From contig JAAYRF010000047.1 in assembly GCA_012518905.1 (NCBI GenBank), positions 1 to 38,942 of the forward strand: a stretch of DNA of 38,942 bases, in the 5' to 3' direction. A program made the translations under genes and the position numbers. Under the pieces are notes generated by a model. That model made no database searches, was not told where the DNA came from, and saw only the letters and a program-made list of their open reading frames with translations. This document shows, piece after piece, positions 1-38,942 of this stretch (position 1 is its first letter; every line of letters starts with the position of its first letter). The stretch comes from Bacillota bacterium. GTDB taxonomy: Bacteria; Bacillota; Limnochordia; DTU087.

Positions 1-9
1 GCAGAATCA

Positions 10-906
10 TCAAACCTTGGCACTGCTAACGGCTTTTCGCCGATCATCCCATTCTCTCCAGACAACCCATAGGGGGCCTGCCACAAAAATGGAGGAGTAG
101 GTCCCCACTAGAATGCCAAGCAAGAGGGCCAACACAAAGTCTTGAATGGTTGCACCACCGAAGAAAAAGAGAGCCAAAACAGCTAAAAGCGTTGTCAGAC
201 TGGTGTTAATCGAACGGGTCAACGTCTCATTGATGCTCTTGTTGGCCAGTTCTGCCCATGATTCCCGCTTCCTAAAGCTTATATTCTCTCTGATCTTATC
301 GAAAATGACGATGGTGTTGTTTACAGAGTAACCAACCACAGTCAATATGGAGGCGATAAAGGGACTGTTGATCTCCCTTGCCAACAAAGCAAACAAACCT
401 AAGACGACTATGGCATCATGGAGAACCGCTATAACGGCCACGACCGCAAATCTATACTCGAATCTAAAGGATAGATATATCAGCATCCCTATGGCAGCCA
501 ATAGTAAGGCCATAAGTGCCTGCCTTACCAACTCCTGGCCAACTACCGGTCCCACCATCTCTGTCCGTCGGGCTTCAACTTCGCCGAAATGGGCTCTCAG
601 TCCCGCATCTATGGCCTGAATCTGCTCATTGCTCAAGGTCTGGGAACGAATCAGTGCCGCCCGGTTGTTATCCGTGGGCTGGATGACACTTTTTGCCATG
701 TCTAGGCCCTCTATCTGCAAAGAACCTAGTACCTGCCGAACCTCGCCAGCGGTTACGGACCGCTCAAACCCACGCTCCATCAGGGTACCACCGGTAAAAT
801 CCACCCCCCAGTTAAGACCAGGCTTAATGAGAAGAATCAGCGATAGCACCACTAGGGCCAGGGAGATTCTGAAGGATATCTTGCGTTTTCCAACAAAGTC
901 CACCAT
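10..906 (-). CDS. secF: Protein translocase subunit SecF
   Basis: 298-aa ORF with SecF-like motifs (GVDFTGGTLME, SILTVVGYSVNNTIVIFDKIREN); its ATG overlaps the secD stop (TAATG). Confidence 0.96.
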   Translation of the reverse strand: MVDFVGKRKISFRISLALVVLSLILLIKPGLNWGVDFTGGTLMERGFERSVTAGEVRQVLGSLQIEGLDMAKSVIQPTDNNRAALIRSQTLSNEQIQAIDAGLRAHFGEVEARRTEMVGPVVGQELVRQALMALLLAAIGMLIYLSFRFEYRFAVVAVIAVLHDAIVVLGLFALLAREINSPFIASILTVVGYSVNNTIVIFDKIRENISFRKRESWAELANKSINETLTRSINTSLTTLLAVLALFFFGGATIQDFVLALLLGILVGTYSSIFVAGPLWVVWREWDDRRKAVSSAKV

Positions 907-2165
907 TACTGCAGCACCCCTTTCACTCCCAGGTGTCTCTCAAAAGCGCTGGGGTTAGCATCGACAATCATGTTGAGCATCAGCCTAGTTACCACAATAG
1001 CGGTAAACATGCTGGCCAGGATGCCAAGACTTAAGGTAACGGCAAATCCCTTAACAGGGCCGCTGCCATAGTAGAACAACACAACAGCGGTAAGCAAAGT
1101 AGTGATATTGGCATCAAAGATAGCCCGGAAAGCTCTGTCAAAACCAGCAGCCACCGCAGCTCGAACATGCTTGCCTGCTTTGAACTCTTCTCGAATCCGT
1201 TCAAAAATCAAAACGTTGGCGTCCACCGCCATACCAATCGATAGGATAAATCCAGCAATACCCGGTAAAGTCAAAGTAGCCCGCAGTCCTGCCATAGCTG
1301 CAAGGACGATTACTACATAGATGGCCAGTGCTATATCGGCTACCAGGCCTGGAAGGCGATAATAGGCCAGCATATAGAGGAAAACTAGAATAATACCAAT
1401 GATCCCAGCCCGTAGACTGCGAGAAATCGATTGCTGACCTAGAGTAGGTCCAACATTGCGGATCTCCATGACTTCCATGGGAACTGGTAATGAACCGGCT
1501 TTTAGCAACACTGCCAGGTTCTTAGCTTCGTCGATAGTGAACTGACCGGTAATCTGGCCCTTGCCTCCGGTAATGGGGCCTTGGACCACTGGATTGACCA
1601 AAATCTCCCCATCAAGGACATGGGGAATAGCTTGTCCTTGGTAAACTGTTGTCAGCTGGGCGAATTTTTTCGTCCCTTCCTTATTGAATTCGACTGCTAC
1701 CGAGGGACGACCAAACTGATCTCGGGACAACTGAGCATCGATGAGATCGGCACCGGTTAGCACTGTCTCTCCCAGAGGGTTCTTGATTTCTAGTTGGGCC
1801 GTCTTGCCGATGGTAGCAATGGCAGCTTGCTGATCATAGATCCCCGGGAGTTGGATAATGACTCTTCGGCCGCCTTGTCGCTGAATGATGGGCTCTGATA
1901 CTCCCATACCGTTGACCCGTCGCTCAACTACACTAACGACCCGCTGCATAGTCTCCTCTGTAATCTTTACACCCGGACTCTCCTGTGCTTGCATTACCAC
2001 ATGGACACCGCCCCGCAGGTCTAGGCCTAGATTCATAGGCACTCTATACAATACTACACCTGCCACAGCAACGATGACCACGAGGAGCAGCAAACGTATA
2101 CTGTCTCCACGTCGCATTCCCCGTTTATCCCCCTTCGTTATGCTCCGCAAAACGCACAAAATCAT
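906..2165 (-). CDS. secD: Protein translocase subunit SecD
   Basis: 419-aa ORF with GLDLRGGVHVVMQ and GFILSIGMAVDANVLIFERIREE. Likely start is the ATG at 2117 (MRRGDSIRLLLL), after a GGGG-rich stretch. Confidence 0.96.
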   Translation of the reverse strand: MILCVLRSITKGDKRGMRRGDSIRLLLLVVIVAVAGVVLYRVPMNLGLDLRGGVHVVMQAQESPGVKITEETMQRVVSVVERRVNGMGVSEPIIQRQGGRRVIIQLPGIYDQQAAIATIGKTAQLEIKNPLGETVLTGADLIDAQLSRDQFGRPSVAVEFNKEGTKKFAQLTTVYQGQAIPHVLDGEILVNPVVQGPITGGKGQITGQFTIDEAKNLAVLLKAGSLPVPMEVMEIRNVGPTLGQQSISRSLRAGIIGIILVFLYMLAYYRLPGLVADIALAIYVVIVLAAMAGLRATLTLPGIAGFILSIGMAVDANVLIFERIREEFKAGKHVRAAVAAGFDRAFRAIFDANITTLLTAVVLFYYGSGPVKGFAVTLSLGILASMFTAIVVTRLMLNMIVDANPSAFERHLGVKGVLQ

Positions 2166-2231
2166 TATAGATCTCGCCTAGATAACTTGTCAATTTGGGC
2201 GATACCAGCCGTTTAGCTCCCCATACATGGT

Positions 2232-2263
2232 AAAAACCCCGCAGGCACTGGCAAGCCCAGGGG
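2232..2263 (-). terminator. Probable Rho-independent terminator after secG
   Basis: On minus strand: CCCC-T-GGGC-loop-GCCT-GC-GGGG followed by TTTTTA, between secG and secD. Confidence 0.55.
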
Positions 2264-2327
2264 TCGTCTTCAAAAGACTATGCTACCTCCAAAGGCAACA
2301 GTTAGCAATACTGTGTCTCAAATGGGC

Positions 2328-2555
2328 TTAGATAAAGGTCAAAATTAGGGACATCGCCATAAAGGCAATGGCAAGGTATTTGGTAACCTGTTCCAAAGTA
2401 CGATCAATGCCTTTGATATTGCCAAAAAACATTTGAGCACTACCGCCAATAGAGCCTAGCCCTTCACCCTTACTCTCTTGCATCACTACGGCCACGATAA
2501 GGGCAATGGAGATGAGAAACTGAATAACCATGAGGACCGTTACCATTGACTCCAC
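2328..2555 (-). CDS. secG: Preprotein translocase subunit SecG
   Basis: Short hydrophobic ORF with VVMQESKGEGLGSIGG; strong SD GGAGGAGGT before the ATG at 2546. Confidence 0.92.
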   Translation of the reverse strand: MESMVTVLMVIQFLISIALIVAVVMQESKGEGLGSIGGSAQMFFGNIKGIDRTLEQVTKYLAIAFMAMSLILTFI

Positions 2556-2596
2556 CTCCTCCGCTACTGAGAAGCATTCACCTCATTGTAACATAC

Positions 2597-2656
2597 CACC
2601 GGGGAGACTGACAACCACCTGCCCAAACAAGCAAGGGCGCCATGTCTCCTCCGGTG
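2597..2656 (-). other. Intergenic hairpin between eno and secG
   Basis: Arms CACCGG(A)GGAGAC / GTCTCCCCGGTG: 12 bp with one bulged base, with an inner GCCC/GGGC stem. No U-tract follows. Confidence 0.6.
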
Positions 2657-2677
2657 TGCTAAAACAGCTCTTAGAAG

Positions 2678-3976
<1,299 letters not shown>

Positions 3977-4028
3977 CTATGTTTCTGATATCTGAAGCCT
4001 TAGCGTAAGCAAGGCTCTAGGTTCTCAT

Positions 4029-5579
4029 TTACCTCTTGCTGCTTTCAATGAGTGATTGTCCCGTCATCTCCGGCGGCGTATCTAGATCCAATAGGTCTAA
4101 CACCGTCGGAGCCAAGTCAGCCAAGATGCCGTCCCGCACTTTTAGATCCTTTCCGTCGGTAATCAGTACAACCGGCACAGGATTTAGCGTATGGGCAGTA
4201 TGGGGTTCACCGGTCTCATAATCCACCATCTGTTCGGCATTGCCATGATCAGCTGTCAGAACAATATATCCGCCCTGGGCCACCATGGCCGACACCACCT
4301 CTTCCACGGCTCGATCAACCGCTTCTACCGCCTGTATGGCTGCTGGAAGAATGCCGGTATGGCCTACCATATCACAGTTGGCGAAATTCAATACAATAAG
4401 GTCATATTCTCCTCGGTTGATGGCTGCCACTGCCTCAGCTGCTACCTCCGGTGCGCTCATCTTTGGCTGAAGATCATAAGTGGCAACTTTAGGTGATGGG
4501 ATAAGCTTCCGGTCCTCTCCAGGGAAATTGTGCTCATCGCCGCCGTTGAAGAAAAACGTTACGTGGGCGTATTTTTCCGTCTCGGCTATGCGCAGTTGCC
4601 GCCAACCAGCTTTCCCCACTACCTCTCCTAAGGTGTTCTTAAGATCTTGAGGCGGAAAGGCGTAAGGAGCCACTATGGTCTCATCATAACGGGTCATACA
4701 GACAAAGGTGATCTCCGGCCATTGAGCCCGAGTAAAGGCAGTAAAGTGTTCGTCGGTAAAAGCCCTGGTGATCTGCCGAGCGCGATCGGCCCGGAAATTG
4801 AAGAAAATCACCGAATCACCATCTGCGATCATCCCCAGTGGTCGACCTGAATTATTAGCGACCACAGTAGGGATAACAAACTCGTCGGTCTCACCCCGGT
4901 CGTAAGCCATCTGTACTGCCTCGACACCGTTCGCTGCCAAAAAGCCCTCACCGAATACCATAGCTTTATAGGCTTTCTCAGTCCTCTCCCACCGCTTATC
5001 TCTATCCATGGCGTAGTAGCGTCCGGAAACCGTAGCTACCTGGCCTACGCCGATGCGCTCTATCTCCTTTTCTAAGTCCTGCATGTACTCCAAAGCACTT
5101 GCAGGTGGCACATCTCGCCCATCGAGAAAAGCATGAATGTACACCTGTCTAATACCCATCTCGACGGCCATCTCCAACAGAGCATAAAGATGGGAAGAAT
5201 GGCTATGCACTCCACCCGGAGATAGTAAGCCCATCAAGTGCAAAGCAGTTCCCTTGTCTCGGCAAGCGGTCATGGCTTTGACCAGCCACTCATTCGTATG
5301 GAAACTCTTTTCCCGCACCGCCTTACTAATTCGCGCGACATCCTGGTAGACAATGCGACCGGCACCGATGTTCAAATGCCCTACATTTGAATCACCCATC
5401 TGACCTTCCATCAGGCCTACTGCTTCACCAGAAGCCACCAAGCGTGCCGTAGGGTAGCTCATCCATAACTTGTCGAGGAATGGCGTATTGGCTAGTTTTA
5501 TCGCGTTAGCCTCTTGATTTTCATTGATCCCGAAACCATCTAAGATCAGCAGACAGACAGGGTGTTTTGCCCTTGCCAC
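4029..5579 (-). CDS. gpmI: 2,3-bisphosphoglycerate-independent phosphoglycerate mutase
   Basis: 516 aa; LLILDGFG, MEGQMGDSNVGHLNIGAGR, HAFLDGRDVPP, TADHGNAE. GTG start with SD AGGAGG 7 nt upstream. Confidence 0.98.
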   Translation of the reverse strand: MARAKHPVCLLILDGFGINENQEANAIKLANTPFLDKLWMSYPTARLVASGEAVGLMEGQMGDSNVGHLNIGAGRIVYQDVARISKAVREKSFHTNEWLVKAMTACRDKGTALHLMGLLSPGGVHSHSSHLYALLEMAVEMGIRQVYIHAFLDGRDVPPASALEYMQDLEKEIERIGVGQVATVSGRYYAMDRDKRWERTEKAYKAMVFGEGFLAANGVEAVQMAYDRGETDEFVIPTVVANNSGRPLGMIADGDSVIFFNFRADRARQITRAFTDEHFTAFTRAQWPEITFVCMTRYDETIVAPYAFPPQDLKNTLGEVVGKAGWRQLRIAETEKYAHVTFFFNGGDEHNFPGEDRKLIPSPKVATYDLQPKMSAPEVAAEAVAAINRGEYDLIVLNFANCDMVGHTGILPAAIQAVEAVDRAVEEVVSAMVAQGGYIVLTADHGNAEQMVDYETGEPHTAHTLNPVPVVLITDGKDLKVRDGILADLAPTVLDLLDLDTPPEMTGQSLIESSKR

Positions 5580-5612
5580 TAAGCATCCTCCTTTGCACCG
5601 GATTTCCTGGCT

Positions 5613-6368
5613 TCAATCGTCATAGCGTACAATCCGGGCAAATGACACTGCGTCAAGACTAGCTCCCCCGACCAAAGCCCCGTCAATCTCTGGTTGCCCC
5701 ATCAATTCCGCCATGTTGCCTGGTTTGACACTGCCACCATATTGAATCCGCATGGCTGCAGCGGTAGCATTACCATAGATCCCCGCCAACGTCTCACGTA
5801 TGACCTTGATGACCCGGTTGGCCTCCTCCGCCGTAGCCGTCTTGCCGGTTCCAATGGCCCACACAGGTTCATAGGCAACCACTATTTCCTTGGCGTAGCC
5901 TTCAGCAATCCCCTTAAAGCCCTGCTCGATCTGGCTTTTCACCAAGGATTCTGTGATGCCGGCCTCCCTTTGTTCTAAGGTTTCTCCTACACAAACTATG
6001 GGCAGCAGGCCGTGATCCAGCGCAGCCTGCATCTTTCTGTTTACCATTTCATCGGTCTCGCCGAAATACTGACGTCGCTCCGAATGGCCGATAATCACAT
6101 ACTTTACGCCTAAGGCCTTAAGCATTGGTGGTGCAACCTCACCAGTATAGGCACCACTTATCTCGTAGAAGACGTTCTGTGCGCCCAAGGAAAGCTTCGT
6201 TCCCCGAATGGCCTCCCCTACAGCAGGTAGTGCAGTAAAGGGGGGACAGAGAACTACTTCCCGGTCATCTAGTTTACCGAGGCGAGGGATCAGATCGCGA
6301 CACAAGGCAACGGCTTCCTCCGGCAATTTATGCATTTTCCAGTTACCTGCAATGATTGGAACTCTCAA
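5613..6368 (-). CDS. tpiA: Triosephosphate isomerase
   Basis: 251 aa; AGNWKMHK, VIIGHSERRQYFGE, VAYEPVWAIGTGKTAT. TTG start behind GGAGG. Confidence 0.98.
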   Translation of the reverse strand: MRVPIIAGNWKMHKLPEEAVALCRDLIPRLGKLDDREVVLCPPFTALPAVGEAIRGTKLSLGAQNVFYEISGAYTGEVAPPMLKALGVKYVIIGHSERRQYFGETDEMVNRKMQAALDHGLLPIVCVGETLEQREAGITESLVKSQIEQGFKGIAEGYAKEIVVAYEPVWAIGTGKTATAEEANRVIKVIRETLAGIYGNATAAAMRIQYGGSVKPGNMAELMGQPEIDGALVGGASLDAVSFARIVRYDD

Positions 6369-6386
6369 AACTCAATCGCCTCCGGT

Positions 6387-7571
6387 TTATCTATCGTTCA
6401 GAGCCTCAACTCCAGGCAATGCCTTTCCTTCGAGAAACTCCAAAGATGCCCCTCCGCCTGTGGACACATGGGTCATCTTGCTCGCCAAGTTAGCTTGTTC
6501 TACGGCGGCGGCGGAATCGCCTCCCCCGATAATAGTAATCGCATCGCTATTGGCCATGGCCTCTGCAATCGCGTTGGTACCCTTAGCAAAAGCCGGCATC
6601 TCGAAAACGCCCATGGGGCCATTCCAAACAACGGTCTTGGCTGTTTGGATTTCCCCTGCAAACAACTCTATAGTTCTTGGTCCAATATCCAATCCCTGCC
6701 ATCCGGCTCGCATCTTGTCAGCATCCACAACTTCGTGTTTAGCGTCAGCCGCGAAAGCATCGGCAATGACCACATCTACGGGCAGAAGGAATTTAACGCC
6801 CAGCTGTTTAGCCTCATCCATCAAATCCAGAGCCAGCTGAAGACTCTCGCTATCGAGCAATGAATTGCCGATCTCGTATCCTTGAGCCTTTAGGAATGTA
6901 TACGCCATTCCGCCCCCGATAACTAATGTATTGACCTTCTGCATGAGGTTGCTGATGACTCCGATTTTGTCTGCAACTTTAGCGCCTCCTAAAATAGCGA
7001 CAAAGGGGCGCTCGGGGTTCTGTAGGGCTTTACCCATAGTCTCGATTTCCTTCTGCAAAAGAAAGCCAGCTACTGCCGGCAAGTACTGCGCAATGCCGGC
7101 TGTGGACGCGTGAGCCCGGTGGGCTGCACCAAACGCGTCATTGACATATATGTCCGCCAGTGCCGCCAACCCCTTGGCGAACTCCGGATCGTTTTTCTCC
7201 TCCCCCGGATGGAAGCGCACATTTTCCAGAAGGAGAATGTCTCCATCTTGAAGAGCATCGGCAGCCTCCATGGGCTCAGCACCAATGCAGTCATCTACCT
7301 TTGTGATCTCTTGGCCGAGCAATTCAGCCAGCCTTTGAGCGACTGGATCGAGCCGATACTTTTCCCCAGGTCTACCTTTGGGCCTGCCTAGATGGGAAGC
7401 CAAGATCACCCTGGCACCTTGGTCAGCAAGATACTGGATTGTGGGCAAGGCTGCTCTAATGCGCTTGTCATCAGTTATGTTGCCCGCCTCATCCATGGGA
7501 ACATTAAAGTCCACCCGCACAAATACCCGTTTGCCCTTCACATTGATATCTTTCACCGTGCGTTTGTTCAT
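6387..7571 (-). CDS. pgk: Phosphoglycerate kinase
   Basis: 394 aa; [52 protein letters not shown]. Confidence 0.98.
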
Positions 7572-7622
7572 CCTAATCCCCCCGATCTAGTCTGCCTTGC
7601 ACTGAGTATCAAGCAGAAAATC

Positions 7623-7651
7623 CCCCGGCTGAACTCTCGGCCCAGCCGGGG
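7623..7651 (-). other. Intergenic hairpin between gap and pgk
   Basis: Perfect 9-bp stem CCCCGGCTG/CAGCCGGGG; a short ATTTTC follows on the minus strand. Confidence 0.65.
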
Positions 7652-7665
7652 TAGCGTTTATCGTC

Positions 7666-8706
<1,041 letters not shown>

Positions 8707-8723
8707 CTACTTTATGACAATAG

Positions 8724-8769
8724 CCCCTGGCACCTGCCTCTAGCAGTGCGAGGAAGGCCAAATCAGGGG
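8724..8769 (-). other. Intergenic stem-loop between cggR and gap
   Basis: CCCCTG/CAGGGG outer arms with an inner GCAC(C)TGC/GCAGTGC stem (plus-strand orientation). Confidence 0.55.
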
Positions 8770-8772
8770 TCC

Positions 8773-9882
8773 TTAAAAGCTCCCCCACACTCGGTTAGGC
8801 TCCTCAGCTCCCGCATCACTCCCCTCCAGGCTAGCCATCATCAGTCGGGCAGCACCTTCATCGGTGATGCAAACATGCTGGTAGCGATTGGACATGACAG
8901 CTAGGGCCGCTGCTGCCTTGCTGCGGCCTCCCCCTACAGCTACAACCTTACCGATATTGGGCAAATCTTCCATTCGTAAGCCAACACTGCTTGTGGTGTA
9001 GACAATGTCTCCGCTGTGATTGAAGTAATAACCGAAAGCCTCTCCCACGGCTTGCTTTTCCCGCAGAACACTGAGATCTTTTTCAGCCAATCCCCTGCGC
9101 TTAGCCATTTCCTCCGCTGTCCCGATACCGTGCAGGACCATATCCGTCTCTTTGATCAAATCTAGCATTTCCTTAATCTTTGGATCCCCACACAGGGAGG
9201 CAATTACATCTTCTCCCACATCGTCGGGAACATGCAACAGCCGATAGGTGCCGCCAAGTCGCTCTGCTATATTAGCCGCCACAGTATTGGCCTGTTTCTC
9301 TACCTCTTCACCGAGGCCTCCCCGGGCCGGCACCACCATCACTTCCCGTTTCTCACCGGAGGCAGGGAAACTCCTGGCCACTTCGGCTAAGGTAGTTCCA
9401 CCGGTTACAGCTAGAACGTCTCCATCCTTCAAAACAGCCTTCAGATACTTGGCCGTGGCTTTGGCCATCTCTTTCTTAACAGTCTCGTCTTCATCAGAAT
9501 CCCCGGGTACTATGATAACTTGCTGCAAACCCAAAAGACGGGCCAGGCGTCGCTCTAGATCCGACAAACCTCTGAGCTCTCGGACGTATTCCTTCAAATC
9601 ACCCAAAAGGCGCTCCCCGGCAGGAGTGACCTCCATTCCGGCAGGATTAGATATAAGCAACCCCTGCTCTCTTAAGAGCTCGATTTCATTGCGTACGGTA
9701 CGTTCCGGTAAGCGCAAACGGGCTGCCAAAGCCCGTCGGCCTACGGGCTGAACGAAATAGATGTTTCGTAGAATAATGTATCGCTTCTCCACAAGCTCGG
9801 CGATTTCCGGCGCAATTTTCCTTATGATCTCCAAGTTCACCATATAGAAGCGAGCAAGGCTCGCAGCCCCCCTGTGTTCCAT
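8773..9882 (-). CDS. cggR: Central glycolytic genes regulator CggR (SorC family)
   Basis: N-terminal wHTH (PVGRRALAARLRLPERTVRNEIELLREQGLL), C-terminal SorC sugar-binding domain; located directly upstream of gap. Likely start ATG at 9843 (MVNLEIIRK). Confidence 0.93.
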   Translation of the reverse strand: MEHRGAASLARFYMVNLEIIRKIAPEIAELVEKRYIILRNIYFVQPVGRRALAARLRLPERTVRNEIELLREQGLLISNPAGMEVTPAGERLLGDLKEYVRELRGLSDLERRLARLLGLQQVIIVPGDSDEDETVKKEMAKATAKYLKAVLKDGDVLAVTGGTTLAEVARSFPASGEKREVMVVPARGGLGEEVEKQANTVAANIAERLGGTYRLLHVPDDVGEDVIASLCGDPKIKEMLDLIKETDMVLHGIGTAEEMAKRRGLAEKDLSVLREKQAVGEAFGYYFNHSGDIVYTTSSVGLRMEDLPNIGKVVAVGGGRSKAAAALAVMSNRYQHVCITDEGAARLMMASLEGSDAGAEEPNRVWGSF

Positions 9883-9968
9883 ATTACTGCCATGGCAGTG
9901 TTAGTGTTGGCCAATAGAGCGACATAATGTATTCAAGACTACCGGCTAGGTGATGGAGCCGCCTTGGG

Positions 9969-10004
9969 GTCTGATATTGTCCCGCCCCAACACATTCTGT
10001 CCCA
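9969..10004 (-). promoter_or_regulatory. Putative CggR operator
   Basis: Minus strand reads TGGGAC-N6-TGTT-N4-CGGGAC-N6-AGAC. It has the 20-bp repeat period of the B. subtilis consensus CGGGAC-N6-TGTC-N4-CGGGAC-N6-TGTC, with 16/20 fixed positions matching. Confidence 0.75.
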
Positions 10005-10101
10005 CTGGTGGCAAAAAAAGAGAGACCGTGTACGATTAATATATTCGAGTCAGCAAACCAAAGTCCTCCAGATCCTAGACAACTTCTTCAGAAGTTTACA
10101 G

Positions 10102-11055
10102 TTAGTCTTCCCCCCGCAGATCGTCCGCGATCCTGTCTATTTTCCGCAAACGATGGTTTACCCCTGACTTGCTCAACGGTGGATCTAGAAGCGTGCCTAG
10201 TTCCTTAAGGCTTGCATAGGGGTACTGCAGCCGAAATAGGGCAATTTCCTGGAGCTCTGGGGCTAGTGAATCCATGCCTTTCGTTTCAGCAATCAGTCTG
10301 ATATTCTCCACTTGCCGCAAAGAGGCGTCAAGGGTCTTATCCATATTGGCAGTTTCACAGTTGACTAGACGATTGGCCTGGTTCCGCATCTCCTTCAACA
10401 CACGGATACTCTCGAGTTTGAGCAGAGCAGTATGGGCCCCCAGCAAACTGAGAAGTTGACCAATCAACCCCGCGTCTTTTAAATAGACGGTGACATGTCG
10501 CTTACGCTGCACCACGCCCGGAGATATGCCAAATGTCTCCATACAGCTCTGCACCAGGGCTGCTTGTTGAAATGTATCAGTCACTATCTCCAAATGGTAA
10601 TTCTTATTGGGGTTGGTAGCAGAGCCTCTGCCTAGATATATACCTCTGAGAAAAGCCCTCCGGCAGCAGGCTCTTCCCCATCGGCCCCGCAAATACCGGC
10701 GCTGAACACCCTCAAGACTCTTGGTAATCCTCACCAGGCCCGGCTGTTGGGGTATTCTCACCACATAGATATGGTGCTTATTAAATTGGGCCCGTCGGCG
10801 GACTTTGATCTCTAGATACGGCTGATACAACTGCTTAAAGAGAGTATAAACCTTCCGGGCCGCGGCGGCCTGGCCGGCTACCACCTCATATCCATCAGCT
10901 ACTATGAGCCCGTCAACATAGGCCAAACCTGCCAATTCAGCCAGTTGGCAGCACCGGCGTTCTGGCATGATGCGGGCTAATTCATCTCTAATGCCTCGGG
11001 AAAATCCCATTTCCGCGTGGGAGATGCCCCACTTCCCCCTCTCTTTCTCATACAA
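10102..11055 (-). CDS. whiA: WhiA family DNA-binding regulator
   Basis: CCRRAFLRGIYLGRGSATNPNKNYHLEI, RNQANRLVNCETANMDKTLDASLRQVENI, SKSGVNHRLRKIDRIAD. Likely start ATG at 11010 (MGFSRGIRDELARI); the listed upstream start is a TTG. Confidence 0.95.
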   Translation of the reverse strand: MYEKERGKWGISHAEMGFSRGIRDELARIMPERRCCQLAELAGLAYVDGLIVADGYEVVAGQAAAARKVYTLFKQLYQPYLEIKVRRRAQFNKHHIYVVRIPQQPGLVRITKSLEGVQRRYLRGRWGRACCRRAFLRGIYLGRGSATNPNKNYHLEIVTDTFQQAALVQSCMETFGISPGVVQRKRHVTVYLKDAGLIGQLLSLLGAHTALLKLESIRVLKEMRNQANRLVNCETANMDKTLDASLRQVENIRLIAETKGMDSLAPELQEIALFRLQYPYASLKELGTLLDPPLSKSGVNHRLRKIDRIADDLRGED

Positions 11056-11075
11056 CCTGGGGCTCAGGCATTCCT

Positions 11076-12017
11076 ATGCTTACCTCGGCCCTTCGCCACT
11101 TAAAACCTCAATTCCTCTATTGCACCGGGTATCACACACCTTGCTTCCATGGTACGCTCGATTTGACTTGTAGTGTTGATAATCCCTTAATTGAGCTGTC
11201 GCAGCACCAAACGGTGTATCACTTTGGCTCGGGAAACTCATATTATTTGGGGGATGGAGCACTACTTAAGAAAGAGGTAACTACCCTGAGAATCTTCGCC
11301 GATTATCACACTCATACAGTGCACAGCCATGGTCGAGGTACAGTGGAAGACAATGTGAAAGCCGCTATTTCCGCAAATCTGAGGGCCATTGCCATAACCG
11401 ACCATGGACCGGCTAACCTTTTTGGTGTCGGTGTAAAGAATTTGGATGTCTTCCAAGTCATCAGGCAAGAGATAATCGCCTGTCAACGCAAGTTCCCCCA
11501 CATCCAGATCCTATTGGGTGTGGAAGCCAATATCATAGACCTGGACGGAACCTTGGACGTACCTTTAGAAAGGCTCCACGAGTTCGACATAATCTTAGCC
11601 GGCCTCCACCTACTTGTGCATACTAACAGCTTGCTTTCGGGCATGGTCATGGCCGGCAATCTCATTGGCCGCTACTGCCCAGTGGCAAGGAACCGTCTGC
11701 GTAAACTCAATACGCAAGCAGTCATTGCAGCCTTGACCCAGTATCCCATAGATATTCTTACCCATCCAGGCCTTAATGTTGACATTGATACCCGGGCAGT
11801 TGCCGAAGTGGCTGCCCAAACAGGTACCTATATGGAAATTAGCACAAGGCACCACAACATCCAGCCATCCTACCTAGAAACTGCTTTCGTGGCCGGAGCT
11901 CGTTTCGTCATAAGTAGTGATGCCCACTCTCCCGGTGAGGTAGGAGAGGGAGAGCTCGGTACGCAGCTAGCTAAGGCTGCAGCCATACCTCCTTGGGCCA
12001 TACATAACCTGAGCTAG
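11076..12017 (+). CDS. PHP domain-containing protein (putative phosphoesterase)
   Basis: FADYHTHTVHSHGRGTVEDNV, AITDHGP, LGVEANI, DILTHPG, VISSDAHSPGEVG. Homology appears to start at LRIFADYHTHT, i.e. a CTG at 11286; the first ~70 aa are probably not translated. Confidence 0.9.
   Translation: MLTSALRHLKPQFLYCTGYHTPCFHGTLDLTCSVDNPLIELSQHQTVYHFGSGNSYYLGDGALLKKEVTTLRIFADYHTHTVHSHGRGTVEDNVKAAISANLRAIAITDHGPANLFGVGVKNLDVFQVIRQEIIACQRKFPHIQILLGVEANIIDLDGTLDVPLERLHEFDIILAGLHLLVHTNSLLSGMVMAGNLIGRYCPVARNRLRKLNTQAVIAALTQYPIDILTHPGLNVDIDTRAVAEVAAQTGTYMEISTRHHNIQPSYLETAFVAGARFVISSDAHSPGEVGEGELGTQLAKAAAIPPWAIHNLS
11163..11191 (+). promoter_or_regulatory. Candidate promoter for the PHP-rapZ-yvcK unit
   Basis: TTGACT - 17 nt - CTTAAT, about 95 nt upstream of the inferred PHP start. 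Confidence 0.35.
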
Positions 12018-12086
12018 GGGAAGGAAAGCCCAGTAGCCATGGCGAAACCGTAAGGCGACTACACTATGGAAGGAAGCGCATAGCCT

Positions 12087-12959
12087 TTGGATGATCTGAA
12101 GTTCGTACTCATCACCGGCCTGTCTGGTGCTGGCAAAACCGAGACTGTTCGCATTCTGGAGGACCTAGGCTTTTTTTGCGTAGACAACCTACCTCCGGCC
12201 CTCATCCCGAAATTTGCAGAGCTTTGTGTTCAATCAGAGGGTAAGATCAAACATGTAGCCCTGGTCTGCGACATCCGGGGCAGAGGCTTCTTTGATCATC
12301 TGATTGAAGTATTGGAGGACCTGGAAGAGACAGGTTTTTCCTATGAGATTCTGTTCCTGGAAGCCTCCGATGAAGCTTTGGTACGACGCTACAAAGAAAG
12401 TCGACGCCGACACCCGCTGGTTCCGGAAGGTACCATACTGGAAGGTATCAGGCAAGAGCGCCAACGCCTTCAAGAGCTAAGGGGCAGGGCTCATCGGCTC
12501 GTAGATACTAGCTCACTTAGCCCTCGGGAGCTTCGAGATGAGATCGGACAATGGTTTGCCGATAATCGGCAGCAATCACCCATGGCCATATCAGTTATCT
12601 CCTTTGGGTACAAACACGGTCTTCCGCTGGATGCCGATCTGGCCGTAGATGTACGTTTCCTTCCCAATCCCTATTGGGTAGAATCTCTTTCGCGCCTGAC
12701 GGGCCATGACAAAGAGGTGCGAGACTACGTTCTTAAATGGTCAATCACCCAAAAGTTCCTCCGCAAGTACCTTGACCTTGTGGAATTTTTGCTTCCTCAG
12801 TATGTGAAAGAAGGCAAGCAAGAGCTAGTTATCGCCATTGGTTGTACCGGAGGACGTCATCGTTCTGTTGTCTTGGCCAACTATATAGCCGATTTCATCC
12901 GGCAGCAGGGGTTTGTTGTCAATGTTGAACACAGAGGGTTACAACAACGGGTCAAATAA
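12087..12959 (+). CDS. rapZ: RNase adapter RapZ / YvcJ family nucleotide-binding protein
   Basis: LITGLSGAGKTETVRILEDLGFFCVDNLPP, SFGYKHGLPLDADLAVDVRFLPNPYW, IAIGCTGGRHRSVVLA. TTG start. Confidence 0.96.
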   Translation: MDDLKFVLITGLSGAGKTETVRILEDLGFFCVDNLPPALIPKFAELCVQSEGKIKHVALVCDIRGRGFFDHLIEVLEDLEETGFSYEILFLEASDEALVRRYKESRRRHPLVPEGTILEGIRQERQRLQELRGRAHRLVDTSSLSPRELRDEIGQWFADNRQQSPMAISVISFGYKHGLPLDADLAVDVRFLPNPYWVESLSRLTGHDKEVRDYVLKWSITQKFLRKYLDLVEFLLPQYVKEGKQELVIAIGCTGGRHRSVVLANYIADFIRQQGFVVNVEHRGLQQRVK

Positions 12960-14253
12960 GCTATGGAGACGGGCTTTAAAATGGCTGTACCCCGGAATGC
13001 GGGTGAAGCGCTGGATTCTCCTCATGGCACTGGGCGCGCTCTTGGCTGCCGTAGGTGTTTTGGTCCTTGTGGGGCCATATAACCTCATCATCTTTGGCCG
13101 CAAGGTGAACCAGGTGCTGAGGCAGTGGCAGCAGCCGGGGCATGCTCCTCCATCTAGATATACCAGTGTTGTATTGGTCTTCGTCGGCATCTTAGCAGCC
13201 TGTCTCGGCTTTCGGCAGGTGATCAATTCACTCGTGGTTGATCTCTTACCATCGGATCCCCGGGATCTGGCAGAGATCATTTTCCACAAACGGGGATTGG
13301 ATAACGAACCGACTTTGGTAGTAGTTGGGGGAGGCACCGGACTGGCCACCCTCTTGCGCGGCCTAAAACACCAAACAGAGAAGATCACTGCCATTGTTAC
13401 CGTTGCCGACGATGGCGGAAGCTCCGGCAGGATCCGCTCAGAGCTAGGCATACCTCCTCCCGGAGATATTCGCAATACTCTGGTGGCTATGGCTAATACT
13501 GAGCCCTTGATGGAAGAGCTTTTTCAGTATCGCTTTGACTGGGGTGAAGGGCTTCAGGGCCACAGCTTCGGCAATCTGTTTATTGCCGCCATGACAGAGA
13601 TCAGCGGAGACTTCGAGGAAGCCATCAGAGCCTTTAGCCAAGTGCTAGCTGTGCGAGGACGTGTGCTACCTTCCACCTTGAGTTCTGTTACACTGCGGGC
13701 TGAGTATGCCGATGGCACCGCCACCATCGGTGAAAGTCTGATCCCCCAACCAGGCAAAGCCATCCGGCGCGTATTTCTCGAACCCGAGGATTGTCACCCA
13801 GTACCAGAGGCTATAGCTGCCATACAAAGTGCAGACGCGATCATCTTAGGTCCCGGCAGCTTATATACGAGTGTACTACCTAACATACTGGTGCACGAGA
13901 TTAGAGATGCCATTGCTCGTTCCTCGGTCCCGCGGATTTATATCTGCAATGTGATGACCCAGCCCGGGGAGACCGATGGCTATAAGGCATCCGATCACAT
14001 TAAGGCCATCCTGGACCATGCTGGGACCAGAATAATCGATTACGTCGTCGTCAATACCATCCCTATTCCAGAGGCTTTGCAGGAACGGTATAAAGCAGAG
14101 GGGGCCATACCGGTGAAAGCCGATCTAGCAGAAATCCGAGCCCTAGGCGTAACGCCAATTGAGGCTTCGGTAATCAGCATGACTGATTTGGTCCGGCACG
14201 ACCCCGAACGATTAGCACAAGTGATCGTAGAGCTGCTTTGGCAGCAAGTCTAG
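12913..14253 (+). CDS. yvcK: YvcK family gluconeogenesis factor with N-terminal membrane segment
   Basis: TLVVVGGGTGLATLLRGLK, TVADDGGSSGRIRSELGIPPPGDIRN, LGPGSLYTSVLPN; two hydrophobic helices in the first ~110 aa. Likely start ATG at 12922, overlapping rapZ. Confidence 0.95.
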   Translation: MLSMLNTEGYNNGSNKLWRRALKWLYPGMRVKRWILLMALGALLAAVGVLVLVGPYNLIIFGRKVNQVLRQWQQPGHAPPSRYTSVVLVFVGILAACLGFRQVINSLVVDLLPSDPRDLAEIIFHKRGLDNEPTLVVVGGGTGLATLLRGLKHQTEKITAIVTVADDGGSSGRIRSELGIPPPGDIRNTLVAMANTEPLMEELFQYRFDWGEGLQGHSFGNLFIAAMTEISGDFEEAIRAFSQVLAVRGRVLPSTLSSVTLRAEYADGTATIGESLIPQPGKAIRRVFLEPEDCHPVPEAIAAIQSADAIILGPGSLYTSVLPNILVHEIRDAIARSSVPRIYICNVMTQPGETDGYKASDHIKAILDHAGTRIIDYVVVNTIPIPEALQERYKAEGAIPVKADLAEIRALGVTPIEASVISMTDLVRHDPERLAQVIVELLWQQV

Positions 14254-14265
14254 TAAACTGACGCC

Positions 14266-15012
14266 CTACCTGCGGCTGTGGGTTAGCTTTTTGGCTGCCT
14301 GCTGATCCAATATAAAGGTACAATCTGGATGCAACTGCAAGACCGATGCCGGTAGCCCCTCGGTAACCGGGCCCTCTACAGCCCTCGCTATAGCATCCGC
14401 TTTACTTTCCCCATTGGCCAAAAGCACGATCTTGCGGCTGTTCATGATACTCTTGATTCCCATGGAAATGGCTTGTCTAGGGACATCTTCTGGCTTATCG
14501 AAGAACCGCGAATTGGCCTCGATAGTGGCCAAAGCTAGGTTAACAAGACTAGTGGTGCCACCAAAGGGAGCACCGGGCTCGTTGAACCCTATGTGACCGT
14601 TGGTGCCAATGCCAAGGATCTGTAGATCGATGCCACCGGCTGCCGTGATCTTATCTTCATAGCTGCGACACTCGCTGGCAGCATCGGTATTGGCACCATC
14701 GGGGATGTTGATCCTCTCTTTGGGCACATTCAAGTGCTTGAACAAGTGCTCATGCATGTAATAGTGGTAACTAGCAGGATGTTCAGCATGGAGGCCGTAG
14801 TATTCATCGAGATTGAAGGTAGTTACCTTCGAGAAATCCAAACCCTCCTGGTGCCTTTCCACCAATTCCTCATAAAGGCCTAGCGGCGTGCTACCTGTAG
14901 CCAACCCGAGAACCCCGGAAGGTTTCGCCTTTATGAAGTCAGCAATAATGTCAGCCGCTAGCTTACTCATCTCCTGATAGTCTCGCGCAATTTTAATCTG
15001 CAAATCTATCAC
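14266..15012 (-). CDS. nagB: Glucosamine-6-phosphate deaminase
   Basis: LGLATGSTPLGLYEELV, TTFNLDEYYGL, ILGIGTNGHIGFNEPG. Confidence 0.97.
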   Translation of the reverse strand: MIDLQIKIARDYQEMSKLAADIIADFIKAKPSGVLGLATGSTPLGLYEELVERHQEGLDFSKVTTFNLDEYYGLHAEHPASYHYYMHEHLFKHLNVPKERINIPDGANTDAASECRSYEDKITAAGGIDLQILGIGTNGHIGFNEPGAPFGGTTSLVNLALATIEANSRFFDKPEDVPRQAISMGIKSIMNSRKIVLLANGESKADAIARAVEGPVTEGLPASVLQLHPDCTFILDQQAAKKLTHSRR

Positions 15013-15044
15013 CTCGCGTGATTAGCCCGAGATTCTGCCTCTGG

Positions 15045-16214
15045 CTAGTCCCTTTGATAAACCACCTTACCTCCTACAATAGTAGCCAGCGTATTCAAGT
15101 CATGGTCGAATATGGCTGCGTCTCCATCCTTGCCTACTACTAAGCTACCTTTGCATCTATCCATATTAACGGCCTGTGCCGGATTCAAAGATGCCATGCG
15201 AATGGCTTCAGGAAGAGATGCGCCTAGCATACACATCGCATTCTTCACCGCTCTTGCCATAGATAACGTGCTGCCTGCTAGATTACCACTCATCAGGCGA
15301 GCCGCCCCATCTACTACTTCAACTTCGAGACCGCCCAATTCATACCGGCCCTCCGGCAGGCCCATTGCGGATATGGTATCTGTGATGAGAACGATTCTCT
15401 CGGGACCTTTGGCTCGGTAAACGAGCTGCATGGCAGCGGGATGGACATGGATGCCATCACATATCAGTTCTGCGGAGAAACCGTCACAGACCAATGCCGC
15501 CCCTGCTAGACCCGGCTCTCTGTGATGCAAACCCCGCATTCCGTTGAAGGTGTGGCAAATGTGGCTAGCACCCCACAGATAGGCCTCCATCGCTTGATCG
15601 TATGATGCATCGGAGTGGCCAAGGGACACAGTAATGCCCCAGGACCGCAATTGACGTATGGCAGAAAGAGCCCCTTCCACTTCAGGAGCAAGGGTAACTA
15701 GTTTGAGCAAAGGACCAAGCTCTCCTTGGATCTCCTTCAACTCTTCCAGGGAGGCAGGGCGGATATATTTAGGATTTTGAGCTCCCTTTTTCTCCTCATT
15801 AATGAATGGACCTTCCAGGTGCAAACCCATGACTTGGGCACCACTTGTTCCCTCTTGAGCAGCTCGCTTAACTGCCCCTGCAATCCTTCGAAGCTCCGAT
15901 TGGGAAGCAGTTACTGTAGCTGGCAAGAAAGCGGTCGTGCCGTAACGACTGAAGGTCTCAGACATTTTCTCCAAAGACTCCACAGTCCCATCCATTACGT
16001 CGCCTCCGCCCGCGCCATGGACATGAATATCGATGAGGCCCGGTGTAACGTAAGCACCCTGAGCATCAAAAACAGGTCCTACCTCGGGGGCTCCATCCTT
16101 TGGCCCTACATAGACTATAATCCCATCCTCAATAACAACTGTCCCTTCCATGACCTGAAAGGGAGTCACCAGCTGTCCATTAACGATGGTAATACTGTGC
16201 TTATGCACACTCAA
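15045..16214 (-). CDS. nagA: N-acetylglucosamine-6-phosphate deacetylase
   Basis: VTPGLIDIHVHGAGGGDVMDGT, LHLEGPFINEEKKGAQNP, HICHTFNGMRGLHHREPGLAGAAL, LITDTISAMGLPEG. Confidence 0.97.
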   Translation of the reverse strand: MSVHKHSITIVNGQLVTPFQVMEGTVVIEDGIIVYVGPKDGAPEVGPVFDAQGAYVTPGLIDIHVHGAGGGDVMDGTVESLEKMSETFSRYGTTAFLPATVTASQSELRRIAGAVKRAAQEGTSGAQVMGLHLEGPFINEEKKGAQNPKYIRPASLEELKEIQGELGPLLKLVTLAPEVEGALSAIRQLRSWGITVSLGHSDASYDQAMEAYLWGASHICHTFNGMRGLHHREPGLAGAALVCDGFSAELICDGIHVHPAAMQLVYRAKGPERIVLITDTISAMGLPEGRYELGGLEVEVVDGAARLMSGNLAGSTLSMARAVKNAMCMLGASLPEAIRMASLNPAQAVNMDRCKGSLVVGKDGDAAIFDHDLNTLATIVGGKVVYQRD

Positions 16215-16442
16215 TCACCCCTTTCACCTCCACTCTCGCTTCGCCAGGATGGGAGGTATTTCCTGCCAGAAGAGACAGGTTCTTCATGGTAGGACACTCC
16301 CTGGTTGATTGTCGTCCTCCAATTATGCCCTCTCTCCAGGCTACCTATCCTAGGGTAGACGCATAAATGCCCTGGGCAGGACACATACTTAAGAAGGTAT
16401 TCTCACATTGCCGGTTGGCGTTATGGGGCTGGAGGTGCCATA

Positions 16443-17156
16443 GTGAAGGGATTAGGTGTCGAAGCAAAGTCCCCAGAGAGAAGCAAAGTCGCAACCGAAC
16501 TAACAGCTGGTATGGAGACGGCTAGCCCTCCTACCAGCGACTTGTGGATCGATGGCACCAGCGAAGAATGCCTGCCTGAACCTTCTACAGCTCTAACCAC
16601 CAAGGAGCTTCCCAGGGGCTATGGGGAAGATGTTGTTGTGCTCTTGGCTCGGGATCCTACCTGGCTGTTCGCGTACTGGGAGATCACCGCAGAGGGTTGG
16701 GCCAGGGTACGACAAGACCTGTCTGACGGGCAATGCTCTCCTACCTTGCGAGTCTATGACCTGGGGCCTCAGGGACAACAGCCAACGGGATTCTTCGATG
16801 TTGCCGTTCAACCCTTCGCCGATAGGTGGCACATTAACACAGGCAAAGTAGGCTGCAGATTCCGGGTGGATATCGGGATACGTACACCTACAGGGGATTT
16901 TCGTCCCATTGCTGCCTCTAACATTATCCAAATGCCAAGAGGAAGAATGAGCTCTGCCGTGGCCAACAAGTGGTTTAGAATCGAGGAATTCTGGCTCCCC
17001 ACTGCCGCCTTTCCCCCAGGCGGCAGCCCCATGGGTTGGCTCAAACAACGAAAGGCACAGTTATCGGAGCTAGAAGGATATCCCACCAGCCCCGGGATTT
17101 TTAGCCCCATGGGTTTCGGCAGTCAACCCAAGCAGCCACCCCAAGGCCCAATCTGA
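16443..17156 (+). CDS. DUF4912 domain-containing protein
   Basis: 237 aa; LPRGYGEDVVVLLARDPTWLFAYWEITAEGW is typical of DUF4912 proteins. GTG start behind GGAGGT. Confidence 0.85.
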   Translation: MKGLGVEAKSPERSKVATELTAGMETASPPTSDLWIDGTSEECLPEPSTALTTKELPRGYGEDVVVLLARDPTWLFAYWEITAEGWARVRQDLSDGQCSPTLRVYDLGPQGQQPTGFFDVAVQPFADRWHINTGKVGCRFRVDIGIRTPTGDFRPIAASNIIQMPRGRMSSAVANKWFRIEEFWLPTAAFPPGGSPMGWLKQRKAQLSELEGYPTSPGIFSPMGFGSQPKQPPQGPI

Positions 17157-17215
17157 TCGATAGCACAGGGCATAGAACCATTCTTGGAAAGGGAGTATAT
17201 TCCCAGGAAAGGAGT

Positions 17216-18859
17216 ATGGGCTTGCACCACAACTCTGGTTATGTCGCCATCGTTCTTCATGCCCATCTACCGTATGTAAGGCATCCGGAGACCACAAAAT
17301 GTCTGGAAGAACTCTGGCTGATGGAAGCCATCACTGAAACATATATTCCCCTACTCGAGATGCTGCAGGGCCTTTTGCGTGATGACATAGACTTTCGAAT
17401 CACCATGTCCATCACGCCTACGCTGGCTTCCATGCTGTCAGATGAATTCTTGCAGATGCGTTATGTGGGCCACGTCGATCAGCTCTTAGAACTGGCCGAA
17501 AAAGAAGTGAACAGGACCCGTTGGCAACCGAAACTTCAGGCCATTGCGCTAATGTACAGAAACCAGTTTCAAAGAGCTAGGCAAGTGTTCGATACCTATC
17601 ACCACCGTCTATTGGACGGTTTCAATGAGGTTGAAGCCACCGGCAAACTGGAAATCATGGCTTCTGCTGCTACCCATGGGTATCTGCCCCTGCTCTTTGT
17701 GGATAAGAAAGCCGTCGAGGCACAGATTGCCGTAGGGGTGGAAGCTTATCGCTATGCTTTCGGTAAAGACCCCGAGGGCTTTTGGCTCCCAGAATGTGGT
17801 TTTACACCCGGCATAGACGACATCCTGGCAGCTCATGGGATCCGTTACTTTCTTACTGATACCCACGGCATACTTCACGCTGAACCTCGTCCCGAAACCT
17901 CAGTCTATTCCCCCATCTATTCAGCGGCTAACGTAGCAGCTTTCGGCCGAGACTGGGAGTCATCCAAACAGGTTTGGAGTGCCACCGAAGGATATCCTGG
18001 CGATTACTGCTATAGAGATTTCTATCGTGATATTGGCTTTGATGCAGACTACCAATACATCAAGACTTATCTGGTCAACGGCATCAGGGGCTTTACTGGC
18101 ATCAAGTACCACAGGATAACCGGGCCTTCTGATCACAAGGAACTATATGATCCGGCTATGGCCCAGAAGAAAGCCGCTGAGCACGCCGGCAATTTTATGT
18201 TTAATCGAAAGTTACAGATCCAGTATCTGGCAACTCAGATGAACCGTCCACCCTTGATAGTTGCTCCCTATGATGCAGAGCTGTTTGGTCATTGGTGGTA
18301 TGAAGGCCCTCAGTGGCTAGATTACCTCTTACGTAAATGCGCTCATGATCAGAATACTTTCACCCTGATTACTCCCCGAGAGTACCTGGAGCGCCACCCT
18401 TCTGCACCGGTAGGCATGCCTTCCGAATCAAGCTGGGGTAATGGCGGATACCATGAAGTCTGGCTGGACGGGAGCAATGATTGGATTTATCGGCATCTTC
18501 ATAAAGCTGCCCAACGAATGGTAAAAATGGCCAATCAATATCAAAATGCCCAAGGGACTCTGGAAAGGGCTCTAAATCAAGCCGCTAGAGAATTGTTCCT
18601 GGCTCAAGCAAGTGATTGGGCCTTTATCATGAAGACCGGCACCTTAGTAGAATATGCCCGGCGTCGTACCCAAGACCATATTCTCAACTTCACTGAGCTC
18701 TTTGGGCAGATTACTGCCAATCATCTCGATGAAACTTGGTTAAATGGCTTGGAAGCAAGGCATAACATCTTCCCCTGGCTGGATTTTCGAGTTTTTGCCG
18801 GGGACTTGAAACAGCCTGCCACCAAGGCAAGCTGGCTCTCCAGAGCTGGCACCAGGTGA
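17216..18859 (+). CDS. GH57 family glycoside hydrolase / DUF1957-type (1,4-alpha-glucan branching enzyme-like)
   Basis: 547 aa; GYVAIVLHAHLPYVRHPE, GFWLPECGFTPGID, YDAELFGHWWYEGPQWLD, SSWGNGGYHEVWL. Confidence 0.9.
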   Translation: MGLHHNSGYVAIVLHAHLPYVRHPETTKCLEELWLMEAITETYIPLLEMLQGLLRDDIDFRITMSITPTLASMLSDEFLQMRYVGHVDQLLELAEKEVNRTRWQPKLQAIALMYRNQFQRARQVFDTYHHRLLDGFNEVEATGKLEIMASAATHGYLPLLFVDKKAVEAQIAVGVEAYRYAFGKDPEGFWLPECGFTPGIDDILAAHGIRYFLTDTHGILHAEPRPETSVYSPIYSAANVAAFGRDWESSKQVWSATEGYPGDYCYRDFYRDIGFDADYQYIKTYLVNGIRGFTGIKYHRITGPSDHKELYDPAMAQKKAAEHAGNFMFNRKLQIQYLATQMNRPPLIVAPYDAELFGHWWYEGPQWLDYLLRKCAHDQNTFTLITPREYLERHPSAPVGMPSESSWGNGGYHEVWLDGSNDWIYRHLHKAAQRMVKMANQYQNAQGTLERALNQAARELFLAQASDWAFIMKTGTLVEYARRRTQDHILNFTELFGQITANHLDETWLNGLEARHNIFPWLDFRVFAGDLKQPATKASWLSRAGTR

Positions 18860-18908
18860 CAATTGATCTTGGCCCCTTTTCCAAAGAAAACGTCTTCATC
18901 TTCGATTA

Positions 18909-21386
18909 CTATCGAAGCTGTCCCTCAATTTCACCCAAATATAGCTGAGCTAAGGAATCTGCTTCATCGTATGTTGGTGCTTCAGCATAGACCCTCACCA
19001 TCGGGTCTTCACCATCTGGCAAGACTAGAGCCCATCCCTGCTCATGATAGACCTTAATGCCATCGATCAAATCTCTGGGTCTATCTACAGTACTTGCCAA
19101 AAGGGTGTGCATAACCCTTCCCTTCTCCTGCCAAGTCACAGGTATATCCAGTTCTCTTCTTCCCTTTGCTGGAATGGAGGCCACTAGTTTTTCCAGGCTC
19201 ACTCCCTCCCGGGCCACCAAGCTCAGTAGTGCAGCAATGAAGGACAGAGCATCAAAGGCAGGGTGCAGCAAGGTCAGATCTCCCTCAGCTTGACCGTCAG
19301 CCCCCTGGAGAACAGCCCGGGGATTATTGGGAGTCCGTACAACCGGAAGATGGTATCTGGCCGCCAATTCCTCAACAGAGTGGGGTGCCGTCACCGGTAC
19401 CGCCATAACCTTACCAATATCTTTACCTCTAACAGCAAAAGCCCATGTGAGTAACGGCCAATACACATCCTCCGACAAGAGCTCACCTTCACCGCCAACT
19501 ACCAAGACAGTTCTTCCACTACCGCCAACCAGAAGGCCTAGAGCCGCCTCCTCTCGGAGTACCGTATCTATCACTTGACTCAGATAAGAGTCCTGCTGAA
19601 ACAAAGCTGTATTGGGGGCAACCCCTGGTTCTTTGTCGAAAGCGACATCAATAACTTGGCAGCCTAGCTCATCTAGCAGTGGTGGCAGCAAAAACCTCAG
19701 GGCCGGTGAGGTATAGCCAATCACCACCGATAGACGTTGGCCACCAAAAGAGGCTTTGCCGTACTGCTGGCAAAGAGCCTTCAGATAGGCTTGGTTGGCA
19801 CCAGCGGCAAATTGCGTTCTCCCAACCTCACCTCCCGGAACTCGGCGAAAATCTCCCCGGTAGAAGTAGTTCTCCAAAGCCCGTTCCTGATTGCGACTAA
19901 ATGGAAAGCCTTTCTCATCGAGGATCTCAACCTCGATTTGATCCGACATTTTCCGTCCTTGTTGGACATATACTCCTGCTTTGGTCTTTGTCAGTACCGT
20001 GGTAAAGCGGGTTACTGGCAGTGTAGTGGATCCGATATCAACTACATTAACTCCGCTTGACAAAACACCGGCGGTAAGCGCTCTCTTCACCATACGGGAT
20101 GGTTCCCAACCATCAGCTGCAACTAACACTGCTTGTCGTAGATCCAGCATTGCCCCTAGACTAGCCCCTACCCGAGCAGCAAATTCCGGGCTAATCTCCA
20201 CATTGGCAAGCCCCACTATGCCAGTGTTGCCAAATAGGCTGCTGGAGCAGGTTCCAGCCCATACTACATCTTCGGTAACAGTAGTGGACTTCTCAACCAG
20301 TTTCTGGGGCCAGATCTTAACACTGGGGCGAATTGTACTTGACATCCCCAAGATACTGCTTTGGCCAATAACAGCTCCTTCAAATATCCTGACCTTAGGT
20401 TTCACCACAGCCTGATTGCAGATTACCGTGCCCCTGACTTCTGCCCCATTGCCGATATGTACATTGTTCCAAACAATTGAACGCTTAATCGAACTCTGCT
20501 GACCTACCACACTATTGGACCCTATGATCGTATGGGGACCAACGACAGCCCCCCGCTCTACACGGCTGTTTCTTCCCAAGATGGCAGGAGGCCTAATTAC
20601 TGCATCTTGATGGATGAAGGCTCCTTCTTCCGTCCAGATACCCCCTTGATCTTGGCCCGAAAGCCGCGTCCGCACCTTTCCCTCCAACAGATCGATATGG
20701 GATTGTACATACTGTTCTAAATTTCCGATATCTGACCAGTAACCACTGGCCACATAGCCATAGAGGGGCTCACCACGTTGAAGCATGAGGGGAAAAAGGT
20801 CCTTGCTAAAATCGAATTGGCGCCCCGTTGGTATCAAGGATAGAGCCTCGGGCTCTAGTATATAGATGCCGGTATTAACTGTATCGCTGAAGACTTCTCC
20901 CCAACCAGGCTTTTCCAGGAAACGTTCTACCTGGCCAGCCTCGTTGATAAATACTAACCCATATTCTAATGGTGATGATACTCGGGTCAGGACTAAGGTA
21001 GCCAGCGAACCTTTCTCATGATGATAGGCTACCGCCCCCTCTAGATCCAAATCGGTTAGACTATCTCCCGAGATCACAAGACAGGTCCCATCTAGGAAAC
21101 TCCTCGCGTTTTTGACGCTACCGGCGGTACCTAGGGGCTGATCTTCCACGAAGTATTGCAGTCTAACGTTCCACGGAGCGCCATCCCTAAAGTGCTCTTC
21201 AATGATCTCTGGTATATAGCAGGTAGTTACAGCTATATCTTCTATCCCATTTAGAGCCAAAAGTTCAACGATGTATTCCATCATCGGGCGGTTAGCTACT
21301 GGCACCATGGGCTTGGGAAGATCACAAGTTAAAGGCCGAAGTCGACTTCCTTGTCCCCCCGCCATAATGACTGCCTTCATGATCAC
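18909..21386 (-). CDS. Sugar nucleotidyltransferase - left-handed beta-helix - phosphohexomutase-like fusion, mutase motifs degenerate
   Basis: 825 aa; N-terminal MKAVIMAGGQGSRLRPLTCDLPKPMVPVANRPMMEY, hexapeptide repeats in the middle, PMM/PGM-like C-terminal region. Start likely ATG at 21380. Confidence 0.88.
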   Translation of the reverse strand: MIMKAVIMAGGQGSRLRPLTCDLPKPMVPVANRPMMEYIVELLALNGIEDIAVTTCYIPEIIEEHFRDGAPWNVRLQYFVEDQPLGTAGSVKNARSFLDGTCLVISGDSLTDLDLEGAVAYHHEKGSLATLVLTRVSSPLEYGLVFINEAGQVERFLEKPGWGEVFSDTVNTGIYILEPEALSLIPTGRQFDFSKDLFPLMLQRGEPLYGYVASGYWSDIGNLEQYVQSHIDLLEGKVRTRLSGQDQGGIWTEEGAFIHQDAVIRPPAILGRNSRVERGAVVGPHTIIGSNSVVGQQSSIKRSIVWNNVHIGNGAEVRGTVICNQAVVKPKVRIFEGAVIGQSSILGMSSTIRPSVKIWPQKLVEKSTTVTEDVVWAGTCSSSLFGNTGIVGLANVEISPEFAARVGASLGAMLDLRQAVLVAADGWEPSRMVKRALTAGVLSSGVNVVDIGSTTLPVTRFTTVLTKTKAGVYVQQGRKMSDQIEVEILDEKGFPFSRNQERALENYFYRGDFRRVPGGEVGRTQFAAGANQAYLKALCQQYGKASFGGQRLSVVIGYTSPALRFLLPPLLDELGCQVIDVAFDKEPGVAPNTALFQQDSYLSQVIDTVLREEAALGLLVGGSGRTVLVVGGEGELLSEDVYWPLLTWAFAVRGKDIGKVMAVPVTAPHSVEELAARYHLPVVRTPNNPRAVLQGADGQAEGDLTLLHPAFDALSFIAALLSLVAREGVSLEKLVASIPAKGRRELDIPVTWQEKGRVMHTLLASTVDRPRDLIDGIKVYHEQGWALVLPDGEDPMVRVYAEAPTYDEADSLAQLYLGEIEGQLR

Positions 21387-22783
21387 ACCCCTCCCCTTTG
21401 ACTAGGGAAAGACTCCCGGGCATTGTCAAAGCCATGGGCGAAGGATGCTGTATCTTGATAGCGGGACAATGCACCTTGGGTTGTAAGCCGCGTTCCTCCT
21501 AGAATACCGTCAGCGGGGAAACTATCGGCCTCTCGCCACGGGCTCTCGGCAAACTCACTGAGTATCTCCTCATATACTGCCAGAGTCCTTTGGGCGATCA
21601 AAGACCAGCTGTACTCCTCCTTAACCATTTCAAGAGCACGTGTTTTGATGTACCTTGCGAATTCTGGTGCATCAAGGTACGCCAATATATTATCTGCCAG
21701 GGACTGGGCATTACCTGGATAGGCCCGAAGCCCGTTTTGGGCATGCTGTACTATCTCTGACAGTCCTCCTGTATCGGACACAACTACTGGTACTCCAGCA
21801 GCCATGGCCTCGAGCGCCACTATGCCAAAAGGTTCATATAAGCTGGGCACTACGGCCACATCAGCGCAGGCATACAGGCGGTTGCGGGTGAGATCGTCGA
21901 TAAACCCGGCAAAGTAAACGCTTTGGGCCACTCCGAGTCTCTGGGCCCGTTCTCTTAAGGCAAATTCCGCCGGACCTCTACCGGCAACAACGAACTTAAC
22001 CCGTTTGAATCTGGACAGGACTCGAGGAATTGTCTCAACAAGTGTATCAACGCCTTTTTCATGTACCAAACGACCTACAAAGAAAACAATGGCTTCACTA
22101 TCTGCTGCGTAGCGACGCCGAAAACCCCGACGATCAAAGGAGTCTTCAATGGAAAAATCCGATACATCTACACCATTGGGCAACACAGAGATCTTGTCTA
22201 TAGGTGTTTGGAAAATATACTGAATCTCGCCCCGCATGTACTGGCTACAACATATTACCTTCCAAGCTTCATATGTCAACCACCACTCTAGATTGCTGAT
22301 GTGGCGCTGCTGATCATTGTGGAGCCCGTGGTTGCGTCCAAATTCTGTAGCATGAATAGTGGCTACCAAGGGGCGCATAAGGCCGTGTTTCATCGTTTTG
22401 CCGGCATGTGCTGCTAACCAGTCATGCCCGTGGATGATATCAAAGGTGTGGCCTTGTCGGATCAGTCCCAAAGCAGCCTCTAACATGTGTACATTGAGAT
22501 GGGTAACAGATTCGATGAAATCCCGACCTTGAGGACCATACATCCTCAATCTGTGAACATGGACGCCTTCTACAACTTCCACCGAGGGAGTACCGTCTGC
22601 ATCACCAGTTAGTACATGCACCTCTTGACCCAGCTTAGCCAATTCCTCGGAGAGCTCGGCCACATGCCGACCCAATCCTCCAACAACTTGGGGAGGGTAC
22701 TCCCACGATAACATCAGAATCTTCACCGAACCGCCTCCCAGCTCTTTTCTTCTAGCTTTTCCCAGACCACCAATTCTATGCAA
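21383..22783 (-). CDS. GT4 family glycosyltransferase (glycogen-synthase-like)
   Basis: MLSWEYPPQVVGGLGRHVAEL, IIHGHDWLA, FVGRLVHEKGVDTL, VPSLYEPFGIVALEAMAAGVPVV. Likely GTG start at 22726 (VKILMLSWEYPP) behind GGGAGG. Confidence 0.9.
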   Translation of the reverse strand: MHRIGGLGKARRKELGGGSVKILMLSWEYPPQVVGGLGRHVAELSEELAKLGQEVHVLTGDADGTPSVEVVEGVHVHRLRMYGPQGRDFIESVTHLNVHMLEAALGLIRQGHTFDIIHGHDWLAAHAGKTMKHGLMRPLVATIHATEFGRNHGLHNDQQRHISNLEWWLTYEAWKVICCSQYMRGEIQYIFQTPIDKISVLPNGVDVSDFSIEDSFDRRGFRRRYAADSEAIVFFVGRLVHEKGVDTLVETIPRVLSRFKRVKFVVAGRGPAEFALRERAQRLGVAQSVYFAGFIDDLTRNRLYACADVAVVPSLYEPFGIVALEAMAAGVPVVVSDTGGLSEIVQHAQNGLRAYPGNAQSLADNILAYLDAPEFARYIKTRALEMVKEEYSWSLIAQRTLAVYEEILSEFAESPWREADSFPADGILGGTRLTTQGALSRYQDTASFAHGFDNARESFPSQRGGV

Positions 22784-22834
22784 TCGAAATAGAGTCTAGG
22801 GGCTTATGGCTTTTCGGTTATGTCTTGAGGAGGT

Positions 22835-23905
22835 TTAGATTCGCTGGAGCTCTTCTCCGGCGGCCCGCAGAAAGCTCACCAGCCTGCGGAAGTGCCGTCG
22901 GCTGCTTCGTTCGTGTTTAAGCCTTGCTATCATGTGTTGAGCAAAGATCAGTAGGCTAGCATCCACCGTCTGCGGTGTAAGGCTTGTCGACCAGCCTTCT
23001 GCAATCCAAGCGGAGTCTCGAAAGGCCTGGCGAACTACTACATGGGGCGCGAAAGCACGAGTATGCCAGAAAAGGTAGTATAGCAGATCAAAAAGGGGAG
23101 GTGCTTGGAAACACTGTTCACCCCAATCGATAACATAAAGAGATCCATCGTGGCGGATAACGTTGGGGTGCTTTAGATCTCCGTGTACCAGACCCTGCCG
23201 AATAGGCTGCCCGTTAAGAATGCTTGGCATCCCATCAAGACCCGCCTCCTTCAGCACATTGAGTAAGGTCTCGCATTTGCCCTCGAAACGTAATTCCAGT
23301 GGTTTGTCGAAGACTTGGGTATCGAAGACCAGGCCGAGATGGGGCCAAAGAACCCGTAAAGCTGCCAGACCCTCATCGAGGTCGTACAGGGGGATACACC
23401 GTCCATGCATGTATTGCTCTGTAAATATTAGGTTAGGCTCGTCCCATTCAAGAATAGCCGGGCTTATGGAGATCACAGCCGGCTGGCGGCGCACCCATAG
23501 TTCCTGGTGGAAAAGAGCTTTGGATGAAAGCTTCCGGGTCACCCTGGCCCGCTCAAAATCAAAGGCAATCCACTTTTCATTGTTTCCCATGAACACAACA
23601 TCCCAGTAGGTATCCGACAATATCGGGGCACTACCAACCGGCAGCAAGTGTCGCCAAATAGGACGCCGCAAAACTCCAAATAATCCTGCTTTGATCCTTC
23701 GTCCCAACCAGCTTCCTTCTGCCGCCAAAACGTTGGGGGCCATGCTGTCTACCACCTGTTGCCAGGCTATCTTCGAATCAGCTACATAAAAGTTGCCTAT
23801 GCCCCGCATTTGATACGACTTATCGACTGCCGTTACCTGATAGGTCACCATGGAATACACTCTCCACATCAGTAGACTAATCTCCTCACTAGTAGAGGAT
23901 CGCAT
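22835..23905 (-). CDS. APH/choline-kinase-fold phosphotransferase of unknown substrate
   Basis: 356 aa; catalytic-loop-like LVHGDLKHPNVIRHDG and metal-binding-like LYVIDWGEQCF. Likely start ATG at 23851 (MVTYQVTAVDKSYQ). Confidence 0.72.
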   Translation of the reverse strand: MRSSTSEEISLLMWRVYSMVTYQVTAVDKSYQMRGIGNFYVADSKIAWQQVVDSMAPNVLAAEGSWLGRRIKAGLFGVLRRPIWRHLLPVGSAPILSDTYWDVVFMGNNEKWIAFDFERARVTRKLSSKALFHQELWVRRQPAVISISPAILEWDEPNLIFTEQYMHGRCIPLYDLDEGLAALRVLWPHLGLVFDTQVFDKPLELRFEGKCETLLNVLKEAGLDGMPSILNGQPIRQGLVHGDLKHPNVIRHDGSLYVIDWGEQCFQAPPLFDLLYYLFWHTRAFAPHVVVRQAFRDSAWIAEGWSTSLTPQTVDASLLIFAQHMIARLKHERSSRRHFRRLVSFLRAAGEELQRI

Positions 23906-24008
23906 GTGGAGTCCTTAGCGTTCATGGTAAGCTTCTCCTGCCTCTGCCTTGCCATATCGTCCCTTTGCCTTACCATTAAGAAACCGGAAGTGAGTACACC
24001 TCCGGTTT
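23862..24008 (-). promoter_or_regulatory. Structured mRNA leader / intercistronic RNA element before the APH-like kinase
   Basis: Three successive stems on minus strand: AAACCGGAGGTG-TACT-CACTTCCGGTTT; ATGGTAAG...CTTACCAT; CTCCACAT...ATGTGGAG enclosing TCCTC-TACTAGT-GAGGA. Confidence 0.55.
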
Positions 24009-24046
24009 GCCCTGTATACATAGGAATGTTTGGGTTGTTTTCTTGA

Positions 24047-25012
24047 CTATTGGCCATAGCCCGGTGGCTCTTGTCGGAAGACTGTTATGAAGATTCCTCC
24101 TAGCAAGCACAGCACAGCTAAACTTGCTAACAAATGTCCCATGGTAAAAGGCAAAGATAGCCCGTGACTGACTGGGATAAGGACGGGATACTCTCCTTGG
24201 GCTAGATCCTTGGTCTCCAGTTGTGCTTTTTGGCTCCTCTTGCCACCTAGCCTAGGATCCAGTAGATCGATAACATTAGGCCCATCAGCCATCGTGGCCC
24301 CACCAAAGGACCACTGACTCGCCACCTCCTGAATAGCCCGATATTGATCGGGCCCAAAGGTGTCAAATCCGCCGACTAGCACATAGTATTGCCATTTTCG
24401 AGCAGGGATCCCGGCAATCTCCAGAGGCACCTCTCCCCGAATAGTCTTGTTATCGGGCAATAACAAGGCCTTGATGGGGTGGACTTTGGCTGGATCAGAG
24501 CGAGCGTCTAGCCAGCGGGAGCCGCCCCAAGGCTGTATCCGCAAGCGATACTCCCAGCCGGCCTCCGGCGAAAACATGATCCCCGGACCCGGTGCCACAG
24601 GTTTAAGGTGACCGCCGGGTTCACTATCAATATATACATCTATGAGCTGATGGAAGAACCCCTCTGGCGCCTTCCACGGGTTTGTGACCTTGGCAAAAGA
24701 AATGTCGAAATAGATATTTTCATTGTCATGCCAGATGTGGACTCGCCTTAGATCAAACAACCCTGGCTCAAATACATGGTGAAGTGGGTAGGTCACGGCA
24801 CCGGAGCCGTAATCATCGCCTAATCTGTCCTCCACGCTAAAGACTACCTGACTGGCAGCGACATTTTGTCCAGCAAATGGTAAAATCCAGACTAACATGA
24901 CGCCTACCATGGTCATAGCTGACCATATCTTCGTTCTCCGGGATAGGCCGCTGCGCATCCTACTCGATTTTGGCCACAGCCTCCTAGCCTTCCTTAGCGC
25001 TCTGTGCTGCAT
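24047..25012 (-). CDS. Membrane-anchored glucodextranase C-terminal / DOMON-like domain protein
   Basis: 321 aa; N-terminal signal/TM segment, FDLRRVHIWHDNENIYFDISFAKVTNPW...QLIDVYIDSEPGG typical of the glucodextranase-C family, C-terminal TM helix. SD GGGAGG 7 nt before ATG. Confidence 0.78.
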   Translation of the reverse strand: MQHRALRKARRLWPKSSRMRSGLSRRTKIWSAMTMVGVMLVWILPFAGQNVAASQVVFSVEDRLGDDYGSGAVTYPLHHVFEPGLFDLRRVHIWHDNENIYFDISFAKVTNPWKAPEGFFHQLIDVYIDSEPGGHLKPVAPGPGIMFSPEAGWEYRLRIQPWGGSRWLDARSDPAKVHPIKALLLPDNKTIRGEVPLEIAGIPARKWQYYVLVGGFDTFGPDQYRAIQEVASQWSFGGATMADGPNVIDLLDPRLGGKRSQKAQLETKDLAQGEYPVLIPVSHGLSLPFTMGHLLASLAVLCLLGGIFITVFRQEPPGYGQ

Positions 25013-25067
25013 GGTGCTCCCTCCCCGCTTACCACACTATGCTGACGGGGGGTTCATTATGTCGGGT

Positions 25068-26288
25068 TCAAGTTTCTCTATGCATGGGGCAAATGTGCTC
25101 AGCGGTAAAGCCCTGTCCTACGGCCTCTTCGCCGACGTAGACCCGGGGTACTCTGCCTCCAATCATACAAATGATCTCGTAGTTGATAGTCCCCATCTTT
25201 TCGGCGAGCTCGTCGGCGCTGATAAACTCATCCCCTTGCCTGCCTAAAAGCACTGCTTCGTCCCCGATACTAATCGAATCATCTCCTACATCCACCATGC
25301 ACTGATCCATGCAGATGTTGCCCACTACGGGATAGCGTTTGCCCTTTAGAAGGACTTCCCCTTTGCCGCTGAGCAGGCGTGAATAGCCATCAGCATAGCC
25401 AACAGGTAGTGTCACAATATTCGTATCTCTATGAGTCACATAATCCGCTCCATAACTAATACCACTACCTGCTGGCACCCGGTGCACAAAACTCACTGCT
25501 GCTTTTAGCTCTAAAGTAGGCATTAGTTCCGGTAGTCCTTGTAGACTGGGCATCGGCGATAGACCATAGGCGGCTATACCGCTGCGTACCATGGACAAAC
25601 ATGTCTGTGGCAGTCTCAAAGCCGCGGCAGTATTGGCAACATGTTTTATGGGTATCTCGATGCCGACCTGTTGTAGATCGGTCGTGACCTGCACAAACGC
25701 TTCAAACTGCCGAAGAGCGTAGGTTTCATCCATGGCATCGGCAGTAGCAAAATGGGAGAATATGCCCTCAAGCTCTAAGTTGGGCAACGTCAATATGCCT
25801 TTGATAAATCCCACCGCTGTTTCTGGCAAAACTCCCAATCGACCCATACCGGTATCCAGCTTGACATGGACCCGTGCCGTGGTGTCCCGCAACTTAGCCG
25901 CGGCGGATAGCGCCTTAGCCCCTTCCCAGGTACATACAGCAACTCTCAGATCATTTTCTACCACCAAAGGTGCCTGCCACTTAGGGGGCTGTCCCAAGAT
26001 CAAGACAGGTTCAGTGATCCCGGCTTGCCTTAAAGTCATGCCCTCCTCGACAATAGCCACTCCCAGCCAGCTTGCTCCGTTTCTAAGAGCCGCTTTGGCT
26101 ACGGGTACCGCGCCATGTCCGTAACCATTTGCCTTGACTACTACCATAAGTTCCGTTGACATTGGCAGATGCTGTCGCAGCAACCGCACGTTATGGCTAA
26201 GGCCATCCAAATTGACTTCTACCCAAGCCGGGCGATGTGGTCCCAAAGACAAAGCGGCTACTGCTCGCTCTACACTAGGTAGCTCCAC
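25068..26288 (-). CDS. alr: Alanine racemase
   Basis: RPAWVEVNLDGLSHNVRLLR, VVVKANGYGHGAVPVAKAAL, VKLDTGMGRLG, ISYGADYVTHRDTNIVTLPVGYADGYSR. Confidence 0.97.
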   Translation of the reverse strand: MELPSVERAVAALSLGPHRPAWVEVNLDGLSHNVRLLRQHLPMSTELMVVVKANGYGHGAVPVAKAALRNGASWLGVAIVEEGMTLRQAGITEPVLILGQPPKWQAPLVVENDLRVAVCTWEGAKALSAAAKLRDTTARVHVKLDTGMGRLGVLPETAVGFIKGILTLPNLELEGIFSHFATADAMDETYALRQFEAFVQVTTDLQQVGIEIPIKHVANTAAALRLPQTCLSMVRSGIAAYGLSPMPSLQGLPELMPTLELKAAVSFVHRVPAGSGISYGADYVTHRDTNIVTLPVGYADGYSRLLSGKGEVLLKGKRYPVVGNICMDQCMVDVGDDSISIGDEAVLLGRQGDEFISADELAEKMGTINYEIICMIGGRVPRVYVGEEAVGQGFTAEHICPMHRET

Positions 26289-27856
26289 CGTTCCTTCACT
26301 TCTTCCTTTTGTATAGCATTTAGTGCCTCCGGTATGGCTTCCACCAAATCACCGGCCAATAGCGAAACCTCTCCCTGCTTCTTTAAGGCCATGTCTCCGG
26401 CCAAGCCGTGGATATATACAGCAGCTCGAGCCGCAGCGACGGGGTCGATGCCTCCTGCCATGAACCCTCCCACCATGCCGCTTAGTACGTCACCGGTGCC
26501 ACCCGTGGCCATTCCGGGGTTGCCAGTAGTATTCACCCAAAATCGCCCATCCCATGCGCCCACAACGGTACCAGCCCCTTTAAGGACCGCTATACAGCTA
26601 AAGCGCTGGGCAGCAGTAAGAGCTGCTCTTACTCTATCTTTTTCGATATCTGCTATGGAACACTCCAAAAGACGAGCCATTTCCCCGGGATGGGGAGTAA
26701 TCACCAACGGGCAATCTTTATCAATTTGGCGCTTGTCCAAACAGCGGGTCTTAGCTGCCAAGTTGAGGCCATCAGCGTCGAGAAGAACGGGGCAGGTAGC
26801 TTCCAGTAGTAAAGCTTCAACCAGCTCTCCCGTGGAATCATGCTGCCCTAGGCCCGGACCTATTACCACAGCATCCATATGAGGCAGCAATCTCTGAATA
26901 ATAGGCAATGCTGCCACGCTTAAGCTCCGCTCGGCTGTCTCAGGCAAAGGAATAGTCATCGCCTCAGTCACTTTCATCTCGAGGATGTCGTTGAGGCTAG
27001 CGGGAACACCGAGGGATACTAACCCGGCTCCACTTCTCAATGCTCCATAAGTAGCGAGACTAGCCGCTCCCGTCATACCCACTGATCCGGCCAAAAGAAG
27101 AACGTGACCAAAGGTCCCTTTATGGCCATGGACAACCCGACAAGGTATGAGTTCCTTGGTAGCAGAAGCTGTCAAGAGGCTACCGGGTCCCCCCAAATTC
27201 AGTATCTTAGGGGGGATACCGATGTTGGCGACATAGACCAATCCAGTCTGCCGAACTCCAGGGTGGATGAAGAGGCCCACTTTCGGAGCGGCGAAGGTCA
27301 CAGTCATATTGGCCTTGATACACGGCCCATATGCCGTGCCGATGCTGGCATCAAGACCAGAAGGGACATCCACTGCCAGTACTGGTTTCTCCACCTCGTT
27401 GACCAACTGAATTACTTGTGCCATGATACCTTGTGGTTCGCCCCTGATACCGGTTCCCAACAGGGCATCAACGACGAGATCGGTTAACGATAGCCCAAAC
27501 CGCAGTTTAGGTAGATACTGCTCATCGACCTCTTGCATGTCTATTCCCAACTGCTCACAAATACGGTAATTGGCCAGCGCATCATGGACAAGCTCTTCGG
27601 CCCTTGCACAAAGAAACAGCCGCACTTTGTAACCTAAATTGCTCAGGTAGCGGGCAGCCACAAAACCATCGCCGGCGTTATTGCCCTTGCCGGTCAGAAT
27701 CGCTATCTTCCGTCCCTGGCTCTTCTCTAAAAAGGTGGCAGCCACTTCTGCCACCTGTCGACCGGCGTTTTCCATTAGTACTATACTGGGAATACCAGTC
27801 TCTGTCACAACCTGATTATCAACTGCCCGCATCTGGGCAGCTGTCAAGAGTCTCAT
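26270..27856 (-). CDS. nnr: Bifunctional NAD(P)H-hydrate repair enzyme (epimerase + ADP-dependent dehydratase)
   Basis: GKGNNAGDGFVAARYL (epimerase part) and HKGTFGHVLLLAGSVGMTGAA, ITPHPGEMARLL, GNPGMATGGTGDVLSGMVGGF (dehydratase part). Confidence 0.96.
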   Translation of the reverse strand: MRLLTAAQMRAVDNQVVTETGIPSIVLMENAGRQVAEVAATFLEKSQGRKIAILTGKGNNAGDGFVAARYLSNLGYKVRLFLCARAEELVHDALANYRICEQLGIDMQEVDEQYLPKLRFGLSLTDLVVDALLGTGIRGEPQGIMAQVIQLVNEVEKPVLAVDVPSGLDASIGTAYGPCIKANMTVTFAAPKVGLFIHPGVRQTGLVYVANIGIPPKILNLGGPGSLLTASATKELIPCRVVHGHKGTFGHVLLLAGSVGMTGAASLATYGALRSGAGLVSLGVPASLNDILEMKVTEAMTIPLPETAERSLSVAALPIIQRLLPHMDAVVIGPGLGQHDSTGELVEALLLEATCPVLLDADGLNLAAKTRCLDKRQIDKDCPLVITPHPGEMARLLECSIADIEKDRVRAALTAAQRFSCIAVLKGAGTVVGAWDGRFWVNTTGNPGMATGGTGDVLSGMVGGFMAGGIDPVAAARAAVYIHGLAGDMALKKQGEVSLLAGDLVEAIPEALNAIQKEEVKERWSYLV

Positions 27857-28289
27857 CGCTGGTCTTCACCTCGCTTGCTCGCTTCAATGCCACGGCACTA
27901 GCTATAGCATATTTTCGGCTATGGGAGAGGGAAATATGGATGAGGCCAATCCCTCTAGCAGCTGCCAATTCTTTGCTGGCCCCCCACAAACACACATAGG
28001 GCTTTCCTGAGCTCTCATGTCTGATCTCGATATCACGCCAGCGTACGCCTTGCCGCCAGCCCGTTCCTAAGGTCTTCATTACCGCTTCTTTGGCGGCAAA
28101 ACGAGCGGCCAATTTTTCCCATTGGGCCCGCGGAGCCCCCACCAAACAACGCTCTTGCTCTAAGGGAGTATATACCCTATCCAAAAATCTCTGCCCTTGT
28201 CTTTTCCAGACTGCGGCTACTCTCTCAATCTCGATGATATCGATTCCTGTACCGTAGATCAACAGCCTACCTCCGTCTTTCTCCCTCAC
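27819..28289 (-). CDS. acpS: Holo-[acyl-carrier-protein] synthase
   Basis: YGTGIDIIEIERV, LAARFAAKEAVMKTLGTG, ISLSHSRKYAIASAVAL. Likely TTG start at 28262, 6 nt after GGAGGT. Confidence 0.95.
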   Translation of the reverse strand: MREKDGGRLLIYGTGIDIIEIERVAAVWKRQGQRFLDRVYTPLEQERCLVGAPRAQWEKLAARFAAKEAVMKTLGTGWRQGVRWRDIEIRHESSGKPYVCLWGASKELAAARGIGLIHISLSHSRKYAIASAVALKRASEVKTSDETLDSCPDAGS

Positions 28290-29682
28290 CTAATGAACCC
28301 AGCTCCGCTCCGATGATGGCTACAAGCTCCCCGACAATGCTGTTCACCATCTGTTCCTCGGGGCCCTCCGCCATAACTCTAATCAACGGCTCTGTGCCTG
28401 AAGCTCTAACCAAGATGCGTCCATTATCTCCTAGAATCTCGGTAGCCTGGCTAATAGCCGACTGAATCTTGCGGTTGCCTTCCCATCCGTGTTTGTCTTT
28501 GACGTGAACATTGCGCAGAACTTGAGGATATTTTTGCAGCTGAGCCGCTAAATCTGATAATGGCCGAGATTCGTCCTGCATGACTTCAAGGAGTTTCAGG
28601 GCTGACAAGACGCCATCACCCGTCGTATTGTGATCGAGGAAAATTATATGTCCCGACTGTTCACCTCCAAGATTAAGCCCCTGGACTCGCATGGCTTCCA
28701 GTACATATCTGTCTCCATTGGCTGTTACCACAACATCGCCCCCTGCAGCCCTGAGGGCAGCTCGTACCCCCAAGTTGCTATAGACCGTCACAGCCATGCG
28801 ATCCTTAGCCAGCTTTCCCCGGCGAAGCATATGCAGTCCACAGATAACTAAAATGTGGTCCCCGTCCACTAGATTGCCCTTTTCGTCCACTGCAATCATG
28901 CGATCAGCATCGCCATCATGGGCTATCCCTATGTCGGCGCCATACCGGGTAACAGCGGCAGCAAGAGCCTCTGGTTTGGTGGAACCACATCCATCATTAA
29001 TATTGAGGCCATCGGGGCTGTCGAAAAGGCTGATCACCGTAGCACCTAGTTCCCGCAAAATGCGAGGGGTCACTTGGCAAGCAGCTCCGTTTCCTGAATC
29101 GACAACCACCTTCAGCCCAGTCAGATCCTTCGGTCCAACGCCCTTAAGAAAACTAACGTACGCATCAATCCCATCGGTCCTAACCTCTACCCTGCCCACA
29201 TCCTTTCCTGTAGGCCGAGGTAGTCCATCTTCTTGAGACCAGAAGGATGTCTTTATACCCTGGGCAGTCTCCTTCATGAGGGACTCTATCTCATCTTCCA
29301 CGCTATCTATCAACTTAAAACCATCTCGGGCAAAAAACTTGATGCCGTTGTCCGCAACCGGATTATGGGAGGCAGAAATCATTACGCCGGCATCTACTTG
29401 CCACCTTCTGGCCAGATAGGCAACGCCGGGAGTCGGCAGAACACCAGCTTGCAGCACATTCGCCCCTACGGAGGTTATGCCTGCGGTAAGAGCAGCTTCC
29501 AGCATATGCCCGGAGATCCGCGTATCCCGCCCAACCAAGACCTGGGGGCGCCGGGCTTCACTGTCTCGCAGTAGTACATACGCACCATAACGGCCCAAAG
29601 CATAGGCTAGCTCCGGGGTGAGAGCTTTGTTGGCCACCCCCCGGACACCATCGGTTCCAAACAGCCTCGTCAAAATCATCAC
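28267..29682 (-). CDS. glmM: Phosphoglucosamine mutase
   Basis: RLFGTDGVRGVAN, MISASHNPVADNGIKFF, IAHDGDADRMIAVDEKG, LGGEQSGHIIF, VRASGTEPLIRVMAE: all catalytic motifs intact. Confidence 0.98.
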   Translation of the reverse strand: MMILTRLFGTDGVRGVANKALTPELAYALGRYGAYVLLRDSEARRPQVLVGRDTRISGHMLEAALTAGITSVGANVLQAGVLPTPGVAYLARRWQVDAGVMISASHNPVADNGIKFFARDGFKLIDSVEDEIESLMKETAQGIKTSFWSQEDGLPRPTGKDVGRVEVRTDGIDAYVSFLKGVGPKDLTGLKVVVDSGNGAACQVTPRILRELGATVISLFDSPDGLNINDGCGSTKPEALAAAVTRYGADIGIAHDGDADRMIAVDEKGNLVDGDHILVICGLHMLRRGKLAKDRMAVTVYSNLGVRAALRAAGGDVVVTANGDRYVLEAMRVQGLNLGGEQSGHIIFLDHNTTGDGVLSALKLLEVMQDESRPLSDLAAQLQKYPQVLRNVHVKDKHGWEGNRKIQSAISQATEILGDNGRILVRASGTEPLIRVMAEGPEEQMVNSIVGELVAIIGAELGSLGEGERRR

Positions 29683-29703
29683 CCACTGTAACTAATATAA
29701 AGA

Positions 29704-31137
29704 CTACCATGGACTTATTCTCGGTAACCGCCGCTTCTCCTTCGCTTTTCGCTCCTTGCCAGCCTCCAGCTCTGCCCCTAGTGCCAAAGCCAGCCGCTCC
29801 GCCGTATCCGGGCCAGCTCTTCCCAGGATGACTTCGTCAAGAGCAGGTATCAATATCTCGCCAACCATGCGCCTGCGAACCTCGTGCCATTCCGCTGCCA
29901 AGGGGGGCAATCCCATCGACCGTTCCAGAACCTCTATTAGATTTTCGCTTTGACTAGCAGAGAGCCCCATTTCTTGCTGCCATTCATGAAATACACTTCT
30001 ACAAGCAGGGATTCCGTGATTATTTTTGCTAAGCTCTCGCCCTAGCTTCAGGCTGAGACTTCGAGCAAACTCCATGGAAAGGCGGGAATGGGCCAAACCT
30101 TGGAAGCGTCGATGACGAAATACTGATACGCTTACCATTGTGCCTCCAAGGTAGCCGTTTTCGCCGGTGCTGCCGGGAGGTGGTATGAGGACAATATCTT
30201 GCGGAATACTTAAAGATCGATATCCCCGCAACCGGGCGTTCTCACCCATGCCCCATATCCAAGGCCCCACCGGACCTATTGCCACCTTCCTACCTGACAC
30301 GAAATCAGTGAGTAAGGTACCCTGAACCATAGATAAGAGTTTCTCATCTTGCCATTTTTGCCAATCAGTGAGGACAGATTCGATTATCTGTTTGGTTAGC
30401 AAGAGCTCTCCCTTAGGGCCCACAACCCCTCCGCTCAGGGTGACAAGAAGCTGAAGGAGGGTATCTGAGTTCCCCATGGCATGGGCCATATAAGGCTGGC
30501 GGATTGGTTTAGCCTTATCTAGTCTATCCTTGAGCTCCTGCCAACCATACCCTTTCCAGGTAGCGGCATCGCCTAGTTGGTCGATAAGTACAGCCAAATC
30601 CAAGCCCAACCCCGCGAGCATCTTCTTGTTGGCAGCCCAGATCTGGGGCCGTATCTGGCACGGCCAAGCCATGTGATTCTCACCCACCGTTACATGGGCC
30701 AAAGCAGCGGGAAAGTAATTTGAACGTTCCTGCTCCGGCAAGAAGCGATCTATTGGCAGCTGCAGATCTGACCAAACTCGAAACCACTCAGCATTCTCTA
30801 CCAAGACATGGGGAGGTCGCCCCGCGGCTAGGGCCTTTTCCATTGCTTCATCCAAACTAGATGCTGGTACTACCTCAAAGGATATCTCTATATTGGGATA
30901 GAGACTATGAAAAGCTGTTGTCACATCTGACCAAAACTCAGACTCCAAAGGCGGGGGCTGGCACAGACCACCATCATTCTCCACCCAGATTTCCAGGGAA
31001 TATGTGGTTTGGCCATCGATTTTGGCATAGGGATCTAAAGTCAACTGAGGGTGCTGAACCCTCCACCACCAACCACCTATAGCGGCAAGAACGATGATTA
31101 CCCCAGCCAGAAGGAGTGCAAGCCTGCGGTTTTTCAC
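29704..31137 (-). CDS. Extracellular solute-binding (family 1)-like protein with N-terminal TM anchor
   Basis: 477 aa; N-terminal TM without lipobox cysteine; SDVTTAFHSLYPNIEISFEVVPAS and later FVSGRKVAIGPVGPWIWG resemble ABC sugar-binding proteins. Its ATG overlaps the upstream stop by 4 bp. Confidence 0.7.
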   Translation of the reverse strand: MKNRRLALLLAGVIIVLAAIGGWWWRVQHPQLTLDPYAKIDGQTTYSLEIWVENDGGLCQPPPLESEFWSDVTTAFHSLYPNIEISFEVVPASSLDEAMEKALAAGRPPHVLVENAEWFRVWSDLQLPIDRFLPEQERSNYFPAALAHVTVGENHMAWPCQIRPQIWAANKKMLAGLGLDLAVLIDQLGDAATWKGYGWQELKDRLDKAKPIRQPYMAHAMGNSDTLLQLLVTLSGGVVGPKGELLLTKQIIESVLTDWQKWQDEKLLSMVQGTLLTDFVSGRKVAIGPVGPWIWGMGENARLRGYRSLSIPQDIVLIPPPGSTGENGYLGGTMVSVSVFRHRRFQGLAHSRLSMEFARSLSLKLGRELSKNNHGIPACRSVFHEWQQEMGLSASQSENLIEVLERSMGLPPLAAEWHEVRRRMVGEILIPALDEVILGRAGPDTAERLALALGAELEAGKERKAKEKRRLPRISPW

Positions 31138-32198
31138 TGTCTCACCCCCAAGAGTAGATACACATCGGGCCAGCCTATGCCATCGGCCATGAGACCATAT
31201 GCCTTTTGGAGCTGTTTTACAGCCTCTGCCGTCTGCTCTCCGTATCTGCCATCGGCAAGTCCACAGTCACAACCCTGCTCCCTTAAGGCAAACTGTAGAG
31301 CAACCACATCTTGACCACTGCTACCTTGCTCCAACTGCCTAGCAACCCCGCCAGGGGAGCGACCCACCATGCGGACTATAGTACCTTCAGGTATAATTCG
31401 AAACACCTGCTCCACATGGCGATTAAACATGCGTATACATCCGCCGCTGGCCATGGTGCCTATAGACCAGGGTTTATTAGTACCATGGATCCCGTAGATG
31501 CCCCAGGGCACGTTCAGACCTAGCCAGCGGCTACCAAACCCTCCGCCCCAATTCATACTCTTGTGGGCGATGCGAAACTCACCGATGGGACTTGGCGTCT
31601 TGGCCATACCCACTGCTACGGGGAACTTCTGGTATTCCTTACCTTCTATGTGGATTGTCAGCAGACGCCGGCTTACATCGATGACTATCTCCCGCTCACC
31701 GTCGGGTACCGGCTGGGCACCTTCGATAACAGGCACAGGAAAATCATTGGCTAGCGCCTGCCACGTCATGGGGCCCACTACCCCGTCGTGGCTAAGTCCC
31801 TTCTGGCGTTGCAAGCCTTGCACTGCTGCCATTGTCAAACGGTCAAATCGACCTGAAATAGCTCCTCCGTATAGATTCAGGCACTTAAGACCCCTTTGTA
31901 GTTCGGCAACATCCTCACCTTCCATCAAAGGGTCTGCGAGATACAGAAGTCGGTCTGATTCGCATTGAGCATGCTCGAGTCGGCCCATTTTGGATTCATC
32001 CTCCGCGGCCATTAGTCCAGAGCCAGCCGGTGGAACATAAATATCCATCAAAGAGTCGATTCCAGCACTAGCAGTCCAAACACACCACCAAAATACCGCC
32101 AACAAAAACAGCGTGCAAATGGTGGCCCCTACTAACGGCAGAGACTGTCTCCAACGCGGCCTCTTATCTTTTAACATTGTCCAATCCCTTCCCGTCAT
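31134..32198 (-). CDS. L,D-transpeptidase (YkuD) flanked by two peptidoglycan-binding domains
   Basis: N-terminal TM; PG_binding_1-like repeat (GEDVAELQRGLKCLNLYGG...), YkuD motifs GIHGTNKPWSIGTMASGGCIRM, second PG_binding_1-like repeat (GQDVVALQFALREQGCDCG...). Likely start ATG at 32177. Confidence 0.92.
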   Translation of the reverse strand: MTGRDWTMLKDKRPRWRQSLPLVGATICTLFLLAVFWWCVWTASAGIDSLMDIYVPPAGSGLMAAEDESKMGRLEHAQCESDRLLYLADPLMEGEDVAELQRGLKCLNLYGGAISGRFDRLTMAAVQGLQRQKGLSHDGVVGPMTWQALANDFPVPVIEGAQPVPDGEREIVIDVSRRLLTIHIEGKEYQKFPVAVGMAKTPSPIGEFRIAHKSMNWGGGFGSRWLGLNVPWGIYGIHGTNKPWSIGTMASGGCIRMFNRHVEQVFRIIPEGTIVRMVGRSPGGVARQLEQGSSGQDVVALQFALREQGCDCGLADGRYGEQTAEAVKQLQKAYGLMADGIGWPDVYLLLGVRQ

Positions 32199-32230
32199 CT
32201 ATTCATCCCCGCCAAGGTTGGGAGGTCTAC

Positions 32231-32264
32231 CACGATGTAATCCCTATCACGATGTAATCTTTAT
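32231..32264. repeat. Tandem 17-bp direct repeat
   Basis: CACGATGTAATCCCTAT followed immediately by CACGATGTAATCTTTAT (15/17 identical). Confidence 0.8.
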
Positions 32265-32326
32265 TCAAAGAAACCGCTGAGCAGAACCAGTCTCTAGGCA
32301 TAGGCTGCCATGATCAGGCAATAAGC

Positions 32327-32363
32327 AAAAAAGCAGGCGACACTCAAGGAAAGCGCCACCCGC
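32327..32363 (-). terminator. Probable Rho-independent terminator after cimA
   Basis: Minus strand GCGGGTGGCGCTTTCCTTGAGTGTCGCCTGCTTTTTTGC: GC-rich hairpin followed by six T. Confidence 0.65.
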
Positions 32364-32388
32364 TGTCTTCTGTTCGGAAACCATTATC

Positions 32389-33969
32389 CTATAGCTTTTC
32401 CACGCCAGTTCGCAAAAGCCCGTACTCTATGCTATCTACTAAAGCTCGCCAACTAGCCTCAATCAAGTTGGTAGATACACCTACTGTTCCCCACGTCTGC
32501 ACCCCATCGGTGGATTCGATAAGCACTCGCACCTTAGCACTGGTGCCGCGCCGTTCATTTAAAACCCGCACCTTATAGTCAGCGAGCCGGATATCCTTCA
32601 GACGCGGGTAGGCTTCTTCCAGTGCTTTGCGAAGGGCATTATCCAAAGCATTGACGGGCCCGTTGCCTTCTGCCACCTGATGGGATGTCCGCCCGCCGAT
32701 CTTTACCTTGACAGTGGCTTCGGCCAGAGGCTCTTCATCCCGATCTTGCTTTTCAATAATGACCCTGAGTCCCTCCAGGTGGAAAAAGGGGGTGTATAGA
32801 CCAAGGGATTTCCTTAACATGATCTCAAACGAAGCTTCAGCTCCTTCAAAATGGTACCCCTGATACTCCAGGTCTTTGATCACATCTACCACACTGCGCA
32901 ATGCCGAAGAGTCCTCTTCTAAGGCAATATTATACTCTTGCGCCTTGTAAGCTATGTTGCTGGCACCGGATAGTTCAGAGATCAGGACCCTGCGTCGATT
33001 ACCCACTGACTCCGGCGGTATATGCTCATACGTTTCAGGGTGACGCATCAAAGCACTTACGTGCAGACCTCCCTTATGAGAGAAAACGCTTCTGCCTACA
33101 AAGGGCTGCCTATCATTGGGAATCTGGTTGGCCACTTCCGAAACAAACTTTGATAGGCGGGTAAGCTGCCTTAGGCTCTCTGGGGTGAGGCATTCTCGAC
33201 TAGCCTTGAGCTGCAGGTTCGGAATCACGCTGCACAAGTCGGCATTGCCACACCGCTCGCCATATCCGTTGATGGTTCCTTGGATGTGCTGAGCTCCCGC
33301 ATTCACCGCAACTAAGGTGTTGGCGACTGCCAAACTTGAGTCATTGTGGACGTGTATTCCCACCTGGACGTTTACAGCATCGACAGCTGCTCGGGTCGCA
33401 ACATCTACCTCCCAAGGCAAGGTGCCACCGTTGGTATCGCAAAGGACCACCACCGCCGCTCCGGCCTTTGCGGCACACTGCAATACTTCTAGGGCATAGA
33501 CAGGATTCTTCTTATAGCCATCAAAGAAATGCTCAGCATCAAATATCACTTCCAGGCCCTGGGCACAAAGGAAGGCAATACTATCTCTTACCATGGCCAA
33601 GTTTTCTTCCAGTGTAGTCTGGAGGGCGTTAGTAACATGGAAATCCCAGGCCTTACCAACAATAGCCGCTACGCTGACCTCTGCTGCTAATATGGCCTGG
33701 AGGTTTCTATCCTGGGAAGCTGCGACACCAACCCGACGGGTGCTACCAAAGGCGGAGAGCTTGGCATGCTGCCACTTCATCTCCTTGGCTCTCTGAAAGA
33801 ACTCGTTGTCCTTGGGATTGGAGCCGGGCCACCCTCCTTCAATGTAATCGAACCCTAACTGATCTAGCCTTTGAGCGATCTTGAGCTTGTCTTCCACGGA
33901 AAAAGAGATTCCCTCTCCCTGGGCTCCGTCCCGCAAGGTTGTATCATAGAGAATGATTTTGCCGGTCAT
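32389..33969 (-). CDS. cimA: Citramalate synthase
   Basis: 526 aa; [72 protein letters not shown]; CimA-type rather than LeuA-type sequence. Confidence 0.93.
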
Positions 33970-35050
33970 ACACGCCTCCTCCTAAAATAGCTGCTACCAC
34001 TAAGTTGCCCATGGTCTTTGTATCAACCAATCGATCTTCGGGCTGCCAAATATCCCTGGTGCGAAAGCCCTGGGCTAATACTGACTCTACCGACCTCTCG
34101 ACTAGTGCCGCCCCTTCCGGATTGTCCAAAGAGTACGCCAGTAGCATAGCGGCGGAAAGTATGGCTGCCAAGGGATTAGCAACACCCTGTCCGGCAATAT
34201 CCGGTGCAGAGCCGTGGACGGGCTCATATAGGCCTACTTCTCCTCCAAGACTGGCCGATGCCAGCATTCCCAGGGAACCCGTTAACATCGCAACTTCATC
34301 ACTGAGAATGTCACCAAACATATTTGTAGTCAAAATCACATCAAATTGCTGCGGGTTTCGAAGTAGCTGCATAGCGCAGTTATCTACAAAGAGGTGGCTT
34401 AGCTCAACATCGGGGAATTCTTCTCCCACCTTAGTCACCGTCTCCCGCCATAAGCGGGAAGATTCCAGAATGTTGGCCTTATCCACCGACGTGACCATGC
34501 CCCGCCTGCCCCTGGCAGCTTTAAATGCCACCCTCGCAATTCGCTCAATCTCAATGGTTGTATACTCTAGGGTGTCAACGGCCCGCATGCCGCCATTGGG
34601 CAAGACCTCTCTAAAGCGGGGGCGACCAAAATAGAGTCCACCGGTGAGCTCCCTCACCACCAGAATGTCAATACCGGCCACCACTTCCGGCTTCAAGGTG
34701 GAGGCTGCCTCCAAGGGCCCGAAGATTCGAGCTGGCCGCAAATTAGCATAAAGCCCCAACCCCTTGCGAATTCCCAAAAGTCCGGCCTCCGGACGCTCAT
34801 CACCGGGAAGGGCATCCCACTTCGGCCCCCCCACTGCACCCAACAAGACTCCAGCCGCCGATCGGCAAACCGCCAAAGTGGCTTCTGGTAAAGGCGTCCC
34901 GTGCCTATCTATAGCTATGCCGCCCATATCAGCCGTCTCCCAAGTAAAAGACAAGTCTTGCACTTGGGCTACAGCTTCTAGTACCTTAACGGCCTCTGCC
35001 ACAATCTCGGGCCCAATGCCATCACCGGGAAGCAAGGCTATTTTAGCCAT
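33944..35050 (-). CDS. leuB: 3-isopropylmalate dehydrogenase
   Basis: [84 protein letters not shown]. Confidence 0.97.
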
Positions 35051-35564
35051 GTCTGCTTCCCTCCTCTAGGCCCTCTTTGACAAAATCAATGAGTCCACCA
35101 GCCCCGATAATCGCCTGCATGAATTCGGGAAACGCCACGGCGTTGTATGTTCTTTGTAAAGTCACATTACTGACCAATCCCCGGGCCAAATCCACAGCCA
35201 CCTCATGGCCTTCTTTAGCTTCCCGGACGGCTTCCGGACACTCCAAGATAGGAAGACCGATATTGATGGCATTGCGATAGAAAATCCTGGCAAAGGATTC
35301 TGCGATAACACACGCCACTTTAGCAGCCTTGATGGCAATAGGAGCATGTTCCCGAGAACTGCCGCACCCAAAGTTGCTTCCCGCCACTATGATATCTCCC
35401 TCACCCACTTTCTCGGCAAAAGTAGGATCGGCATCCTCCATACAGTGCAGCGCCAGTTCCCTAGGAACCGAAGTATTTAGATGTCGAGCCGGTATGATGG
35501 CATCAGTATCAATATCATCACCGAAGACCCAGATTTTCCCTTTAAGCTGCCTCATCCCAAGCAC
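35043..35564 (-). CDS. leuD: 3-isopropylmalate dehydratase small subunit
   Basis: [41 protein letters not shown]. Confidence 0.97.
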
Positions 35565-36832
35565 CCCTTTCCCATTATTGCCTCCGGGCTGGTAATCCGG
35601 CCAGCAATGGCGGAAGCTGCGGCCACCGCCGGGCTGCTTAAGTAGACTTCGCTTTCCGGATGTCCCATACGTCCCACGAAGTTTCGATTAGTGGTTGCCA
35701 AGGCTCGCTCACCTTTAGCCAAGACTCCCATGTGACCTCCAAGACAAGGACCGCAAGTGGGGGTACTCACCGCTGCTCCCGCAGCGACAAAGATATCCAA
35801 GAGCCCTTCCCGCAAGGCTTCCCGGTAAATTGCCTGGGTGCCGGGGAAAATGATCAACCGCACATGTGAAGCCACCTGTCTGCCAGCCAAGATGCTAGCT
35901 GCCACCCGCAGATCTTCCATGCGTCCATTGGTGCAAGAGCCGATCACCACCTGATCGATGGTCACATCAGCTACATCACTGATACCCCGAGTGTTTTCTG
36001 GTAGATGAGGAAAAGCCACTTGCGGTTCGATTTCGCTGACATTGATTTCTATAATGTCGGCATAGTCCGCATCGGCACAACTGGTGTAGAACTTGTAAGA
36101 ACGCCGAGCCCGAGCTTTAACGTACTCGTCAGTGATGGCATCGGGGATGAAGACCCCGTTCTTGGCCCCTGCTTCAATGGCCATATTGGCCATGGTAAAG
36201 CGGCTATCTTGAGAAAGCCCTGCGACGGTTTCGCCGGCAAACTCCATGGCCATATAGCGGGCGCCGTCTACTCCAATCCGGCCAATGGTATGCAAGATCA
36301 AGTCTTTCCCACTGACCCAAGGCCTGGGCTTGCCGTAATAAATGAGTCGCAGGGTGGCAGGCACCCTAAACCAAGCTTCACCGGTAGCCATGGCCGCAGC
36401 CATGTCCGTACTGCCCACACCGGTAGCAAAGGCACCCAGGGCCCCATAGGTGCACGTATGGGAATCTGCCCCAATCACCACATCACCCGGCAGAACTAGA
36501 CCCAGTTCAGGGAGAAGGCAATGCTCAATACCCATTCGCCCAATCTCAAAGTAGTTGGTGATACCGTGGCGTTGGGCAAATTCCCGCATGATCTTTACCT
36601 GCTCCGCCGACTTAATGTCCTTATTCGGAGTGAAATGATCTGGTACCAGCGCTATCTTATCGGGGTCAAATACGGTCTTTACCCCAATGCGCTCAAACTC
36701 CTGAATGGCCAAGGGAGCAGTCACATCATTGCCCAAGATCATGTCTACCGGAATGCTGATCAATTCACCGGCTCGCACCTCGTCTTTCCCAGCATGGGCT
36801 GCTAGGATCTTCTCTGTAATGGTCATGCCCAT
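35552..36832 (-). CDS. leuC: 3-isopropylmalate dehydratase large subunit
   Basis: [56 protein letters not shown]. Confidence 0.97.
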
Positions 36833-36835
36833 ACT

Positions 36836-38383
36836 CTAAACCTCCCCTTCTATTGCCACAGGGCTCTTTGGGCTCTCACCTTGTTCATAGACTAACTTGT
36901 TAAGAGCATGGACATAGGCCTTGGCGCTAGCTTCAATCACATCAGTGCTCATCCCCCGGCCAACATAGTCAGAACCGTTACTGGTAATGCGCACGGTAAC
37001 TTCGCCCAAGGCGTCCTTGCCGCCGGTGACGGCCCTTAATGCATAACTTTGCAGTTGCACCATGATACCGCTAGCCCGATCTATCGCCCTATAGACAGCA
37101 TCGATGGGTCCGGCTCCGCAAGCCGCTTCCTCGACTACAACTTCACCCCGCAGCAAACGCACCGTAGCTGTAGGCACCGTGGAATTGCCACTGGAAACAT
37201 GGATGTAGTCCAAAACGAAGCTTTCCGGGACAGCTATCAGGTCTTCCTTTAGCAGAGCCTCCAAATCACGGTCAGAGATCTCCTTTTTCTTATCGGCCAG
37301 ACTAATGAACCTCTCAAATGCCTTCTCCAACTCGATCTCCGTGAGATGATAGCCCATCTCCTTGAGCTTCTCCCGAAAGGCATGCCGGCCAGAGTGCTTC
37401 CCCAGCACTAACCGGCTCTGATGTAATCCAATGGACTGGGGTGTCATGATCTCATAGGTAGAAGGAGCCTTGAGAAATCCATCTTGGTGAATACCCGATT
37501 CATGAGCGAAGGCATTGGCACCGACAATAGCCTTATTGGGCTGTACCGATATACCGGTCAGAACGCTGACCAAGTGACTGGTCCTGTAGATATGCTCTGT
37601 CACGATTTTGGTCTCTAGGCCATAGGTATCTTGTCGAGTAGCCAAGGCCATCACGATCTCTTCTAAGGAAGCATTGCCGGCCCTTTCCCCCAGGCCATTT
37701 ATGGTGCACTCCACTTGTGTAGCGCCGGCTTGTAAAGCGGCTAAGGAGTTGGCTACGGCTAAACCTAGATCATTATGGCAGTGAACACTTAGCTGACACC
37801 TATGGATCTCAGGAACACTATCTTTCAAGTACTGAATAAGCCTTCGGTATTCCTCCGGAGTCGTATACCCTACTGTATCAGGGACATTGATGCGAGTGGC
37901 ACCGGCTTCAATCACCGCGGCAAGGATCTCGGCCAAGAAGACCCAATCACTGCGGGTAGCATCTTCAGCTGAAAACTCTACATCGTCAGCGAACCCGCGG
38001 GCATGAGCCACAGCCTCAATCGCCATTTGCATAACCTGATTTGGTCTTTTGCGAAGCTTATACTCCATGTGAATAGGCGACGTAGCAATAAAGGTATGGA
38101 TCAATGGCTGCTTGGCTTGCTTAAGGGCAGCAGCCGCGGCCTTTATGTCCTTGGCGGTTGCCCGAGCCAAAGCAGCAATAGCGGGTCCCTCAATCTCAGC
38201 GGCGATAGCTGCGGTAGCCTCAAAATCTCCCGGCGATGCCACGGGAAATCCAGCTTCTATCACGTCAACTTGCAGCTTGGCTAACTGTCGTGCGATCTCT
38301 AACTTTTCCTCCACACTAAGGCTAATGCCCGGCGTTTGTTCGCCATCTCGCAACGTTGTATCGAAGATATAAACCCGTGACAT
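36836..38383 (-). CDS. leuA: 2-isopropylmalate synthase
   Basis: [83 protein letters not shown]. Confidence 0.98.
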
Positions 38384-38441
38384 ACTAACCCCCCTAAAAA
38401 GAGCTGCTTACCTAGATGGTGCTGGAGCCTGGTCTTGTTTC

Positions 38442-38942
<501 letters not shown>

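Follow-up and report, generated by a model that had tools for sequence, protein, structure and literature searches.

Within the window, the 38,942-nucleotide stretch of DNA analysed here, a conserved core of four genes encoding a GT4 glycosyltransferase, a nucleotidyltransferase-pseudo-mutase fusion (FUS), a DUF4912 protein and a GH57 enzyme probably constitutes an intracellular module for building a branched, glycogen-like alpha-1,4/1,6-glucan. In the proposed mechanism, the nucleotidyltransferase half of FUS would convert glucose-1-phosphate into NDP-glucose, whose nucleotide we infer, the GT4 enzyme would move glucose from this donor onto a growing alpha-1,4 chain (acceptor and linkage being presumed), and the GH57 enzyme would put in the alpha-1,6 branches. 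The DUF4912 protein, a predicted beta-sandwich, would accompany the enzymes without a catalytic role of its own and probably tether glucan or enzyme, and the mutase half of FUS would likewise lack catalysis and probably either have a structural purpose or regulate by sensing sugar phosphates.

All six open reading frames that the initial annotation had placed side by side at positions 16443-25012 were recovered at their positions and strands, with DUF4912 and GH57 on the plus strand and the other four genes on the minus strand, and each family assignment was confirmed by Pfam. The end of GT4 and the start of FUS overlap by 4 bases, and the two run convergently with the DUF4912-GH57 pair; this four-gene core is found again in many anaerobic Bacillota, among Limnochordia, Desulfotomaculia, and Thermincola and relatives. 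A GT4 homologue is also present in the thermophile Carboxydocella (L066). In a survey of 80 GTDB loci chosen by GT4 similarity, FUS is the gene after GT4 in 64 of 76 loci and a convergent GH57 gene follows GT4-FUS in 36 of the 45 loci whose downstream sequence extends for 6.5 kb or more, an arrangement that exceeds chance. One locus (L134) carries GT4, FUS, DUF4912, GH57 and a GT35 phosphorylase as a five-gene run on a single strand, and L125 and L135 carry a GT4-FUS-GT35 run. That the adjacency merely reflects conserved chromosomal order among genes of unshared function is highly improbable: a wider nnr-alr-...-nagA-nagB order is indeed also kept in Limnochordia, but GT4-FUS and GH57-DUF4912 remain together in orders that lack this wider synteny, and the core occurs variously as a convergent set, as a single same-strand operon and as gene fusions. 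The nnr, alr, nagA and nagB genes of the block themselves represent conserved synteny with no obvious functional link. In some loci, unrelated genes for uroporphyrinogen decarboxylase-like proteins and histidine kinases lie between GT4 and GH57. A 780-aa gene preceding GT4 in many loci was set aside as a phosphorylase candidate, an identity suggested by its size, as the one scanned encodes a ComEC-type competence protein. Promoter and terminator scans gave no signals above chance level, and a defence role was dropped because PADLOC returned no match.

The GH57 enzyme (17216-18859, plus strand; PF03065, 2e-37; BE_C domain PF09210, 2e-39) is assigned to the short-loop type of Thermotoga maritima AmyC, which has been established by experiment as a glycogen-branching enzyme (PMC6616209). 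AmyC (2b5d) is its closest match in the PDB, aligning over the full length with E=5e-156, and the polarising His, nucleophile Glu and acid/base Asp expected of the AmyC group are present as H15, E193 and D353, which correspond to AmyC H10, E185 and D349 and are invariant in 44 homologues. 'True' high-activity GH57 branching enzymes have a long catalytic loop with a tyrosine at its tip (PMC10346327); the enzyme described here instead aligns with AmyC without a gap across the short loop, at the point where the archaeal chain 5wu7 carries an insertion. At the protein level it shares with AmyC both the catalytic residues and the short catalytic loop (PMC6616209); its gene here adjoins DUF4912 and converges with GT4. 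AmyC-type short-loop enzymes can display hydrolytic activity of up to 30% (PMC6616209), and degradative enzymes of the GT35, GH15 and GH133 types adjoin the core in other genomes, both of which would fit maltodextrin remodelling or degradation by a GH57 amylase next to a GT4 enzyme of unrelated role; we nonetheless regard this reading as very unlikely, as an NDP-sugar synthase, a GT4 enzyme with an intact retaining-glycosyltransferase motif and the GH57-GT4 fusion described below imply synthesis.

The neighbouring DUF4912 protein (237 aa; 16443-17156, plus strand; PF16258, 6e-28) can now be tied to the GH57 branching enzyme: GH57 is the same-strand neighbour of 41 of 42 DUF4912 genes in the GTDB loci, and across 73 genomes of the class both DUF4912 and BE_C are found in 38 and neither in 33, with one genome holding DUF4912 alone and one BE_C alone. 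Residues ~61-165 are predicted to form a fibronectin-III-like beta-sandwich (AlphaFold pLDDT ~95 over the domain), and the model matches generic FN3 domains in Foldseek with E ~1e-4; by sequence, the search against the PDB returned no relative (best E=0.47). Literature searches on DUF4912 found no functional study, and those combining GH57 with Moorella or glycogen with Pelotomaculum found nothing relevant.

The proposed alpha-1,4-glucan synthase (21383-22783, minus strand) combines the GT-B fold domains of a retaining glycosyltransferase (PF13439; PF00534, 1.5e-42) with an E-X7-E motif, and its residues E317, E325, R238 and K243 are invariant in 81 homologues. Its assignment to alpha-glucan metabolism is well supported by what GT4 adjoins at other loci, since 21 of 27 small genes next to it in other genomes encode CBM53 starch-binding modules, and further neighbours include GT35 phosphorylases, a GH133-type debranching enzyme, GH15 glucoamylases and GH57 amylases. 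In one genome (L130) the GH57 branching enzyme and GT4 are joined in a single polypeptide of 937 aa free of internal stops, and two further genera contain frames of 880-946 aa with matches to both, which brings the genera with a joint GH57-GT4 frame to three. Together, the GH57-GT4 fusions, the upstream CBM53 genes and the GT35, GH133-type and GH15 neighbours bear out the alpha-glucan function that the initial annotation had proposed, as well as its suggestion that a GT4 enzyme stands in for a GT5 synthase.

The closest PDB entry to GT4 is GlgM (6tvp, 3e-31 over the whole protein), followed by archaeal GlgA. GlgM, the nearest characterised relative, makes maltose-1-phosphate rather than a polymer, and a 2024 review identifies as GlgM those GT4 proteins named 'GlgA' whose genomes also encode GlgE (PMC11046441); the GT4 enzyme could accordingly be a maltose-1-phosphate synthase that feeds a GlgE-route maltosyltransferase or another maltosyl acceptor. 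We consider this improbable: although it shares the GT4 fold of the actinobacterial GlgM/GlgE system, the enzyme is only distantly similar to GlgM and belongs to a clade with ~46-78% internal identity. Furthermore, the GlgE N-domain (PF11896) was found in 0 of the 73 class genomes, with a Corynebacterium control scoring positive, and this absence disfavours the GlgM-GlgE route. Literature searches found no biochemistry for this GT4 enzyme, which scores 176 bits against the curated NCBIfam glgA_Coryne cut-off of 302 (TIGR02149); both points, like the product of GlgM, weigh against the proposed glucan-synthase role.

The FUS gene (18909-21386, minus strand) encodes a sugar-1-phosphate nucleotidyltransferase (NTP_transferase), a left-handed beta-helix (LbH_EIF2B) and a degenerate phosphohexomutase (PGM_PMM_I/II). 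Its N-terminal half keeps the nucleotidyltransferase signature GGxGxRLxPLT...KPM and the catalytic Asp, and its closest solved structure is a UTP-glucose-1-phosphate uridylyltransferase (8x7s, E=8e-61), a non-GalU UDP-glucose pyrophosphorylase that we take to be of the cyanobacterial CugP type and to which FUS adds the degenerate phosphohexomutase. Identity with GlgC was rejected (129 bits, far under the glgC cut-off of 425), in agreement with the earlier proposal of a nucleotidyltransferase other than GlgC. The mutase half was aligned with archaeal mutases, and the phosphoserine loop SHNP, the metal loop DGDxDR and the sugar loop GEXSGH were missing from all 54 aligned Bacillota homologues and from four homologues of other phyla. 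The mutase half thus looks catalytically dead, and a reading of the initial annotation's nucleotidyltransferase-mutase fusion as a working bifunctional enzyme is not supported, as these motifs are what a bifunctional sugar-nucleotide synthase/phosphohexomutase would carry. To label such fusions bifunctional guanylyltransferase/phosphomannomutases would be misleading, since the catalytic residues are missing from the mutase half of every homologue examined; literature searches on the fusion found nothing relevant. Two observations on FUS count against the proposed module: it is not obligatory, since several loci of Limnochordia (L127, L128, L131 and L132) either have no FUS or have one devoid of the mutase half, and it is not glycogen-specific, since Streptomyces and Sulfuricurvum carry the same fusion outside a glucan-gene neighbourhood.

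Exopolysaccharide pathways often contain pairs of a GT4 enzyme and an NDP-sugar synthase, the nucleotidyltransferase half of FUS resembles GDP-mannose as well as UDP-glucose enzymes, and the genes flanking the block in this class include the peptidoglycan-related nagAB, alr and glmM. GT4-FUS might on these grounds make a surface or envelope polysaccharide, with GH57, the glucodextranase-C protein and these flanking genes serving envelope glycan turnover. This appears unlikely in view of the GH57-GT4 fusion and the CBM53, GT35 and debranching neighbours, which indicate an alpha-1,4-glucan; moreover, the core lacks polymerase, flippase and export genes, and in Desulfotomaculia it is kept where the envelope neighbours are lost.

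The remaining two genes do not extend the core to a six-gene unit. The kinase (22835-23905, minus strand; APH, PF01636, 2e-7) has the catalytic loop HxDxxxxN (HGDLKHPN) and metal-binding Asp (IDWG) of APH/choline-kinase-like enzymes, with HGDLKHxN and IDWG invariant in 5 homologues; its fold, modelled with moderate confidence, matches LicA, CcrZ and AmiN among many different small-molecule kinases in Foldseek, and the best phmmer match in the PDB reached only E=0.07. It is present in only 5 of 12 genomes of the order and is a lineage-specific insertion. The glucodextranase-C protein (24047-25012, minus strand; PF09985, 5e-53) has an N-terminal hydrophobic signal and a C-terminal hydrophobic segment, and matches glucodextranase 1ug9 in the PDB (2e-9). 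In one family (f9) its gene lies behind nnr-alr with GT4 and FUS located elsewhere in those genomes, and it follows nnr-alr at least as well as it follows the glucan genes. The scarcity of the kinase and this alternative placement together argue against the six-gene set.

The initial annotation had described the cluster as lacking canonical glgC, glgA and glgB, and positions 16443-25012 are indeed without glgC, GT5 glgA and GH13 glgB; a search of the source genome by family, however, identified a canonical operon of glgC, glgD, GT5 glgA, a pullulanase-type debrancher and GH13 glgB, divided over two contigs (G000:C146 and C22) with glgC itself split between them. The refuting conditions set out in the initial annotation thus gave a mixed outcome, with a canonical operon elsewhere in the genome but a strong co-occurrence signal for the core. 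Of the 37 genomes of the class in which the core is complete, 21 lack both glgC and GT5, and there the GT4-based core is the sole glycogen-making system visible. Moorella has a GT5 as well.

Like glgBCAP, the core and its relatives bring together in one locus an NDP-glucose maker, a chain-elongating glycosyltransferase, a branching enzyme and, in some cases, a GT35 phosphorylase. Unlike that set (GlgC, GT5 GlgA, GH13 GlgB and GT35 GlgP), the core has GT4 in place of GT5, GH57 in place of GH13 and a non-GlgC nucleotidyltransferase with a pseudo-mutase in place of GlgC, and the source genome holds both systems. It is possible, if tentative, that the core represents a distinct glycogen route, composed of a polymerising, probably UDP-glucose-dependent GT4 synthase, a GH57 branching enzyme and a pyrophosphorylase with a dead-phosphohexomutase sugar-phosphate sensor. 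Among archaea, Picrophilus and Methanoculleus have GT4 genes grouped with GH57 or GH133 genes, in Methanoculleus without GT3/GT5; the relevant passages of the review, which describe neither FUS nor DUF4912, point to these as possible, uncharacterised glycogen synthases (PMC11046441). The review does not settle if a GT4 protein can act as a glycogen synthase, a question that those passages raise for archaea (PMC11046441), and no test of the present GT4 synthase was apparent in the literature. The cluster has the look of an additional, non-classical set of genes for making a branched glucose polymer similar to glycogen and, by virtue of the GH57-GT4 fusion, the starch-binding neighbours and the genomes without GlgC and GT5, offers a bacterial test case for a GT4 glycogen synthase.

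Pfam agrees with the initial annotation on each of the six open reading frames it described in the window: DUF4912 (16443-17156) and GH57 with the branching-enzyme C-domain BE_C (17216-18859) on the plus strand and, on the minus strand, a single protein comprising a sugar-1-phosphate nucleotidyltransferase, a left-handed beta-helix and a phosphohexomutase-like half (hereafter FUS, 18909-21386), a GT4 (21383-22783), an APH-like kinase (22835-23905) and a glucodextranase-C protein (24047-25012). The frames of GT4 and FUS share 4 bases, and 49 bases separate the plus-strand pair from the converging minus-strand genes. Housekeeping genes flank the set on both sides, with nagA, nagB, yvcK and rapZ (the latter two by ORF reading) on one and alr, nnr, acpS and glmM on the other. 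The window also carries a minus-strand glycolytic block (2678-9882; enolase, triosephosphate isomerase and a CggR-type regulator) and, adjoining each other, genes for an extracellular solute-binding protein (29704-31137) and a YkuD L,D-transpeptidase with two peptidoglycan-binding stretches (31134-32198).

Scanning GTDB genomes with the GT4 yielded 262 relatives, the best 80 of which were taken with their flanks; because this locus set was selected by GT4 similarity, counts from it are not frequencies in nature. Within it, GT4 is followed directly by FUS in 64/76 cases, a convergent GH57 lies downstream at 36 of the 45 loci having at least 6.5 kb on that side, and a same-strand GH57 adjoins 41 of 42 DUF4912 genes. 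Hosts include Desulfovirgula, Desulfofundulus, Pelotomaculum, Carboxydocella, Thermincola, Thermacetogenium and Limnochordales. Moorella retains the GT4, but beside GT5 and GalT-like (galactose-1-phosphate uridylyltransferase family) genes, from which it diverges (L118:7247-9827; also loci L102 and L105). In the window's class, 38 of 73 genomes carry both DUF4912 and BE_C, one has each without the other, and 33 have neither (Fisher p = 2e-18, a value that overstates independence, the genomes being related).

The six-gene set is supported for its core but not for its periphery. The kinase gene, which in the window separates GT4 from the glucodextranase-C gene, is present in 5/12 genomes of the order, and other genomes of the family (G007-G010) keep the core without it. 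Its catalytic motifs are preserved, and a moderate-confidence model resembles the choline kinase LicA and CcrZ. At locus L043 an iron-containing alcohol dehydrogenase gene (8569-9729, 387 aa) is inserted on the opposite strand between kinase and GT4; L042, L045 and L048 have equally long frames in that position. The glucodextranase-C gene lies behind nnr-alr in the window and likewise in family f9, whose GT4 is located elsewhere, whereas its neighbour at L057 and at L059 (same contig as L136) is an amylo-alpha-1,6-glucosidase gene, and L061 and L068 show genes of similar size; it may therefore belong with the glucan core. In genome G061 it lies near ROK-family and ADP-dependent phosphofructokinase/glucokinase genes (L152:3985-7903). 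DUF4912 is predicted by modelling to form an FN3-like sandwich; many homologues have an N-terminal hydrophobic segment, and a few a glucodextranase-B-like tail, a weak, sub-threshold match.

The proposed lack of a canonical glycogen pathway does not survive inspection of the host's own 98% complete genome, where glgC is split between contigs C146 and C22 and leads a run of glgD, GT5 glgA, a gene for a pullulanase-type enzyme and the beginning of a GH13 glgB; contamination is unlikely, since relatives share this gene order (e.g., G010:C29). Nevertheless, 21 of the 37 full-core genomes have neither glgC nor GT5, among them all five members of the neighbouring genus g2; although some of the 73 genomes are incomplete, completeness reaches 96-100% in part of the 21, and an uncounted glgC fragment at a contig end in G006 leaves the number unaffected. 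The core and the canonical system are therefore not linked to each other, and in these 21 genomes GT4 is the sole candidate NDP-glucose-dependent glucan synthase visible to our searches.

An alpha-glucan role, initially read from domain names, is well supported by genome context along four further lines. In family f3 one 937-residue protein carries GH57 and BE_C ahead of GT4 (L130:1930-4740), and GH57 and GT4 matches share single frames of 946 and 880 aa in two further genera (similar-size frames in G012 and G014). CBM53 starch-binding proteins account for 21 of 27 small genes adjoining GT4 in other genomes. GT4-FUS-DUF4912-GH57-GT35 run on one strand at L134 (family f8), and family f9, where the GH57 branching enzyme and DUF4912 are absent, has the order GT4-FUS-GT35 (L125, L135); these GT35-type phosphorylases are short, about 550-570 aa (L125:5794-7449, L135:7207-8862, L134:11014-12723). 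Amylo-alpha-1,6-glucosidase, GH15 glucoamylase and GH57 amylases neighbour other loci.

The N-terminal half of FUS has an intact nucleotidyltransferase signature, its closest solved relative being UTP-glucose-1-phosphate uridylyltransferase, with GDP-mannose enzymes behind. The C-terminal half matches phosphohexomutase 9du5 (E=8e-34), but the catalytic mutase loops are lost in all homologues aligned, which speaks against a bifunctional enzyme. With GlmM of the same window as intact control, the phosphoserine loop, metal-binding DGDxDR loop and sugar loop are missing in 54/54 aligned Bacillota homologues, and the motifs are equally degenerate in full-length fusions from two Streptomyces plasmids, Nonomuraea and Sulfuricurvum (L145:5004-7502, L146:4001-6505, L147:4001-6502, L148:4004-6541); none of the three annotated records places the fusion near glycogen genes. 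FUS is therefore an old, widespread nucleotidyltransferase-pseudo-mutase; a 432-aa relative at L128 has the nucleotidyltransferase half only. The dead domain may serve in sensing or scaffolding, and glucose-1-phosphate could be supplied by one of the stand-alone mutases elsewhere in the host genome, which include GlmM and a 493-aa frame on contig C60.

The nearest relative of the window GH57 is the Thermotoga maritima AmyC, by experiment a glycogen-branching enzyme (PMC6616209), whose H10, E185 and D349 correspond to H15, E193 and D353, invariant in 44 homologues; in both, the catalytic loop is of the short form, which is the majority type (PMC10346327). The E-X7-E motif of GT4 and its R/K residues in the donor-site region are preserved across 81 homologues, and its closest solved structures are the maltose-1-phosphate synthase GlgM and archaeal GlgA. 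None of the 73 class genomes yielded GlgE, which partners GlgM. Most probably GT4 acts as a polymerising synthase, and the core would be a variant within bacterial glycogen synthesis, a process already known.
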